Shown here one piece after another: positions 1 to 64,000 of a stretch of DNA of 64,000 nucleotides. Location of the stretch: positions 496,001 to 560,000 of the forward strand of contig NZ_CANMQS010000004.1 of assembly GCF_947500075.1 (NCBI RefSeq). The letters run 5' to 3'. The notes below the pieces were generated by a model. That model saw only the letters and a program-made list of their open reading frames with translations. It was not told the DNA's origin and ran no database searches. The stretch is from an uncultured Sulfitobacter sp. (GTDB taxonomy: Bacteria; Pseudomonadota; Alphaproteobacteria; Rhodobacterales; Rhodobacteraceae). Position 1 is the stretch's first letter, and each line of letters begins with the position of its first letter. The position numbers were made by a program, and so were the translations under genes.

Positions 1-593
1 TGCCCGTGATCATGACCGATATACGCGACGGGATCAGCACCGCGCGGCAGGCCGTTGATGACGTCGCCGCCAACCTGACCGGCGTGTCTAACAATCTCGC
101 CCCCATGACCGATGAGATGCGAGAGGCGATTGCCTCTGCCAATACGTTGTTTGCCAAGGCGCAAGGCAGTCTGACGACCCTCGATACGACACTGGAGGTG
201 GCAGAAGGCGCGCTGGGCGCTGCCCAGACGACCTTCGATGCCGCAACAGGGGTGCTGGAGACGGATTTTGAACCAATGATGACCGATCTACGCACAGCAT
301 CTGACCAGATCAGCCGGGCCATTACGGAGGTGACCGCGGACATGCCCGCCGTGACCGAAGACCTGCGCGCCCTGATCGCGCGCAGTGACGCTGTGGTTCA
401 GGACGTGCAGCGCACCGTCGCCCAGTCCAGACCCGGCATCAATGATTTTGCCAACCGGGGCCTGCCGGAAATGACGCGCCTTGCGGCTGAGGCACGCACG
501 CTGGTCAAAACCCTTGGTGATCTGGTGCGCCGGATTGAGCGTGACCCCGCGCGTTTCATTCTCGACGGGCGCGTGCCCGAATACAGGAGGTAG
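1..593 (+). CDS. MCE/MlaD family lipid-transport protein, C-terminal part (5' end outside window)
   Basis: The open frame runs in from the left edge (codon phase starts at base 3), so only about 195 C-terminal residues are visible. They form long heptad-like helices rich in Ala, Thr and Asp, as in the helical region of MCE proteins that bridge inner and outer membrane. The MCE domain itself should lie upstream. The stop is followed after 4 bases by a lipoprotein of the ABC-transport auxiliary family, which is the usual partner. The assignment rests on this partner and the helical pattern; a tape-measure or methyl-accepting-like coiled coil is the alternative. Confidence 0.7.
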   Translation, partial: PVIMTDIRDGISTARQAVDDVAANLTGVSNNLAPMTDEMREAIASANTLFAKAQGSLTTLDTTLEVAEGALGAAQTTFDAATGVLETDFEPMMTDLRTASDQISRAITEVTADMPAVTEDLRALIARSDAVVQDVQRTVAQSRPGINDFANRGLPEMTRLAAEARTLVKTLGDLVRRIERDPARFILDGRVPEYRR

Positions 594-597
594 TCCC

Positions 598-1209
598 ATG
601 CCCGATCTGACCCGCCGTGTTGCCATGTCAGGGGCGCTCTTCGCCCTCGGAGGATGCAGTACGCTCAGCGCGCTCAGCAGCGCAAGTGAAGTGCTGGACA
701 CCTACGATCTGACCCCGGCTTCCGGGTCGAAACAGGGGCGGCGGACCGCGCGCACCTTGCTGGTCGCCCGCCCGCAAGCCACCGCGGTGCTGACAACAGA
801 CCGCATTCTGGTCAAACCGGATCCCGCAACCGTCACCTACCTGCCGGACGCGCGATGGGGGGACGAACTCCCTGCCGTGGTGCAGTCCCTGTTGATCCGC
901 AGCATCTCTGAAACCGGGCGCATCGGATATGTGGGGCGCAGTGATGCGGGCCCGGTGCCGGACAAGGCGATGCTTGTCCGTATAGATGCGTTTGAAGTTC
1001 AGGAGGTACCTGCCGGCGGCTACCTTGTTGCGGTGGATATGGACCTGACGATCCTCAACGACCGGGACCAGACCGTCGTTGCATCGCGCCGCTTTCAGGA
1101 CACCGCCCGGATTCCAGATGATCAGCCAGCGACCATCGTCGGCGCGTTTCAGGCCATCCTTGATGCTGTGTTGCCGGCAATCGCCGATTGGGCGGTTGTG
1201 CGGGTGTAG
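598..1209 (+). CDS. ABC-type transport auxiliary lipoprotein (PqiC-like)
   Basis: The protein has 203 residues. The N-terminus reads as a lipoprotein signal with lipobox LGGC (cysteine near residue 20). A start at 598 is supported by a perfect AGGAGG at 585-590. The body (VLTTDRILV, YLPDARWGDELPAVVQ, VDMDLTILN) matches the PF03886 family, outer-membrane-anchored lipoproteins that work with MCE/ABC lipid transporters. It lies 4 bases after the MCE gene and is surely co-transcribed, closing the operon. Its molecular role, probably contacting the MCE tunnel from the outer membrane, is inferred from PqiC. Confidence 0.8.
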   Translation: MPDLTRRVAMSGALFALGGCSTLSALSSASEVLDTYDLTPASGSKQGRRTARTLLVARPQATAVLTTDRILVKPDPATVTYLPDARWGDELPAVVQSLLIRSISETGRIGYVGRSDAGPVPDKAMLVRIDAFEVQEVPAGGYLVAVDMDLTILNDRDQTVVASRRFQDTARIPDDQPATIVGAFQAILDAVLPAIADWAVVRV

Positions 1210-1316
1210 CGGGGACCGGCAGCGAAAGCGGAACGGCATTGATCCAGATCAGGCGGGACGGGCGAAAGCGCTGTAGCGATGGGGCGACACCCACCTGCGC
1301 CTGAAAGGACGATGAT

Positions 1317-2402
1317 ATGCTGTCACGTCGACGACTGCTGACCACGGGTCTGTCCGCCGCCGCTCTCTGCGCCGTTGGCTACAGCATGTGGCCCCGCCTT
1401 GATGCCTACAATGAACAAGTCGCCCGCCAAAGACGGCTGATGGAAGCTGACCCGGAACGGGCGGATCTGATCCGCATGTCCACACTGGCCGCCAACAGCC
1501 ACAACACCCAGCCGTGGACCTTCCAACTGGAAGACCGCCGCGTGATCATCCGTCCGGATTTGACCCGGCGCACGGCTGTTGTCGATCCGGAGGATCATCA
1601 CCTCTACATCAGTCTGGGATGTGCTGCTGAAAACCTGTCTATCGCGGCCCGCACCCATGGATGGCAGCCGGCGCTTTCCGTTGTGCGCGGGGCGGAAACC
1701 GCGATCTCCATCGACCTCGACAGCACCGGTGCGAAAGCCTCTTACCTCTATCAGGCGATCCCCTTGCGGCAATCAACCCGGTCGGACTATGACGGGCGGG
1801 CGGTGCCGACACAGGACCTGAACACGCTGGCGGCGGCCGCAGCCCAGGAGGGCGTGTCGGTTCGGTTTGTCACAGACCCTTCTGACATGGATGCGATTGC
1901 AGATCTGGTGGTCGCGGGCAACGGCGTCCAGATGGACAACCCTGCGTTCATTCAGGAATTGCGCGACTGGATCCGGTTCACACCGGACCAGGCGATTGCC
2001 ACCGGGGACGGGCTCTTTTCAGCGTGCAGCGGCAACCCGGTCGTACCCGAATGGATGGCGGCGCGTCTGTTTGATCTGTTCTTCCAGAAAGAGAGCGAGA
2101 ACGACAAATACCGTCGGCACATCAGATCCTCTGCCGGGATCGCCGTCTTCACGGCCGATCAACAGGATGCAGCGCACTGGATCAATGTAGGGCGCAGCTT
2201 TCAGCGGTTCGCGCTGCAATCCACAGCGCTCGGCATTCGCAACGCCCATATCAATCAGCCCATCGAGGTGCCTGAACTGCGCCGCGACTTTGCAGGCTGG
2301 CTTGGGGACGCCACAATCCGTCCAGACCTGATTGTGCGATTTGGCTATGCCCCGGCATTGCCAATGTCCCTGCGTCGTCCGGTGGCGGATGTGGTCATCT
2401 GA
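1317..2402 (+). CDS. Acg-like nitroreductase-family protein with Tat-type signal
   Basis: The protein has 361 residues. The N-terminus carries SRRRLLTTG followed by a hydrophobic stretch, a twin-arginine-type export signal. The mature part begins with the NSHNTQPWTFQL motif typical of Acg-like FMN-binding nitroreductases and has the later RFGYAPALPMSLRRP tail. Such proteins bind FMN, but their substrates are poorly known. It sits upstream of a TRAP transporter and a reductive dehalogenase on the same strand, with 118 bases before the next gene, so it may or may not share their transcript. Its link to dehalogenation is inference only. Confidence 0.75.
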   Translation: MLSRRRLLTTGLSAAALCAVGYSMWPRLDAYNEQVARQRRLMEADPERADLIRMSTLAANSHNTQPWTFQLEDRRVIIRPDLTRRTAVVDPEDHHLYISLGCAAENLSIAARTHGWQPALSVVRGAETAISIDLDSTGAKASYLYQAIPLRQSTRSDYDGRAVPTQDLNTLAAAAAQEGVSVRFVTDPSDMDAIADLVVAGNGVQMDNPAFIQELRDWIRFTPDQAIATGDGLFSACSGNPVVPEWMAARLFDLFFQKESENDKYRRHIRSSAGIAVFTADQQDAAHWINVGRSFQRFALQSTALGIRNAHINQPIEVPELRRDFAGWLGDATIRPDLIVRFGYAPALPMSLRRPVADVVI

Positions 2403-2473
2403 CCGTGTCTGGTGCCCCCTGATTTCCCGCGTAAGGAGAGGTCGCACAGCGCGCCTTGCCGTCACCGCCACGC

Positions 2474-2504
2474 TTGATACTGTCCCCGTAACAGACCGTA
2501 TCTT
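2474..2504 (+). promoter_or_regulatory. possible promoter before the TAXI-TRAP/rdhA operon
   Basis: TTGATA at 2474-2479 and TATCTT at 2499-2504 resemble -35 and -10 boxes with a long spacer of 18-19 bases. A strong ribosome site (GGGAGGG, about 2506-2512) and ATG at 2521 follow. The match is visual only and the spacing is not ideal. Confidence 0.25.
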
Positions 2505-2520
2505 TGGGAGGGAAAACCGA

Positions 2521-3477
2521 ATGAAAACACTGATCAAATCGCTTGTTGCAGCATCCACACTGGCGCTGCTGGCCACCACTGCCACCGCGCAGGACCGGAT
2601 CACCTATAAATCCGCCAAATCGACGTCGTCCTACTACCAGATGGGCGTGCAGATCGCCGAAGCGATGCGCGCAGGCACGGACGGCAATGTTGTGGTGACT
2701 GTGGAAGAAAGCCAGGGCTCCGTCCAGAACGTGATGGAAGTCCGCGCCCGTGGCGGCGATTACGTCTTTACCACGCCGCCTGCGCTGGTCGGGCTGGCGC
2801 AGGACGGCAAGGCGATGTTCAAGGACAAGGGCGATCCGGCCTTTGACACGATCCGTGCGCTTTTCCCCATTCCGTCCCTGACCATGCACTTTGTCGTGTC
2901 AGAGGCGAGCGGGATCACCTCCTTCGATGAAATGGAAGGCAAGACGATCCTGCTCGGTTCCGGGTCCTTTGGGGCGCGGGAAGGGGCGAAATACCTCGGG
3001 CTCTTCGGGCTTGAGGGCAAGGTGACCCTTGCGGATTCCGAACTGTCCAACGCGGTGGGCGCGCTCAAGAACGGCCAGATTGACGGCTTTGTGACGGCGG
3101 GATCTTTCCCTGCACCCAATGTGATCGAGGCCGCCGCCTCGACCGGTGTCAAAGTGCTGTCACTGAGCGATGACCAGGTGGCCAAGACCAAGCGCACGCC
3201 GCTGACCATTCCGGCAGGCACCTATGCCGGGCAGGACGCGGACATCTCCACCACATCGCTGCCCGTGGTGGCCTACACCACCGACAAGATGAGCGATGAC
3301 ACCGCCTACCTGCTGACCAAGACCTATTGGGAGCAGAAGGAAAACCTTGGTTCAGCTGCGGCATGGTGGAACGGCGTGGATGCAGGCATGATCGGCAACA
3401 TCAGCACCCGGATCCACCCCGGTGCGATCCGCTACTACGAAGAAGTGGGCGCGCCCCTGACAGACGCCCATCGCTAA
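2521..3477 (+). CDS. TAXI-family TRAP transporter solute-binding protein
   Basis: The protein has 318 residues. It has a clean Sec signal (about 23 residues, ending ATAQ) and a mature start ITYKSAKSTSSYYQMG, characteristic of TAXI binding proteins. It catches the substrate in the periplasm and hands it to the fused permease encoded 51 bases downstream. ATG 2521 is preferred over upstream in-frame codons because it starts the signal peptide and has a GGGAGGG ribosome site. The substrate cannot be read from sequence; the neighbouring reductive dehalogenase suggests an organohalogen acid, which is inference. Confidence 0.88.
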   Translation: MKTLIKSLVAASTLALLATTATAQDRITYKSAKSTSSYYQMGVQIAEAMRAGTDGNVVVTVEESQGSVQNVMEVRARGGDYVFTTPPALVGLAQDGKAMFKDKGDPAFDTIRALFPIPSLTMHFVVSEASGITSFDEMEGKTILLGSGSFGAREGAKYLGLFGLEGKVTLADSELSNAVGALKNGQIDGFVTAGSFPAPNVIEAAASTGVKVLSLSDDQVAKTKRTPLTIPAGTYAGQDADISTTSLPVVAYTTDKMSDDTAYLLTKTYWEQKENLGSAAAWWNGVDAGMIGNISTRIHPGAIRYYEEVGAPLTDAHR

Positions 3478-3483
3478 GGACAT

Positions 3484-3512
3484 CAGCGCGCCAGCCTGTG
3501 GCCGGGGCGCTG
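3484..3512 (+). other. hairpin between TAXI binding-protein and permease genes
   Basis: CAGCGC at 3484-3489 pairs with GCGCTG at 3507-3512, with an inner GCC/GGC pair. There is no T-run, so this looks more like an mRNA 3'-end protector, which would favour binding protein over permease, than a strong terminator. Confidence 0.4.
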
Positions 3513-3528
3513 ACCATCGGGCTTTGAC

Positions 3529-5295
3529 ATGACACAGATGCGGACACCGTGGATCGCGTTGGGACTGCTGACCATCGCGGCCCACCTCGGGTTGATCTTT
3601 TATGGTCTGGTGCCGAACCTCGTGTCACGGCCGCTGCATCTGGCGTTGATCCTGCCCTGGGTGTTTGTGTTCGGCGCCTCGTCCGTGCCCCGCGCTGTGC
3701 TGGGCGGTGCTGTGGCCCTTATCGGCATTGCCTGCTGCGTGTGGATTGCGCTGAACCATCAAGTCTTGCGCAATCAATACGGATTTATCGAAGGGCAGGG
3801 GCAAACCGTCATGGCGGTGTTCCTGCTGCTGCTGGTGATGGAAGGCGCACGCCGGATGATCGGCTGGCCGCTGCCGCTGGTGGCGCTTTTGATGCTGGCC
3901 TATGGCCTCTTCGGCCAACACATCCCCGGAGAGTTCGGCCATTCCGGCACCCCGCTGGGCAGCTTTCTGGGTACGCTGGTGATTGCCGAAGGCGGCATCT
4001 GGGGCAGTCTGACAGGGGTATCGGTGGGCGTCGTCTCCGTCTTTGTGATCTTCGGCGCGGTCCTGAATGCGGGTGAAGCGGGGCAGGGTTTTATGAACGT
4101 CGCCTCCGCCGCCGCCGGCCGGTTGCGGGGCGGGGCGGCGAAGGTCTCCGTGCTCTCCTCGGCGCTCTTTGGCTCGATCTCCGGCTCGGCCTCGGCCAAT
4201 GTCGCTTCCACCGGGGCGATCACGCTGCCTGCAATGACCAAGCTGGGATACCCCAGGAAACTGGCCGCCGCGGTTGAGGCGGTGGCGTCTTCGGGTGGGC
4301 AGATCATGCCGCCGCTGATGGGGGCAGGGGCCTTTGTCATGGTCGAACTGACCGGCGTGCCCTACACCGACATCATGTTCGCGGCCCTGCTGCCCGCCAT
4401 TTTGTTCTTCACCACCGTCTGGTTCGGGATCGACGCCTATGCCACGCGGTATGAACTCAAGGGCATTCCAGCGCACGAACGCCCCGCGCGGCGCGACGTG
4501 GTTGTGACGTCACTGTTCTTTGCCGTGCCCTTCACCGTGCTGCTGCTGGCGATGTTCGCGCTCAAATACACCCCGCAATATGCCGCCGCACTGGCGATTT
4601 TCGTGGGCCTCGTGGCGCTCCTGTTCAATGGCAAGACCGGACTGGACATCCCGCTGGGTCTGAGCCGCCTGGGCGATGCCTGCCTGAATGCCGGCAAACA
4701 GATCGCCATGATCGGATCGATCATCATCTGCGCGTCGATTGTGATCGGGGTCTTGGGCATCACCGGTTTGGGGGTCAAGCTGACCTCCTTTATCGTCTCG
4801 GGGTCCGGCGGGTTGCTCTGGCCCTCCTTGCTGCTGACCGCATTGGCCTGCCTGCTGCTGGGGATGGAAGTCCCCACCACGGCGGCCTACGTCATCTGTG
4901 TGTCTGTCGCGGGACCTGCGCTGATTGATCTGGGGCTGGAGCCCTTGCAGGCGCATCTCTTTGTGTTCTGGTTTGCGCTTTTGTCCACCATCACGCCACC
5001 GGTCTGCGGCGCGGTTTTCATCGCGGCCGGTATGATCGGAGAGAACTGGCTGCGCGTCGCGCTCAGCGCGATGGCGCTGGGGATCGGGCTTTACGTCATT
5101 CCGCTGGGCATGATTGCAAACCCGGACATCATCCGGCTGAAGCTGAATGCCGCAGGGGCGGGTCTGGCCTTTGTGCAAATGGCTGCCGGGTTGGGGTGTC
5201 TGTCCCTCGGGATCATCTCAAACCTGAATGGGGTGTTGCGTGTTGCACTTATTCTGGGCGGGTTGTGGATTGTGTTTATCCGGGTGTTGATCTGA
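3529..5295 (+). CDS. TRAP transporter fused permease (DctQ-DctM type, TAXI system)
   Basis: The protein has 588 residues and is almost entirely hydrophobic. The first 130 residues form the DctQ-like helices. The remainder is the large DctM-like subunit with signatures such as GSISGSASANVASTGAIT and SSGGQIMPPLMGAGAFVM, typical of fused TAXI permeases. It imports the ligand of the preceding binding protein, driven by an ion gradient. The ribosome site is weak, and an alternative ATG lies three codons downstream. The next gene, the dehalogenase, starts 42 bases later, so the two are probably co-transcribed. Confidence 0.9.
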   Translation: MTQMRTPWIALGLLTIAAHLGLIFYGLVPNLVSRPLHLALILPWVFVFGASSVPRAVLGGAVALIGIACCVWIALNHQVLRNQYGFIEGQGQTVMAVFLLLLVMEGARRMIGWPLPLVALLMLAYGLFGQHIPGEFGHSGTPLGSFLGTLVIAEGGIWGSLTGVSVGVVSVFVIFGAVLNAGEAGQGFMNVASAAAGRLRGGAAKVSVLSSALFGSISGSASANVASTGAITLPAMTKLGYPRKLAAAVEAVASSGGQIMPPLMGAGAFVMVELTGVPYTDIMFAALLPAILFFTTVWFGIDAYATRYELKGIPAHERPARRDVVVTSLFFAVPFTVLLLAMFALKYTPQYAAALAIFVGLVALLFNGKTGLDIPLGLSRLGDACLNAGKQIAMIGSIIICASIVIGVLGITGLGVKLTSFIVSGSGGLLWPSLLLTALACLLLGMEVPTTAAYVICVSVAGPALIDLGLEPLQAHLFVFWFALLSTITPPVCGAVFIAAGMIGENWLRVALSAMALGIGLYVIPLGMIANPDIIRLKLNAAGAGLAFVQMAAGLGCLSLGIISNLNGVLRVALILGGLWIVFIRVLI

Positions 5296-5337
5296 TCTAC
5301 CTGTACCCGTGACGGCGTGGAGTGAGGCCTTGCAACA

Positions 5338-8300
5338 ATGACAATACGGTTCTTTTCAGACGCAAAACGCCCTGTCCACATGGGGCCTTACCCGACCGAA
5401 CGTCTGGCGCGGATTGCTGATGTGCCTGACCTCACCTCCGTACCGCCTGTCGTGCATTTGTCCTACGACAGGCCCTCTGACCCGCGCTCCATCGTCAATG
5501 CGATGCGCGAACATCAGGCGATGCTGGATGCGATCCGGGATGGGTTGATCAACAAGGCCGTGGCGCAGGCGCCGACAGACCCGCAGGAACGCGCCAACCA
5601 CCTCAAGGCGTTTGGGTATTTCTCCGATGCAGCCCTTGTCGGGACCTGTCTGCTGCCCGCTGCTGCCGCGCTGGACACACCACACCGCAACCCGGATGTG
5701 GCGCGGCTGGCGCAGGACCTGCAAACCCGGCAGACCAAAACGCTGGCTTCCGGCATCGACATGATCATGGCGGACCTCAAGGAATCGGTGGAGGCACCCG
5801 ACACCGGGATTGACGGCCACACCCACGCGCTTGTGTTCCTCTATGAAAACCCCCGCGATCCGGAGCCGGGGGAGGAAGGCACCGATTGGATCAAGGACGC
5901 GCAGGCCCACCGGGCCGGGCTTCTGGCGGCCGAAACCGCTGTGGTGCTGGCCAACTACCTGCGCCTGCTGGGCTATGATGCCCGCGGCCACACGGTTTCC
6001 AGCGCGGATGTCGATCTGAACAGACTGGCCGTTGCCGCAGGCCTTGCCACGGTTGAAGGCGCGACCCTCTCGCACCCCTACATCGGCGCGCGCTTTGGTC
6101 TGGCGGCTGTGACCACCACATTCGAAGTCGCCCCCGACCACCCCCTTGCCCCCATGGCGCAACAACCCAAATCCGCCTTCGGCGCCGCCTGGACCTGGGG
6201 CACCGCATCGGCCAAGAACGCACTGAACGCGCTGCCCTATGCCAAGCGCCGCTTTGTCGATGGCGCGCATCCCTTTGAGAACCTCAAACGGGTGGAGACA
6301 CCCACGACCTACATTGATGAACCCAACGTCGCCCGCGTCCCCAAACGCACGGACATGTTTGCGCGGGCACAATTCGGTGACATGGGCAAGAAAATGCAGG
6401 ACGCCGCCAAAGGCGGGCATTACGTGCGCAAGGCCGCCCCCTCGATGGCGCAACGGCGGGCCTTGGGTGCCTTTGTGCTGCTTCAGGACGGGGAGACTGC
6501 CCCGGAACAACAAACCCTCGACCCAGGTAAGGCGGCCGCACTGGTCAAAGCGACCAGCTATTACCTCGGCGCGGATGCCGTTGGCATTTCGCGCTGCCCC
6601 GACTGGGCATGGTACAGCCACGACGCACGCGGAGAGGTCATTGATCCGCCCCATGATCAGGCGCTCAACATGATCATTGATCAGGGGTATGAGACGATGG
6701 ACGGATCGTCCGGCGACGACTGGATTGCCGTGGCCCAATCCATGCGCGCCTATCTGCGCTTTTCGCTGCTGGGCGGGGTGATCGCACGGCAGATCCGCAA
6801 CCTTGGCTACAGCGCCAAAGCCCACACCGTGATGGACGGAGAGGTCCTGCAGCCGCCCTTGCTGCTTCTGTCCGGTCTGGGCGAAGTCAGCCGGATCGGA
6901 GAGGTGATCCTGAACCCCTATCTGGGCCCGCGTCTCAAATCCGGCACCGTGACCACCGACCTGCCCATGGCCCATGACAAGCCGATTGACTTTGGCCTGC
7001 AAACCTTCTGCGAAAGCTGCAACAAATGCGCGCGGGAATGTCCGTCAGGGGCGATCACGCTGGGCCCCAAACTGATGTTCAACGGCTATGAGATCTGGAA
7101 ATCCGACAGCCAGAAATGCGCCACCTACCGTGTCACCACCCCCGGCGGTGCAATGTGCGGGCGCTGTATGAAAACCTGTCCCTGGAACCTTGAGGGCATC
7201 TTCAAGGAGAGACCCTTCCGCTGGGCAGCGATGAATGTACCGAAACTGGCCCCGGCTTTGGCCAAACTTGATGATCTGGTCGACAATGGCACGCTGAACC
7301 CGGTCAAAAAGTGGTGGTGGGATCTGGAGATTGAGGAAGATGGCGGCTACCGCCCGACCAAGCAACCTGTGAACAAACGGGGGCTGCAAAAGGAGCTTGA
7401 TCTGAAGTACGAAGACCAGACCCTCGCCGTCTACCCCGCGCCGCTGGCCCCGCACCCCTATCCCTATCCCTTCCCGATGGACCGCGAAGCGGGGATCGAA
7501 GCATATCAGCAGATGGTCACGGCAGAGGAATACCAGCGCCGTCTGGCGCAGGGGGACACCAGCGTTGTCCACAACGTCCTGCCCGAAAGCGAAAGCCCGG
7601 TCATTCAGGTCACTGTCACCAAGGCCGAGGAAACCGCGACCGGCGTGATGAAGTATGAATTTGAACCCGTGGCGGGGGGCGATCTGCCCGCATGGGAGGC
7701 AGGCGCGCATCTGGATATCGTGGTCGCACCTGAGTTCCTGCGGCAATATTCCATGTCCGGCGATCCGGCGGATCGCTCCAAGTATCAGATCACCGTCCTG
7801 CGGGAGGACGAAGGCCGGGGTGGGTCGCTGTTGATGCACCGCATATTCACCCAAGGCCGGCGGGTGTTCATCTCTCACCCGATCAATCATTTCCCGCTTG
7901 AGCCGTCCGCCCGCAAAACGATCCTGCTGGGCGGCGGCATCGGCATCACGCCGATGGTGGCCATGGCCCATACCCTGCATGCGCAGGGGCGCGACTTTGC
8001 CATGCACTACTCTGGCCGCAGCCGCGCGACGATGGGGCTTCTGGAGGACATCGCGGGCTTTGACTGGTCCGACAAGGTGCAGCTTCACATCACCGACGAA
8101 GGCAGCCGTGCCGATCTGACGGAAGTTCTCGGCACCTATCAACCCGGCACCCATGTCTACACCTGCGGGGCAGACCGCTACATGGCCTCGGTCATGGCGG
8201 CGGCAGAACAGGCGGGCTTCCCCGAGGAAGCCCGCCATCTGGAATATTTCTCCGTCCCGGAGCAACCGGAATATGTAAACCACCCCTTCACGCTGAAACT

Positions 8301-8547
8301 GGCCCGGTCGGGCAAATCGCTCACCGTGCCCGCCGACAAGGCCGCAACAGACGTGCTGGCCGAAAACGGCATACAGGTGGACGTCAAATGCAGCGATGGC
8401 ATCTGCGGTGTGTGCAAATGCGGTCTGCTCTCCGGACAGGTGGAGCACCGCGACTTCGTGCTGTCCAAAACGCAACGGGAAACGGCCCTGATCCTGTGCC
8501 AGTCACGCGCATTGGACAAAGACGGCGTGGTTGAAATCGACCTTTGA
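5338..8547 (+). CDS. rdhA: self-sufficient reductive dehalogenase (cobalamin domain + 2x[4Fe-4S] + FMN/NAD(P)H reductase + [2Fe-2S])
   Basis: The protein has 1069 residues and no Tat signal, so it is cytoplasmic. Residues about 1-550 form the cobalamin-binding core of respiration-independent reductive dehalogenases (NpRdhA/BhbA type). Two [4Fe-4S] sites follow: C558, C561, C564, C568 and C594, C607, C610, C614. A phthalate-dioxygenase-reductase-like module comes next, with flavin motif RQYSMSGDP at 802 and nucleotide motif LLGGGIGITP at 863. The last domain is a plant-type [2Fe-2S] ferredoxin (C1018, C1023, C1026, C1054). Y426 (WYSHD) and K494 (LGYSAKAHT) are candidate catalytic residues. The expected reaction is NAD(P)H-driven removal of halide, probably from an aryl substrate. 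The upstream TAXI-TRAP genes probably supply the substrate. The family call is firm; the substrate is unknown. Epoxyqueuosine reductase (QueG) is related but far shorter and lacks the reductase. Confidence 0.88.
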   Translation: MTIRFFSDAKRPVHMGPYPTERLARIADVPDLTSVPPVVHLSYDRPSDPRSIVNAMREHQAMLDAIRDGLINKAVAQAPTDPQERANHLKAFGYFSDAALVGTCLLPAAAALDTPHRNPDVARLAQDLQTRQTKTLASGIDMIMADLKESVEAPDTGIDGHTHALVFLYENPRDPEPGEEGTDWIKDAQAHRAGLLAAETAVVLANYLRLLGYDARGHTVSSADVDLNRLAVAAGLATVEGATLSHPYIGARFGLAAVTTTFEVAPDHPLAPMAQQPKSAFGAAWTWGTASAKNALNALPYAKRRFVDGAHPFENLKRVETPTTYIDEPNVARVPKRTDMFARAQFGDMGKKMQDAAKGGHYVRKAAPSMAQRRALGAFVLLQDGETAPEQQTLDPGKAAALVKATSYYLGADAVGISRCPDWAWYSHDARGEVIDPPHDQALNMIIDQGYETMDGSSGDDWIAVAQSMRAYLRFSLLGGVIARQIRNLGYSAKAHTVMDGEVLQPPLLLLSGLGEVSRIGEVILNPYLGPRLKSGTVTTDLPMAHDKPIDFGLQTFCESCNKCARECPSGAITLGPKLMFNGYEIWKSDSQKCATYRVTTPGGAMCGRCMKTCPWNLEGIFKERPFRWAAMNVPKLAPALAKLDDLVDNGTLNPVKKWWWDLEIEEDGGYRPTKQPVNKRGLQKELDLKYEDQTLAVYPAPLAPHPYPYPFPMDREAGIEAYQQMVTAEEYQRRLAQGDTSVVHNVLPESESPVIQVTVTKAEETATGVMKYEFEPVAGGDLPAWEAGAHLDIVVAPEFLRQYSMSGDPADRSKYQITVLREDEGRGGSLLMHRIFTQGRRVFISHPINHFPLEPSARKTILLGGGIGITPMVAMAHTLHAQGRDFAMHYSGRSRATMGLLEDIAGFDWSDKVQLHITDEGSRADLTEVLGTYQPGTHVYTCGADRYMASVMAAAEQAGFPEEARHLEYFSVPEQPEYVNHPFTLKLARSGKSLTVPADKAATDVLAENGIQVDVKCSDGICGVCKCGLLSGQVEHRDFVLSKTQRETALILCQSRALDKDGVVEIDL

Positions 8548-8690
8548 GGGGCGCAGCCCCCCTTAAAATCCGGATCAGCCGTGTTCACAATTCCTTCCAA
8601 AACACCACGCTCCATTGCAGGTTCCGCCCGAAAGACGTTAGATCACCTAAAAAGAACCAGATCGCAACGACCGGTCTGACTGTGTGGTGT

Positions 8691-10526
8691 ATGGGTGTGC
8701 AGGGGATAGGTGTGAAAAGAGCAGCAATCGGGGTCCGCGTCAGGCAACTGGCGCTTGCCTGCGCAATGGGCTGTGCAACAGGGTCCATCGGGCTGGCTGC
8801 GGATCTCAGCCTGAAAGGCATTGATCCGGACAGTGCGCTCTATGCCACGCTTCTGGGCGGCTCGCTTCTGGCAGAGCAAACGGCCGAAGACGCAACCCCA
8901 TCGACGCAGGAACTGGTCGCCGCCGCACAGGCGGACTACGGGCGGCTGCTGGCCGTGCTTTATGATGAGGGGTTCTTCGGCCCGGTCATCACGATCACAC
9001 TGGACGGCAGGGATGCCACGACGATTCCGCCCGTGCAGCCCCCCAGCCGCATCTCCACTGCGGTCATCACCGTTGATACCGGTCCGCAGTTCCGCTTTGG
9101 CACGGCCCGCATCGGCCCCATCGCCCCCGAAACCGAGCTGCCCGAAGGTTTCGCCACCGGGCAGACCGCCAGCCTGAGCGTGCTCAAAGACACGGCGGCG
9201 GCGGGGATCGAAGGCTGGCGGGCGCGAGGCTACGCCAAAGCCACGCTGGCAGGTCAGGACCTCACCGCGCGCCACCGTGATCAGACGATTGATGCGGACA
9301 TCACACTGGCCCCCGGCAAACGGCTGCGCTTTGGCCCGCTCAGCGTGAAGGGTGACAGCAAAGTGCGCACCGAACGCATCCTCGAAATCGCAGGCCTGCC
9401 CACCGGGCAGGTGTTCTCTCCCGAAGAACTGCGGCTGTCCCAGACCCGCCTGCGCCGCACGGGGGCCTTCAACGCTGTGGCCCTGCTCGAAGCGGACCAG
9501 ATCGGCCCGAATGATACCCTGCCCATCACCGCGCAACTCACCGACGCGCCCCAGCGCCGCTTTGGCTTCGGGGCAGAGCTTTCATCGCTCGAAGGGCTGA
9601 CGGTCAGCACGTTCTGGATGCACCGCAACCTGTTGGGCGGGGCTGAACGCCTGCGGCTGGAGGCAGAGATCGGCGGCATCGGCGGCAATTCAGGCGGTGA
9701 GGATTACACCCTCTCCGCCCGGTTTGAACGCCCCGCCACCTTCAACGAAGACACCAATTTCTACGCGCTGGCAGAATTGGCGCAGCTGGATGAGGTGAAT
9801 TTCTTCTCCCGCCAGTTCGACATCGAAGCAGGCATCGAACGCATCGCCAATGAAAACCGCACCTACCGTCTGGGCCTCGGCCTGCGCACAGCAGAGACGG
9901 AGGATGCCTTTGGCACCAACCGCTACACCCTGTTGACCCTGCCGCTGGAGGCGGAGTTTGACTACCGCGACGTGGAACTGAACCCCACGGATGGATACTT
10001 CCTGAAAGTCAGCGCAACGCCTTTCCTCGCCATCGATGGGGCCGACAATGGCGTGCGCAGCTTTGTGGATGCCCGCGTCTATCGCACCTTTGGCACGGAG
10101 CGTCCTGTGACCTTTGCCCTGCGCGGACAGCTGGGATCCGTAATCGGTCCCGCGTTGAACGTGGCGCCAGCGGATTACCTTTTCTACTCCGGCGGCGGTG
10201 GTACCGTGCGCGGGCAGCCCTATCAGGCGCTGGGCGTTGATCTGGGCGGCGGCAACGTCGTGGGCGGGCGCAGCTTTGTCGGCCTGCAAGCCGAAGCGCG
10301 GGTGAAGATGACCGACGCCATCGGCATCGTGGGTTTTGCCGATGCAGGCTACATCGGGTCTGAGGAATTCATTGATGGGTCCGGTGAGTGGCATTCCGGC
10401 GCGGGTCTCGGCCTGCGCTACGACACCGGGATTGGTCCCATCCGACTGGACCTTGCCGTGCCCACCTCCGGCCCGGACACGGGCGAGAACTTTCAGATCT
10501 ACATCGGCATCGGGCAGGCGTTCTGA
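8691..10526 (+). CDS. tamA: TamA, BamA-family outer-membrane assembly protein
   Basis: With the ATG at 8691 the protein has 611 residues and begins with a basic-hydrophobic signal peptide ending about AAD. GTG 8712 is an alternative start. The N-terminal half holds POTRA domains (GKRLRFGPLSVKGDSKVR is a typical POTRA edge). The C-terminal half is an Omp85 barrel with the GGGTVRGQPYQALG loop motif and a C-terminal GIGQAF strand. TamA forms a translocation and assembly module with TamB, whose ATG overlaps this stop by one base. The frame is open upstream as far as 8544, but the region before 8691 encodes no signal and looks non-coding. Confidence 0.9.
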   Translation: MGVQGIGVKRAAIGVRVRQLALACAMGCATGSIGLAADLSLKGIDPDSALYATLLGGSLLAEQTAEDATPSTQELVAAAQADYGRLLAVLYDEGFFGPVITITLDGRDATTIPPVQPPSRISTAVITVDTGPQFRFGTARIGPIAPETELPEGFATGQTASLSVLKDTAAAGIEGWRARGYAKATLAGQDLTARHRDQTIDADITLAPGKRLRFGPLSVKGDSKVRTERILEIAGLPTGQVFSPEELRLSQTRLRRTGAFNAVALLEADQIGPNDTLPITAQLTDAPQRRFGFGAELSSLEGLTVSTFWMHRNLLGGAERLRLEAEIGGIGGNSGGEDYTLSARFERPATFNEDTNFYALAELAQLDEVNFFSRQFDIEAGIERIANENRTYRLGLGLRTAETEDAFGTNRYTLLTLPLEAEFDYRDVELNPTDGYFLKVSATPFLAIDGADNGVRSFVDARVYRTFGTERPVTFALRGQLGSVIGPALNVAPADYLFYSGGGGTVRGQPYQALGVDLGGGNVVGGRSFVGLQAEARVKMTDAIGIVGFADAGYIGSEEFIDGSGEWHSGAGLGLRYDTGIGPIRLDLAVPTSGPDTGENFQIYIGIGQAF

Positions 10527-13500
10527 TGCGGATCTTGATCCATATCGCCGCTGTTGCCCTTCTGTGGGCGTTCTCCCTGTCCGCTGCCATGGCCCAGGAC
10601 GCGGACAAGGACTTCCTCACGCGCACCATCCAGAACGCACTCAGCGGGGCAGGGCGCACGGTCAGCATCGACGGCTTTGCCGGCGCGCTCAGCTCCCGCG
10701 CGTCATTTGAACGGATGACCATCGCTGATGACGACGGCATCTGGCTGACGCTGGAAGACGTCCTGCTGGATTGGGACCGGGGCGCGCTGCTGCGCGGGCG
10801 GCTGGAAGTCCAGCACCTGACCGCCGCCCGTCTTGATCTGCCGCGCCTGCCGCAGGCAGAGGAAGGCGCGGAGCTGCCCGACGCCGAAGCCACCCCCTTC
10901 AGCCTGCCGGACCTGCCGGTTTCCGTGAACCTTGCCGATTTCGCCATTGATCAGATCACCCTCGGCGCGCCGCTTCTCGGAGAGGCGGCGCAACTGCAAC
11001 TCAAAGCCAGCGCGCGTCTGGACGGGGAGGGGTTTACCATCAACCTCACCGCCGCGCGCACAGATGCCAAACGGGGCGCGTTCATCATCAAGGGTGACCT
11101 GAAACGCGACGACGATCTGCTCGACCTCGACCTGCGCCTGTCGGAAGGCCAGGAAGGTCTGGTTGCGCGCCTGCTGCAAATCCCCGATCAGCCCGCTGTT
11201 GACCTGTCGATCAAGGGCGCAGGCCCGCTCACCGATCTGGTCACGGACCTGCAACTGGCCACCGACGGGCAGGAACGGCTGGGCGGGCAGGTCACGCTTT
11301 CCGTGCAACCCTCCCGCCGCAACGACAGCCAGCCGGACCGCCGTATTCAGGCCGACATCGGCGGCGATGTCACGGCCCTTCTGGCCCCCCGGTTTCAGGA
11401 TTTCTTCGGCGATGACGTCCGCCTGCGCATCGACACACTGCTGGAAAGCAACGGCGCGGTCGAAGTCAGCACCTTCGACCTGACCGCCCAATCCGCCCAG
11501 ATTGCCGGCGCGCTTACCCTGAACGCGGACAAATGGCCCAGCCTGATCGACATCACAGGCACCATCACCAGCCCGGACGGCACGCCCGTGCTGCTGCCCC
11601 TCAGCGGGGAGGCGAAGACCGTCGAAGCCATGGACCTGCGCATCGCCTACGATGCGGCTGATGGCGATGCGCTGAACGCGGATTTCGACATCACCGCCCT
11701 TGCCATGCCCGGTGTCGCCATCGTCCGCACGCAACTGGGCCTTGATGGTACGCTTATGGGAGACGTGGGCAGGGTCGGGGCTTTCGAAGGCGATGTGACC
11801 TTTGCCACAAATGGCCTCGCCCTCACCGACACGGCCCTGTCAGAGGCGCTGGGGGAGGCGATCGCTGGCCGCGCCACCATCGCCTACACCGAAGGGCAGC
11901 CGACGCGGATCAGCAACCTTGACCTGTCCGGCGCGGATTATGGCCTGACCGGCAACGCCGTGATCGCGGGGATTGAAGACAGCCTGCGCACCGAACTCGA
12001 CGCGCGGCTCGAAGCCCGTGACCTCAGCCGCTTTTCCGCACTGGCCGGGCGGGAGATGGACGGGCGCACCGCCCTCGACCTGCGCGGTACAGTGACGCCG
12101 CTGGATGGCGCCTTTGACCTGACCGCCGATGGCAGCACCGATGATCTGAAGCTGGGCATCGCACAGGCCGACGCAGTGCTGGCCGGGCGCACCACAGTTT
12201 CCCTGCAAGCCCTGCGTGATGAAACAGGTACTTTCCTGCGCGACCTGATCTTGCAGAATGCCGCACTCAACCTGACCGGGGAAGCCGCTTTACGCAGCGA
12301 TAACAGCGATGTACGCGCCGACTTTAAACTGAATGACATCGCCCTCGTCGTGCCCCAGTACGAAGGTCCCGTCACGGTCAGCGCCACCGCCACTCAAGAT
12401 GCGGCAGGCTGGCGCGTGGATGCCCGCACCGATGGCCCCTACGACGCGGCTCTCACCGCCAAAGGCCTCGCCACGGGGCCAAACGCCCGCATCGCTTTCA
12501 CCGCCGATGTGCCCGAAATGAAACCTTTTGCCGACCAGATCGGAGGCCCGGTCAACGCCACCGGCACCCTGCACCAAACCCCCGACGGCTGGCGCGTGGA
12601 CACCGACGCCAGCGGTCCCTACCAGACCCAAGCCGCCATCGAAGGGCTGATCTCCCCGCTCGACATCACCTTTGATGTCTCGGCCCCCGATGTGAACCCG
12701 CTGGTGCCGCATGTGAACGGCCCGCTCGCCGCCACAGGCCGCCTGCGCCAGACCCAGAACGGGCTTGAGATCGCCACCCGGGCCACCGGCCCCTACCGCG
12801 TCCGCGCGACGGTCGCAGGCCAGATCACCCCCAGGATCGCCATCACCTACGACCTGACCCTGCCGGACGTCCAACCGCTTGCGCCGCAATTCACCGGCGC
12901 GCTCAGCGCTCAAGGGACACTCAGTCAGGAAGATCAGGGCTTCGTCATCGACACCACAGCCCAAGGCCCCTACGGCCTGCGCGCCGCTGTCGAAGGGCTG
13001 GCCACCGGACCCAAGATGCGGCTGCGTTTTGACACCAGCCTGCCCAACGTCGCCCCGCTGGCGCCGGGGATCAACGGACCCTTCGCCGCCACGGGCGTTG
13101 TGCGCCAGACTCCGGATGGCATCGCGGTGGAGACCGACGCAACCGGCCCCTACCGCAGCACGGCGGCCATCGCGGGTGTTGTCACCGGCCCGCAAGCCAA
13201 TGTGACCTATGACATCGACATGCCCAACCTCGCAGCCCTCGTCCCCGGTCTGAACGGCCCCCTCGCCGTGGATGGCACAGCGCGCAAACAGGGCGATGCC
13301 TGGCGCATCGACACCGGCGCAAACGGCCCCTCGGGCACGCAGGCCCAGATCGCGGGCAGCGTGAACCCCGGCGGCGCCCTGAACCTCGACATCGCAGGCA
13401 ACGCCCCGCTGGGGCTGAGCGCCCCTTTCATCGCGCCGCGCAGCCTGCAAGGGCAGGCGCGCTTTGACCTCCGCGTGAACGGCCCTGCGGCCCTGTCCTC

Positions 13501-14677
13501 CGTCACCGGCACCATCCGCACGGACAGCGCCTCGCTGTCTGCGCCGAACCTGCGGGTTGCGCTGAACGGCATCGCCGCAACCATCCAACTGGCCCGCAAC
13601 CGGGCCGAACTGGACATCACAGGCAACGCCGTGACCGGCGGAAGGCTGCGCGTGGGCGGTGCTGTGACCCTGACCGGATCGCTGCCTGCTGACATCCAGA
13701 TCGGTCTGGAAAACCTCGCGCTGATTGACCCCAAACTCTACGCCACCACCCTCAACGGCGCGCTGCGGCTGGCGGGGCCCCTCACGGGCGGCGCGCGGAT
13801 CAGCGGTGCCATCGAGGTGGGTGAGACGGAAGTCAATGTGCCCTCCACCGGCCTCACCTCCATCGGGGATATTCCCGCCATCACCCATATCGGTGCGACG
13901 CGCCCGGTGATCTCGACCCGGCGCAAGGCAGGCGTTGATGAAGCCAGCCGCGCCGACGCCGCAAACGGCAGCAGCGGTCCGGGCTTCGGCCTTGATCTGC
14001 GCGTCAATGCCCCCAACCGCATCTTCGTGCGCGGGCGCGGGCTGGACGCGGAACTGGGCGGCGGGCTGACCCTGACGGGCAGCACCAACAGGGTGATCTC
14101 TGCCGGGCGGTTCTCCCTGCTGCGCGGGCGGCTGGACATCCTCGGCCAGCGGTTCGACCTGACCGAAGGGGCCATCCAGTTTCAGGGCGATCTGGTCCCC
14201 TTCATCCGCTTTGTCTCTGCCACCGGCACCCGGACAGGCGAAGTGCGCGTGATCGTCGAAGGCCCCGCTGACGCGCCTGAAGTCACTTTTGAATCCACCC
14301 CCGAAGCCCCGCAGGACGAAGTCCTCGCCCAGCTTCTGTTTGGCCGCAACATCGGCGACATCTCCGCCTTTCAGGCGCTGCAACTGGCCAGTGCGGTGGC
14401 AACCCTAGCAGGGCGGGGCGGCGCCGGCGTGATCTCCAACCTGCGCGACGGATTTGGTCTGGACGATCTGGATGTGACCACCACCGACAATGGCGCCACA
14501 GCGGTGCGGGCGGGCAAATACATCTCTGAAAACATCTATTCCGACGTGACCGCCGCGTCAGATGGTACAGCGGATGTCTCCCTGAACATCGACCTCACGC
14601 CGAACCTCAAAGGCAAAGCCACGCTCGGCTCGGACGGTGACACCGGCATCGGGATTTTCTTCGAAAAAGACTACTGA
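10526..14677 (+). CDS. tamB: TamB, translocation/assembly module (AsmA/VPS13-like bridge)
   Basis: The protein has 1383 residues. A single N-terminal hydrophobic signal-anchor (MRILIHIAAVALLWAF) is followed by a long beta-rich body. The C-terminal TamB domain (PF04357) includes SAGRFSLLRGRLDILGQRF and ends in an aromatic residue (FFEKDY). It spans the periplasm and works with TamA, possibly as a lipid conduit to the outer membrane. The start overlaps the tamA stop (TGATG). Residues about 610-950 contain six tandem copies of a 58-60-residue module, annotated separately. The length is typical of the family. Confidence 0.92.
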   Translation: MRILIHIAAVALLWAFSLSAAMAQDADKDFLTRTIQNALSGAGRTVSIDGFAGALSSRASFERMTIADDDGIWLTLEDVLLDWDRGALLRGRLEVQHLTAARLDLPRLPQAEEGAELPDAEATPFSLPDLPVSVNLADFAIDQITLGAPLLGEAAQLQLKASARLDGEGFTINLTAARTDAKRGAFIIKGDLKRDDDLLDLDLRLSEGQEGLVARLLQIPDQPAVDLSIKGAGPLTDLVTDLQLATDGQERLGGQVTLSVQPSRRNDSQPDRRIQADIGGDVTALLAPRFQDFFGDDVRLRIDTLLESNGAVEVSTFDLTAQSAQIAGALTLNADKWPSLIDITGTITSPDGTPVLLPLSGEAKTVEAMDLRIAYDAADGDALNADFDITALAMPGVAIVRTQLGLDGTLMGDVGRVGAFEGDVTFATNGLALTDTALSEALGEAIAGRATIAYTEGQPTRISNLDLSGADYGLTGNAVIAGIEDSLRTELDARLEARDLSRFSALAGREMDGRTALDLRGTVTPLDGAFDLTADGSTDDLKLGIAQADAVLAGRTTVSLQALRDETGTFLRDLILQNAALNLTGEAALRSDNSDVRADFKLNDIALVVPQYEGPVTVSATATQDAAGWRVDARTDGPYDAALTAKGLATGPNARIAFTADVPEMKPFADQIGGPVNATGTLHQTPDGWRVDTDASGPYQTQAAIEGLISPLDITFDVSAPDVNPLVPHVNGPLAATGRLRQTQNGLEIATRATGPYRVRATVAGQITPRIAITYDLTLPDVQPLAPQFTGALSAQGTLSQEDQGFVIDTTAQGPYGLRAAVEGLATGPKMRLRFDTSLPNVAPLAPGINGPFAATGVVRQTPDGIAVETDATGPYRSTAAIAGVVTGPQANVTYDIDMPNLAALVPGLNGPLAVDGTARKQGDAWRIDTGANGPSGTQAQIAGSVNPGGALNLDIAGNAPLGLSAPFIAPRSLQGQARFDLRVNGPAALSSVTGTIRTDSASLSAPNLRVALNGIAATIQLARNRAELDITGNAVTGGRLRVGGAVTLTGSLPADIQIGLENLALIDPKLYATTLNGALRLAGPLTGGARISGAIEVGETEVNVPSTGLTSIGDIPAITHIGATRPVISTRRKAGVDEASRADAANGSSGPGFGLDLRVNAPNRIFVRGRGLDAELGGGLTLTGSTNRVISAGRFSLLRGRLDILGQRFDLTEGAIQFQGDLVPFIRFVSATGTRTGEVRVIVEGPADAPEVTFESTPEAPQDEVLAQLLFGRNIGDISAFQALQLASAVATLAGRGGAGVISNLRDGFGLDDLDVTTTDNGATAVRAGKYISENIYSDVTAASDGTADVSLNIDLTPNLKGKATLGSDGDTGIGIFFEKDY
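12354..13500 (+). repeat. six tandem 58-60-residue modules within tamB
   Basis: The GPY motif (GPS in the last copy) recurs at codons starting 12434, 12614, 12788, 12965, 13145 and 13325, a period of 180, 174, 177, 180 and 180 bases. Each module also has a GP-(V/L/F)-xATG turn and a following P-x-V-x-P-L-x-P stretch. Confidence 0.85.
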
Positions 14678-14773
14678 CGCACCCACACAGCCCTCCATCA
14701 GCGCGCCCGCCTTTTGCCCCAAACAGATGCGCTGCCTGCATCGCGTGCTGACGGCAGCCACCATACCACCCCC

Positions 14774-14820
14774 GCTCCCTCTTTTTGGCTGTAAATATCC
14801 TGCACCCCGGCGCAACCGGA
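14774..14820. repeat. intergenic TTTTTGGCC element, copy A
   Basis: The core CTCTTTTTGGC followed by AAATATCC and a GCACCCC tail closely matches copies at 24074, 47284 and 57263 (reverse). It lies between the convergent ends of tamB and the flavin reductase gene. No strong hairpin terminator was found in the rest of this 157-base gap. Confidence 0.6.
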
Positions 14821-14834
14821 CGCCCGGCCTGCGC

Positions 14835-15356
14835 TTATCCCTCAGCGCCCGCGCTGAAATGCCCAAACCGCCCCCGGTCAAACAGCAACCCCGCGCCCGA
14901 GCCTTTCCGCTCCGCCGCATGGGTCACCCGACCCACAATCAGCGAATGATCCCCGCCCGGATGCACCGCGTAGCGGTCGCAGTGAAACACGGCCAGACAC
15001 CCGCCAATCATCGGCGCACCCCTGGGCCCTTCGGCCCAGTCGAGCGTGTCCAACCCTTCTCCCTGCCGCGCAAAATGCTGCGCGACCCCCTGCTGGTCCA
15101 TGCCCAGCACATGGATGGCAAAGTGATCGGTTTGGGCAAAGGCGTCATGCCGCTTGGACCGAAGTGCAGCGCACCAGAGGATCAGCGGCGGATCAAGCGA
15201 AACGGACGTAAACGAATTCGCCGTCATGCCGATGGGGCCAATCTCGCTCTGCGTTGTGATAACAATCACGCCCGTGCCAAACCGCCCAAAGGCAGAGCGC
15301 AGGGCTTCGGCGTTCTCGGCCGGCGCAAAGGGGATCATGTCGTCATGGGCGTTCAT
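14835..15356 (-). CDS. flavin reductase family protein
   Basis: The protein has 173 residues. FRFGTGVIVITT, GMTANSFTSVSLDPPLILWC and the late GGDHSLIVGRV match the FMN-binding split-barrel flavin reductases (HpaC/RutF-like). These supply reduced FMN or FAD to partner monooxygenases. The frame is open to 15581, but the family start corresponds to the ATG at 15356; upstream residues are not family-like. No monooxygenase partner is adjacent, so its client is unknown. It runs convergent to tamB, and the hydrolase gene upstream reads in the same direction. Confidence 0.85.
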   Translation of the reverse strand: MNAHDDMIPFAPAENAEALRSAFGRFGTGVIVITTQSEIGPIGMTANSFTSVSLDPPLILWCAALRSKRHDAFAQTDHFAIHVLGMDQQGVAQHFARQGEGLDTLDWAEGPRGAPMIGGCLAVFHCDRYAVHPGGDHSLIVGRVTHAAERKGSGAGLLFDRGRFGHFSAGAEG

Positions 15357-15429
15357 GGGGCAAGCGGTGCCATGGGGCCGGGGAATTGTCCAGAGATAGG
15401 GCGTTTGTAGAACATGAAAGGCTGTTTCA

Positions 15430-16359
15430 TCACTTGTCGGACAACAAAGGATGTATCCTTTGGAGGACGACGTCATGCGCGGCGCTGCGCCCCTGTGCAG
15501 ATGTGCCGCAGAGCGCAGGCGGGCCACCGTCTTCGGCCAGAATTGCAGGGCCTTTGGGCGTGCAGATGCCAAAGGCGTCAAAGGGGGTCAGCGCTGCAAA
15601 CGGCCCGTCTTTCTGTCCAAACGTCAGCACATGTGCTGCTGCGGACATGGAAGACACGGGGTGCCCGAAAGCGCTGAGATACTCCGGCGACAGGGCGATG
15701 ACCGTCTTGATCCGCCGATCCCCCCGCAGGCTGGCAAGCGCATCGACATCCATGCTGTCCAAACCGACCCCTTGCGCTGCAAACCAGGCGCAATCGGGGC
15801 CTTTGGTTGGCCCTGTGCAACTGGTCATCACGTGATCCCGGGACAGCCTGCCTCCGGCGATGGACAAAACAGCCGTCCCACCAAGCGCGAAACCCACCGC
15901 TGACACTGCCGTCATATCGGCCACATCATGCCAAATGGGGGCCGCACTGATGGCATCCAGTGCCCGAACGATATCCCTTGGCCGTTGCCAGATTTCGTCG
16001 ATCGCCTGCGTGGCATTTGCCGGACGCGGGGCGTTGACCTCAATCGCAAGATACCCTGTGCGCGCCAGTGCTGAACTCAGCCAGGCACCGGAGTCTGTCG
16101 CGGATCGCAGCCCTCCATGTGAAACAAGAACCACCGGCAAAAGAGCATCAGGGAGAGGCGCATCAACCACGCCCTGAACCCCTTCAAAGACGGCATTTCC
16201 CCCAACGGTTTGCGCGGTGCCCCCCTCAGCCGGATACCAGAGTGTCAATGACAGCGGCCTCTCACCCTCAATCATCAACGTCCGTACACCGACGGTCCCA
16301 TCAGCAACCGCATAACAGGTCCAGACAAGATAAAAACTCAGGATCGCGAGGCAGCGCAT
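15430..16359 (-). CDS. secreted alpha/beta-hydrolase-fold protein lacking the nucleophile serine
   Basis: The protein has 309 residues, with a signal peptide of about 20 residues. The fold signature is clear: strand plus oxyanion motif PVVLVSHGG at 75-83 and nucleophile-elbow VGFALGG at 155-161. The elbow should read GxSxG, but residue 158 is Ala (GCG, one base from TCG Ser). The usual C-terminal HFxFL histidine region of dienelactone-hydrolase/PAF-acetylhydrolase-like members is also not evident. It may be a pseudoenzyme or have shifted chemistry. GGAGGG precedes the ATG at 16359. Confidence 0.65.
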   Translation of the reverse strand: MRCLAILSFYLVWTCYAVADGTVGVRTLMIEGERPLSLTLWYPAEGGTAQTVGGNAVFEGVQGVVDAPLPDALLPVVLVSHGGLRSATDSGAWLSSALARTGYLAIEVNAPRPANATQAIDEIWQRPRDIVRALDAISAAPIWHDVADMTAVSAVGFALGGTAVLSIAGGRLSRDHVMTSCTGPTKGPDCAWFAAQGVGLDSMDVDALASLRGDRRIKTVIALSPEYLSAFGHPVSSMSAAAHVLTFGQKDGPFAALTPFDAFGICTPKGPAILAEDGGPPALCGTSAQGRSAAHDVVLQRIHPLLSDK

Positions 16360-16459
16360 TCAGCCCTCCGGGGTTAGGTGCATATCAATCCCGAGACGCC
16401 TACCAATCCGCTGCCACCTGCACCAGTCAAACCGGTCCCGAAGGGCCAGACGCGCGCGA

Positions 16460-18412
16460 CTATCCCCGGTTCATCCGGTTCTCAATCAGATCATCCACCA
16501 CCGATGGATCCGCCAGCGTTGAGGTATCCCCCAGCGCGCCATAATCATTCTCCGCAATCTTGCGCAGAATACGCCGCATGATCTTGCCCGACCGTGTCTT
16601 GGGCAGCCCCGGTGCCCACTGGATCAGATCGGGCTTCGCAATCGGCCCGATTTCTGTCCGCACCCAGGTCTCCAGCTCCTTGCGCAGGGCGTCTGACGGC
16701 TCCTGCCCCCCCATCAGCGTCACATAGCAGTAGATGCCCTGACCCTTGATGTCATGCGGATAGCCCACAACCGCGGCCTCTGCGACGGTGGCATGGGCCA
16801 CCAGAGCGGATTCCACCTCCGCCGTGCCCATCCGGTGGCCGGAGACGTTGATCACGTCATCCACCCGGCCCGTGATCCAGAAATCCCCATCCGCATCGCG
16901 TTTGCAGCCATCGCCGGTGAAGTAATACCCCGGATAGTCGCTGAAATAGGTCTTTTCGAACCGTTCGTGATCGCCCCAGACCGTGCGCATCTGACCGGGC
17001 CAGCTGTCGGCAATGACGAGCACACCCTCCGCCGGATTGCCGTCCAGCACCTCGGCCGAGGTTGGCTCCAGCACCAGTGGCTTGATCCCGAAATAGGGCT
17101 TCATCGCCGCACCGGGCTTCATGGCATGGGCACCGGGCAGGGGGGTCATCAGATGGCCACCCGTCTCGGTCTGCCACCAGGTATCCACGATGGGACACCG
17201 CCCGCCGCCGACAACCTCGTTGTACCAGTTCCAGGCTTCGGGGTTGATCGGCTCCCCCACGGTGCCCAGCAGGCGCAGGCTGCTCAGATCGGCCTTTTTC
17301 ACCCAGTCGTCACCTTGCCCCATCAACGCCCGCAAGGCCGTCGGCGCGGTGTAGAACTGGTTCACCTTGTGCTTCTCGCACACCTGCCAGAACCGGCTCG
17401 CATCCGGATAGGTCGGCACCCCTTCGAACATCAGCGTCGTGGCCCCATTGGCCAGCGGACCATAGACGATATAGCTGTGCCCCGTGACCCAGCCCACATC
17501 CGCCGTGCACCAGAAGATATCGCCCTCGTGGTAATCAAAGGTGATCTCATGGGTCATCGCCGCATAGACCAGATAGCCGCCGGTGGTATGCACCACCCCC
17601 TTGGGCTGCCCGGTGGAGCCGGAGGTGTAGAGGATAAACAACGGATCCTCAGCATTCATCGGCTCCGCAGGGCAGTCGTCGCTGACTTCTTCCAACTGCT
17701 CATGCAGCCAGAAATCCAGATCCCCGCGCCACGCAACCTGCTGGCCGGTGCGTTTGACAACAAGGCACTTCACTTCGTCAAAGTCATTCAGCAGCGCCTG
17801 ATTGACGTTGTCCTTCAGGTTGGTCACCCGCCCGCCGCGCGGCGCACCGTCAGAGGTGATCACCAGTTTCGCGTCACAGCCATTCACCCGTGCCCCAAGG
17901 GCATCCGGAGAGAACCCCGCAAACACGATGGAATGAATGGCCCCGATCCGCGCGCAGGCCAGCATGGCATAGGCCGCCTCAGGGATCATCGGCATATAGA
18001 TCACCACCCGGTCGCCTTTACCGACACCAAGGTTTTTCAACACATTGGCCATCTTGCAGACATGGCCGCGCAGTTCCGCATAGGTGATGTGCAGCGCGTC
18101 ATCATGCGGGCTGTCCGGCTCCCAGATAATCGCGGTGCGGTCCGGCGTTGCGGCGGCGTGACGGTCCACGCAATTGGCCGCCACGTTCAACTGCCCATCC
18201 GCGTACCAATTGATCTTCACGTTCCCCAGCGTGTAATCGACGTCTTTCACCTGCGTGAACGGCTTGATCCAATCCACGCGGCCCGCCTGATCCGCCCAGA
18301 ACGCATCGGGATCAGCGATAGAGGCGTCATACATCTGGCGGTAGCGATCCGCATTCACATGGGCTTTGGCCGCAAAGTCAGCACTGGGCGGGTAGGTCTT
18401 GGCATCGGACAT
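16460..18412 (-). CDS. acs: acetyl-CoA synthetase
   Basis: The protein has 650 residues, full length. It converts acetate, ATP and CoA to acetyl-CoA through acetyl-AMP. The AMP-binding loop [19 protein letters not shown], the WWQTETGG motif, and the C-terminal [14 protein letters not shown] with catalytic Lys at about 610 (the residue acetylated in known Acs enzymes) are all present. ATG 18412 has GGAGGAG upstream and begins MSDAKTYPP; an upstream in-frame ATG at 18478 is unlikely. A 252-base leader separates it from the next gene on the same strand. Confidence 0.97.
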
Positions 18413-18664
18413 AGGTCGGGTCTCCTCCGGTGGTGGGCCTGCGTCTTGGATTGCGCAGCGCTCCGGTCGTTTGGGCAAAGCTTATGGCCATCGGCGGATG
18501 AAGGGAACACGCAACACGAAGACCGCGCAGACCTTCTGTAAAGTTTTTTCCGCAAGGCCGAAAAGGTGTAAAGACCTCTGCCTGCCGGATCGGGGTGATG
18601 CGTTTGCATGTTGGGCCGGACGATAAGGGACAAGGTGCATGGCCTGGCCAAGCCAGTGCCAGGC

Positions 18665-19123
18665 TCAGGTCGTTTTCTCGCCCAGCAAACGTCCCGGCAG
18701 CAGCGCGTTGTTATGCTCCGGACTGTCGAGAATGGCATAGATGCAGGAGGTCATTTTCCATGACCCGCCATAGCGGCGGAAGATGGAATAAACCGGGAAA
18801 GGCGCGCGTTCCGCGGTGCCATCGCGATGCAGCATCTGGCAGACATGGGTTGAGCCGATGGTGCCTTCATCCAGAAACTCCGACGATACCACGGTGCGCA
18901 CGAAATCGACAAAACCGTTGTCTTTCATGTACTGCCGCACCCCGGCCAGCGACTGGCGAATTTCCTGATCTGACACGAACACCCGCTGACCGTTGATGGT
19001 CTCCATCAACAGCGGCAGCGCGACACATGAGATGAAAATGCTGTCGTCATTCTCCAGAATCGCCTTGCCGGTGAGGTACAGGATCTCCTCCGCCACGCTC
19101 TCTGCAGCAATGTCTTGCGTCAT
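18665..19123 (-). CDS. hypothetical protein, possibly SnoaL/NTF2-like
   Basis: The protein has 152 residues. Its end, YSIFRRYGGSWKMTSCIYAI, resembles the terminal strands of SnoaL/NTF2-like proteins, and the helical N-terminus would fit that fold. No catalytic signature is visible. I chose the ATG at 19123 (MTQDIAAES), because the 30 residues encoded upstream look like leader sequence. It is divergent from the MDR oxidoreductase gene across 252 bases. A hairpin (18642-18648 with 18658-18664) directly follows the stop but has no T-run. Confidence 0.55.
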   Translation of the reverse strand: MTQDIAAESVAEEILYLTGKAILENDDSIFISCVALPLLMETINGQRVFVSDQEIRQSLAGVRQYMKDNGFVDFVRTVVSSEFLDEGTIGSTHVCQMLHRDGTAERAPFPVYSIFRRYGGSWKMTSCIYAILDSPEHNNALLPGRLLGEKTT

Positions 19124-19375
19124 GCAATTCAGCCCAAGAATAACGACAAATCCGGAAATCCCGGCCCGGTCATAGCCACCCGTCGAACGGTCAGAACCGC
19201 CCATGCAGCGCAAGAAATACTATGGATTCGGCATTTCATGCAAGCGGGCCACTCCGGAAATGGTTGTTTTAGTCCAATTTTCAACCATGGCGCGAGGAGC
19301 GGCGAACAAGTCGCTCTTGCCCTTTGTCACATCGCCCGTCAGGCTCTGCGGCGTTATCCACAACCGGAGCCTCCC

Positions 19376-20485
19376 ATGACCGAACTGCCCCAAACGATGG
19401 CTGCATTCGTCCTTCACCAGCATGGCGGCATGGAGGCCCAGCAGTTCCACACCGACTGGCCTGTGCCGCAACCGGGGCCGGATGATGTGCTGATCAGGGT
19501 GGGGGCCTGCGGGTGCAACAACACCGACATCAATACACGCACCGGCTGGTACTCCAAATCGGTGACGACTGCGACGGATGGTGCTGCGGCGCAGACAGTG
19601 CAAGGGCAGGACGACCCCGCATGGGGCGGCAGCCCGATCCGGTTCCCGCGCATTCAGGGCGCGGACGCCGTGGGCCGCGTTGTGGCGCTGGGGGCCAATG
19701 CGCCTTCGGATCTGCTGGGCAAGCGGGTGATGCTGGACTGCTGGCAACGCGATTGGTCCGACCCGCTGAACCGGGACAAGACCGGGTACTTCGGGTCCGA
19801 ACGGGACGGTGGCTTTGCCCAGTACACCACGGCCGATTACCGCAACACCCATGCAATCGACAGCCCCATGACCGATACGGAGCTTGCCACCTTCAGCTGT
19901 TCCTACTCCACCGCCGAGGGCATGCTGGCGCGCGCCGAAGCCGGGCAGGGCGATCATGTGCTGATCACAGGCGCTTCGGGCGGCGTGGGATCTGCGCTTG
20001 TGCAACTGGCCAAGCGGCGGGGCGCCTTTGTCATCGCTTTGTCATCCCCCGCGAAACAGGACGCGCTCAAGGCGCTTGGCGCAGATGTCACGCTGGACCG
20101 CGCCCCGCCCGATCTTGCCGCCGCCCTGCAGGCTGCAACGGGCCGGGCCACCGTCGATGTGGTCTGCGACGTGGTTGGCGGCGACGACTGGCCGCAGATC
20201 ATTGAGGTGATGGCACGCGGGGCGCGTTTTGCCTGCTCTGGCGCCATCGCAGGCCCGATGGTCACGCTCGATCTGCGCACGCTCTACCTGCGCGACCTGA
20301 CCTTCCACGGCTCCACCGTGGTGCCGCCACATATCTTCACCGACCTGCTGGGGTATATCGAACGGGGAGAGATCAAACCGCTGGTCGCAGGCACCTACCC
20401 CCTCTCTGAGCTTCCCGCCGCGCAAACGGCATTCATGGACAAAGCCCATATCGGCAATATCGTCGTCCTGCCAGAAGCAGGCTGA
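19376..20485 (+). CDS. MDR-superfamily oxidoreductase (quinone-reductase/alcohol-dehydrogenase-like)
   Basis: The protein has 369 residues, with a GroES-like N-terminus and a Rossmann domain with LITGASGGVGSALVQLAK, typical of NADPH-dependent quinone oxidoreductase-like MDR enzymes. The usual zinc-ADH pattern GxxxCxxD is replaced by GCNNTDIN and a structural-zinc cysteine cluster is not evident, so it is probably zinc-independent. ATG 19376 has GGAG six bases upstream; the in-frame extension to 19115 is non-coding in character. The substrate is unknown and no operon partner is evident. Confidence 0.8.
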   Translation: MTELPQTMAAFVLHQHGGMEAQQFHTDWPVPQPGPDDVLIRVGACGCNNTDINTRTGWYSKSVTTATDGAAAQTVQGQDDPAWGGSPIRFPRIQGADAVGRVVALGANAPSDLLGKRVMLDCWQRDWSDPLNRDKTGYFGSERDGGFAQYTTADYRNTHAIDSPMTDTELATFSCSYSTAEGMLARAEAGQGDHVLITGASGGVGSALVQLAKRRGAFVIALSSPAKQDALKALGADVTLDRAPPDLAAALQAATGRATVDVVCDVVGGDDWPQIIEVMARGARFACSGAIAGPMVTLDLRTLYLRDLTFHGSTVVPPHIFTDLLGYIERGEIKPLVAGTYPLSELPAAQTAFMDKAHIGNIVVLPEAG

Positions 20486-20784
20486 AGCCGGTTGCGACAC
20501 CGACGAATGTCTCAGGATTTGTGCGAAATTCCGCACAGTGATCGTGGATGGTCAAATCGACGTGGGTTAAGGTCGCGCCATAACACGCTGTTAAAGAATA
20601 AAAATCCAATCCAATAAGGCATTTCCCGATAAATGTTTGCAACCCTTCGCGCCGCAGGCTTTCCTTGGCGACGTAACGCGCGCGATTCCGGGCACAGAAG
20701 GCGGCAATAAAGCCGCCCTGCACAAAGACCCACCGTGCGCCAAAACTGGATGTGCCCCATGGCACTTTGATAAGGGAGAAACCT
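20486..20784 (+). promoter_or_regulatory. AT-richer leader region before dctP
   Basis: About 300 bases without a gene. The stretch around 20570-20640 is markedly A/T-richer than its surroundings, suiting a promoter, but no box pair stands out. GGCGGC at 20700-20705 and GCCGCC at 20712-20717 form a short hairpin with loop AATAAA. The end carries the AGGGAG ribosome site for dctP. Confidence 0.35.
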
Positions 20785-21801
20785 ATGACCAAGTATTTGA
20801 GCGGCGCCGCCGTCTGCGCAATCAGCTTCGCTTTTGTGAGCGAAGCCGCAGCCACCGAATGGAACGTCTCCGTCTGGGGCAAACGCCGTGCGTTTACCGA
20901 ACATGTTGAGAAAATCGCGGAACTGGTGTCGGAGAAAACCGGCGGCGAATTCACCATGAACGTCAGCTACGGCGGCCTGTCCAAGAACCGCGAAAACCTC
21001 GATGGTATCTCCATCGGCGCGTTTGAAATGGCGCAGTTCTGTGCCGGCTACCACCGCGACAAGAACCGCGTGATCACCGTGCTGGAACTGCCGTTCCTCG
21101 GTGTTGAGAACCTTGAGCAGGAAGTGGCCGTGTCCAAAGCCGTCTACGCCCACCCTGCCGCCACCGAAGAGATGGCGCAGTGGAATGCGCGTCTGCTGAT
21201 GACCTCACCCATGCCGCAGTACAACCTTGTCGGCACCGGAGAGCCGCGCGATGATCTGGCTGACTTCGAAGGCATGCGCGTGCGCGCCACGGGCGGTCTG
21301 GGTCAGGCGTTCGAAGCCGTTGGCGGCGTGCCGACTTCTGTGACCGCAACCGAAGCCTTCCAGGCGATGGAATCCGGCGTTGTGGACACCGTGGCCTTCG
21401 CCCAGCACGCCCACCTCAGCTTCGGCACGATCAATGAAGCCGACTGGTGGACCGCCAACCTCAACCCCGGCACCGTGAACTGCCCCGTGGTGGTGAACAT
21501 CGACGCCTATGAGAGCCTGTCGGACGCGGAGCGTGAGGCGCTCGACAGCTCGGTGGACGAAGCGCTCGATCACTATCTGGCCAACTACGCCGAACTGCTG
21601 GAGCGCTGGGACAGCGTGCTGGAAGAGAAGGGCGTGCAGAAAGTCGAGATCGCCGATGACGTGATCGCCGAATTCCGCGCCAAGGCTGCCGATCCGATCC
21701 GCGACAAGTGGATTGCCGACATGGAAGCACAGGGCCTGCCGGGTCAGGAGCTCTATGATCTGGTGGCCAAGACACTCGCGGATGCAAAAAGCGGCAGCTG
21801 A
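20785..21801 (+). CDS. dctP: TRAP transporter solute-binding protein, DctP family
   Basis: The protein has 338 residues, with a Sec signal ending near SEAAAT. The mature protein shows the DctP pattern: arginine-containing MRVRATGGLGQAFEAVGG and the later AFQAMESGVVDTV. The conserved Arg in the MRVRATGG segment usually salt-bridges the substrate carboxylate. ATG 20785 follows AGGGAG; the frame is open to 20752. The gene is followed by dctQ and dctM on the same strand. Ligand class is likely an organic acid; the exact compound is unknown. Confidence 0.9.
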   Translation: MTKYLSGAAVCAISFAFVSEAAATEWNVSVWGKRRAFTEHVEKIAELVSEKTGGEFTMNVSYGGLSKNRENLDGISIGAFEMAQFCAGYHRDKNRVITVLELPFLGVENLEQEVAVSKAVYAHPAATEEMAQWNARLLMTSPMPQYNLVGTGEPRDDLADFEGMRVRATGGLGQAFEAVGGVPTSVTATEAFQAMESGVVDTVAFAQHAHLSFGTINEADWWTANLNPGTVNCPVVVNIDAYESLSDAEREALDSSVDEALDHYLANYAELLERWDSVLEEKGVQKVEIADDVIAEFRAKAADPIRDKWIADMEAQGLPGQELYDLVAKTLADAKSGS

Positions 21802-21812
21802 ATGATCGCATT

Positions 21813-21905
21813 GATGGGTGAGATCACCCATCCTACGGGTGCGCGGGTCTCGCGCGCCCGTTTTGCGACCTGACACACCCCGTAGGATGGGTGCTCGCAC
21901 CCATC
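21813..21905 (+). repeat. nested inverted repeat (GATGGGTG palindromes) between dctP and dctQ
   Basis: Left arm 21813-21841 and right arm 21876-21905 are near-perfect reverse complements over about 28 bases. Each arm is itself a palindrome: GATGGGTG-AGAT-CACCCATC and GATGGGTG-CTCG-CACCCATC. The RNA can form either two small hairpins or one long one. It lies just after the dctP stop and before the dctQ ribosome site. Confidence 0.85.
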
Positions 21906-21929
21906 GCACCCACGTAAAAGGACATACCC

Positions 21930-22559
21930 ATGGCAGGCTCCGCCGCAGTCCTGGAGGACTCAAGCCTCCTCAGCCGCCTCGACCGCGCGCTTCTCCCGCT
22001 GGAGCGGTTCTGCGCGCTGATCTCCGGCCTCGCGACCTTCTCGCTGATGTTCCTCGCCGCCTATTCCGTGACAGGCCGCAAATTCTTCGCCTCGCCGCTG
22101 GCAGGCTACGTGGACTACATCGAAGCCGCGATGCCGATCATCGCGATCATGGGCGTGGCCTATGTCCAGCGTGACGGCACCCACATCCGCATGGACATGC
22201 TGGTGGGCAAACTCAAGGGCCGCCTGCTGTGGCTGTTTGAACTCATTTCCGTCCTGCTGATGCTGCTGCTGATCGTCTTCCTCACCTGGGGCGCGTGGGA
22301 GCACTTCGACCGCTCCTTTGACTGCGCCCGCCCGCTGTGCAGCCGCGACAGTTCCATCGACATCGGCCTGCCGATCTGGCCCAGCAAACTGGTGGTGCCT
22401 TTCGCCTTCGCCGTGCTGGTGCTGCGGCTGCTCTTGCAGGCCTGGGGCTTTGGCCGCGCGCTGGTGCTGGGGCTGGAAAGCCCCGTGGCGGTGCCGCTGT
22501 CACTGACAATCGAAGAACAGGCCATGGCCGAAGCCAAAGCGCTGGAAGGGTCTGACTGA
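21930..22559 (+). CDS. dctQ: TRAP transporter small permease, DctQ family
   Basis: The protein has 209 residues and four predicted membrane helices. AMPIIAIMGVAYVQRDGTHIRMDM is the conserved DctQ segment with the charged residues between helices. It bridges the binding protein and the DctM channel subunit. ATG 21930 lies 128 bases after dctP, the gap holding a nested inverted repeat. The stop overlaps the dctM start by one base (TGATG), implying translational coupling. A CARPLCSRDSS segment in the periplasmic loop contains two cysteines that may form a disulphide. Confidence 0.9.
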   Translation: MAGSAAVLEDSSLLSRLDRALLPLERFCALISGLATFSLMFLAAYSVTGRKFFASPLAGYVDYIEAAMPIIAIMGVAYVQRDGTHIRMDMLVGKLKGRLLWLFELISVLLMLLLIVFLTWGAWEHFDRSFDCARPLCSRDSSIDIGLPIWPSKLVVPFAFAVLVLRLLLQAWGFGRALVLGLESPVAVPLSLTIEEQAMAEAKALEGSD

Positions 22560-23959
22560 TGGAACCGATTGAAATTGGCCTCTGGGTCTCGGGCGGCATG
22601 CTGGTGATGGTGGTGCTGGGCATGCGCGTGGCCTTTGCCGCCGGTCTGGCAGGTTTCGTAGGCCTCGTCTGGCTGCGCTGGAACGGCTTTGACTACGACC
22701 CCGACCGCTTCTGGAAAGCGGTTGAGATCAGCACCAAGATCGCAGGCCTCACCCCGCACTCCAAAGTCTCCGCCCAGGTGCTCAGCCTGATCCCCGTCTT
22801 CATCATGATCGGCTACCTGGCCTATCACGCCAAACTGACGATGGCGCTGTTTGAGGCGGCCAAACGCTGGGTCGCATGGGTGCCCGGTGGCCTCGCCGTG
22901 GCCACGGTCTTCGCCACCGCAGGTTTCGCCGCCGTTTCCGGCGCTTCCGTCGCCACCGCCGCCGTCTTTGCCCGCATCGCCATCCCGGAAATGCTCAAAG
23001 TCGGATACAACAAACAATTCGCCGCAGGCGTCGTGGCCGCAGGCGGCACGCTCGCCTCGCTGATCCCCCCCTCCGCCATCCTCGTGATCTACGCGATCAT
23101 CGTCGAACAGGACGTCGGCATGCTCCTGCTCGCAGGCTTTATCCCCGGCGCGTTCTCCGCCATCGTCTACGCCACCATCATCATCGGCATCGCGATGGTC
23201 TTCAAATCCGTGGGCCCGCCGGTGGGCGGCTTCACCTGGGGCGAACGCTTCGCCTCCCTGCCGCCCGCCTTGCCCATCGTGGCGGTGGTCGTGATCATCA
23301 TCTTCTTCGTCTACAACCCATTCGGTGACGCATGGGGCACCCCCACGGAAGGCGGCGCGGTGGGCGCCTTCATCGTCTTCCTGATGGCGCTCTACAAAGG
23401 CATGCGCTGGGGCCAGCTGAAAGAAGCCCTTCTGGAAACCGCCAAGCTCACCGTGATGATCTTCACCATCATCTGGGGCGTGCTGATCTACGTCCGGTTC
23501 CTCGGCTTCGCCGAACTCCCCGATGCTTTCGCCGCATGGATCACCACGCTGGAGATGTCGCCGCTGTCGATCCTGATCTGCATCCTGCTGGCCTATGCGG
23601 TGCTGGGCATGTTCATGGACGCCATCGGCATGCTGCTCTTGACCCTGCCCGTGGTCTACCCGGCGGTGATGGCCCTGAACGGCGGTGAGATGGTCTCCGC
23701 CGCAGACAGCGCCTTCGGCATGTCGGGCCCCATGTGCGCGATCTGGTTCGGCATCCTTGTGGTCAAAATGGCCGAATTCTGCCTGATCACCCCGCCCATC
23801 GGCCTCAACTGCTTTGTGGTGGCAGGGGTGCGGGATGACCTCAACGTGCAGGACGTGTTCAAGGGCGTCACCCCCTTCTTCATCGCCGACGCCATCACCA
23901 TCGCCCTTCTGGTGGCCTTCCCCGGCATCGTGCTCTGGCTCCCGTCACTGGCCGGATAA
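22559..23959 (+). CDS. dctM: TRAP transporter large permease, DctM family
   Basis: The protein has 466 residues with about 12 membrane helices. AAVSGASVATAAVFARIAIPEM and GGTLASLIPPSAILVIYAI are family hallmarks. It forms the ion-coupled channel of the DctPQM importer. It is the last gene of the operon; a 10-bp-stem hairpin follows at 23969-24000. Confidence 0.93.
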   Translation: MEPIEIGLWVSGGMLVMVVLGMRVAFAAGLAGFVGLVWLRWNGFDYDPDRFWKAVEISTKIAGLTPHSKVSAQVLSLIPVFIMIGYLAYHAKLTMALFEAAKRWVAWVPGGLAVATVFATAGFAAVSGASVATAAVFARIAIPEMLKVGYNKQFAAGVVAAGGTLASLIPPSAILVIYAIIVEQDVGMLLLAGFIPGAFSAIVYATIIIGIAMVFKSVGPPVGGFTWGERFASLPPALPIVAVVVIIIFFVYNPFGDAWGTPTEGGAVGAFIVFLMALYKGMRWGQLKEALLETAKLTVMIFTIIWGVLIYVRFLGFAELPDAFAAWITTLEMSPLSILICILLAYAVLGMFMDAIGMLLLTLPVVYPAVMALNGGEMVSAADSAFGMSGPMCAIWFGILVVKMAEFCLITPPIGLNCFVVAGVRDDLNVQDVFKGVTPFFIADAITIALLVAFPGIVLWLPSLAG

Positions 23960-23968
23960 AACCCAAAC

Positions 23969-24000
23969 GCCATGCCCGCGCCCCTCACGCCGGGCATGGC
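23969..24000 (-). terminator. hairpin terminator between dctM and tupC
   Basis: GCCATGCCCG (23969-23978) and CGGGCATGGC (23991-24000) form a perfect 10-bp stem with a 12-base loop. On the minus strand it is followed by a T-rich run (GTTTGGGTTTTAT), so it best serves the tupBC side. It may also stop dctM transcripts. Confidence 0.7.
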
Positions 24001-24073
24001 AAACCTCACCCCTTCAATCCCGGTGCCTGCCGCGCGCAGATCCCGCGCGCCCGTCGCCACCAAGCCACCGCCC

Positions 24074-24124
24074 TGGCCCCTCTTTTTGGCCAGAAATATC
24101 CTTGCACCCCAGCAGCCCCAAACG
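24074..24124. repeat. intergenic TTTTTGGCC element, copy B
   Basis: CCCCTCTTTTTGGCC, AAATATCC, GCACCCCAGCA and CCAAACGC blocks closely match copy D (reverse strand, 57263-57320). It lies between convergent dctM and tupC, immediately after the tupC stop. Confidence 0.65.
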
Positions 24125-24133
24125 CCCCGCTGA

Positions 24134-24844
24134 TTACTCCACAATATCGCCCTGAAAAAACGCCGCAGCCTCCGCCGTCTGCGGCCCTTCAAACACGCCG
24201 GGTGCCCCGCCTTGCTCATGCAACCGCCCGTTCAGCACAAACACCACATCCGTGGCCAGCCGCCGCGCCTGACCCAGATCATGGGTGGTCATCACGATCC
24301 GCGTACCGCCCGCATGGGCCGCCTGCAACACCGCTTCAATCTCCCGTGTTGAGCGCCCATCGAGGTTCGCACAGGGCTCATCCAGAAACAGCACACGCGG
24401 CGCGCGGATGAGCGCCCGCCCCAACGCCAGCTTCTGCTTCTCCCCGCCAGACAGCCGCGGGGCAGGGCGGTCGAGCATCTCTTCCAGCCCGATCCGCGCC
24501 GCCCAATCCACAACCTTGCCCGCAATCTCCGCCTTCGGCATGCCCAGCAACTGCAAGGGGTAAGCCAGGTTCTGCCGCACCGACCGGCGCAGCATGATCG
24601 GGCGCTGAAACACATAGGCCTGCTCCTGCCGTGCCGCCGCGTCCCCGCTGGACCACGCCACCGTCCCCGAGGACACCCGCTCCACCCCGTGCAGCACCTT
24701 CAATAGCGTCGTCTTGCCCGCGCCGTTTGGCCCCAGCACAATGGTGAAACCGCTGCCGCCCAAGGTCAGGGTGATCGGCCCAAGGATCGCCTTGCCCCGC
24801 CGCGTCACGCACACCTCTCTCAACTCAACAGAAGGCCCTACCAT
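24134..24844 (-). CDS. tupC: tungstate ABC transporter, ATP-binding protein
   Basis: The protein has 236 residues, a complete ABC ATPase: Walker A GPNGAGKTT, signature LSGGEKQ, Walker B VLFLDEP, H-loop TTHD. Its start overlaps the end of the TupB-like permease gene by 7 bases. Tungstate rather than molybdate is inferred from the TupB-like permease and the adjacent formate dehydrogenase locus. No regulatory TOBE domain follows the ATPase, unlike ModC. No tupA gene for a stand-alone binding protein lies next to it. Confidence 0.8.
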   Translation of the reverse strand: MVGPSVELREVCVTRRGKAILGPITLTLGGSGFTIVLGPNGAGKTTLLKVLHGVERVSSGTVAWSSGDAAARQEQAYVFQRPIMLRRSVRQNLAYPLQLLGMPKAEIAGKVVDWAARIGLEEMLDRPAPRLSGGEKQKLALGRALIRAPRVLFLDEPCANLDGRSTREIEAVLQAAHAGGTRIVMTTHDLGQARRLATDVVFVLNGRLHEQGGAPGVFEGPQTAEAAAFFQGDIVE

Positions 24845-25542
24845 GTCCCCTCCCGCTCTGTCCGGGACAGGGTGTGGATGGCGAAGTTCACAATCAGTGC
24901 CAGCGCGATCAGCACAAACCCCAATCCCAGCGCCAGCGCGAAATCCCCCTTGCCGGTCTCCAGTGCAATCGCCGTGGTCAGCACGCGGGTGGCGTGATCA
25001 ATATTGCCCCCCACGATCATGATCGCCCCCACTTCCCCAATCGCGCGGCCAAACCCCGCCAGCGCGCCGGTCAGCAACGCCCGCCGCCCGTCCCAGATCA
25101 GCGTCACCACCCGCTGGCGGCTCGACGTGTTGAGGGAGATCAACAGATCATGATACTCCGCCCACAATTCCCGCATCGCCTGATGGGTGATCGAGGCAAT
25201 GAGCGGCGTGATGATGACCACCTGTGCGATGATCATCGCCGTAGGCGTGAAGAGCAGCCCCAGCACCCCGAACGGCCCCGACCGCGACAGCAGCAGATAG
25301 ACAATCAACCCCACCACCACCGGCGGCAGCCCCATCAGCGCATTCAGCGTCGCAATCGCCGCCCGCCTGTAGCGAAACCGCCGGATCGCCAGCCATGTGC
25401 CGAGGGGCAGGGCAACACCGCAAGCAATCACCAAAGCCGACAGGCTGACCTGCAAGGACCGCAGCGTGATCTCCACCAGATCCCCGTCCAGCGTGACGAT
25501 CAGCCGGAAGGCTTCCAGCATGCCGGCCCAAATCTCATTCAT
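24838..25542 (-). CDS. tupB: tungstate ABC transporter, permease protein
   Basis: The protein has 234 residues with five to six helices. GLPPVVVGLIVYLLLSRSGP and the EAA-type loop GFGRAIGEVGAIMIVGGN are characteristic of TupB. It carries tungstate through the inner membrane with TupC. A periplasmic TupA would normally be encoded just upstream; here the upstream neighbours are a 41-residue microprotein and a WD40-cytochrome gene. The binding protein must come from elsewhere, or its function is taken by another protein in the island. Confidence 0.82.
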   Translation of the reverse strand: MNEIWAGMLEAFRLIVTLDGDLVEITLRSLQVSLSALVIACGVALPLGTWLAIRRFRYRRAAIATLNALMGLPPVVVGLIVYLLLSRSGPFGVLGLLFTPTAMIIAQVVIITPLIASITHQAMRELWAEYHDLLISLNTSSRQRVVTLIWDGRRALLTGALAGFGRAIGEVGAIMIVGGNIDHATRVLTTAIALETGKGDFALALGLGFVLIALALIVNFAIHTLSRTEREGTW

Positions 25543-25575
25543 TGGAAATCTGTCCTAACCGCCGCGCCGCGCCCG

Positions 25576-25701
25576 TTAGTCCAACCGCACGGCAGGACCG
25601 GAGGTCCGCTCCTGCGCAGAGAAACCCACCTGATCCAGCACCGCGTTTGATCCCACGGCGATGACCGCAATCGCCACAAAGGCAACAAGCATGGCTTTCA
25701 T
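25576..25701 (-). CDS. 41-residue single-pass membrane or secreted microprotein
   Basis: The start is ATG 25701 and the stop TAA at 25576-25578. The product starts MKAMLVAFVAIAVIAVGSNA, a strongly hydrophobic helix of about 16 residues after a basic start, and has a polar 21-residue tail containing QERTSGPAVRLD. A ribosome site AGAGGA sits inside the end of the cytochrome gene, and ATG follows that gene's TGA by one base, so translation is probably coupled. This placement and the clean hydrophobic/polar partition support a real gene. Function unknown; a small subunit or assembly factor for the formate dehydrogenase electron chain is plausible. Confidence 0.7.
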   Translation of the reverse strand: MKAMLVAFVAIAVIAVGSNAVLDQVGFSAQERTSGPAVRLD

Positions 25702-25702
25702 A

Positions 25703-27037
25703 TCAGTCCTCTCCCTGTGCCGTGTGGACCCGCAGATAGTCTATCAGGTCGTCCCGGTCCTGCTTTTTCACAATGCGCTGCATCGGCATCTTGGACCCCG
25801 GTATAAAGTGATCCGGCCCCAGATCGAACAAACCATTGATCGTCTCTGCTGACCAGACAATTTCCGACGTATCCAGCGTGGGCGAGTAGCTGTAATCGGG
25901 CACCGTCCCCGCCTTGCGCCCGAAAAGCCCATGCAGGCTCGGCCCCGCCTTGCGCGCAGACCCCGCCGTCAACGTATGACAGATCGAACATTTGCGTTTG
26001 AACTGACGTTCCCCGTTGGGCAGGCTCTCAGGCTTTTCCAGAAAACTGCGCGTGCCACCGGCCATCGGTTCCAGCGCGCTCATGGTGTCGACGGGCCAGG
26101 AATACATGATGTCCTCAATCCCGCCCGCGTGGATGGATCGCCCGTCCGGCGAAAACGCCAGCGCCCACACCGGGCCAGAACGCGAGGCGCGGAAATCATG
26201 GGTGATCTTGCGTGCTTCGGTGTCGATCAGCATGATATAGCCCTGACCGTCCCCCACCGCGAGGGTCTGCGTCACATCACTATAGGCCATCGCCAGAATG
26301 GGCCGCCGCCCCAAGGTAAAATCGGCAATCTGCGCGCGGGTCTCCAGATCAATGATCCGCGTGCCGCCATCGGTGGCCCCGTAAGCCAGCCAGCCTGCGG
26401 CATCATTCACGATCAGCTCGTTCACCCCGAAGCCATGTTTGACGATCACGTTTGACACCACCTGCGGCCCGTCAAACCGCCACGACCGGATCGTCCCGTC
26501 GACAGAGGCCGAATAGATCGTCTTGCCATCGCCTGAGAAGGTCACCGCGTTCACGCCCGCCTTGTGCCCCGTGAGCTTGCGCCGGGTGGCCTGCCAATCC
26601 GCCATCGGCCCATCTTGCCCGGTCACCAGCGTCAATCCAATCGTCGTGTCCCAGGACGCGGTCGCCATGGTCTGCCCATCCGGGCCAAAGGCCACATCCG
26701 TGACCTTGGCGGTATGTTCCGCCACGGGCCGACCCGCCCCCTCAGCCGTCGACCACAGCCAAACCTTGAAGTCATCCCCGCCGGAGGCGAACACATCGTC
26801 AGACCAGAACCCAACCGTGTTCACCGCCGCCCGGTGCCCTTCAAACCACGCAGGCGCGGTCCCGTCCCACAGGCCAACCGAGTTGTCAAAACTCGCCGTG
26901 GCAATCTGGCCCGCAGGGGACACCGCAATATCCATGATCGGCCCGCCATGGCCCTTGAGCGTGAAGAACGCCTGCCCGGACGCAGGCCCCACCACAGACC
27001 CCGCGCAGACCGCCGCTATGACCAGCGCCCGCAGCAT
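25703..27037 (-). CDS. WD40 beta-propeller / cytochrome c fusion protein
   Basis: The protein has 444 residues, with a signal peptide (about 22 residues, ending ASGQA). Residues about 25-330 hold six to seven WD40-like blades (GHGGPIMDIAVSPAGQIATAS, AFGPDGQTMATASWD, ALAFSPDGRSIHAGG). The C-terminus is a class I cytochrome c with CSICH at 350-354 and an axial-ligand region GSKMPMQ. It is exported and haem-bearing, so it probably acts in the periplasm. Its ATG directly abuts the stop of fdhC, which suggests it receives electrons from, or scaffolds, the formate dehydrogenase. Confidence 0.85.
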   Translation of the reverse strand: MLRALVIAAVCAGSVVGPASGQAFFTLKGHGGPIMDIAVSPAGQIATASFDNSVGLWDGTAPAWFEGHRAAVNTVGFWSDDVFASGGDDFKVWLWSTAEGAGRPVAEHTAKVTDVAFGPDGQTMATASWDTTIGLTLVTGQDGPMADWQATRRKLTGHKAGVNAVTFSGDGKTIYSASVDGTIRSWRFDGPQVVSNVIVKHGFGVNELIVNDAAGWLAYGATDGGTRIIDLETRAQIADFTLGRRPILAMAYSDVTQTLAVGDGQGYIMLIDTEARKITHDFRASRSGPVWALAFSPDGRSIHAGGIEDIMYSWPVDTMSALEPMAGGTRSFLEKPESLPNGERQFKRKCSICHTLTAGSARKAGPSLHGLFGRKAGTVPDYSYSPTLDTSEIVWSAETINGLFDLGPDHFIPGSKMPMQRIVKKQDRDDLIDYLRVHTAQGED

Positions 27038-28237
27038 TCACTCAGCGGGCGTCGCGCTTTCAGGGGCGGCCTTTTGCTTGGCCTGCACCTCTTCCACCCA
27101 AAGCGAATGGTGCTCCTTGGCCCATTGCTCTTCCACCTGACCGGAGCCCATGGCGTCATAGGCGCCTTCCATGCCCACCGATCCGATGTAGATATGCGCC
27201 AGCACAATCGCCATCAGCACAAAGCTGACAATGGCGTGCCACAGCTGGGCAAACTGCATTTCCTGATGCGGTGCCAGAACCGTGGGCAATTCACCCAGCC
27301 CCAGCGCACCCGATATGCCCCAGGCGTTCATCTTGGCAAAGGTCGCGGCAAACATGTTCATCTCGAACGGGAACAGCAGCGCAAGGCCGGAGACAGAGAT
27401 TGACCCGCCCAGCAGGATGACCGACCAGAAGATCAGTTTTTGCCCCGCATTGAACTTCTTCGCAGGTGGATGCCCTTTGGTGAAAATCCCGCCGCCTTTC
27501 AGCAGCCAGTTGATGTCCGTCCGGTCCGGCAGGTTGTGAATGACCCACATCACAAAGATCATCACCAGTGCGATCATAAACGCCCATGAGACGTTGTTGT
27601 GCACCCATTTCGATGCAATCGCGATGGTGGAGAATGCCTCATGCCCAAAGGCCGGGATCAGGACTTTGCGCCCGAATAGCGTGATCAACCCGGTGATGCC
27701 CAGCAGGATGAACGACCCTGCCAGCAACCAATGGCCAAACCGCTCAATCGCCTTGAACCGCTCAATCCGGCGGCCCGTCTTCTCCCCGTCGATGCGGATG
27801 CGCCCGCGCAGCAGATAAAACAGCGCCAGCAGCACCAAGGTGCCACCCATCAGATAGGCCCCATAGGTCGACAGCGGCCCTTCGCGGAAAGTCAGCCACT
27901 TCATGCCACCGTCCTGCACCAGCGTTGTGGCCGCAGGCCCGCGATAGGTGGAGGTGATGTCCGCAGACCCAAAGCGCAATGCGCGCCACAGCTCCGGGTC
28001 CGATGAGCCGCCCAAAGTGCCCAGTTGATTGGCCATACCAGCAGCCGAATCCGGATTGCCCACCGCGTCCGAGCGGAAGCTGTTGTCCACCGTCTCCCCC
28101 CGCTGGCGGGCCAGAATATCCTCCAGCGACTGCGCACCACCGGTCGCGGACCGGTCCGGGGCAGGGGCCTCCGCCTCTTGCGCATGGGCCGTGGTCAGAA
28201 ACGTCAGGGTCAGCAGCAGGGCGATCAGCGCGCGCAT
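27038..28237 (-). CDS. fdhC: formate dehydrogenase gamma subunit (cytochrome b556)
   Basis: The protein has 399 residues. A signal peptide is followed by an extra periplasmic N-terminal region of about 100 residues. Four helices of the FdnI/FdoI type carry likely haem histidines in ERFGHWLLAGSF, KWVHNNVSWAFM, QLWHAIVSF and VLAHIYIG. It anchors the complex and passes electrons to quinone. It is longer than E. coli FdnI because of the N-terminal extension. A hairpin terminator lies between fdhB and this gene, which may reduce its expression relative to the catalytic subunits. Confidence 0.92.
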   Translation of the reverse strand: MRALIALLLTLTFLTTAHAQEAEAPAPDRSATGGAQSLEDILARQRGETVDNSFRSDAVGNPDSAAGMANQLGTLGGSSDPELWRALRFGSADITSTYRGPAATTLVQDGGMKWLTFREGPLSTYGAYLMGGTLVLLALFYLLRGRIRIDGEKTGRRIERFKAIERFGHWLLAGSFILLGITGLITLFGRKVLIPAFGHEAFSTIAIASKWVHNNVSWAFMIALVMIFVMWVIHNLPDRTDINWLLKGGGIFTKGHPPAKKFNAGQKLIFWSVILLGGSISVSGLALLFPFEMNMFAATFAKMNAWGISGALGLGELPTVLAPHQEMQFAQLWHAIVSFVLMAIVLAHIYIGSVGMEGAYDAMGSGQVEEQWAKEHHSLWVEEVQAKQKAAPESATPAE

Positions 28238-28267
28238 GGGGGTATCCTTGTGAATTTCATATCAGCG

Positions 28268-28297
28268 AAAAAGGGCGACCCCCGTGGGAGCCGCCCT
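28268..28297 (-). terminator. intra-operon terminator/attenuator between fdhB and fdhC
   Basis: On the minus strand AGGGCG (28297-28292) pairs with CGCCCT (28277-28272), extended by a GC-rich inner stem. It is followed directly by TTTTT at 28272-28268. This is a standard intrinsic terminator shape, inside an operon whose next gene has its own AAGGA ribosome site. Confidence 0.7.
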
Positions 28298-28322
28298 GAT
28301 TTGTGTCTCACGTCAGAGCGGT

Positions 28323-28919
28323 TTAACCGTCGCGCTGACCATAGGCTGAACCCCAGCCCCAGGCACCGGAGCCAAAGCCCCGCGCCACCACACGTTCGCG
28401 GTAGATGCCGGAAACAACGTCCCCGTCACCCGCCAGCAGTGCCTTGGTTGCGCACATCTCAGCGCAGATCGGCAGCTTGCCTTCCGCGATGCGGTTCTTG
28501 CCGTATTTGGCGAACTCCGCGGTGGAATGGGTCTCCTCCGGACCACCGGCGCAGAAGGTACATTTGTCCATCTTGCCACGGGATCCGAAATTGCCCGCCT
28601 GCGGGAACTGCGGCGCGCCGAAAGGGCACGCGTAGAAACAGTATCCACAGCCAATGCAGAGGTCTTTGGAGTGGAGCACCACCCCCTCCTCGTTCTGGTA
28701 AAAGCAGTCTGTCGGGCAGACCGCCATACAGGGGGCATCCGAACAATGCATACATGCCACGGAAATCGACCGTTCTCCGGGAGAGCCGTCATTGATGGTG
28801 ACGACCTTCCGGCGGTTGATGCCCCAGGGCACTTCATGTTCGTTCTTACATGCTGTCACGCAGGCATTGCATTCAATGCAGCGTTCGGCATCCACGAGAA
28901 ACTTTGCTCTTGCGGCCAT
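28323..28919 (-). CDS. fdhB: formate dehydrogenase beta subunit (four [4Fe-4S])
   Basis: The protein has 198 residues with ferredoxin motifs starting at C14 (CIECNACVTAC), CMHCSDAPCMAVCP, CIGCGYCFYACP and CTFCAGG...C. It relays electrons from the catalytic subunit to the gamma subunit. It is shorter than E. coli FdnH and has no C-terminal membrane helix, which is usual for the alphaproteobacterial type. Start ATG 28919 has GGAGG upstream, 14 bases after the fdhA stop. Confidence 0.95.
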   Translation of the reverse strand: MAARAKFLVDAERCIECNACVTACKNEHEVPWGINRRKVVTINDGSPGERSISVACMHCSDAPCMAVCPTDCFYQNEEGVVLHSKDLCIGCGYCFYACPFGAPQFPQAGNFGSRGKMDKCTFCAGGPEETHSTAEFAKYGKNRIAEGKLPICAEMCATKALLAGDGDVVSGIYRERVVARGFGSGAWGWGSAYGQRDG

Positions 28920-28933
28920 TGTCTATGTCCTCC

Positions 28934-31828
28934 TTACGCTGCCCAGATTTTGCAAAGAGTGGCTTTCGTCTCTTGCATCTGGGTGACTGAATCGTAGCCA
29001 TAGGTTTGTGCGGTGTTGGTACTTTCGCCCAGCACATAAGGGTCCGCACCGTCGGGATATTTGTGACGTTGGTCTTCGCCCTCAAAATGCCCGCCGAAGT
29101 GGAACGGCATGAAGGCCACGCCTTCGCCAACCCGTTGGGTGACCATGGCCATCACTTTGACCTTGCCGCCTTCGGGGCCTTCCACCCAGACCTGTTCGCC
29201 ATCCCGGATGCCAAGGTTGTTGGCGTCGCGGGTGTTGATCTCAACGAACATGTCCTGCTGTAGCTCAGCGAGCCACGGGTTGGAGCGTGTCTCATCCCCG
29301 CCGCCTTCATATTCCACCAGACGACCGGACGTCAGGATCATTGGATAATCCTTTGAGAAGTCCTGCTTCTGGATAGAGGCATACATGGTCGGCAAGCGGT
29401 AGAACTTGCGGTCCTCGTAGGTGGGGTAATCCGCAACCAGATCGCGACGGTTGCTGTACAGCGGCTCGCGGTGAACCGGGATCGGGTCCGGGAAGGTCCA
29501 GACAACCGCACGGGCCTTGGCGTTGCCAAAGGGCGCACATTCATGCGCAATCGCAACCCGCTGGATGCCGCCCGACAGGTCGGTCTTCCAGTTGGTCTTG
29601 GGCCCCGCCACCGCATCAATCGCGGCGCGTTCCTCTGCCGTCAGCTCGCTGTCCCAACCAAGGTCCATCAGCATCTGCATCGTGAACTCGGGATAGCCAT
29701 CCTGAATGTCCGATCCCAGGCTGTAGACCCCTTCGGCCAGCAGGTTCTCCCCATCCCGCTCCACGCCGAAACGGGCGCGGAAGGTCAGGCCACCTTCAGA
29801 GACACGCTTGGACATGTCGTAAAGGTTCGGCGTGCCGGGGTGGTTCATCTCTGGCGTGCCCCAGCTTGGCCATGGCAGACCGTAGTAATCGCCATCCGCC
29901 GGGCCACCCACCGCTTGCAGCGTGGTGCGGTCAAACGTGTGCTGGTTGGCCATGTGCATCTTGATGCGCTCTGGGCTCTGACCGGTATAGCCGATGGTCC
30001 ACATGCCGCGGTTGAACTCCCGCGTGATGCTTTCGACCACGGGTGTTTCCGCATCTTCCATCTCAATGTTGCGGAACAGACGGTCGCCCCAGCCAAACTT
30101 GTTGGCAAACTTCGCCATGATCACCTCATCGGGGAGGCTTTCAAACAGCGGATCGACCACCTTGTCGCGCCACTGCAACGACCGGTTCGAGGCGGTGACA
30201 GAGCCGCGCGTCTCAAACTGCGTACAGGCAGGCAACAGGTAGACGCCATCGGTGCGGTCATGCAGCACCGCAGACACCGTTGGATAAGGATCGATGACCA
30301 CGAGCATATCAAGCTGCTCCATCGCGGTCTTCATTTCCTTCATACGGGTCTGTGAGTTGGGCGCGTGACCCCAGAGCACCATGGCGCGCACCTTGTCAGG
30401 ATTGTCCATGTTTTCAGGGTCTTCCAGCACGCCGTCAATCCAGCGCGACACCGGAATACCGGTGAGGTTCTGCAACGACTTGTCCTTGCCTTCGGCATCC
30501 TTGGTCATCGCGAACTGGGCTTTCAGCCAGTCCGCATCTTCCTCCCAGACGCGACCCCAGTGGGCCCATGCGCCTGCGGACAGACCGTAGTAACCGGGCA
30601 GCGTGTGGCTGAGAACACCAAGGTCCGTCGCGCCCTGCACGTTGTCGTGGCCGCGGAAGATGTTGGTGCCGCCACCGGAGGTGCCCATGTTGCCAAGCGC
30701 CAGCTGCAACACACAATAGGCACGTGTGTTGTTGTTGCCGTTGGTGTGCTGGGTGCCGCCCATGCACCAGATCACGGTGCCGGGACGGTTGTTGGCCATG
30801 GTCCGCGCCACGCGCTTGAGCTGCGAACCGGGCGCACCGGTCACACGCTCGACTTCTTCAGGTGTCCACTTGGCCACTTCTTCCTTGATCTGGTCCATGC
30901 CCCAGACACGGGTGCGGATGAACTCCTTGTCCTCCCAGCCGTTCTCGAAGATGTGGTAGAGGATACCCCAGACCAGCGCCACGTCGGTGCCGGGACGGAA
31001 ACGCACATATTCATCCGCATGGGCCGCCGTGCGGGTAAAGCGCGGGTCACAGACGATGACGGGTGCGTTGTTCTGCTCCTTGGCTTTCAGCAAGTGCAAC
31101 AGCGAGACGGGGTGCGCCTCTGCCGGGTTGCCGCCGATGATGAAGATCGCCTTGGAATTGTGGATGTCGTTGTAGCTATTGGTCATCGCCCCATAGCCCC
31201 AGGTGTTGGCAACACCCGCCACCGTGGTGGAGTGACAAATCCGCGCCTGGTGATCCACGTTGTTGGTGCCCCAATAGGCAGCAAACTTGCGGAAGAGATA
31301 GGCTTGTTCGTTGTTATGCTTGGCAGAACCGAGCCAGTAGACGGAATCCGGTCCGCTTTCTTCGCGGATATTCATCATGCCGTCGCCGATCTCATTGATC
31401 GCCTGATCCCATGAGATGCGCTTCCATTCCCCGTTTTCTTTCTTCATCGGGTACTTGAGGCGGCGTTCACCATGGGCGTGCTCGCGCACAGCGGCCCCTT
31501 TGGCGCAATGGGCACCAAGGTTGAAGGGGCTGTCCCAACCGGGTTCCTGACCCGTCCAGACACCATTGGCGACCTCAGCCACCACCGTACAGCCCACAGA
31601 ACAGTGGGTGCAGACGGATTTGATCGTTTCGACCGCGCCATTCACGGCCGTTGCGGCAGAGGCCTGAGTGACCGTGCCACCCGTGGCCGAAATCGCAGCC
31701 AGACCACCAATGGCCAGACCCGAGCCGCGCAGGAACGCCCGGCGGTCTACTGATTTTTCTGCGATGTCTGAAAGTATGCCGGTCCGCTGGGGGCGTCGCG
31801 CAACCCCGTTGGTCTTTTTCCTAAGCAT
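28934..31828 (-). CDS. fdhA: formate dehydrogenase alpha subunit, Tat-exported bis-MGD enzyme (Cys form)
   Basis: The protein has 964 residues. Tat motif DRRAFLRG at 28-35 follows a polar leader (MLRKKTNGVARR) common in this family. A [4Fe-4S] site is formed by C73, C76, C80 and C108. The metal-ligand position is C198 in ARICHSTT, so this is a cysteine rather than selenocysteine enzyme, with the adjacent His. It oxidises formate to CO2 in the periplasm. ATG 31828 has GGAGGA upstream; the frame is open to 31912. The nearby tupBC genes suggest tungsten rather than molybdenum, which is inference. Confidence 0.95.
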   Translation of the reverse strand: MLRKKTNGVARRPQRTGILSDIAEKSVDRRAFLRGSGLAIGGLAAISATGGTVTQASAATAVNGAVETIKSVCTHCSVGCTVVAEVANGVWTGQEPGWDSPFNLGAHCAKGAAVREHAHGERRLKYPMKKENGEWKRISWDQAINEIGDGMMNIREESGPDSVYWLGSAKHNNEQAYLFRKFAAYWGTNNVDHQARICHSTTVAGVANTWGYGAMTNSYNDIHNSKAIFIIGGNPAEAHPVSLLHLLKAKEQNNAPVIVCDPRFTRTAAHADEYVRFRPGTDVALVWGILYHIFENGWEDKEFIRTRVWGMDQIKEEVAKWTPEEVERVTGAPGSQLKRVARTMANNRPGTVIWCMGGTQHTNGNNNTRAYCVLQLALGNMGTSGGGTNIFRGHDNVQGATDLGVLSHTLPGYYGLSAGAWAHWGRVWEEDADWLKAQFAMTKDAEGKDKSLQNLTGIPVSRWIDGVLEDPENMDNPDKVRAMVLWGHAPNSQTRMKEMKTAMEQLDMLVVIDPYPTVSAVLHDRTDGVYLLPACTQFETRGSVTASNRSLQWRDKVVDPLFESLPDEVIMAKFANKFGWGDRLFRNIEMEDAETPVVESITREFNRGMWTIGYTGQSPERIKMHMANQHTFDRTTLQAVGGPADGDYYGLPWPSWGTPEMNHPGTPNLYDMSKRVSEGGLTFRARFGVERDGENLLAEGVYSLGSDIQDGYPEFTMQMLMDLGWDSELTAEERAAIDAVAGPKTNWKTDLSGGIQRVAIAHECAPFGNAKARAVVWTFPDPIPVHREPLYSNRRDLVADYPTYEDRKFYRLPTMYASIQKQDFSKDYPMILTSGRLVEYEGGGDETRSNPWLAELQQDMFVEINTRDANNLGIRDGEQVWVEGPEGGKVKVMAMVTQRVGEGVAFMPFHFGGHFEGEDQRHKYPDGADPYVLGESTNTAQTYGYDSVTQMQETKATLCKIWAA

Positions 31829-31959
31829 TTTAGTTCCTCCCTTGCGTGCTCGGGGCCAGCCCCTCGCTTGCTTGGTTATGATTGTGTCCTCAGACAGTCG
31901 GGCGTCACGCAACCAGTCGTCCCAGGATCGTCATCGTTGTGTCGTCTTGTGATGGCGTC

Positions 31960-32148
31960 CTAGAAGCGGGCGCTGTCGAGGTAGGCGCGGGTGTGCGCGG
32001 TGTCCTGCATCTTTTCAGATGTCGGATCGACTGGGTTGGCCTCAGCCGTGTCAGTGCTGGCGGCCAGAGCCACAGCAGCAACCGGCGCGGTGGTCCCGGC
32101 CAGTTTCAGAAAGTCGCGGCGATTGGTGCCTGTCTCTTTCTTGGTCAT
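31960..32148 (-). CDS. formate dehydrogenase region Tat-targeted small protein
   Basis: The protein has 62 residues. It contains twin-arginine motif NRRDFLKLAG followed by an Ala-rich hydrophobic stretch, leaving a mature tail of about 28 residues. This is the short 'formate dehydrogenase region TAT target' family (TIGR02811), always found next to fdhA. The molecular role is unknown; it may accompany FdhA through the Tat system. It lies between the chaperone and fdhA genes in the same direction. Confidence 0.85.
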   Translation of the reverse strand: MTKKETGTNRRDFLKLAGTTAPVAAVALAASTDTAEANPVDPTSEKMQDTAHTRAYLDSARF

Positions 32149-32204
32149 TGGGGATGTCTCCCTCCCTTGTTGTGGTGGGCATCCCCACCGATGATTTCTG
32201 CCGC

Positions 32205-32810
32205 TTATGCAGCAGTCATGCGAAATGCTTCGCGTTCGATGTCCATGAACTCCCGCCCCACAGCGCCCAATGACGCATAGAGAATGGAATTCTTCGCCGC
32301 TTCCAGATCCGAAAAGAAATGTCCGGCCCAGGGCGCGATGTGCTTGTTGTAAAACGTCTTTTGGTCGTCCAGCGTGGCAACCTGCCCAAACCGCCCCACG
32401 ATCATGCCCGCCATCATCTCCATCAGGGAGGCGATGTTGTCTTCGGGCTCAAACACATTGGGCGCACGGCTCATGCTGCGCGCGGCCATGTCTGTGCGCA
32501 GCGTCGCCAGCGGCTTTTCGTTCAGGAACCCGGTCAGGTAATAACTCGCATAGGGCAGCAACTCCCCCCGACCCAACCCGATGAAGAGCGCGTTGAACTC
32601 GCTTTCCACAGTCTTGGGTTTGCTGGCTTTGGCGACCCGCGCCAGACCGGCAATGGCTTTGCCCAATTCACTCTCATCGCCGGACAGGCCCGCACATTGA
32701 TCCAGCAACAGCTGATCCGGCGGGCCGGACAACATCAGCCCCAGAAAGTTATAGAGGTCCGCACGCAGGCGGTCCTCGGAGGCGACAGTGATATCTTCGG
32801 CAGCGTTCAC
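32205..32810 (-). CDS. TorD/DmsD-like redox-enzyme maturation chaperone
   Basis: The protein has 201 residues, all-helical, with TVESEFNALFIGLGRGELLPYASYYLTGFL and EPEDNIASLMEMM matching the TorD family (Y/FxxLFxG and EPxDH-like motifs). It probably binds the FdhA Tat signal until cofactor insertion is complete. The start is GTG at 32810, overlapping the DUF3306 stop (GTGA) with GAGGAAA upstream. Confidence 0.85.
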   Translation of the reverse strand: MNAAEDITVASEDRLRADLYNFLGLMLSGPPDQLLLDQCAGLSGDESELGKAIAGLARVAKASKPKTVESEFNALFIGLGRGELLPYASYYLTGFLNEKPLATLRTDMAARSMSRAPNVFEPEDNIASLMEMMAGMIVGRFGQVATLDDQKTFYNKHIAPWAGHFFSDLEAAKNSILYASLGAVGREFMDIEREAFRMTAA

Positions 32811-33403
32811 GCGGTTTCCTCAGTTACGAATTTCATCCGGCGCGGGGCAGGGGCGGCATAGGCCATCTCTTCCTCTTCCGGCGCGGGGGCCTCATCGACC
32901 TCTGGCGCGGTCTCCTCGGCCGTGGCGACCAGCACCTCTTCCTCGACCGGCGCCTCCTCCGGCGCCTCTTCCACATCCGGGGCCGCTTCAGCTTTTTCCG
33001 CCTGACGGGCCATTTCCTCTACGTGTTTCAGCATGCCTTTGCCCACCTGATAGGCGGTCTGCATGTTTTCCACCACCATGGCGCTGTCGGTGAAATCCTC
33101 ACCGTAATCCACCAGCATATCGACGTTTGCCAACACCGGGTTCGACCGCCACAAGGTGCGCAGCGCGCGGCGGCGGATCTGATCCGGCACGGCCTTGGCC
33201 ATGAACACGCTGAAATCATCGCCCTGCACCAGCGTGTCCGGGTCCGGCAGTTCCAACGCCTCCAGCACTTCGGCCTCTGACATCTCTTCATAGACCGCGT
33301 GTTCTTCTGCCAGCGCCTCGGCTTGAACGGCAGCCTTCTCGGCCTCCGCCTCTGCAACGACCCCGGCGCGGCGGCGTGCCCAGAAATCACCGCGCGCGGT
33401 CAA
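32807..33403 (-). CDS. DUF3306 family protein of formate dehydrogenase loci
   Basis: The protein has 198 residues. The core (GDFWARRRAG; LPDPDTLVQGDDFSVFMAKAVPDQIRRRALRTLWRSNPVLA) is the DUF3306 signature. An acidic, proline/alanine-rich C-terminal tail (about residues 135-190) follows. The start is TTG 33403 within TTGA overlapping the DUF3305 stop, with AAGGAG eight bases upstream; no ATG fits the family N-terminus. Function unknown, but the family nearly always sits with DUF3305, TorD and fdhA, so a maturation role is likely. Confidence 0.85.
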   Translation of the reverse strand: MTARGDFWARRRAGVVAEAEAEKAAVQAEALAEEHAVYEEMSEAEVLEALELPDPDTLVQGDDFSVFMAKAVPDQIRRRALRTLWRSNPVLANVDMLVDYGEDFTDSAMVVENMQTAYQVGKGMLKHVEEMARQAEKAEAAPDVEEAPEEAPVEEEVLVATAEETAPEVDEAPAPEEEEMAYAAPAPRRMKFVTEETA

Positions 33404-33960
33404 TGCACCGTCTCCTTGGTCGACGGCGCGCGGTACACATCCGCCACCTGCCGGATGCGCGCATCGCCAATGCCGTCTTCCTTGCGGTCGACCCGGCTCT
33501 TGTCACGGCGGCGCTTTATAAACACCTCATCCTCGTGATGCAGTTCCACATAATCCCGGATCCAGGCCACCAGCCCTTCGGGCATCGGCACTTTCTCCAC
33601 CAGCTCTTCGCCCGTATCCGCATAATCCTGCGCCTCGTAAGGAGAGGCCGTGACCAGCGTCACATCCAGCGGATTGTCCCCCTCGGACGGGCGCATCACG
33701 ACGTAAATGGCAGGCACCTTGGCCGACAACCCATGCAGATAGGCCTCCGTATCGGTACGGAACAATTCCAGCGGCAGGGTGGCGGCATGATACTCCACCG
33801 CGTCGCCATCTGTGCGCAGCTCTTTCCAGTCCGCCTTGCCCGCGCCGGGCAGCACAGCCACCGCTTTCCACACATACGCAGCCCAGCGGGTCACCCCCGG
33901 TACGCGGCGGATGACAACGCCCAGCGGCATCGAGATGGATTTGGGGCTTTGGCTGGTCAA
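33400..33960 (-). CDS. DUF3305 family protein of formate dehydrogenase loci
   Basis: The protein has 186 residues. MPLGVVIRRVPGVTRWA is the family opening motif and YVELHHEDEVFIKRRRDKSRVD lies near the end. The start is either TTG 33960, which has AGGGA upstream, or ATG 33930 (the first ATG, with a weaker site). It is the first gene of the minus-strand fdh maturation-structural series and is divergent from the polyferredoxin gene. Function unknown. Confidence 0.85.
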   Translation of the reverse strand: MTSQSPKSISMPLGVVIRRVPGVTRWAAYVWKAVAVLPGAGKADWKELRTDGDAVEYHAATLPLELFRTDTEAYLHGLSAKVPAIYVVMRPSEGDNPLDVTLVTASPYEAQDYADTGEELVEKVPMPEGLVAWIRDYVELHHEDEVFIKRRRDKSRVDRKEDGIGDARIRQVADVYRAPSTKETVH

Positions 33961-34292
33961 GGTGTCCCTGGGTCTGGCGTTGGCGAGGTCAACTGTTGGC
34001 TGCTGCCATGATTGTCTGATTCAGGGGTATTTTCAAAGAAGTTTTTGCCATCTCAGACCGTCAAATTCCATTGTGCTGCGGCGCGGCAAGCGCTTGCATT
34101 TCGTTTCGGTCAACAGGGCTTGACCCATGCGTGATCCGGGCGCGCCAACGTGTCAGGACAAATTTTTCCTTCGCACATGCAGCATTGCCGGATCAGGGTG
34201 CGCACCGCCAGAAATGTGGTTTACGCTGAGGGTGAATCGCGGCTAGCCTACCGGGCGCGCTGCACCTGCAGCAGACAGATCGAGGGGCAAAA
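33961..34292. promoter_or_regulatory. divergent intergenic region of the formate dehydrogenase island
   Basis: 332 bases separate DUF3305 (minus) and the polyferredoxin (plus), so promoters for both directions should lie here. It is less GC-rich than the flanking genes in 34015-34080. CGGCAAGCGCTTGC near 34083 is partly palindromic, with AAGCGCTT at its centre, and could be a regulator site. TTGACC near 34119 may be a -35 box without a clear -10. I see no coding frame. Confidence 0.4.
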
Positions 34293-36239
34293 ATGGCCAA
34301 ACGGCTTATTCTATGTGACTGCGCAGGCAGCCAGTCTGTAAATGCAGAAGGCATCGCGGAAGGTGCGGGGGTGGCATGCTCCAGGGTGTACACCGCGCTC
34401 TGTACCACGCAGATCGAACAGGCGGCCAAGGAACTGGGGCAGGGGGAGGCACTCATCGCCTGCCAGCAGGAACGCCAGACCTTCGAAGACCTCGCGGCTG
34501 AACTCGACATCGACACCCCCGGTTTCGTCGACCTGCGCGACCGCGCGGGCTGGGGCGAAGGCAATGCCGCGCCCAAGATGGCTGCCCTCGCCGCCGAAGC
34601 GGCCCTTGCCCTGCCGATTGGCAAATCCGTGGACGTGGTCTCTGACGGCACCTGCCTGATCATCGGGGGGGAGGCCGCCCTTGCCGCGGCCGCTGACCTC
34701 AGCGAAACCCTCGCCATCACCGTTTTGCTGAGCGACCCCGACCTGATCCCCGCCAGCCGCGCCTTCGACTGCGTCGTCGGCACCATCCGCACCGTCGCGG
34801 GTGCATTGGGTGATTTCACCGTCAAATTCGACGCCCTGCAACAGATCCAGCCCGGCGGGCGCGGGGCCTTCACGCTGAGCGATCCCCAAAACGGCGCGGT
34901 CTCCGGCTGCGACATCATCCTTGATCTTTCTGGCGCTTCCGCCCTCGTCCCCGCCCCCGACAAGCGCGAAGGCTACCTGCGCGCCGATCCGTCCCACGCG
35001 CCCTCCATCGCCAAAGCCGTGTTGGAAGCCTCGCAACTCGTCGGCACGTTTGAGAAACCCCTCTACGTGCGCTTGGAGCCCAGCCTCTGCGCTCACAGCC
35101 GCGCGGAACAAGCGGCCTGTTCCAACTGCCTCAACGTCTGCCCCACGGGGGCCATCACCTCCGCCGGGGAACATGTCGCCATCGACCCGATGATCTGCGC
35201 AGGCTGCGGGTCGTGCTCCGCCGTCTGCCCCTCCGGAGCCATCAGCTATGACGCGCCGCCCGTCGATGCGATCTTCCGCAGGCTCACCACTTTGGCGTCT
35301 ACCTACCGCAAATCGGGCGGTACCGCGCCGCACTTGCTGGTCCATGACGCGACACATGGGGTGGAAATGATCTCCCTCGCGGCCCGTTTCAGCCGGGGCT
35401 TGCCCGCCCATGTGATCCCGCTGGAAGTGGATGCTTTGTCGGGCTTCGGCCACGCGGAAATGCTTGCCGCGCTCTCCGCCGGGTTTGAGCATGTCGATAT
35501 CCTGATGTCCCCCAAAACCGAAAGGGAGGTGCTGGACATCCAAGCCGCCCTCACCACCGCCATGGCCGGGGCAGAGGCCGTCCGCCTGCTGTACCCCGCT
35601 GACCCGGATGCGCTGTGCGACACGCTCTATGACACAACACCCGAAACGCGCACCTGCGCCCCGGTCCTGCCGATGGGCACCCGCCGTCAGGTCGCGCGCC
35701 TCGCCGCCAAGGCGCTACAGCCGGAGGCCGAAATCCTCGACCTCCCCGAAAACGCGCCCTATGGCGCGATCTTGGTGGACAAAGACGCCTGCACGCTCTG
35801 CCTCTCCTGCGTCTCCCTCTGCCCCTCCGGCGCGCTGGGCGACAACCCTGATCTTCCGCAACTGCGCTTTCAGGAAGACGCCTGCCTGCAATGCGGGCTG
35901 TGCAGCAACATCTGCCCCGAAGACGCCATCACCCTGAAACCTCAGATGAATCTGACCGACGCCGCCTTCACCCAGCAGGTCATCAACGAAGAGGAACCCT
36001 TTGCCTGCATCGAATGCGGCAGCCTCTTCGGCTCCAAATCCACCATTGCGAAGATCACCGAAAAGCTCGCGGGCAAACACGCGATGTTCGCCACCTCAGA
36101 CGCGGCCAAAATGATCCAGATGTGCGAGAACTGCCGCATTCAGGCGCAGTACCATTCCACCGACAACCCATTTCAGGGCGGCGAACGCCCCCGCGTGCGC
36201 ACCTCCGAGGACTACTTCTCCAAACGCAAGGATCACTGA
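34293..36239 (+). CDS. polyferredoxin-type 4Fe-4S protein of the formate dehydrogenase locus
   Basis: The protein has 648 residues and no signal, so it is cytoplasmic. Four classical [4Fe-4S] motifs occur in two pairs: from C276 (CSNCLNVCP), C302 (CAGCGSCSAVCP), C500 (CTLCLSCVSLCP) and C531 (CLQCGLCSNICP). Two extra CxxC pairs lie near 571 (CIEC) and 612 (CENC). The N-terminal 270 residues contain LILCDCAGSQ and a nucleotide-fold-like stretch. It is a regular member of fdh clusters with DUF3305/3306. Electron supply for enzyme maturation is plausible but unproven. Its stop overlaps the opposing cytochrome gene by 7 bases. Confidence 0.85.
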   Translation: MAKRLILCDCAGSQSVNAEGIAEGAGVACSRVYTALCTTQIEQAAKELGQGEALIACQQERQTFEDLAAELDIDTPGFVDLRDRAGWGEGNAAPKMAALAAEAALALPIGKSVDVVSDGTCLIIGGEAALAAAADLSETLAITVLLSDPDLIPASRAFDCVVGTIRTVAGALGDFTVKFDALQQIQPGGRGAFTLSDPQNGAVSGCDIILDLSGASALVPAPDKREGYLRADPSHAPSIAKAVLEASQLVGTFEKPLYVRLEPSLCAHSRAEQAACSNCLNVCPTGAITSAGEHVAIDPMICAGCGSCSAVCPSGAISYDAPPVDAIFRRLTTLASTYRKSGGTAPHLLVHDATHGVEMISLAARFSRGLPAHVIPLEVDALSGFGHAEMLAALSAGFEHVDILMSPKTEREVLDIQAALTTAMAGAEAVRLLYPADPDALCDTLYDTTPETRTCAPVLPMGTRRQVARLAAKALQPEAEILDLPENAPYGAILVDKDACTLCLSCVSLCPSGALGDNPDLPQLRFQEDACLQCGLCSNICPEDAITLKPQMNLTDAAFTQQVINEEEPFACIECGSLFGSKSTIAKITEKLAGKHAMFATSDAAKMIQMCENCRIQAQYHSTDNPFQGGERPRVRTSEDYFSKRKDH

Positions 36240-36958
36240 GTTTGCAACGCTGCCCCCAGATCGGCAGGCGCGATGGAGCCGACATAGGCCGTGATTGCTT
36301 CAATCTCCTCCCATGTGACCTCAATCGGGGCAATGGGAGAGGGCAGGTTTTCCGGAAACGGCTCCGTGATCTCCGCCACCTGCGTGAAGGCGGGATGGGG
36401 GCGCAGCATGAAAAACGTCTCGAACCGCTCCTGCCAGTCGGGGAAGGTGCGCATCAGGGCGAACGACGGGGTCGAGCCGATGGCGTTCATCCGGTTCTTC
36501 TCATTCACCACATGACAGCGTCCGCATTTGGTGAGGCTCGATTCCTCGCCCAACACCAGATCGCCTGTGACCGCCGCCACCTGCACCTTGGCCTGCACGC
36601 TGACATCCGCGCTGAACATTGCCTCCCCATCGGGCGCAAAAGCCTCAATCGTGCGTTTGCCCACGTCCGACAGCAGCCATGTTTCAAACGCATCCGTGTA
36701 TTGCCCGTCCGTCTTGCTCAGCGCCCAGACGGTATCGCCCTGCCGAAACACCGGCGTGCCGTCCGGCCCGAAGGCCGCGTCACCCGCCCCCTCGCTGACG
36801 GTGATCCGTATCCCCGTCTTCAACGAAAACCGCGGCAGCATGTGTTTCATCAACCCGGTCTCAACCAGACTTTGCGGGGCTTGCAGGGTGAAGGCTTTCT
36901 CCTGCGCCAGCGCCGGGCTGGCCATAAGCAGCGCCACACCAATAAGTTTCTTCAACAT
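36233..36958 (-). CDS. secreted protein with TupA-like N-terminal segment fused to cytochrome c
   Basis: The protein has 241 residues, with signal peptide ending PALAQ (19). Residues 23-60 (SLVETGLMKHMLPRFSLKTG) resemble the first strand-helix of tungstate-binding proteins. Residues 85-115 (DAFETWLLSDVGKRTIEAF) resemble their C-terminal helix, where TupA proteins read like FIDWLTSPEGQKLI. The bulk of the binding lobes between these parts is missing. C145-G-R-C148-H149 binds haem c. Within the formate dehydrogenase island it may link metal supply or electron transfer to the enzyme. The cytochrome part is certain; the binding-protein ancestry is inferred from motif resemblance. Confidence 0.7.
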   Translation of the reverse strand: MLKKLIGVALLMASPALAQEKAFTLQAPQSLVETGLMKHMLPRFSLKTGIRITVSEGAGDAAFGPDGTPVFRQGDTVWALSKTDGQYTDAFETWLLSDVGKRTIEAFAPDGEAMFSADVSVQAKVQVAAVTGDLVLGEESSLTKCGRCHVVNEKNRMNAIGSTPSFALMRTFPDWQERFETFFMLRPHPAFTQVAEITEPFPENLPSPIAPIEVTWEEIEAITAYVGSIAPADLGAALQTQ

Positions 36959-37051
36959 TGCACCCCTCTCACACCCGGCTCAGGTTGCACGTCAGCCTAG
37001 GGGCGTTAGTGTGTTTCCGTCAACTTTTCCAAATCCACAAAGGACCATCAG

Positions 37052-37243
37052 ATGAGCGAAGACTTCAACATGTCGATGCGCAAATTTCTCAAGCAGGTGG
37101 GCGTGACCTCCCAGCAGGCCATCGAAGAAGCCATGCGCAATGCAGGCGACACCGCCGGCAACAGCTTTGAGGCAAAAATGGTCCTGACCGTGGACGGCAT
37201 CGACCTTGAGCATGTAGTCACCGGCAAGATCGAAGGCGCATAA
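37052..37243 (+). CDS. DUF6494 family small protein
   Basis: The protein has 63 residues. MSEDFNMSMRKFLKQVGVTSQ followed by a predicted amphipathic helix and a two-strand end (AKMVLTVDGIDLEHVVTG) matches DUF6494. AAAGGA precedes the ATG. The Mrp/ApbC gene starts at the base after its stop, so translation is coupled. Function unknown; its place in the fdh island suggests an accessory role. Confidence 0.8.
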   Translation: MSEDFNMSMRKFLKQVGVTSQQAIEEAMRNAGDTAGNSFEAKMVLTVDGIDLEHVVTGKIEGA

Positions 37244-38299
37244 GTGAGCATCTCAAGAGAAGACGTTCTGGCCTGTTTGAAAACGGTCAAAGCCCCCTCC
37301 GGCGTGGATCTGGTCGAAGCGGGTCTTGTCCGCGCGCTTAGCGTTGACGCCGGCGCCGTGCGGTTCGTGATGGAAGTGGACGCCCCCGATCCCTTCCTGC
37401 CCGCCAAGGCAGAGGCCGAAGAGAAACTGGCCGCCCTTGGGGCTGCGTCCGTCTCCATCGTGATGACAGCGCACAGCACGCCCAAACCACCCCCCGATCT
37501 GAAAGCAGGCCGAAAGGCCGAACCCGCAGGCCCCGAAAAAGTCCCCGGCATCGACCGCATCATCGCCGTCGCCTCCGGCAAGGGCGGCGTGGGCAAATCC
37601 ACCGTTGCGGCCAACCTCGCCTGTGCGCTGGCTGCCGAAGGCCGCCGGGTGGGGATGCTGGATGCAGACGTCTACGGGCCGTCCCAGCCGCGCATGCTGG
37701 GCGTTTCCGGCAGGCCCCAAAGTCCCGATGGCAAGATCATCCTGCCGCTGCGGAATTTTGGTGTAACAATGATGTCTATCGGCTTGATGACAAACGAAGA
37801 TCAGGCTGTGGTCTGGCGCGGCCCGATGCTGATGGGCGCGCTGCAACAGATGCTGGGACAGGTGCAATGGGGCGCGCTGGACGTGCTGATCGTGGATCTG
37901 CCGCCGGGCACCGGGGACGTGCAGATGACGCTCGCGCAAAAGGCGCAACTCGACGGCGCGCTGATCGTCTCCACCCCGCAGGACGTGGCGCTCTTGGATG
38001 CGCGCAAGGGCATCGACATGTTCAACCAGATGGGCACGCCCGTGATTGGCATGATCGAGAATATGTCCACCCACATCTGCTCCAACTGCGGGCACGAAGA
38101 GCACGTCTTCGGCCATGGCGGCGTGAAGGCGGAAGCGGAGAAACTCGGCGTGCCACTTCTCGCTGAAATTCCCCTGCATCTCGACATCCGTGTGGCCGCA
38201 GACGGCGGCGCACCCATCGTGGTCTCCAAACCCGAGAGCGCACAGGCCGAAGCCTTCCGCAACGTCGCCAAATCCCTGATCGCGGCGGGCAAGGCATGA
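37244..38299 (+). CDS. apbC: Mrp/ApbC/NBP35-type P-loop ATPase (Fe-S carrier)
   Basis: The protein has 351 residues. An N-terminal MIP18-like domain (about 1-80) is followed by a deviant Walker A GKGGVGKST near residue 111 and the metal-binding C279-S-N-C282. Such ATPases hold and transfer [4Fe-4S] clusters. Start GTG 37244 follows the previous stop without a gap. Being in the fdh island, it could serve the many clusters of FdhA, FdhB and the polyferredoxin, or be the general cellular copy; only one is seen here. Confidence 0.92.
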   Translation: MSISREDVLACLKTVKAPSGVDLVEAGLVRALSVDAGAVRFVMEVDAPDPFLPAKAEAEEKLAALGAASVSIVMTAHSTPKPPPDLKAGRKAEPAGPEKVPGIDRIIAVASGKGGVGKSTVAANLACALAAEGRRVGMLDADVYGPSQPRMLGVSGRPQSPDGKIILPLRNFGVTMMSIGLMTNEDQAVVWRGPMLMGALQQMLGQVQWGALDVLIVDLPPGTGDVQMTLAQKAQLDGALIVSTPQDVALLDARKGIDMFNQMGTPVIGMIENMSTHICSNCGHEEHVFGHGGVKAEAEKLGVPLLAEIPLHLDIRVAADGGAPIVVSKPESAQAEAFRNVAKSLIAAGKA

Positions 38300-39000
38300 C
38301 GACGCCCACCTTTCCCCCTCTTTTCAGCGGCTTGGCGGTCGAAGGTCATGTGGATCCTTTCGACAAGGCCTGCGTGGAAGCCGCCCGTGGCTGTGATGCT
38401 GGCCTCGTCGTACACAACCTCAGCGCCAACGCCCTGCGCGCCGCTCTGGTCTTCGCCCCTGACGTGACGCTGGACAAGGCGATGGCGATGCTGCCGCTCT
38501 GCGGTGTGGGGTTCCAAAACGCCCTCGGCGCGCTGGCACCGCCGGAAGTGGCCGTACACCTCGACTGGCACGGCGGCATCCGCATCAATGGAGCCACCTG
38601 CGGCGGGCTGCGTGTGGCTGCGTCTACCAATGATCCCAAAGCGGAACCCGACTGGCTGGTTGTTGGCCTGACGCTGCCGCTCTGGCCCGAAAGCGACAAC
38701 CCCGGCGAAACCCCGGACCAGACAGCGCTCTATGCCGAAGGTTGCGCGGATGTGAATGCCGTTGATCTGCTGGAGGCTTGGGTCAAACACACCCTTGTGG
38801 GCATCAACACATGGCAGGACGCAGGCCCCGCGACGCTGCACAGCGACTGGCGCGCGCTGGCCTATGGCATCGGCGAAGACGCCGCGCAGGGGGCGATGAG
38901 CGGCACCTTCCTCGGCATCGACGAAGATTTTGGCATGCTGCTGCGCGACAGTGACACCACCCACCTCATCCCCCTGACCACCCTATTGGAGGGGTCCTGA
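38296..39000 (+). CDS. biotin/lipoate-ligase-fold protein with DUF4444-type C-terminus, active site degenerate
   Basis: The protein has 234 residues. The fold is recognisable from HLDWHGGIRINGATCGGLRVA (88-108), which lines up with the ligase motif KWPND...GxKxxGIL. The catalytic Lys is D90, PND is HGG, and the GRGRxGR loop is absent. The C-terminal half fits DUF4444. It overlaps the Mrp gene by four bases (ATGA). It probably no longer adenylates biotin or lipoate and may be a binding or maturation factor. The fold call is moderate; the loss of key residues is read directly. Confidence 0.7.
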   Translation: MTTPTFPPLFSGLAVEGHVDPFDKACVEAARGCDAGLVVHNLSANALRAALVFAPDVTLDKAMAMLPLCGVGFQNALGALAPPEVAVHLDWHGGIRINGATCGGLRVAASTNDPKAEPDWLVVGLTLPLWPESDNPGETPDQTALYAEGCADVNAVDLLEAWVKHTLVGINTWQDAGPATLHSDWRALAYGIGEDAAQGAMSGTFLGIDEDFGMLLRDSDTTHLIPLTTLLEGS

Positions 39001-39001
39001 C

Positions 39002-39484
39002 ATGATGCTCGCCCGCGCGATCCACTTTGACGAAAGTGACATGAACATCTTCCACAAACCCGCCCGCACCGGGGAATGGTGCATCTCGGGCGGCTTTGAA
39101 TTCTCCAACTGGTCTGAGGCCGACCTGACCGGCAAGGCCCGGCAGGCGTTTTCAAACGGCTGGCTGGGGGTGGAAACCTTTGGCAGGGTGTCGGTGGTGG
39201 CGATCACCCAGATCGAACAGGCCGAACTCGACACCCTCGTGACAGCGCTCGCCCAACACTTCGTCGACATCTACGGCGCGCCCTCCGTGGCGGAAGCCGA
39301 AGGCGTGGCCCGCGAGGAACTCATGCACATGGTGGAGACCTGTGACGGCCAGCCTGCCAACACGTTGCTGCTGATCTCACGCGAGCTGACAGAGGCCGGG
39401 GTGAAGGAAAGCGTGCGCATCGTGGAGGCCCGCGATGCGGGTCTGGACCAATTCGCCATTCACGGGTCGCTCGACGAAGACTAG
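39002..39484 (+). CDS. DUF6505 family protein
   Basis: The protein has 160 residues, acidic, with no signal. AIHFDESDMNIFHKPARTGEWCISGGFEFSNW matches DUF6505, a Rhodobacterales-type family of unknown role. It starts one base after the ligase-like gene's stop and ends the plus-strand run DUF6494-apbC-ligase-DUF6505. Its end overlaps the opposing SnoaL-like gene by four bases. ATG 39002 and 39005 are both possible. Confidence 0.75.
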   Translation: MMLARAIHFDESDMNIFHKPARTGEWCISGGFEFSNWSEADLTGKARQAFSNGWLGVETFGRVSVVAITQIEQAELDTLVTALAQHFVDIYGAPSVAEAEGVAREELMHMVETCDGQPANTLLLISRELTEAGVKESVRIVEARDAGLDQFAIHGSLDED

Positions 39485-39867
39485 AATGGCGGCTTGTCCA
39501 GCACGGTCACAAAAGGCGCCCGCCAGGCAGGGGCCGGGTAGGGGTCGGGCCAGTATTCCACCTGCCGCCGGATCAGCCCGTCTTCGATCGTGTGAAACGT
39601 CACCGCCCGGTCATGCCGCGTGCCATCGCTGACCTCCACGTCGGACACCGCGTCATGGTCCCCCGCCACAAGACGCACGACATTGAACTGCCACAGCCCC
39701 TCCGCCGGAAACCCGCTGTTGAGCGCGGCAAAGGCGTCGCGCCCGCGCAGATACTCCCCGGTTTGCGGCATGAAATACTCATATTGGGCATGCAAGAACG
39801 TGCTGGCATGACCGAAATCATTGGTCCCCATCGCCGCCCAGAAATCGCTGATCAATTGCGCTGACAT
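39481..39867 (-). CDS. SnoaL/NTF2-like protein
   Basis: The protein has 128 residues. FWAAMGTNDFGHASTFLHAQYEYFMPQTGEYLRGRDAF is a standard SnoaL-like opening and HTIEDGLIRRQVEYWPDPYPAPAWR the closing strands. Members act as small-molecule isomerases, hydrolases or binders, and the substrate cannot be read from sequence. AGGAGGG precedes the ATG at 39867. It is transcribed against the DUF6505 gene and divergent from dusA. Confidence 0.75.
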   Translation of the reverse strand: MSAQLISDFWAAMGTNDFGHASTFLHAQYEYFMPQTGEYLRGRDAFAALNSGFPAEGLWQFNVVRLVAGDHDAVSDVEVSDGTRHDRAVTFHTIEDGLIRRQVEYWPDPYPAPAWRAPFVTVLDKPPF

Positions 39868-39990
39868 CGTCCCTCCTGCCTGCCAAAACCGTAAGCAGCG
39901 CCCAAATCGCTGTCAACGCAGGCACCTTTCCCAAAACGCCCAAGGCTGCTAACAGCCCAACCAAACCCAACCCGCCAAGGACACGTCCCG

Positions 39991-41001
39991 ATGCCCAACC
40001 CAGCAATTGAACAGGCCGCCCGCCTGTCTGTGGCGCCGATGATGGATTGGACCGACCGCCACTGCCGGTATCTGCACCGGCTGCTGAGCGGGCGGGCGTT
40101 GCTCTATACGGAGATGGTCACGGCCCCTGCCTTGGTGCGGGGCGGGGCGCTGCATCTGCTGGACCATGGCGAGGCGGAACATCCTGTGGCGCTGCAACTG
40201 GGCGGCTCTGATCCGGTGGAACTGGCCCAAGCCGCAAAGCTGGGGGAAGCGGCGGGCTATGATGAGATCAACCTCAACGTCGGCTGCCCGTCAGACCGGG
40301 TGCAATCGGGCTGCTTTGGCGCGGTGCTGATGGAACGTCCTGCGCTGGTGGCCGCCTGCGTGGCCGAGATGCGCGCGGCGGTCGATGTGGATGTGACCGT
40401 GAAATGCCGCATCGGGGTGGATGATCAGGAGCCTGCCGAGGTCCTGCCGGAGTTTCTGGCCCAGATCATCGCCGCAGGCTGCACCCGCGTGACGATCCAT
40501 GCGCGCAAGGCATGGTTGCAGGGGCTCAGCCCCAAGGAAAACCGCGACATTCCCCCGCTGGATTATCCGCTGGTGATGCAGATGAAGCAGTATTTTCCCA
40601 ATCTGCACATCTCCCTCAATGGCGGCATCACCACGCTGGATCAGGCGGAGGCGCTGCTGGATGCGGGTCTGGACGGGGTGATGATCGGCCGCGCAGCCTA
40701 TCACAGCCCCGCAGAGATCCTCAGCACCGCCGACCGGCGGATTTTCGGACAGGGCACGGATACCACCGCCGAAGACGCTGTGCGCGCGATGCTGCCCTAT
40801 ATCGAGGCGCATCTGGTGGCGGGCGGCAGGCTCCATCAGGTCACCCGGCACATGCTGGGGCTCTTCACCGGGCGGCCCGGCGCGCGGGTGTGGCGGCGGA
40901 CCTTGTCGGAAGGCGTGGCGAAACCGGGCGCGGGACCCCAGTTGGTTCTGGCGGCACTGGAGGAGGTCTTGGCTTTGGGGCGGCAACAGGCGGCGGAATA
41001 G
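39991..41001 (+). CDS. dusA: tRNA-dihydrouridine synthase A
   Basis: The protein has 336 residues. SVAPMMDWTDRHCRYLHR, NLNVGCPSDRVQSGCFGA (with the catalytic Cys) and IHARKAWLQGLSPKENR are DusA signatures. The FMN enzyme reduces U20/U20a in the D-loop of tRNA. AAGGACA precedes the ATG. A terminator-like hairpin follows at 41029-41048. Confidence 0.95.
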   Translation: MPNPAIEQAARLSVAPMMDWTDRHCRYLHRLLSGRALLYTEMVTAPALVRGGALHLLDHGEAEHPVALQLGGSDPVELAQAAKLGEAAGYDEINLNVGCPSDRVQSGCFGAVLMERPALVAACVAEMRAAVDVDVTVKCRIGVDDQEPAEVLPEFLAQIIAAGCTRVTIHARKAWLQGLSPKENRDIPPLDYPLVMQMKQYFPNLHISLNGGITTLDQAEALLDAGLDGVMIGRAAYHSPAEILSTADRRIFGQGTDTTAEDAVRAMLPYIEAHLVAGGRLHQVTRHMLGLFTGRPGARVWRRTLSEGVAKPGAGPQLVLAALEEVLALGRQQAAE

Positions 41002-41028
41002 CCGAAGGCGGGCACCAGAAGAGATTTT

Positions 41029-41048
41029 AACCCTCCGGGGGGGTTTTT
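41029..41048 (+). terminator. intrinsic terminator after dusA
   Basis: AACCC (41029-41033) pairs with GGGTT (41041-41045) over a G-rich loop, and the T-run continues to 41048. The sequence after it is a repeat shared with 55293-55324. Confidence 0.5.
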
Positions 41049-41070
41049 AAACCATTTGGAAGGGGCGGAG
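41041..41070 (+). repeat. AACCATTTGGAAG element, copy 1
   Basis: GGGTTTTT, AACCATTTGGAAG and GGGCGGAG occur in the same order and nearly the same spacing at 55293-55324. Both copies lie downstream of a plus-strand gene directly behind a terminator-like hairpin. Confidence 0.6.
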
Positions 41071-41142
41071 AGGGGGGAGACCTGTCCTGCTGTTTGATCC
41101 AATGGGGAGGGGTTGGCGTAGGTCTTTTAAAAGGAGGGCGCA

Positions 41143-41520
41143 GTGCATCACATTCCATATGTTCTGAACATTCTGATCCTGGTGCCTGTGGTGGCGGGGT
41201 TGATCCGGCATCCGGTGGGAGAGGCGTTGGCCGCATTTGGCGGGATTGCGGATGCGCCGGCGTTGCGGATGCTGGTGGCGTCGCTTTGGGCGGGCGTGTT
41301 GGTGGTGTCGGCCCTTGCGCTGATGGATCCGCTGCGGTTCTGGCCGGTGCTGCTGTTTCAGGTGGTCTACAAGACGTTTTTTGTGCTGCTGTGGGTCGTC
41401 CCGATCTGGCTGGGGCGGGCTGAGGGGGGGATCCCTGTGGGGCCGGTGGCGGTCTTTGGGTTCATCATCGCGGTCTGGCCCTTTTTCATTGTGGCCGCGT
41501 GGCGTTCAGGGCAGATGTAG
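41143..41520 (+). CDS. small membrane protein, four helices, unknown function
   Basis: The protein has 125 residues with hydrophobic segments near 5-22, 40-62, 67-88 and 98-118. Start GTG 41143 is supported by AGGAGGG just upstream. No family motif was recognised. It is followed after 27 bases by a TauE/SafE permease gene on the same strand, so the two are likely co-transcribed. Confidence 0.65.
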   Translation: MHHIPYVLNILILVPVVAGLIRHPVGEALAAFGGIADAPALRMLVASLWAGVLVVSALALMDPLRFWPVLLFQVVYKTFFVLLWVVPIWLGRAEGGIPVGPVAVFGFIIAVWPFFIVAAWRSGQM

Positions 41521-41547
41521 CGGCGCGATTGACGAAGGACGTATTGA

Positions 41548-42369
41548 ATGCCCGATCCCACGCTTTTGATCAGCATGGCCCTGCTGCTGGCCGCCATTGG
41601 TGCGTTTGCCGGCGTGCTGGCGGGGCTCTTGGGCGTGGGCGGCGGCATCGTGCTGGTGCCTGCGTTTTTCTATGCCTTTCAGACGCTGGGCTATGACGGG
41701 CCGCAGCTGATGCAGATGTGTCTGGCGACCTCACTGGCGACGATCATCGTGACCTCGCTGCGGTCGGTGCATGGGCACAGCAGGAAAGGTGCGGTGGATT
41801 GGGAGATCCTGCGCGGCTGGGCACCGGGGATCGCGGTGGGGGCGGTGATCGGCATGTTCGTGGTGGCCGGATTGCGGTCGCAGACCTTGCAGGCGATCTT
41901 TGGCATTCTGGCGCTGATTGTCGGGCTTTACATGGGCTTTGGCCGCGCGGAATGGCGGCTGGGGCAAAGGATGCCGCGCGGCGCGGGGCGGCTGGCGTTG
42001 TCGCCTGCGGTGGGCTTTGCCTCTGTGCTGATGGGGATTGGCGGGGGCAGCTTTGGGGTGCCGTTGATGAGCCTGTTCAACACGCCCATTCACCGGGCCG
42101 TGGCGACGGCGGCGGGGTTTGGCGTGGTGATTGCCGTGCCTGCGGTCATCGGGTTTCTCTTTGTCGAGATGCAGGCAGGCAAGCCGCCGCTGACGATTGG
42201 CACGGTCAATCTGGTGGCTTTTGGGATCGTGATCGCGATGACGCTGATCACCGCCCCCTTGGGCGTGAAGCTGGCCCATGCGATGGATCCCAAACCGCTC
42301 AAGCGCGTCTTTGCGGTGTTTCTGATCGCCGTGGCGCTCAACATGCTGAGAAAAGCGCTGTGGGGCTGA
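41548..42369 (+). CDS. TauE/SafE family permease (sulfite/organosulfonate exporter-like)
   Basis: The protein has 273 residues and about eight helices in two repeats. GVLAGLLGVGGGIVLVPAF in the first half and GFASVLMGIGGGSFGVPLMSLF in the second are the paired family motifs. Members move anions such as sulfite or sulfoacetate; the substrate here is unknown. Its end overlaps the next gene by 10 bases. Confidence 0.88.
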   Translation: MPDPTLLISMALLLAAIGAFAGVLAGLLGVGGGIVLVPAFFYAFQTLGYDGPQLMQMCLATSLATIIVTSLRSVHGHSRKGAVDWEILRGWAPGIAVGAVIGMFVVAGLRSQTLQAIFGILALIVGLYMGFGRAEWRLGQRMPRGAGRLALSPAVGFASVLMGIGGGSFGVPLMSLFNTPIHRAVATAAGFGVVIAVPAVIGFLFVEMQAGKPPLTIGTVNLVAFGIVIAMTLITAPLGVKLAHAMDPKPLKRVFAVFLIAVALNMLRKALWG

Positions 42370-43100
42370 GCGATGACGGCTTTGTCGTCTTTGAGGCGGA
42401 AGCAGATGTTGCCCGCTGGGCGGCGGCTGCGGTGCAGGCGGGCAGGGCGCTGTCGTCTGATCCACAGATCCGCGCGGCCAACCTGCGCCATGGCGAGACA
42501 TGGTTTGTGGGCGTCGATGCCTTGCCGAATGATGGCGCGGGGGCGATCAACGGCGTCCCGCTCCATGGCCCGTGGCAGGACCACATCACTGCGCCGGATC
42601 ACTGGCACGCGGCACAGCTGTCGATTGTCTACCCCGGTTACCCCAGACAGGACGTGGGGGAATCAGACGCCAACCACCGCTACCGCATCACGCGGCACGC
42701 GGCCCATGTGGACGGGTTGCTGCCCGAAGGGCCCGCGCGGCGGCGGTTTCTGCGGGAGCCACACGCCTTCATCCTCGGCCTGCCCCTGAATGCCTGCACC
42801 GCCGCCCCGCTGATGGTCTGGCCCGGCAGCCAGCGGATCATGGGCGACGCCCTGCGTGCGGCGATTGGCACGCGGGATCCGGCAACCGTGGACCTGACCG
42901 AAGACTACCAGGCCGCCCGCCGCGACGTCTTCGCGCAAATCACGCCGCAGCCCGTCCAGGCCACTCCGGGCCAGTCGATCCTGCTCCACCGTCACCTGCT
43001 GCATGGCGTGGCCCCCTGGGCCGACAACGAGACCGCACCGCCCGAAGGCCGGATGATCGCCTACTTCCGTCCCCAGACGCATGCCGCCGATTGGCTCTGA
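42360..43100 (+). CDS. putative Fe(II)/2-oxoglutarate dioxygenase-like protein
   Basis: The protein has 246 residues from GTG 42360 (start MGLSDDGFVVFEAE). HAAHVDGL provides an HxD-type pair, HRHLLHGVAPW the distal His, and GRMIAYFRP the 2-oxoglutarate-binding Arg, an arrangement like phytanoyl-CoA-type dioxygenases. The GSQRIMGD segment fits the same family. The frame is open far upstream inside tauE, but that part is an antiphase shadow. Substrate unknown; it overlaps tauE by 10 bases and is probably coupled to it. Confidence 0.65.
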   Translation: MGLSDDGFVVFEAEADVARWAAAAVQAGRALSSDPQIRAANLRHGETWFVGVDALPNDGAGAINGVPLHGPWQDHITAPDHWHAAQLSIVYPGYPRQDVGESDANHRYRITRHAAHVDGLLPEGPARRRFLREPHAFILGLPLNACTAAPLMVWPGSQRIMGDALRAAIGTRDPATVDLTEDYQAARRDVFAQITPQPVQATPGQSILLHRHLLHGVAPWADNETAPPEGRMIAYFRPQTHAADWL

Positions 43101-43235
43101 TCCACAGACAAAGACCAAGTCTGCCCCCGCATTGTCGCCTGATTTCCCCATCATGACCCCCGCAGTGCCCCATTCTTGCCATCTCTTCGCGGATACTTGG
43201 ACGGGTATCAAACCGTAGGGACGGGGTATTGAACG

Positions 43236-43484
43236 ATGATGATTGTTATGACGGGACCGAACACCGCAGGGCAGGGCAACGTGATGTATACAAACGCAAC
43301 CGCACCCATGCGCGGGCAGCATGCCTTTGGCATGAAAGGCAATTTTCGCCAGCCTGACATGCTCGGCTTCACCACGATTTCCGGCTATGCCGCCAACGCC
43401 AACTACGCCCCCGAAGGGCTGGGCGGCGCGATCACCCATGATCTGGGGCTCGATTTCCTTTTTAGCATCGCGGGCGCGCGTTAA
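43236..43484 (+). CDS. small hypothetical protein
   Basis: The protein has 82 residues, rich in Gly, Ala, Asn and Met, with no signal or recognised domain (contains MRGQHAFGMKGNFRQPDMLGF). The ribosome site is weak (GACGGGG), and ATG occurs twice at the start. The composition is protein-like and the frame ends cleanly before a convergent DUF1289 gene, so it is kept with moderate confidence. Confidence 0.45.
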   Translation: MMIVMTGPNTAGQGNVMYTNATAPMRGQHAFGMKGNFRQPDMLGFTTISGYAANANYAPEGLGGAITHDLGLDFLFSIAGAR

Positions 43485-43500
43485 GCGCATCAAACAAGGC

Positions 43501-43737
43501 TCAGGGCTTGCGCGCCAGACGTGCCGCACGGCCCCCCCGGCGCTTGGTCAGCAGACCCGCACGGCTGGGCAGTTCATCCATGATGGCGCGGCGCACCTCC
43601 GGTGACATCCGCCCCCAGCTGCCAATCTCATCAATCGAGCGCATGCAGCCCGTACACAGCCGCGTCTCGGGATGGATCACGCAGATCTTCACGCAGGGGC
43701 TTTCGATCTCCTGCCGTTTCCAGACCTCGTCACTCAT
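43501..43737 (-). CDS. DUF1289 family protein (Cys-rich)
   Basis: The protein has 78 residues. SPCVKICVIHPETRLCTGCMRSIDEIGSW is the DUF1289 motif with four cysteines, probably binding zinc or an Fe-S cluster. It starts at ATG 43737, overlapping the end of ruvX by 8 bases. The Arg/Lys-rich tail is typical. Role unknown. Confidence 0.88.
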   Translation of the reverse strand: MSDEVWKRQEIESPCVKICVIHPETRLCTGCMRSIDEIGSWGRMSPEVRRAIMDELPSRAGLLTKRRGGRAARLARKP

Positions 43738-44218
43738 CAGATACCTCTTGACTGCGCAGCACTGCCAGACGGTCCAGCAGCCCTTGTAAGATATACCCCG
43801 CCGCCACGTGATCAATGACCTCCGCCCGACGTTTGCGTGAGGCGTCCGCTTCCAGCAGCGCACGCTCCGCCGCAACCGTGGACAGGCGTTCGTCCCAGAA
43901 GGTGATGGGCAGGGGATGCAGCTGGTCGAAGTTACGCGCAAAGGCCCGCGTGGACTGGCAGCGCGGCCCTTCCGAGCCATCCATGTTGCGCGGCAGGCCC
44001 AGCACCAGCCCACCAATGGACCGCGCGCCAATGATCTCCACCAGCCGGGCGGCATCCAGCCCGAACTTGCGCCGCCTGATCGTCTCCAATGGCGTGGCCA
44101 CATGGCCGAAACTGTCGCTCACCGCGACGCCGATGGTCTTTTCACCCAGATCAAGCCCGATCAGCGCCTGCATCGGCGGCAGGCTGGCCGCGAAGTCTGC
44201 GGCCTCCTCATGGATCAT
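43730..44218 (-). CDS. ruvX: Holliday-junction resolvase-like protein / 16S pre-rRNA nuclease (YqgF)
   Basis: The protein has 162 residues. IGLDLGEKTIGVAVSD opens the RNase-H-like fold with the catalytic Asp, VLGLPRNMDGSEGP is the second motif and the later DERLSTVAAERALLE the third. The family processes 16S rRNA ends. It is coupled to ccmI upstream (ATGA overlap at 44215-44218) and to DUF1289 downstream. Confidence 0.93.
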   Translation of the reverse strand: MIHEEAADFAASLPPMQALIGLDLGEKTIGVAVSDSFGHVATPLETIRRRKFGLDAARLVEIIGARSIGGLVLGLPRNMDGSEGPRCQSTRAFARNFDQLHPLPITFWDERLSTVAAERALLEADASRKRRAEVIDHVAAGYILQGLLDRLAVLRSQEVSDE

Positions 44219-45438
44219 TCCGCCACCCCGGCCTGCGATCCGGCATCGCGGATAATGTCGAGCGCACCCGCGTCCCCGTCAAACACCACCATCGCATTGT
44301 CAAAGACCGCGCGCGCCTGCGTGGGCTGGCCCAACACCCCAAGCGAGGTGATCAGCCGCGCCCAATCGGTGGGCGGCCCGCCTTCGTTGGCCAGCCGGTC
44401 GGCAAGGCCCTCGACCATGGCGCCGATCATCTCCATCCGCTCCGCCACGCTCATGTCGCCTGCGGCATCAATGTCCTCCTGTGACGGACCGGGCGCACCT
44501 GAGCCCACCGCCGGGATCTCGTACCGCACGCCGGCCAGAGCCGCGACCTGTCCGATCTGCTGCTGAATGGGGCCGATCCACGCGGCCTCCGGTGGCCCCC
44601 GGCGCAAAAGCTGATCCCACAGGCGGAACGTAATATCCGGCCGCCCGGTCTGGATGCGCATCAACCCGATGTAATAGCGCGCGCGCCCGTCCGTCTCATC
44701 CAGATCTAGCGTGGCGCGAAACACCCGCTCCGCTTCCGGAGAGACATAGCCCCCCGCCGCCAGCACCAGAAGCTCCCCGTAGTCGCCCAGTTCCGCGACC
44801 GTGACCTCTTCCCCGCGCATGCGCACCAAGTGTTCCTGCGCCCGTGCAGCGGCGGCGAAATTGCCAAGGCGCGCTTCGGTCTGGGCCAGCAGGATATGGC
44901 CCTCTACATCGTCAGGGCGGTTGGCCACGGCGGTGCGCAGCTGTTCGACCAGCACCATGAATTCCTCAGCCGGTTCGGGCGCATTGGGCATCTCGGGCAG
45001 GCTGTCTTCGGCGGCCTGCTGGCTGGGGCGGTTTTCGCGCAGCTCTTCGGCAAAGGCGATCCGGTCCGCGCGGGACATGTCGCCATACCCCGGCGCACCC
45101 AGCACCGCATAAAGCCCCGCCGACGCGCCCACCAAAGCCAGACCAAGGGCGGCAACAAACAACCCCTGCGGCGTGCCACCGGTCACGTCCGCCTCTTTCA
45201 CCGCAGCATCCGCTGCCAGAATGCGCCGGGAAATCTCTGTCTTGGCCTGTGCGGCATCCTCGGCCGAGATCACGCCGCGCGCCACATCCTTTTCGACCCC
45301 TGCCAACTGGTCGCGGTAGACGCGCAAATCGTAATCCGCGGCATCCTCCACCGGGTCTGCGGCACCGCGTATCATGGCGCGCGCCAGCAAGAAGGCGACA
45401 GCGGAACCCATCGCCACGGTGATGATCCAGAATAACAT
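44215..45438 (-). CDS. ccmI: cytochrome c biogenesis protein CcmI
   Basis: The protein has 407 residues. An N-terminal helix (MLFWIITVAMGSAVAFLLAR) is followed by a DLRVYRDQLAGVEKDVARG cytoplasmic helix typical of CcmI, a second helix near residue 95, and a TPR-rich periplasmic domain (HILLAQTEARLGNFAAAARAQ). It delivers apocytochromes c to the haem ligation complex. Two c-type cytochromes in this window are likely clients. It is the first gene of ccmI-ruvX-DUF1289. Confidence 0.92.
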   Translation of the reverse strand: MLFWIITVAMGSAVAFLLARAMIRGAADPVEDAADYDLRVYRDQLAGVEKDVARGVISAEDAAQAKTEISRRILAADAAVKEADVTGGTPQGLFVAALGLALVGASAGLYAVLGAPGYGDMSRADRIAFAEELRENRPSQQAAEDSLPEMPNAPEPAEEFMVLVEQLRTAVANRPDDVEGHILLAQTEARLGNFAAAARAQEHLVRMRGEEVTVAELGDYGELLVLAAGGYVSPEAERVFRATLDLDETDGRARYYIGLMRIQTGRPDITFRLWDQLLRRGPPEAAWIGPIQQQIGQVAALAGVRYEIPAVGSGAPGPSQEDIDAAGDMSVAERMEMIGAMVEGLADRLANEGGPPTDWARLITSLGVLGQPTQARAVFDNAMVVFDGDAGALDIIRDAGSQAGVAE

Positions 45439-45675
45439 CGGCGCTCGCGCCCTTTTCGTTCGGTTTTCCCTGCCCGGTATCTAATCGCTGCGCGCCCGCT
45501 GCAAAAGGGGCCAAATGTGTCGCACCCTCCATCTGCGCCGCTCAATTGCCGCCCATGTCGCAAAACTGCTAAGGAATGCCGTGGGGAGTATCCTCTTATC
45601 TGAGCATCCGTTCAGAAGAGTTCAGGGGCATACCACACCCCGAATCCGCCCGTTTGCCATGCCACAGGGACGCAT

Positions 45676-46920
45676 ATGAAGAAGTATTCCGTTTTTGCAG
45701 TCGCCCGTGAGGCGATGCGCCACCACACCGGCTGGACGCGGGCGTGGCGTGATGCGCAGCCGAAAAAACGCTATGATGCGATCATCATCGGGGCAGGGGG
45801 CCATGGGTTGGCCACGGCCTATTATCTGGGCAAGAACTTCGGCATCACCAATGTGGCGATCCTTGAGAAAGGCTGGCTCGGCGGCGGCAACACCGGACGC
45901 AACACCACGATCATCCGCTCCAACTACCTGCAGGACCCCTCTGCGGCGATCTACGAAAAATCCCGCTCTCTCTATGAAACGATGAGCCAGGATCTGAACT
46001 ACAACGTCATGTTCTCGCCGCGCGGCGTGATCATGCTGGCCCAGACCGAACACGAAGTGCGCGGCTACAAACGCACGGCCCATGCCAATGCGTTGCAAGG
46101 TGTGACGACCGAATGGATCACCCCGGCGCGCGTCAAGGAACTCTGCCCGATCATGAACATCGACGGGCCGCGCTATCCGGTACTGGGGGGGCTCTGGCAG
46201 GCCCGTGGCGGCACCGCCCGGCATGACGCTGTCGCATGGGGCTATGCGCGGGCATGTTCCGACATGGGCATGGACGTGATCCAGAAATGCGAAGTCACCG
46301 GCATCCGCGCGGAGGGTGGCAAAGTCGTCGGCGTCTCCACCAACCGCGGCGACATCGATTGCGACAAACTCGGCATGGTGGTCGCAGGCCACTCCGGCCA
46401 TCTGGCCGACATGGCAGGCTTCCGTCTGCCGGTGGAATCCGTTGCCCTGCAAGCACTGGTCTCTGAACCCATCAAACCCTGCATGGACATCGTCGTGATG
46501 GCCAACACCGTGCACGGCTACATGAGCCAGTCCGACAAGGGCGAAATGGTCATCGGCGGCGGCACGGATGGCTACAACAACTACACCCAACGCGGGTCTT
46601 TCCACCACATCGAGGAAACCGTGCGCGCGCTGGTCGAGACCTTCCCGATGATCTCCCGCCTGAAAATGCTGCGCCAATGGGGCGGCATCGTGGATGTGAC
46701 CGGTGACCGCTCGCCGATCCTCAGCAAAACCCCCGTCGATGGCATCTTCATCAACTGCGGCTGGGGCACGGGCGGTTTCAAAGCCATTCCCGGCTCCGGC
46801 TGGGCCATGGCCGAACTGATGGCCAAAGGCCGCTCGCCGCTCACCGACGCCTTCGGGATGGAACGCTTCCGCGAAGGCCGCTTCATCGATGAAAGCGTGG
46901 CAGCGGGGGTGGCACACTGA
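45676..46920 (+). CDS. soxB: sarcosine oxidase beta subunit
   Basis: The protein has 414 residues. The FAD-binding motif is DAIIIGAGGHGLATAYYL (34-51). H183 in ARHDAVAWG corresponds to the covalent-FMN histidine of heterotetrameric enzymes. It oxidises sarcosine's N-methyl group, passing electrons to O2 as H2O2. It is the first gene of soxBDAG. AGGGA lies upstream of the ATG. Confidence 0.95.
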   Translation: MKKYSVFAVAREAMRHHTGWTRAWRDAQPKKRYDAIIIGAGGHGLATAYYLGKNFGITNVAILEKGWLGGGNTGRNTTIIRSNYLQDPSAAIYEKSRSLYETMSQDLNYNVMFSPRGVIMLAQTEHEVRGYKRTAHANALQGVTTEWITPARVKELCPIMNIDGPRYPVLGGLWQARGGTARHDAVAWGYARACSDMGMDVIQKCEVTGIRAEGGKVVGVSTNRGDIDCDKLGMVVAGHSGHLADMAGFRLPVESVALQALVSEPIKPCMDIVVMANTVHGYMSQSDKGEMVIGGGTDGYNNYTQRGSFHHIEETVRALVETFPMISRLKMLRQWGGIVDVTGDRSPILSKTPVDGIFINCGWGTGGFKAIPGSGWAMAELMAKGRSPLTDAFGMERFREGRFIDESVAAGVAH

Positions 46921-46957
46921 TGACCGACCCGCTCCAAACCCCGCAGGGAGGCCTGAC

Positions 46958-47281
46958 ATGCTGAACATCCACTGCCCCAACTGCGGCGTCACCGCCGAGG
47001 AAACCGAATTCCACGCCCACGGCGAAGCGCATCTCACCCGCTTCGGCCCCGGCGCGTCCGACGACGATTTTGAATCCTACCTCTTCATGCGCGCCAACCC
47101 CAAAGGCGTGCACTTCGAACGCTGGCGCCACCAGAACGGCTGCGGCAAGTGGTTCCACATGGCCCGCTGCACCATGACCCTCGAAATCTTCGGCACCTAC
47201 AGCGCCCAGACCACCGAGCCGCCACAGGACATCCTCGACCGCATCCGCGCACGCCGCCCGGACTGGAACCCACACCCATGA
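46958..47281 (+). CDS. soxD: sarcosine oxidase delta subunit
   Basis: The protein has 107 residues. Zinc site: CPNC near the start, plus C and H from CGKWFHMARC. GGGAGG precedes ATG 46958; an earlier in-frame ATG inside soxB is not favoured. It is a structural subunit of the alpha-beta-gamma-delta enzyme. Confidence 0.95.
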   Translation: MLNIHCPNCGVTAEETEFHAHGEAHLTRFGPGASDDDFESYLFMRANPKGVHFERWRHQNGCGKWFHMARCTMTLEIFGTYSAQTTEPPQDILDRIRARRPDWNPHP

Positions 47282-47283
47282 CC

Positions 47284-47355
47284 ACCCCCCTCTTTTCTCC
47301 AAAAATATCCCAGAGCGCGAGACAGCGTCTCGCCCATTTTTGCCAAAGCAAAAAT
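47284..47355 (+). repeat. structured spacer between soxD and soxA with TTTT element copy C and two hairpins
   Basis: CCCCCTCTTTTCTCC and AAAAATATCCC (47284-47311) are a diverged copy of the element at 14774/24074/57263. Next comes GCGAGAC-AGC-GTCTCGC (47317-47333) followed by CCATTTTT, a terminator-like hairpin. Then ATTTTTGC-CAAA-GCAAAAAT (47336-47355) forms a perfect 8-bp stem. Confidence 0.7.
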
Positions 47356-47423
47356 CATAAAATCGAACGCGGGCTTGCCCGCACAATCCACTCCGTCTTC
47401 CTTCGTGCGAAAGGTCTGCTGAG

Positions 47424-50400
47424 ATGAGCACACGCCTCGCCAACGGCGGTCGCCTGTTGAACACCGACAGGCCGCTGAATTTCACCTTCAACGGCAAACA
47501 GATGCGCGGATACGCAGGCGACACGCTTGCCTCTGCGCTTCTGGCCAACGGCCAGATGATGGTGGGCCGCTCGTTCAAATATCACCGCCCGCGCGGGCTG
47601 GTGGCCTCAGGCGCGGAAGAACCCAACGGGCTGGTCAACCTCGGCAGCGAAGGGAAATTCGAACCCAACGCGCGGGTCACCACCACCGAACTCTTCGAGG
47701 GGCTTAAAGCCGAAAGCCAGAACCACTGGCCCAGCCTCGAATTCGACGTCGGTGCGATCAACGCCAAGCTCAGCCGCTTCCTGCCCGCCGGGTTCTATTA
47801 CAAGATGTTCATGTACCCCCAAGCGGCGTGGAAACACGTCTATGAGCCGATCATCCGCAAATCCGCGGGCCTGGGAAAAGCGCCGCAGGCACGCGATGAC
47901 GATACCTATGAACATTTCTACGCCTTCTGCGATGTGCTGGTCATCGGCGGCGGTGTGGCGGGCCTCACGGCGGCGCGGACAGCGGCGCGGGCAGGGGCGC
48001 AGGTCATGCTGGTCGAACAGACCGAACATTGGGGCGGTCGTGCCCCCGTGGACGGCGGCAGCATCGACGGCAAGCCTGTGGATAACTTCGTGGAAGAAAT
48101 CCTCTCCGAGTTGAAATCACTGGACAATGTCCAGCTTCGCACACGCACCATGGGCGCGGGTGTCTATGACCACGGATATGTCACCTGTTACGAACGCCTG
48201 CGCGATCATGCGCCGGATACGCCGGGGCCGCGGCATCGCCTCTGGCGTGTGCGCGCCGCACATGTGGTAACCGCAACGGGTGCGCTTGAGCGCCCCCTCA
48301 GCTTTGCGGGCAACGACATCCCCGGTGTCATGCTGGCCTCTGCTATGCGCGACTATGTGGTCAACTACGGGGTCTCTACGGGCGACCGCACGGTGGTCGT
48401 GACCAACAACGACAATGCTTACCTAACGGCAATTTCGCTCAAGCATGCTGGGCTCGACGTGCCTGCGATCCTTGACACCCGCGCCCTGCCGCAGGACAGC
48501 GAACTGGTCGCACAGGCCCGCGCGCTGGGCATCCGCATCCTGATGGGCCACGCCATTTCATCCGTCAAAGGCACCAAGCGCGTGACCGGTGTCGCCATTT
48601 GCAGCCAGGCCGGCGAAGGTGCGGTGCTGGAAGAGATCCCCTGCGATGCCGTCGCCATGTCCGGCGGCTGGTCCCCGGTGGTGCACCTGTGGTCCCATTG
48701 TGGCGGCAAGTTGGTCTGGAACGCCGAAAAGGCCTGTTTTAGCCCAGATGTGGATAACCCGCCCAAAGGCGCGGACGGCATGGGGTTTGTGACAACCGCA
48801 GGTTCGGCCTCCGGCGTTTTTGCGCTGGATGACGTGCTCTGCGATGCCCATGCGGCGGGCGATGGCGTGGCCACCACGCTCGACTTCAAACTGCCCAAGG
48901 GGGACAGCGCCCCCAAAGCCACCCGGCGCGAAGAAGCGCCGCTCATGCCTGTCTGGATGATGCCCCAGGGCGCGTCCGTCAAACTGCGCGAAAAGGCCTG
49001 GCTCGACTATCAGAATGACGTGAAGGTCTCCGACGTGCGGCTGGCCGCGCAGGAGGGCTTCGTCTCGGTTGAGCACACCAAACGCTACACCACGCTGGGC
49101 ATGGCCACTGATCAGGGCAAGCTGAGCAACATCAACGGTCTGGCGACCCTCGCGGGTGCCTTGGACACGGACATTCCAAGCGTCGGCACCACCACCTTCC
49201 GCCCGCCCTATCACCCGATCGCCATGGCCGCCATCGGGGGCGAAGCGCGCGGCGATGTGTTCCAGCCCATCCGCCGCACGCCCCTGCACAACTGGCACGA
49301 AGCCAACGGCGCGGAATTCGAACCCGTCGGCCAGTGGCGCCGCCCCTATGCCTTCAAACGCGCAGGCGAAAGCACCCATGACGCCGTGATGCGCGAAGTG
49401 AAGAACACCCGAGAGAAGCTGGGCCTTCTGGACGCCTCCACTCTGGGCAAACTGCTGGTCAAAGGCCCTGACGCAGGTCGGTTCCTCGACATGCTCTACA
49501 CCAACATGATGTCGACCCTGAAACCCGGCAAATGCCGCTATGGCCTCATGTGCTCCGAAAACGGCTTCCTCATCGACGACGGCGTTGTCGCGCGGATTGA
49601 TGAGGACACATGGCTCTGCCACACCACCACGGGCGGTGCAGACAGCATCCATGCCCATATGGAGGAATGGCTGCAAACCGAATGGTGGGACTGGAAAGTC
49701 CACGTCGCCAACCTGACCGAGCAATACGCGCAGGTCGCCGTGGTCGGCCCCAACGCACGCACCGCGTTGGAAAACCTCGGCGGCATGGATGTCTCACGCG
49801 AGGCACTGGGGTTCATGGAGTGGACCGACGGCACGCTGGGCGGCTTTCCCGTGCGCGTCTACCGCATCTCCTTCTCGGGTGAGTTGTCGTATGAGATCGC
49901 CGTAGAGGCGAGCCATGGGCAGGCGTTCTGGGATGCGTTGATGGCCGTTGGTGCGGATCTGGGCGTGATGCCTTACGGCACCGAATGCCTGCACATCCTG
50001 CGGGCGGAGAAGGGCTTCATCATGATCGGGGATGAGACCGACGGCACGGTGATCCCGCAGGATCTGGGCCTGCACTGGGCGCTCAGCAAAAAGAAAGACG
50101 ACTACCTTGGCAAACGCGCGCAGGCGCGCAGCCACATGGCTGATCCCAACCGCTGGAAACTGGTCGGGCTTGAGACCGTGGACGGCAGCACATTGCCCGA
50201 TGGGGCCTATGCGGTGGGCGCGGGCACCAACGAGAACGGCCAGCGCAACATGATCGGGCGGGTGACCTCGACCTACCATTCCCCCACGCTGGACCGCGGC
50301 ATTGCCATGGGGCTGGTCCTGCATGGCCCGGACCGCATGGGGGAGGTGATCGACTTCCCCGGTACCGATGGCAAGACCTATCAGGCCCGCATCGTTGACC

Positions 50401-50441
50401 CGGTTTTCTATGACAAGGAAGGGGAGAAGCAGAATGTCTGA
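47424..50441 (+). CDS. soxA: sarcosine oxidase alpha subunit
   Basis: The protein has 1005 residues. The N-terminus is a [2Fe-2S]-ferredoxin-like fold without cluster cysteines (LNFTFNGKQMRGYAGDTLASALLANG). The dinucleotide motif DVLVIGGGVAGLTAARTAARAG starts near 170. The C-terminal 400 residues are a GcvT-like aminomethyltransferase domain binding tetrahydrofolate (TLGKLLVKGPDAGRFLDMLYTNMMSTLKPGKCRYGLM). It yields glycine and 5,10-methylene-THF, or formaldehyde without folate. Separated from soxD by 142 bases of hairpins. Confidence 0.96.
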   Translation: MSTRLANGGRLLNTDRPLNFTFNGKQMRGYAGDTLASALLANGQMMVGRSFKYHRPRGLVASGAEEPNGLVNLGSEGKFEPNARVTTTELFEGLKAESQNHWPSLEFDVGAINAKLSRFLPAGFYYKMFMYPQAAWKHVYEPIIRKSAGLGKAPQARDDDTYEHFYAFCDVLVIGGGVAGLTAARTAARAGAQVMLVEQTEHWGGRAPVDGGSIDGKPVDNFVEEILSELKSLDNVQLRTRTMGAGVYDHGYVTCYERLRDHAPDTPGPRHRLWRVRAAHVVTATGALERPLSFAGNDIPGVMLASAMRDYVVNYGVSTGDRTVVVTNNDNAYLTAISLKHAGLDVPAILDTRALPQDSELVAQARALGIRILMGHAISSVKGTKRVTGVAICSQAGEGAVLEEIPCDAVAMSGGWSPVVHLWSHCGGKLVWNAEKACFSPDVDNPPKGADGMGFVTTAGSASGVFALDDVLCDAHAAGDGVATTLDFKLPKGDSAPKATRREEAPLMPVWMMPQGASVKLREKAWLDYQNDVKVSDVRLAAQEGFVSVEHTKRYTTLGMATDQGKLSNINGLATLAGALDTDIPSVGTTTFRPPYHPIAMAAIGGEARGDVFQPIRRTPLHNWHEANGAEFEPVGQWRRPYAFKRAGESTHDAVMREVKNTREKLGLLDASTLGKLLVKGPDAGRFLDMLYTNMMSTLKPGKCRYGLMCSENGFLIDDGVVARIDEDTWLCHTTTGGADSIHAHMEEWLQTEWWDWKVHVANLTEQYAQVAVVGPNARTALENLGGMDVSREALGFMEWTDGTLGGFPVRVYRISFSGELSYEIAVEASHGQAFWDALMAVGADLGVMPYGTECLHILRAEKGFIMIGDETDGTVIPQDLGLHWALSKKKDDYLGKRAQARSHMADPNRWKLVGLETVDGSTLPDGAYAVGAGTNENGQRNMIGRVTSTYHSPTLDRGIAMGLVLHGPDRMGEVIDFPGTDGKTYQARIVDPVFYDKEGEKQNV

Positions 50442-51006
50442 TCCTGTATCTGCTCTCAAGAACGCCTCGGACAGCACTGGAATCGTTCAGATTTCCGAAG
50501 TTGGCCCCGCTGGTATGATCACCCTGCGCGGCGATCTGGCGGACAAGGCGCTGATCAAAGCCGCGGTTGCCGCAGGCGGCGTGAACCTGCCTGAACAACG
50601 CCGCATCAACACCGAAGGCGACCGCGGCATGGCGTGGATGTCCCCCGATGAGCTGCTGATCCTGTGCCCCTACGCGGAAGCCAAGGACCGCACCGCCGAT
50701 CTGGCAGCGGCCGTAGCGGGGCAGTTCGCGCTGGCCGTCAACGTCTCCGACGCCCGCGTGGTGTTTGAACTCAAAGGCCCCCACGCCCGCGACGTGATGG
50801 CCAAACTCGCCCCGGTCGACCTGCACCCAAGCGCCTTCACCCCCGGCATGTTCCGCCGCACCCGACTCGCCCAGGTCGCGGCAGCACTCTGGATGCCGCA
50901 GGAGGATTGCTTCCGCATCGTCTGTTTCCGATCCGTGGCACAATACGTCTTTGACCTGCTCAACGTTTCCGCAATGCCGGGGTCTGAGGTCAATTACTAC
51001 GGATAA
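50434..51006 (+). CDS. soxG: sarcosine oxidase gamma subunit
   Basis: The protein has 190 residues, related to the GcvT fold (GMAWMSPDELLILCPYAEA, FRRTRLAQVAAALWM, CFRSVAQYVFDLL). ATG 50434 overlaps the soxA stop by 8 bases with GGGGAGAAG upstream. It is the last gene of soxBDAG. No glyA, folD or purU follows, unlike many sox operons. Confidence 0.94.
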   Translation: MSDPVSALKNASDSTGIVQISEVGPAGMITLRGDLADKALIKAAVAAGGVNLPEQRRINTEGDRGMAWMSPDELLILCPYAEAKDRTADLAAAVAGQFALAVNVSDARVVFELKGPHARDVMAKLAPVDLHPSAFTPGMFRRTRLAQVAAALWMPQEDCFRIVCFRSVAQYVFDLLNVSAMPGSEVNYYG

Positions 51007-51089
51007 GTCTACACCGTCTGGTTGTGTGATCGTCAAATGAGCTCTATGTTCATTGGTGTTGAGTTTGTGTGTTTTTGAGAGTTTGTTTG

Positions 51090-51503
51090 ATGAAAAAGAT
51101 TTTGCTGTCTGCCGTTCTGGCCCTCACCGCCTCCGCAGCCCAAGCCGCGCCCGGCTACATGTACGATTGTGACATGACTTATGTGAAACAGGGCAAGGGC
51201 TGGGTATCCCCCAAGATCGCTTTTGTCCTGCCCGGAGACGGCACCGTAAAGGTGGTCGATGCTGTCACGCTCCATTTCAACAAGGAGCCGTTGCCCGGCA
51301 CGATCGTCCGGGAGAATGACAAACGGCTGGTGATCACCTGGACCATCAACAATGCACGCGCTGACAGTGGCCAGACGTTCAACAACTTTCAGTACCGCGC
51401 CTCGATCTCCAAATCGAGCGGCGGCATTGAGCTGACCCTGCGCCCCGGCCACTACGACACGGGCCTGCGCAGCCCCGGCTCCTGCCGCAAGCGCACCAGC
51501 TAA
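51090..51503 (+). CDS. secreted small hypothetical protein, paralogue 1
   Basis: The protein has 137 residues from ATG 51090 (MKKILLSAVLALTASAAQA signal). The mature part has two cysteines (YDC near the start, GSC near the end), probably a disulphide, and the pattern GKGWV...GDGTVKVVD...LVITW. It shares this pattern with the next gene. A hairpin with a TTCG loop (51508-51525) follows. No known family was recognised. Confidence 0.7.
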   Translation: MKKILLSAVLALTASAAQAAPGYMYDCDMTYVKQGKGWVSPKIAFVLPGDGTVKVVDAVTLHFNKEPLPGTIVRENDKRLVITWTINNARADSGQTFNNFQYRASISKSSGGIELTLRPGHYDTGLRSPGSCRKRTS

Positions 51504-51507
51504 CACA

Positions 51508-51525
51508 AACCGCTTCGGCGGTTTG
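51508..51525 (+). other. TTCG-loop hairpin between the two secreted paralogues
   Basis: AAACCGC-TTCG-GCGGTTT is a perfect 7-bp stem with a stable tetraloop, 5 bases after the stop of the first paralogue. Without a T-run it is likely an mRNA stabiliser or a weak terminator. Confidence 0.5.
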
Positions 51526-51597
51526 GCGACGACCCTTACGCCTTGAAGCGCCGGGATGCCCGGCGTTCTGGGGCGGTAACAACCTGATCGGAGTGCA

Positions 51598-52062
51598 ATG
51601 ATGAAAAGTCGTATGCCCGGCCTCGCGGCCGCAACCATCGTATCGGGGATTTTGCTTGCTCCGCCAGCGTTGGCGGGCGGGATGGCTTATAATTGCACGA
51701 TCAAGCAAACCGCCGGACCGGGCGGGTGGGTGCCCCGCGATTTGACAATGGTGTTTGATGGACAGGGCAGTGCCAAAATCGTCGACGATCATACGCGGGG
51801 CTATAAAGCCGCCCCCCGGCCTGTCCGTGTGCGCCAAAAGGGGGATGCGCTCAAGTTGCGTTGGTCTTACGGGATGATGGCTGATGTCTATGATAACCCC
51901 ATTCCCTCGTTCATATTCTCGGGCACATTGGACACCAAAACAGGCAAGATCAAAGTGCGCGGCAAGCCTCAGCGATATAGCGAGTCGGTGCGGGGCAACG
52001 GCACTTGTGCACTGCGCAAAAACCTTTCTGATAAAGAGGTGAATCGTCTCCTCAGGGGTTGA
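51598..52062 (+). CDS. secreted small hypothetical protein, paralogue 2
   Basis: The protein has 154 residues, signal peptide ending PPALAG. Mature features: YNC, GPGGWVP, GQGSAKIVDDH, LKLRWSYG, SGTLDTKTGKIKV and GNGTC, in the same order as in paralogue 1. Start ATG 51598 or 51601; GGAG lies upstream. Both proteins look like small beta-sandwich secreted proteins with one disulphide. Function unknown. Confidence 0.7.
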   Translation: MMKSRMPGLAAATIVSGILLAPPALAGGMAYNCTIKQTAGPGGWVPRDLTMVFDGQGSAKIVDDHTRGYKAAPRPVRVRQKGDALKLRWSYGMMADVYDNPIPSFIFSGTLDTKTGKIKVRGKPQRYSESVRGNGTCALRKNLSDKEVNRLLRG

Positions 52063-52122
52063 CTTCAGCCCGTTTCGGTCGATGTGTGAGGCACATGCAA
52101 AATAACCGAAAGGGCCCTCTCC

Positions 52123-52722
52123 ATGGCTTTTGAACTCCCCGATCTTCCCTACGCCCACGACGCCCTTGCCGCCAACGGCATGAGCGCGGAGACGCTGGAA
52201 TTCCACCACGACAAGCACCACAACGCCTATGTGGTCAACGGGAACAAGGCGATTGAAGGCACCGAATGGGCTGGCAAATCCCTCGAAGAGATCATCGTTG
52301 GCACCTATGACGCCTCTGCCGTCGCACAGAACGGGATCTTCAACAACATCAGCCAGTTGTGGAACCACAACCAGTTCTGGGAGATGATGAGCCCCGGTGA
52401 AAGCAAGATGCCCGGTGAGCTGGAAAAAGCCATCGTGGAGAGCTTTGGCTCTGTCGACAAGATGATGGATGACTTCAAAGCCGCAGGCGCGGGCCAGTTC
52501 GGTTCTGGCTGGGCGTGGCTGGTCAAGGACGCGGATGGCGGGCTGAAGGTCACCAAGACTGAAAACGGCGTGAACCCGCTGTGCTTTGGTCAGACGGCGC
52601 TGCTGGGCTGTGATGTGTGGGAGCATTCCTATTACATTGATTTCCGCAATGCCCGGCCGGGGTATCTGGCGAACTTCCTGGACAATCTGGTGAACTGGGA
52701 GAACGTCGCTTCCCGTCTGTAA
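52123..52722 (+). CDS. sodB: superoxide dismutase (Fe type likely)
   Basis: The protein has 199 residues. Metal ligands are H28 (LEFHHDKHH), the His in WNHNQFW, and the Asp and His in GCDVWEH. The LLGCDVWEH and AGQFGSGWAW segments favour iron over manganese. It detoxifies superoxide in the cytoplasm. The final ten codons are copied twice more downstream in an 86-bp repeat. Confidence 0.95.
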   Translation: MAFELPDLPYAHDALAANGMSAETLEFHHDKHHNAYVVNGNKAIEGTEWAGKSLEEIIVGTYDASAVAQNGIFNNISQLWNHNQFWEMMSPGESKMPGELEKAIVESFGSVDKMMDDFKAAGAGQFGSGWAWLVKDADGGLKVTKTENGVNPLCFGQTALLGCDVWEHSYYIDFRNARPGYLANFLDNLVNWENVASRL

Positions 52723-52894
52723 CGGCCAGCGTTGCGCTCCCAGTCACCTACGCCCGCCGCTGTGCGGCAGTCTGGGTGAACTGGGAGAACGTCGCTTCGA
52801 GGCTGTAACGGCCAGCGTTGCTCTCCCAGTCACCTACGCCCGCCGTTGTGTGGCAGTCTGGGTGAACTGGGAAAACGTCGCTTCGCGTCTGTAA
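52690..52894 (+). repeat. 86-bp tandem repeat containing the sodB 3' end (2.4 copies)
   Basis: GTGAACTGGG begins at 52690 (inside sodB), 52776 and 52862, an exact 86-base period. Each copy carries the last ten sodB codons and stop, then AACGGCCAGCGTTG, CTCCCAGTCACC and GCCGC-TGT-GCGGC. CTCCCAGT-CACC is complementary to GGTG-A-ACTGGGAG of the next unit, so each unit can fold into a hairpin. The third copy ends right after its stop codon. Confidence 0.9.
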
Positions 52895-52903
52895 ACAACG
52901 CCA

Positions 52904-52946
52904 CGGAAATTTCGAAATTTCCGGCCCGAATTCTTCGAAGAATTCG
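52904..52946 (+). repeat. double-palindrome element, copy 1
   Basis: Two perfect 20-bp palindromes stand 3 bases apart: 52904-52923 (GGAAATTTCGAAATTTCC core) and 52927-52946 (CGAATTCTTCGAAGAATTCG). A second copy with the same layout lies at 53005-53048. Confidence 0.85.
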
Positions 52947-52959
52947 ATGCCTACATCAA

Positions 52960-52993
52960 GCGTCTCGCCTCACGGCGGGGCGCTTTCCTTTTT
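52960..52993 (+). terminator. intrinsic terminator downstream of sodB
   Basis: GCGTCTCGCC (52960-52969), loop TCAC and GGCGGGGCGC (52974-52983) form a 10-bp stem with two G-T pairs, followed by TTTCCTTTTT (52984-52993). This is the clearest plus-strand terminator in the window, placed between the two double-palindrome copies. Confidence 0.85.
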
Positions 52994-53004
52994 GCAACGG
53001 GGGG

Positions 53005-53048
53005 CGGAAACTTTGAAAGTTTCCGGTCAGAATTTTTGAAAAATTCTG
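53005..53048 (+). repeat. double-palindrome element, copy 2
   Basis: Perfect odd-length palindromes occupy 53005-53025 (CGGAAACTTT, centre G, AAAGTTTCCG) and 53028-53048 (CAGAATTTTT, centre G, AAAAATTCTG). Layout and flanks match copy 1. It lies immediately downstream of the LOG-family gene stop (minus strand). Confidence 0.85.
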
Positions 53049-53056
53049 CGCTCCCC

Positions 53057-53620
53057 TCAGCCAAAGTGCGCTTTCAAAGCGGTCAGTGTCGCAGCCGCAT
53101 CCGGCACTTCGCGCACAAATCCCAACAGGCTTGCATCGGCAAAGCCCCGCGCCACCACATGCGCCAGAAGCTGCATGAAAGGCGTCCAGTATCCATCTGT
53201 ATTCACGATAAAAATAGGTTTCTCGTGCAGCCCCAGTTGACGCCATGTCAGCGCTTCGAACAACTCGTCCAAAGACCCTGCACCCCCCGGCAAGACCACC
53301 ACTGCGTCGCAGTTCATGAACATGACTTTCTTGCGCTCGTGCATCGTCTCGGTCACCACATAGGTGGTCAGGTCCGTTTTGCCGACTTCCCAATCCACCA
53401 GAAGCTGCGGGATGACGCCAAAGGTGGTCCCGCCCGCCGTCTGCGCCGCCCGCGCCACGCTCCCCATCAGACCCACATCGCCCGCCCCATACACCAGCCG
53501 CATCCCCGCCGCCGCCAGCCCGGCTCCCAGCGCTTCGGCCTCGCGGGTGAACGCCGGATCATCGCCGGGACGCGAGCCGCAATAGACGCAGACCGATTTT
53601 TGGGGGGCAGGTTGGGTCAT
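53057..53620 (-). CDS. LOG family protein (TIGR00730-type nucleotide phosphoribohydrolase)
   Basis: The protein has 187 residues. VCVYCGSRPG opens the Rossmann-like fold and LPGGAGSLDELFEALTWRQLG is the PGGxGTxxE motif (Thr replaced by Ser). The family cleaves ribose-5'-phosphate from AMP-type cytokinins or nucleotides. ATG 53620 is preferred over GTG 53635. Convergent to sodB across the repeat-rich gap. Confidence 0.9.
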   Translation of the reverse strand: MTQPAPQKSVCVYCGSRPGDDPAFTREAEALGAGLAAAGMRLVYGAGDVGLMGSVARAAQTAGGTTFGVIPQLLVDWEVGKTDLTTYVVTETMHERKKVMFMNCDAVVVLPGGAGSLDELFEALTWRQLGLHEKPIFIVNTDGYWTPFMQLLAHVVARGFADASLLGFVREVPDAAATLTALKAHFG

Positions 53621-53722
53621 TACAGCGCCTTTCACGGAGAAATCATCGACTGAGAGCAGCGGGTCTTTTGACCCCTGTTACCGCCGCTGATAGAAAGCCT
53701 CAACCTTGTGGGGGGTGTTGGC

Positions 53723-55216
53723 ATGAGCGGAAGCGGATCAGGTCTGAGTGGTGCGGCCGGCCTGTGGCTGGCGGCGGGCGCCAGCGTCGTCATCGTGGGC
53801 GGTGCCGCGTGGTACAGCTTGGGCCGGTCCACGGATGTGTCTCAAGCCGCTCTTGTCCCGACCCAGGCCCCCCCGGTGGCAGCGGCGCCTGCCCCGGACC
53901 CCGTGGTGGAGCGTGAAGAATCGGCAGAAGCCGAGCCGCCTGTCGAAACCACCGCCACAGAGGATGTGAGCCCTGCGGAAGACATGGCCCGCTCCGCCCC
54001 AGCTCCAGTCCCGGACCCGATCCTGCCTGCCTTTGATGAGGTCCGCCGCGAAGGCGACGGGATGACCATCATCGCCGGTCGGGCCGCCCCCGGTGCGGTC
54101 CTGAGCGTGCTGCAAAACGGAGTGGAGGTGACACGTGTCACTGCCGACAGCAGCGGTAAATTTGCCACCTTCCTGATGATCCCGCCCAGTGGCGAGGGCC
54201 ATGTTTTGAGCCTTGAGCAGATCGTGGACGGGCAGGTGCTGGCCTCTGATGATCAGATCATCCTTGCGCCGATTGCTGTTGCAAAAGCACCGGCAGAGGA
54301 CACTGCGCAAGAAGACGTCGCCCTTGCCGAAGCGACCCCTGAGCCGGCACCCGCCCCCGAGACGCCCGCTGTCGCCGCCGAAGAACGGCCAACAGAGGAA
54401 GCCCCCCCCGCCGAGGTGGTTGCAGAAGCGGTTGAGGTGCCGCGCACGCAAACCACCACCGCTGAGGCGGCACCCCCCTCCGATGCGCCGGATCCCCCCC
54501 AGACGACAGTCGCCACCGCACCTGCCACGCCCGCACCGCAGGCCCTTGCAACCGACACCGCTACATCTGCTCCCCAGCCGCCAGCTGACGATCCGCCCGC
54601 GCAGCCGGTGGACGTCGCCGTCGCGCAGGTCGACCCGCCTGCCACCCCCAGCGCAACCGCGCGCCCCACACCCGCAGCGCCCACGGCATCCGTGGTGTTG
54701 AAATCCACCTCTGACGGGGTGGAACTGCTCAACACCCAGCCGCCTGAGGTGATGAAACGCGTGGCACTCGACACGATCAGCTATTCCGATCTGGGGAATG
54801 TGCAGCTGTCGGGCCGTGCGCAGGTGAAAACCCAAAGCGTGCGCGTCTATCTTAACAACGCCCCCATCGCGGACCTTGCGGTGGACGCAGCAGGTCGCTG
54901 GCGCGGTGATCTGCCGGACATTGACGAAGGGGTCTATACCCTGCGGGTGGATGAGGTGGCCGCGGACGGCTCTGTCACCAGCCGGGTGGAGACACCGTTC
55001 AAACGCGAAGACCCCGCTGTGCTGGTGCAGGCGGCGGCCGATCAGGACGGGCCGCTCAAACGCATCACCGTGCAGCGCGGCAACACGCTCTGGGCGATTG
55101 CGCGGGAGCGTTATGGCGATGGGCTGCTCTATGTGCGGGTGTTTCAGGCCAATGCGGATGATATCCGGGATCCGGATCTGATCTATCCCGGACAGGTGTT
55201 TGATTTGCCGGACTAG
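53723..55216 (+). CDS. LysM-domain protein with membrane anchor and long Pro/Ala-rich linker
   Basis: The protein has 497 residues. The N-terminus has one helix (LWLAAGASVVIVGGAAW). An Ig-like segment lies at about 95-170 (IIAGRAAPGAVLSVLQNGVEV), then a low-complexity Ala/Pro/Glu linker at about 190-330. A second Ig-like segment (VQLSGRAQVKTQSVRVYLNNA) follows, and the C-terminal LysM (ITVQRGNTLWAIARERYGDG...YPGQVFDLPD) binds peptidoglycan. Start ATG 53723 follows a G-rich site; GTG 53708 is an alternative. Probably an inner-membrane-anchored protein that reaches the cell wall. Confidence 0.85.
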   Translation: MSGSGSGLSGAAGLWLAAGASVVIVGGAAWYSLGRSTDVSQAALVPTQAPPVAAAPAPDPVVEREESAEAEPPVETTATEDVSPAEDMARSAPAPVPDPILPAFDEVRREGDGMTIIAGRAAPGAVLSVLQNGVEVTRVTADSSGKFATFLMIPPSGEGHVLSLEQIVDGQVLASDDQIILAPIAVAKAPAEDTAQEDVALAEATPEPAPAPETPAVAAEERPTEEAPPAEVVAEAVEVPRTQTTTAEAAPPSDAPDPPQTTVATAPATPAPQALATDTATSAPQPPADDPPAQPVDVAVAQVDPPATPSATARPTPAAPTASVVLKSTSDGVELLNTQPPEVMKRVALDTISYSDLGNVQLSGRAQVKTQSVRVYLNNAPIADLAVDAAGRWRGDLPDIDEGVYTLRVDEVAADGSVTSRVETPFKREDPAVLVQAAADQDGPLKRITVQRGNTLWAIARERYGDGLLYVRVFQANADDIRDPDLIYPGQVFDLPD

Positions 55217-55270
55217 GCCATAAGGGGCTGTGCGGGATCGGCTCTGGCAGCGCGGGAGGATGGGACGGGA

Positions 55271-55300
55271 CTGGGGCCAGCCCCAGACCCCGGGTTTTTT
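55271..55300 (+). terminator. terminator-like hairpin after the LysM gene
   Basis: CTGGGG-CCAG-CCCCAG (55271-55286) is a perfect 6-bp stem, followed after 8 bases by TTTTTT (55295-55300). The spacing is longer than ideal. Confidence 0.45.
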
Positions 55301-55324
55301 GAACCATTTGGAAGAGGGCGGAGT
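55293..55324 (+). repeat. AACCATTTGGAAG element, copy 2
   Basis: GGGTTTTTT, GAACCATTTGGAAG and GGGCGGAG match the copy at 41041-41070 except for one substitution and two single-base length differences. Confidence 0.6.
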
Positions 55325-55395
55325 TGCAGCGATGCGGGCACTGGCAAGTCGGGGTCCTGAGGGCTATGTAACGGTCAACCTTTGGAAAGCCCCAG

Positions 55396-57249
55396 ATGCC
55401 AGCCGATACCGCCAGCGCCGACGATACACCCAAAACCGAAGAGCAGCGTGAAGCCGAGGCCCGTCAGGCGGACGCAGCAGAGCGCGAATCCGCCATGCTG
55501 GTGTTGCGCAAGGTGGTACCCTACCTGTGGCCCCGCGACATGCCCTGGGTCAAGCGCCGGGTGGTCTGGGCGATGGTGGCACTGGTCATCTCCAAGCTGA
55601 TTTCGGTCGCCACGCCGCTGTTTTACCGCGATGCGGTGGATGCGCTGTCCGGCGAAGGGGCGCCGATGCTGGCCTTGGGGGCCGTGGGGCTGACCGTGGC
55701 CTATGGCATGGCGCGGTTGATGAATGTCGGCTTCCAGCAGCTGCGCGATGCGATCTTTGCCCGCGTGGGCCAGCGCGCCCTGCGGATGCTGGCGCTGGAA
55801 ACCTTCACCCACATCCACCGTCTGTCCATGCGCTATCACATCGCCCGCAAGACCGGCGGGCTGAGCCGGATCATCGAACGCGGCGTGAAAGGCGTGGAGT
55901 TCCTGTTGCGGTTCATGCTGTTCAGCATCGGACCGCTGATCCTGGAACTGGTGATGATCGGGGTGATCCTGACGGTGCTCTTTGACTGGTCCTATCTGGG
56001 GGTCGTGGCGCTGACCATTGCGGTCTACGTCTGGTTCACCTTTGCGGTGACCGAATGGCGCGTGCGCCTGCGCCGCAAGATGAACGACCAGGACACCGAC
56101 GCAAACCAGAAGGCCATCGACAGCCTGCTGAACTACGAAACGGTCAAGTACTTCGCCGCCGAGGAACGTGAGGCCCGCCGCTATGATGCCGCCATGGCGG
56201 GCTATGAGGAAGCGGCGATCAAGACCAGCTACTCGCTCGCCTTTCTGAACTTCGGCCAATCGCTGATCATCACCGCAGGGTTGGTGGGCGTGATGGTGAT
56301 GGCCGCCATCGGGGTGCAGAATGGCACGCTGACGGTGGGCGATTTCGTCATGGTCAACGCCTATATGATCCAGATCACCGTGCCGCTGAATTTCCTTGGC
56401 ACCGTTTACCGGGAGATCCGGCAGGCGCTGGTGGACATGGGCGAGATGTTCGGCCTGCTGGAGCAACCCGCAGAGATCACCGACAAGCCAGACGCGCCGG
56501 ACCTGAAGGTAACGGGCGGTCATGTCACGCTGGAGAACCTGAGCTTTGGCTACAACCCGGATCGGCAGATCCTCAAAGGGGTGACGCTGGAAGCCAAACC
56601 GGGGGAAACCGTGGCGATTGTCGGCTCCACCGGGTCGGGGAAATCGACCATCGGGCGGCTGCTCTTCCGGTTTTATGACGTGCAGGGCGGGGCCCTGAAG
56701 ATCGACGGACAAGACCTGAGGAATGTGACCCAGGCCAGCCTTCATCGCGCCATTGGCGTGGTGCCGCAGGACACGGTGCTGTTTAACGACACCGTGCGCT
56801 ATAACATCGCCTACGGGCGCGACGGGGCCACACAGGCTGAGGTCGAACAGGCCGCGCGGGACGCACAGATCCATGATTTCATCCAGTCCCTGCCGCAGGG
56901 CTATGACACCCAGGTGGGAGAGCGCGGGTTGAAGCTGTCAGGTGGCGAGAAACAGCGCGTCGGCATTGCGCGCACGCTGTTGAAGGACCCGCCGATCCTG
57001 CTGCTGGATGAGGCAACCTCGGCGCTGGATTCAGAGACGGAGAGCGACATTCAGGACGCCCTGAGCCGCGCCGGGCAGGGGCGCACGGTGTTGACCATTG
57101 CCCACCGGCTGTCGACCATCGCGGAGGCCGACAGGATCGTCGTGCTGGAGAAGGGCGAGATTGTCGAGCAGGGCGCGCATGACGCGCTTTTGGCGCAGGA
57201 CGGGCGCTATGCCCAGTTGTGGCATCGTCAGCAATCCGAGGAAGCCTAG
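55396..57249 (+). CDS. Atm1/HMT1-type ABC exporter (fused permease-ATPase)
   Basis: The protein has 617 residues. The half-transporter has six helices followed by an ATPase with Walker A GSTGSGKST, signature LSGGEKQRVGIARTLL and Walker B ILLLDEATSALD. The membrane domain holds SLLNYETVKYFAAEEREARRYD and NFLGTVYREIRQALVDM, hallmarks of the Atm1/ABCB7 subfamily. Bacterial members export glutathione-linked metals or sulfur species. GGAAAG precedes the ATG. It forms a homodimer; the call for the subfamily is strong. Confidence 0.92.
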   Translation: MPADTASADDTPKTEEQREAEARQADAAERESAMLVLRKVVPYLWPRDMPWVKRRVVWAMVALVISKLISVATPLFYRDAVDALSGEGAPMLALGAVGLTVAYGMARLMNVGFQQLRDAIFARVGQRALRMLALETFTHIHRLSMRYHIARKTGGLSRIIERGVKGVEFLLRFMLFSIGPLILELVMIGVILTVLFDWSYLGVVALTIAVYVWFTFAVTEWRVRLRRKMNDQDTDANQKAIDSLLNYETVKYFAAEEREARRYDAAMAGYEEAAIKTSYSLAFLNFGQSLIITAGLVGVMVMAAIGVQNGTLTVGDFVMVNAYMIQITVPLNFLGTVYREIRQALVDMGEMFGLLEQPAEITDKPDAPDLKVTGGHVTLENLSFGYNPDRQILKGVTLEAKPGETVAIVGSTGSGKSTIGRLLFRFYDVQGGALKIDGQDLRNVTQASLHRAIGVVPQDTVLFNDTVRYNIAYGRDGATQAEVEQAARDAQIHDFIQSLPQGYDTQVGERGLKLSGGEKQRVGIARTLLKDPPILLLDEATSALDSETESDIQDALSRAGQGRTVLTIAHRLSTIAEADRIVVLEKGEIVEQGAHDALLAQDGRYAQLWHRQQSEEA

Positions 57250-57262
57250 CAGCGCTTGAACG

Positions 57263-57320
57263 TGGGGGCTGCGTTTTGGGGTGCTGTTGCGCCGGGATAT
57301 TTTTGGCCAAAAAGAGGGGG
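57263..57320. repeat. intergenic TTTTTGGCC element, copy D (reverse orientation)
   Basis: GGATATTTTTGGCCAAAAAG with flanks GAGGGGG and, on the other side, GCGCCGG, GGGGTGCTGTT and GCGTTTTGGGG is the reverse complement of the element at 24074-24124. The centre TTTTTGGCCAAAAA is a perfect 14-bp palindrome. It lies between convergent genes. Confidence 0.65.
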
Positions 57321-57412
57321 CAGGGCAGCGATAGGGTCGCGGGGGCTGTGCTGTGATGCAGGTGTGGCAGGCGCGGGCCGAGAAGGGGAGAGGCCCGGCG
57401 CCTGCGGTTGTT

Positions 57413-57874
57413 TTAGTCGGCGGCGGTGGCTTTGGACGTGAGTTTGTCCAGCGCGCCGGTCATCAACTGGATGTATTTGGCGTCTGTGGGCAGGCCGTGG
57501 GTTGCGGCCAGTGTGGCGGGGTTGTGGTAGGTCACATGCACCATGCCGTCGGCATCCGCATAGGCCAGCACCCGCAGCGGCAGATCAAGGCCTGCGGTCT
57601 GGCCGTCCAGCATCGCGGGCGTGCCCAGTTTGGGGTTGCCGAAGATCAGCAGTTCGGTGGGGCGCAGTTCCATATCAACCTTTGCCGCACCGCCTGCGTG
57701 ATCGACGCGGGCAAAGACCGTTGCCCCCGCGCCTTCGACGGCAGCAGCGAGGCGGTCCATGGTAACGCTCACGGAATGGGGGGACATCTTGTGGATCAGC
57801 TCGGCTGCGGCGGGCAGGGCCATGGCGGCGGTGACAGCGGCGGCGGCCATCAGGCGTGTGGGCATGCGGGACAT
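57413..57874 (-). CDS. DUF302 family secreted protein
   Basis: The protein has 153 residues, signal peptide ending PAAAE. SVTMDRLAAAVEGAGATVFARVDHAGGA and LRPTELLIFGNPKLGTPAMLDG are the DUF302 pattern. AAGGAG precedes ATG 57874; the frame is open to 57928. It is the last gene of the run adaptor-RND-DUF302 and, being periplasmic, could assist the pump. Function of the family is not established. Confidence 0.9.
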   Translation of the reverse strand: MSRMPTRLMAAAAVTAAMALPAAAELIHKMSPHSVSVTMDRLAAAVEGAGATVFARVDHAGGAAKVDMELRPTELLIFGNPKLGTPAMLDGQTAGLDLPLRVLAYADADGMVHVTYHNPATLAATHGLPTDAKYIQLMTGALDKLTSKATAAD

Positions 57875-57961
57875 ATCGGTCTCTCCTTTGAACAATGGCC
57901 GGAGCGTAGCAGGGTGAGCGCGCAGCATAAGGGCTGCACGCTCACAATGGCTTGATCGGTG

Positions 57962-60900
57962 TCATTCCGCCGGGGTGAAGCCCGCAGGGCCTGCATGGGG
58001 GGGCAGGTCTGAGGTATCCCAGACGATCTCCTGCGTGCGCGCGCGCCGCGCATCGCGCGCGAGAGACCAGTCCTGTGCCGCGCGGCTGGCCCGGCCCAGC
58101 GACATCCGCGCCAGCAGCCGTGCGATCCAGCGCACATAGGTCGTGGCCCAGACCCGGATGGCCAGCATCGAGGGCGTCACCATCAGCGTCAGGACTGTGG
58201 CGATGCCGAGGCCGAACACCACAGCCGTGGCCAGCTGTTTCCACCACAGCGCCGTGGGGCTGTCGATGGTATAGCCGCCGTCGGCGAAGTTCAGGCTGAT
58301 GCCGAACATCATCGGCGCAAGGCCCGCCATGGTGGTGATCGTGGTCAGCAGCACGGGCCGGATACGCGCCTGCGCGGTGCGGATGATCGCCTCGATCCGG
58401 GGCATGTAGCGTTCATATTCCTGATAGGTGTCAATCAGGATGATGTTGTTGTTCACCACAATGCCCGCAAGCGCCACAATCCCCGTCCCGGTCATGATGA
58501 TGGAGAACGTCTGATCCATCACCAGCATGCCGATCAGCACACCCGTGGTGGACAGGACCACCGCCAGCAGCACCAGAATGGCGTTGTAGAAGCTGTTGAA
58601 CTGCGCCAGCAGGATGATGAACATCAGCCCAAGTGCTGCGGTGAAGGCGGAACTGAGGAAAGCCTGGCTTTCGGCCTGGTCGTCCTGATCGCCGGTCCAT
58701 TCATAGGTGACACCAAGGGGGAAAGGTTTGGTGTCAAGCCATTTGGTGATCTCGGCAATGCGTTCGTTGGCGTTGACGGGGATGAGGCTGACCTCCCCCT
58801 CGCTCACGGCGCGTTCAAGATCGATCAGGGCACCGGCATCGGTTGTGCGCAGGATCCTGTACGCTGTGCCGTCTGGAGCGGTGACATCACCCTCCGCGTC
58901 GGTCTCCCGCAATGTGGCCAGGTTGATGCCCAGCGTGCGATCCGTGCCGCCGCTTTCCAGCCGCACAGCTTTGACCAGACCTGCGGCCACATCCGCCTTC
59001 ACATCGAGGTGACGCTTTTGATCAACCCGGCTGATCTCAGCCAGTTTGGCCACCGGCGTACGGGTGATGAAGTTGCTCAGCGGCACCAGACCGTCGGCGG
59101 TGCGCACCTTCAGCGTGTCCAGCGTGGACAGCAGGCGGTCCTCTTCGGGCAGGCGCACGCGGATCTCGATCTCTTCATCCGAGGTATCGACCCGCATCGT
59201 ATCGAGCAGCAGTCCGCGCGTGACCAGTTGCACCATGGCGCCCACGGTCACAACATCCGCGCCATAGCGGCCGGCTTTCTCGACATCCACGTCGATCTGC
59301 CAGTCGATGCCGGGCAGGGGGCGGGTGTCTTCGATCAGGGTCAGACCGGGGGTGCGGTCATATTCCGCCCGCGCGATTTCAGTGGCCGCCAGCAGGTCGG
59401 TCCAGCTGTCGGACTTGAGCCGCAGATGCACCGGCTTGCCGGAGGCAGGGCCGCGGTCCTGCGCGAGGATTTCGACGCGGATGCCGGGGATGTCCTGCAA
59501 GGACGCCGTCAACTCATCAATGATGGTGTCGCCGTCAAAGGCCGGATCGGATGTTTCGCGCATCACGTCAAAGTTCACGAAAGGCACGGTAAAGAGCGGG
59601 GTTTCGCGCACGGGGCGGTCTTCCCAGGCGATTGTTTCAAACTGGATCTGGCCGATGGTGTCCTTGGGGGCGATGGCACCGCCGGTGTTGCTGTCCAGAC
59701 CGCCTTCGCCGGCAAAGGCAAAGGCCGTTTTCACGCCCGGATGCGCCATGACCACGGCTTCGGCTTTCTCCAGCAGGTGGTCTTTCTCCTCAAGCGAGAG
59801 GTTGCCACGGGCAAGGACATAGACAATCGCCTGTTCGGGTTCGGATTCCACGAAGAACTCGACGCCCTTGGAGTTGTTGGAGAAGTAGATCAGCACGCTG
59901 CCGACAAAGACAAAGACGGTGCCGGCCATGACCAGCGGCATGATAGGGTTGCCCGCAATAAAGGCAATGACCCGCCCGAAGGGAGAGCGTTTGTACCCTG
60001 CGGAGATGCCTTGACGGCTGGCAGGGGTGATCTTGGCCAGAACCCAGCGCCCAAACCGCCCCAGCCGCGTCAAAAGCCCAAGTGCGGCCACAGCGCAGAC
60101 AAAGGCGATACCCAACACGATGCCCACCACCGCAGAGGTAGCAGCAAGGGTTAAGAACACCTTCAGAAAGGTTGGCGCAACCGATCCGACGATGTTTGCG
60201 CCGTCCATAGCGTCAAACAGGCTGTTGATATAGCTGAACGGGAAAGGGGTTGGACTATCTGGTTCGGCAACTGCGGTTGCAGATGGCCCGGTGATCAAGC
60301 TGGTTATGAAGCCAAGGATCCCGACAATGATAACGGCCCATACGGCGAGTCCCGGAAGGGCCAGCGGCAGATGTAGATACAGTGGCAGTCTGGAGAAACG
60401 CTCCATCATGTTGGAGATCAGGTTCTCCAACCGCCCCGTCACACCGCCCATCACCGGCAGATAGACCAGCGCCACCACCAGCGATGCCGACAGAACGAAG
60501 ATCAGCGTCACCGGCAGCATACCCATGAACTCCCCCGGCACACCGGGCCAGAACAGCATCGGCAAAAACGCACAAAGCGTCGTCGCGGTGGAGGAGATGA
60601 TGGGCCAGAACATCCGTTGCGCCGCCTCGACATAGGCGTGCATCGGGCCCGCGCCCTCTTGCTGGCGCTTGTCGGCGTATTCCACCACCACAATCGCGCC
60701 ATCCACCAGCATCCCCACGGCCAGGATCAGACCAAACATCACGATGTTCGAGATCGAAATGCCCATGAGCGCCAGAAAGGCGAAACACAACAAAAACGAC
60801 GTGGGGATCGCAAACCCCACCAACAACGCAGCCCGGATGCCAAGGGCGGCCAGCACCACGATCATCACCAGCGCCACAGCGGTAAAGACCGAGCCCAGCA

Positions 60901-61906
60901 ACTGCTGCACCATGGAATCCACGATGCGGCTCTGGTCATTCGAGGTGCCCACGGTCACCGCCGCCTGCAACCCATCGGGCCAACTGGCGGAGCGTGCCTC
61001 GACAATCTCTTTCACCTGCGCGGAGGTGTCGATCAGGTTGAAACCCTTGCGTTTGACCACCTGTAGCGCCAGCGTCTTCTCCCCGTTGAAACGGGCCGTG
61101 CCGGTGCGGTCCTCGAAGGTCAGGTTGATCTCTGCCAGATCGCCCAGCGTGACCACACGGTCGCCGTTGGTCTTGACGGGCAGGGCATAGACATCGCGCG
61201 CTTCGTCAAAGCTGGAGGGGATCTTGACCGCGAATGTGCCGTTGGCTGTCTCCACTTCACCTGCCGCGATCAGCTGGTTGTTGTTCTGCACCACATTGAT
61301 CAGTTCACCGGCGGTGACGTTGTAGGCCTCCAGCCGCAAAGGATCGATCAGGACTTCAAGCATCTCATCGCGGTTGCCTGCAAGGGCGGCTTCCAGCACG
61401 GCATCGAGGCCCTCAAGTTCATCCTGCAAATCCTTGGCTACGCGGGCCATGGTGCGTTCCGGCACCGGGCCGGTGAGGTTCACGATGATGATCGGGAATT
61501 CGGAAAAGTTGATCTCGTTGATCGAATAGGTCTCAGCGCCATCGGGAAAGAGCGCCTCGGCCTTGCCCATCGCATCGCGGACATCGGCGATGATCTTGGT
61601 CTTGTCCCAGCCGAACTCAAACTCCAGCGCCACACCGGCATAATTCTCCGCCGCGGTGCCGGACATGGTTTTCAACCCATCCAGATCGGACAGTTCCGTC
61701 TCCATCGGTTTGACCAGCAGGGTTTCGGAATCCGCGGCCGAGATGCCGGGGAACTGCACGGAAACGAAGAGCGCCGGGATTTCAATGTCCGGCTCCCCTT
61801 CCTTGGGCAGGGTGGTGTAGGAATACCCGCCCACCACGAGGCTGAGCAGGATAAAGGCCAGCACCATGCGGGCGCGGGAGGCGGCCCAGTCGACGATGCC
61901 GGTCAT
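57962..61906 (-). CDS. RND-family efflux permease with enlarged central insertion
   Basis: The protein has 1314 residues, some 260 longer than AcrB. The N-terminus opens with a typical first helix and PxxFPGI-like periplasmic start (SVQFPGISAADSETLLVKPME). The TM4 motif reads GMLVDGAIVVVE, so one Asp of the usual proton-relay pair is Gly, and the TM10 Lys is replaced by Asn (GIVVNNNIILID). An extra segment of about 150 residues with added hydrophobic helices lies at about 487-640 between the two halves. It starts within the adaptor stop (ATGA). Drug or metabolite efflux through an outer-membrane partner not encoded here. Confidence 0.9.
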   Translation of the reverse strand: MTGIVDWAASRARMVLAFILLSLVVGGYSYTTLPKEGEPDIEIPALFVSVQFPGISAADSETLLVKPMETELSDLDGLKTMSGTAAENYAGVALEFEFGWDKTKIIADVRDAMGKAEALFPDGAETYSINEINFSEFPIIIVNLTGPVPERTMARVAKDLQDELEGLDAVLEAALAGNRDEMLEVLIDPLRLEAYNVTAGELINVVQNNNQLIAAGEVETANGTFAVKIPSSFDEARDVYALPVKTNGDRVVTLGDLAEINLTFEDRTGTARFNGEKTLALQVVKRKGFNLIDTSAQVKEIVEARSASWPDGLQAAVTVGTSNDQSRIVDSMVQQLLGSVFTAVALVMIVVLAALGIRAALLVGFAIPTSFLLCFAFLALMGISISNIVMFGLILAVGMLVDGAIVVVEYADKRQQEGAGPMHAYVEAAQRMFWPIISSTATTLCAFLPMLFWPGVPGEFMGMLPVTLIFVLSASLVVALVYLPVMGGVTGRLENLISNMMERFSRLPLYLHLPLALPGLAVWAVIIVGILGFITSLITGPSATAVAEPDSPTPFPFSYINSLFDAMDGANIVGSVAPTFLKVFLTLAATSAVVGIVLGIAFVCAVAALGLLTRLGRFGRWVLAKITPASRQGISAGYKRSPFGRVIAFIAGNPIMPLVMAGTVFVFVGSVLIYFSNNSKGVEFFVESEPEQAIVYVLARGNLSLEEKDHLLEKAEAVVMAHPGVKTAFAFAGEGGLDSNTGGAIAPKDTIGQIQFETIAWEDRPVRETPLFTVPFVNFDVMRETSDPAFDGDTIIDELTASLQDIPGIRVEILAQDRGPASGKPVHLRLKSDSWTDLLAATEIARAEYDRTPGLTLIEDTRPLPGIDWQIDVDVEKAGRYGADVVTVGAMVQLVTRGLLLDTMRVDTSDEEIEIRVRLPEEDRLLSTLDTLKVRTADGLVPLSNFITRTPVAKLAEISRVDQKRHLDVKADVAAGLVKAVRLESGGTDRTLGINLATLRETDAEGDVTAPDGTAYRILRTTDAGALIDLERAVSEGEVSLIPVNANERIAEITKWLDTKPFPLGVTYEWTGDQDDQAESQAFLSSAFTAALGLMFIILLAQFNSFYNAILVLLAVVLSTTGVLIGMLVMDQTFSIIMTGTGIVALAGIVVNNNIILIDTYQEYERYMPRIEAIIRTAQARIRPVLLTTITTMAGLAPMMFGISLNFADGGYTIDSPTALWWKQLATAVVFGLGIATVLTLMVTPSMLAIRVWATTYVRWIARLLARMSLGRASRAAQDWSLARDARRARTQEIVWDTSDLPPHAGPAGFTPAE

Positions 61907-63135
61907 TGGCTGAGCTCCTCAAAGGTCGGCGCGACCTTGACGCCGGCGGTGACGTATTCCTGACCCACGGTGATGATGTTGGCCGTTGTCGGCAGACCCG
62001 TGACCCAGACCCCATCGGCGGTGTCCCGCATGATGCTGACGGGCGCAAAGGCGACGATGTCCCCTTCCTCCAGAAGACGCACACCCAGCGTGCCTTCGTC
62101 GTTCAGGGTCAGGGCGGACTGCGGAATGATATGCGCCTCAACCCCGGCAGAGGCGATGGCAATCTCGGCGGTCTGGCCGTCCCGGATCGACAGATCACCG
62201 TTATCGACCTCGATCTCCACCCGGAAGGTGCGGGTCTCGGGATCGGCGGCGCGGGAGAGGAACTTGACCTCTCCGACAACCTGTTTGCCACCGGCGGCCA
62301 GCCGTGCGCCTGCGCGCGCGCCAAGGGTCACACGGTTCACTTCGGTCTCCGGCACAAATCCCACCAGCTTGATCGGATCAAGCTGGATGATCGTGGCACA
62401 GAGCGCGCCGGGTTGCAGCAGGCTGCCCAGCTCCGCCGTGTCGCTTTCCAGCAGGCCGCTGAAGGGGGCCTTGATGGTCAGACGCTCAATTTCCTTTTCC
62501 GCCGCGTTCAGGGAGGCTGTCGCCGCTTCAATCCCTGACAGCGCTGCGCGCAGGCCGGAGCTGGCGGTTGTGACACCGGCCTGAGCCGCCGCGACGTTGG
62601 CGTCTGCCGTGGCCACGCGAGTCTGGGAGGCAAAACCGTCCTGGATGAGACGGGCTGCCGCGTTCTGGTTGATCATCGCTTCTTCGAGCCGCGCACGGGC
62701 TTCTTCCACGCGGGCCTCCGCCTCCGGCACGCGGAACTTCGCCTCTTCCAGACGGGCGCGCCATTCATCGACCGTGGCCTGGCGGGTGCCGGTGTCGAGC
62801 TCGCACATCACTTCGCCTTCGCTGATCCGCGCGCCTTTGCGCAGCGGTTCGGACGCCACCACCGCAGAGGTCTCAGAGCGCACATCCACCTGCCGCGCGG
62901 CTTCGGTCTGCCCGCGCAGGATCACGGCACTGTCGACCTGCTGCGCGGTCACCTTGCGCGCCACGACCTTGACCAGATTGGCGGCTGGCGCTTCCGCTGC
63001 CTCGGACGGGGCGGCATCAACCGTTTCGGGGTCAGGCTGTCCGCCGATGGCGGCTGTCAATTCAGGCCGGGCCAGGATGAAAATTGCCAAAAGCAGCATC
63101 ACAACCGCTGCGGCGAGAATGGAGAAAATGCGCAT
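61903..63135 (-). CDS. RND efflux periplasmic adaptor (membrane-fusion) protein
   Basis: The protein has 410 residues. The N-terminal anchor is MRIFSILAAAVVMLLLAIFILA. A biotinyl-lipoyl half-motif ISEGEVMCELDTG, a helical hairpin (about 120-195, Ala/Glu-rich) and beta-barrel GALCATIIQLDPIKLVGFVPE follow. It links the pump to an outer-membrane channel. ATG 63135 has GAGG seven bases upstream; an upstream ATG at 63159 is less likely. First gene of the efflux operon. Confidence 0.92.
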   Translation of the reverse strand: MRIFSILAAAVVMLLLAIFILARPELTAAIGGQPDPETVDAAPSEAAEAPAANLVKVVARKVTAQQVDSAVILRGQTEAARQVDVRSETSAVVASEPLRKGARISEGEVMCELDTGTRQATVDEWRARLEEAKFRVPEAEARVEEARARLEEAMINQNAAARLIQDGFASQTRVATADANVAAAQAGVTTASSGLRAALSGIEAATASLNAAEKEIERLTIKAPFSGLLESDTAELGSLLQPGALCATIIQLDPIKLVGFVPETEVNRVTLGARAGARLAAGGKQVVGEVKFLSRAADPETRTFRVEIEVDNGDLSIRDGQTAEIAIASAGVEAHIIPQSALTLNDEGTLGVRLLEEGDIVAFAPVSIMRDTADGVWVTGLPTTANIITVGQEYVTAGVKVAPTFEELSQ

Positions 63136-63368
63136 GTCGAAACCTCGATCAGAATCCATGCCGCGGCGCAGAATGTCGGGGCATAAGTGGTATGTAGTGT
63201 ATCACAAGTGAACTGACTAGTTTAGATGCGCAGTTTTTTTGCAAATTTCTGCCAGCGGTAGAGGATCCTTTCCTGCCGACACCCTGCGGTGTCTGCGGCA
63301 AAGGAGGACTTGGCTTGGCGCGGTGTGCGGGGTATGAGGGGCAAAATCTCTCCTATGGGCAGGCCGGA
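63136..63368. promoter_or_regulatory. divergent promoter region of the efflux operon and the TPR gene
   Basis: 233 bases, with a clearly A/T-richer core at about 63185-63260. On the minus strand TACACT (about 63204-63199) can serve as a -10 box for the adaptor gene. The ACTAGT palindrome near 63217 may be part of an operator. No regulator gene is adjacent. Confidence 0.35.
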
Positions 63369-64000
63369 TGAGCAATACCGACAGTTTTATTGATGAAGTC
63401 ACCGAAGAGGTGCGCCGCGACCGGCTGTACATGCTGCTGCGCCGGTATGGCTGGATTGCCGCGCTGGTGCTGGCGCTGATCATCGGCGGCGTGGCCTGGC
63501 TTGAGGTGCGCAAGGCGCAGGCCCGCGCAGAGGCTGAGGCGCTGGGCGATGCGATGCTGGCGGCCTTGTCGGTGGATGACAGCACGACGCGCGCAGGCGC
63601 GCTGGCGGATATCTCCGCCGCGTCGCCGCAGGGGGCGGCTGTTCTGCGGCTGATGACGGCCGCCGAACAGGTGCAGGCGGGAGATCCCGCTGCGGCTGCC
63701 GCAACGCTGGAAACACTTGCCCTGGACGGCGATGTGCCCGCCATCTACCGCCAGATTGCGCAGTTCAAGGCGCTGACGCTTCAGGCCGGCACCACCGATG
63801 CCGCCACCCGCCGCGTCGCGTTTGAGGCGCTGGCCCAGCCCGGCAACCCGCTGCGCCTGCTGGCGGTTGAGCAACTGGCCCTGATCGACGTTGAGACCGG
63901 TGACACGGATGCCGCACTTGAGCGCTATCAGGCGATCCTTGTCGATGCCGAACTCACCCAGGACTTGCAACAACGCGCCCTACAGGTGATTGTGGCGCTG
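63369..64000 (+). CDS. YfgM-like TPR membrane protein (3' end outside window)
   Basis: The start is ATG 63369 and the frame stays open to the right edge (210 codons visible). It begins MSNTDSFIDEVTEEVRRDRL, then one helix (WIAALVLALIIGGVAWLEV), then repeated helical pairs such as AALSVDDSTTRAGALADISA and RYQAILVDAEL, the TPR_21 pattern of YfgM, an inner-membrane protein that works with the Sec translocon and periplasmic chaperones. In related genomes bamB and der often follow; this lies outside the window. Confidence 0.85.

Follow-up and report, generated by a model that had tools for sequence, protein, structure and literature searches.

The genes at positions 1317–8547 of the window, as we call the whole 64,000-nucleotide stretch of Sulfitobacter sp. 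DNA analysed here, raise the question of whether a TRAP transporter of the TAXI family and the reductive dehalogenase (RdhA) encoded directly downstream constitute a dedicated operon, in which the transporter would import the halogenated substrate specifically for the enzyme. Alternatively, the two may be neighbours by chance, the transporter importing an unrelated carboxylate and rdhA being transcribed through read-through or from a promoter of its own. The former had been proposed in an earlier note made from the sequence, which also mentioned a nitroreductase-like gene in front.

The gene order read at that time is correct. Four ORFs, all on the plus strand, encode successively a nitroreductase-like protein, a TAXI receptor, a fused permease and RdhA, and match profile models above the curated cut-offs (Table 1). 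As this applies to both the receptor and the permease, the pair belongs to the TAXI-TRAP transporters. The common strand, the gap of 42 bp between the TRAP genes and rdhA and the fact that no terminator was called inside this gap, where folding is not unusual, speak for a dedicated operon, and the short gap speaks against a chance adjacency. Co-transcription of the TAXI-TRAP genes and rdhA is likely from this arrangement. A scan of positions 1000–9000 for promoters of the sigma-70 type called none. The hairpin at the end of rdhA overlaps the stop codon and continues past it; it has no T-run, was not called by the terminator scan and lies in a stretch with a z-score near 0 against shuffles, so that the evidence for a transcript end at this point is weak.

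Table 1. Features of the locus, in window coordinates
Feature	Position	Strand	Length	Evidence
Acg (Rv3131)-family FMN oxidoreductase-like gene	1317..2402	+	361 aa	NF047509, 302.7 bits (cut-off 199)
TAXI-family TRAP solute-binding protein	2521..3477	+	318 aa	TIGR02122 TRAP_TAXI, 170.1 bits (cut-off 84.35)
Fused TRAP permease	3529..5295	+	588 aa	TIGR02123 TRAP_fused, 460.9 bits (cut-off 320.65)
RdhA + reductase fusion	5338..8547	+	1069 aa	TIGR02486, 200.8 bits (cut-off 160.35)
Two [4Fe-4S] motifs	7009..7179	+		C558, C561, C564, C568; C594, C607, C610, C614
Tyr472 (NpRdhA Tyr426, proton donor)	6751..6753	+		Alignment; identical in 120/120 rows, window included
Lys534 (NpRdhA Lys488)	6937..6939	+		Alignment; identical in 120/120 rows
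Arg598 (NpRdhA Arg552)	7129..7131	+		Alignment; identical in 120/120 rows
C-terminal reductase (flavin, NAD(P)H, [2Fe-2S] domains)	7597..8544	+		2pia at residues 754-1064, E 2e-55; Fer2 PF00111 at 990-1058
G+C-rich hairpin, possible transcript end	8543..8567	+		Overlaps rdhA stop codon

The first gene of the series matches the structure of the Acg nitroreductase (PDB 2ymv, E 3e-7), and the N-terminus of its product, SRRRLLTTG, looks Tat-like by eye. Similar genes were detected in four of the 61 other congeners, at 27–33% identity, and the remaining rdhA and TAXI loci that we searched, some of which include little upstream DNA, gave no match at E 1e-5. Given this rarity, we rejected the gene as a part of the system; it is probably a mere neighbour.

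Judged by its sequence, the 1069-residue protein is an ordinary self-sufficient reductive dehalogenase of the BhbA/JtRdhA type. Its core matches the crystal structures of NpRdhA from Nitratireductor pacificus (PDB 6zxu, 4ras) with an E value of 8e-160, and it is 50% identical over its full length to BhbA from plasmid pBHB of Comamonas sp. 7D-2 (NC_021077). The eight cysteines of the two [4Fe-4S] motifs occupy invariant columns in an alignment of 44 sequences. The equivalents of NpRdhA Phe291, Ser422, Met423, Tyr426, Lys488 and Arg552 are kept, and are identical in all rows of a 120-row RdhA set that includes the window and from which 33 duplicate rows had been removed beforehand; Ser468, the counterpart of the active-site Ser422, is therefore as constant as Tyr472, Lys534 and Arg598. 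A proton-donor role of NpRdhA Tyr426 is described in the part of PMC7565698 available to us.

The C-terminal part of the protein aligns with phthalate dioxygenase reductase (PDB 2pia). The [2Fe-2S] cysteine set (C1018, C1023, C1026, C1054) is present, together with the flavin motif RQYS and the nucleotide motif GGGIGITP. The N-terminus of RdhA, MTIRFFSDAKRPVHMGP, has no Tat signal as judged by eye. An AlphaFold2 model of the fusion is of low confidence (pLDDT 60.7, pTM 0.51) and supports no claim; a cobalamin-binding fold and a substrate cavity are predicted through homology to the solved NpRdhA. The enzyme class assigned in the earlier note is confirmed by the TIGR02486 score, both [4Fe-4S] motifs and the catalytic Tyr, Lys, Arg and Ser, and the fused reductase by the 2pia and Fer2 matches, while chemistry of the NAD(P)H type is supported by homology.

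According to the sections of PMC10463259 that could be consulted, JtRdhA of Jhaorihella thermophila draws on NADPH, is active in air and accepts phenolics that carry bromine or iodine, while the chlorinated compounds assayed acted only as inhibitors. From the description given there, it shares the architecture of the window protein (RdhA core, reductase domain, no Tat signal) and its Y/K/R active site. NpRdhA resembles the window enzyme in the core and the conserved active-site residues but, according to the same sections, lacks a fused reductase; furthermore, its Ala419 and Asn452 correspond to Val465 and Val498 in the window enzyme. BhbA carries Ser at the second-halogen pocket position, where the window enzyme has Val465. 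An argument about a dihalogen pocket built on the change from Ala419 to Val465 was dropped, since Val occupies this position in 117 of the 120 rows and is uninformative for the window protein specifically. Ros_A3X954 of a Roseobacter sp. is likewise comparable by description, as a catabolic debrominating RDase of a marine roseobacter, and homologues of bhbA have already been published as widespread in the Roseobacter clade (both from the accessible part of PMC13101508).

Relatives of rdhA are frequent around the host. They were found in 115 of 295 genomes of the family (E <= 1e-100), a few of them with a partial protein (G033, G096, G102, G160), and in 53 of 62 genomes of the genus (E <= 1e-50). 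In a tree of the 120 RdhA rows, built by a quick method, the window falls inside a clade of 55 rows (SH-aLRT 99). Its nearest neighbour in the tree is L213, from the same genus (81% identity), where rdhA sits in an unrelated place with neither TAXI nor hpa/hmg genes alongside; the highest pairwise identity, 83%, is shared with L075 (Ruegeria) and L036 (Rhodobacteraceae).

We examined whether the TAXI neighbour is conserved. Among the best 80 named rdhA loci, of which 54 have at least 5 kb on either side and three less than 300 bp upstream, L068 alone has a TAXI gene immediately ahead of rdhA. The TAXI protein there is non-orthologous (29–30% identical to that of the window), the order of receptor and permease is reversed and rdhA belongs to another clade; it can be taken as a second, independent TAXI case in favour of a dedicated operon. 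Weak TAXI matches about 7–8 kb from rdhA in L017 and L052 (25–27% identity) were not scored as adjacent. Orthologues of the window TAXI are encoded in 35 of the 295 family genomes, the 34 others at 66–78% identity, and 22 of the 35 have no rdhA. We found no co-occurrence of the two genes, rdhA being present in 13/35 genomes with TAXI against 102/260 without it (Fisher p=0.86), a result that argues against a dedicated operon and agrees with a chance adjacency. The 20 other TAXI loci examined, which represent 20 genomes out of those 34, lead to the same view. The fused permease adjoins the receptor in all 20, and rdhA was found in none of the flanks searched. The TAXI-TRAP pair has no other constant companion in these loci either (the commonest other cluster occurs in 9/21 loci, at varying positions), as would be expected if its position next to rdhA were fortuitous. 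The gene caller used was a simple one, which may miss or mis-start genes and shortens the rdhA of the window itself; one row matching the TAXI profile (L140) was excluded because the caller did not put it in the TAXI cluster.

Within the genus, TAXI is present in 33 of 62 genomes, 28 of which also have rdhA; 52 of the 53 rdhA genomes entered the distance count, G336, which has no TAXI match, being left out. Direct adjacency was seen in the window alone among these 28, and 10 carry the two genes on different contigs, both observations counting against a dedicated operon. A distance of at most 25 kb separates the two genes in six of the 28, window included. In the five other congeners, many unrelated genes stand between TAXI and rdhA; four of the five have one and the same gene order, and three of these four carry hpa genes in between. 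On the strength of these five, TAXI and rdhA are loosely linked by region in some congeners, and this somewhat favours a dedicated operon over chance adjacency, although the number of intervening genes and the shared order weigh on the opposite side. Outside the genus, the family sample contains five genomes with TAXI and rdhA on one contig, at least 183 kb apart, and seven with the genes on different contigs. The TAXI neighbour is thus not conserved across rdhA orthologues, the finding that had been set beforehand as refuting the claim of a distinct arrangement, and a conserved TAXI–rdhA operon was rejected. The arrangement itself is real, and was seen in this genome alone among those examined; the transporter looks like a fortuitous or recent neighbour of rdhA, not like a conserved partner.

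Could it nevertheless reflect a more general association of rdhA with importers? Of 77 rdhA genes, seven are directly preceded on the same strand, within 150 bp, by a TRAP component (DctM in six cases, TAXI in one). The corresponding figure for the remaining genes of these loci is 9 of 1070 (p=3e-5). Judged by their position after DctP, six of these nine are apparently a small permease gene inside TRAP operons, and without them the background falls to 3/1064 (p=5e-7). On pBHB, the annotation shows an importer receptor gene 40 bp ahead of bhbA, in line with what the earlier note had said of the bhb genes; this receptor is of the tripartite tricarboxylate transporter (TTT) type, whereas that of the window is of the TAXI type, and bhbA differs further in adjoining protocatechuate 4,5-dioxygenase genes. 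Both the over-representation of TRAP components and the TTT receptor are points for a dedicated operon, the former being also a point against chance. In the tree, the five rows labelled DctPQM require as many as five changes, a number not lower than that obtained by shuffling, and these arrangements are therefore scattered. Taken together, the data support the occurrence of uptake modules ahead of rdhA in a minority of loci, and not a rule specific to TAXI.

The receptor sequence gives some indication of its ligand. The best PDB match of the window TAXI is 8s4j, whose residues S40, V44, Y45, Y46, Q93, H123, E125, Y200 and M201 fit the VcGluP numbering by eye. VcGluP (PMC11574862, consulted in part) is a TAXI-family protein whose Tyr45 is kept in the window TAXI; its glutamate-site residues Q93, E125, Y200 and M201 are replaced by T, L, T and A, again by eye. 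Because of these replacements, the window TAXI is probably not a glutamate receptor. The available part of PMC11574862 also cites a TAXI transporter for o-phthalate, a precedent that makes an aromatic ligand possible for the window TAXI. The altered pocket and this precedent are compatible with import of the RdhA substrate.

A recurrent association of rdhA was found with aromatic catabolic genes. Orthologues of rdhA adjoin hpaE, hpaD, hpaH and/or hmgA, identified above cut-off by TIGR02299, TIGR02295, TIGR02312 and TIGR01015, and HpaG, named by matches below cut-off. Among loci with at least 4 kb on either side, hmgA or hpaD occurs in the flanks of 16/40 loci of the window's clade against 0/37 outside it, a comparison that ignores kinship and includes some near-copies; the window is one of the 40 and belongs to the 24 with neither gene nearby. 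At the level of whole genomes, hpaD is present in 57/115 family genomes with rdhA against 38/180 without (p=5e-7, phylogeny not corrected). Of the 57 with both, only one has rdhA within 11 kb of hpaD (10.7 kb) and nine have the two on one contig, which speaks against a link of general validity. For TAXI, co-occurrence with hpaD was not significant (15/35 against 80/260, p=0.18); of the 14 family genomes with both, the window's own excluded, one has TAXI at most 20 kb from hpaD and 12 have the two on different contigs. In some rdhA loci of other clades, pobA is found nearby. The open-access literature that we searched, some of it available in part, yielded no link of self-sufficient RdhA to homogentisate/homoprotocatechuate clusters or to TAXI.

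The host itself has an hpa/hmg cluster, on a contig (C6) different from that of its rdhA. One side comprises hpaE, D, G, H and a small gene taken for hpaF, and the other hmgA, fumarylacetoacetase, an FAD monooxygenase and maiA; the hmgA call relies on 87% identity, the profile run over part of the gene giving 451.7 bits, below the cut-off of 510.75. In L216, L217 and L219, all from congeners, rdhA separates hpaH from the half of the cluster with the FAD monooxygenase and hmgA, and at this very junction the host carries a block of about 23 kb without rdhA. One reading of this absence is relocation of rdhA within the host. Another is replacement by a copy from elsewhere, to which the unrelated position of rdhA in L213, the nearest row, and the top identities to L075 and L036 point.

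How, then, should the locus be understood? We consider it probable that an ordinary self-sufficient RdhA serves as an accessory enzyme that removes bromine or iodine from halogenated 4-hydroxyphenyl acids, and that the TAXI-TRAP pair is a widespread module and a possible importer. A chance adjacency comes close to an even chance in our estimate: it accommodates the independent distribution of the two genes and the variable TAXI surroundings, as well as the recurrence of hpa/hmg genes around rdhA in the window's clade, but accounts less readily for the short gap, the excess of TRAP components ahead of rdhA and the loose linkage in five congeners. A dedicated operon, for which those last observations and L068 speak, appears unlikely in view of the many TAXI genomes and loci without rdhA and of the 27 further congeners with both genes, where the two were not seen adjacent. 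We rejected as highly improbable that the protein is an epoxyqueuosine reductase of the QueG type or a B12 protein without dehalogenating activity, since the resemblance is one of distant homology (23.9 bits with the QueG model TIGR00276, cut-off 200), and the core exceeds the TIGR02486 cut-off, keeps the NpRdhA active-site Tyr, Lys, Arg and Ser and is fused to a reductase.

For the accessory dehalogenase that we favour, homology to JtRdhA suggests that electrons from NADPH would pass through the reductase and the two [4Fe-4S] clusters to cobalamin, which, in the presence of air, would strip a phenolic acid of its ortho bromine or iodine; Tyr472, with Lys534, would act as proton donor. Judging from the gene order of relatives, the natural substrates may be halogenated 4-hydroxyphenyl acids, such as 3-halo-4-hydroxyphenylacetate derived from halotyrosines, and once dehalogenated they would enter the homoprotocatechuate and homogentisate routes, for which the host has genes at other loci. 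The TAXI-TRAP pair would have come to sit just upstream of rdhA, probably within one transcript. It may import aromatic acids, occupying the place that DctPQM or TTT genes take in some other species.

The locus illustrates that a single striking gene order should not be taken for a conserved operon, none of the other genomes examined having shown this TAXI–rdhA pairing. As an enzyme, RdhA is an ordinary addition to a known family and is common, being present in more than a third of the family genomes analysed, and its natural marine substrate is not named with certainty in the open-access literature examined, part of which was available in excerpt. The neighbourhood link between rdhA and the hpa/hmg genes provides a concrete and testable substrate class. 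The useful product of this analysis is a pathway hypothesis for the clade, which we put forward tentatively and at somewhat less than even confidence: within a large clade formed by marine Rhodobacterales and their relatives, self-sufficient RdhA may assist the breakdown of 4-hydroxyphenylacetate and tyrosine through the homoprotocatechuate and homogentisate clusters by removing halogens from tyrosine-derived acids that are brominated in nature, and the receptor-dependent importers DctPQM, TTT and, in the window, TAXI would have been placed independently ahead of rdhA as interchangeable uptake modules.

In the host genome (G000), the hpa (homoprotocatechuate) and hmg halves of the cluster on contig C6 are separated by a block situated at the same position, the hpa/hmg junction, as the rdhA gene of three congeners. 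This block carries two TRAP large-permease genes with their neighbours as well as 5-oxoprolinase-like genes; most of the gene names in the block were assigned by eye. In the hpa cluster of the host, a pyridoxal-dependent decarboxylase gene is flanked by hpaD and hpaG.

Coordinates of the features discussed
Feature	Location	Strand
Pyridoxal-dependent decarboxylase, PF00282	L245 (host locus): 13852-15255	-
Block of ~23 kb between the hpa and hmg halves	G000 contig C6, about 191-214 kb (L244, L245)	
Potential hairpin, TAXI-TRAP gap	window 3470-3535	

Elsewhere, in genomes G352, G316 and G312 (loci L246-L251), a stretch of about 25 kb brings together TAXI-TRAP, the genes hpaE-D-G-H and an rdhA of a second type, which shares 61-63% identity with that of the window; this stretch also includes a sulfatase gene in two of the three. 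Matches to rdhA fall in two pieces in G302, G309, G312, G099 and G269, which suggests decayed or frameshifted copies.

A 5-oxoprolinase-like gene trio is a recurrent feature 5' of rdhA in six Phaeobacter/Roseobacter-type loci (L047, L048, L056, L062, L063, L069; families named by eye, one member searched), and in five of them a gene for a LuxR-type regulator separates the trio from rdhA. Molybdenum hydroxylase genes lie downstream of rdhA in three Ruegeria loci (L054, L071, L080); the top NCBIfam match of the L071 large subunit, 4-hydroxybenzoyl-CoA reductase alpha, is well below cut-off.

The gap between the TAXI and TRAP genes of the window can fold into a hairpin that is stable, with an energy of -25.5 kcal/mol and a z-score of -1.8, and such folding perhaps sets the level of the receptor versus that of the permease.
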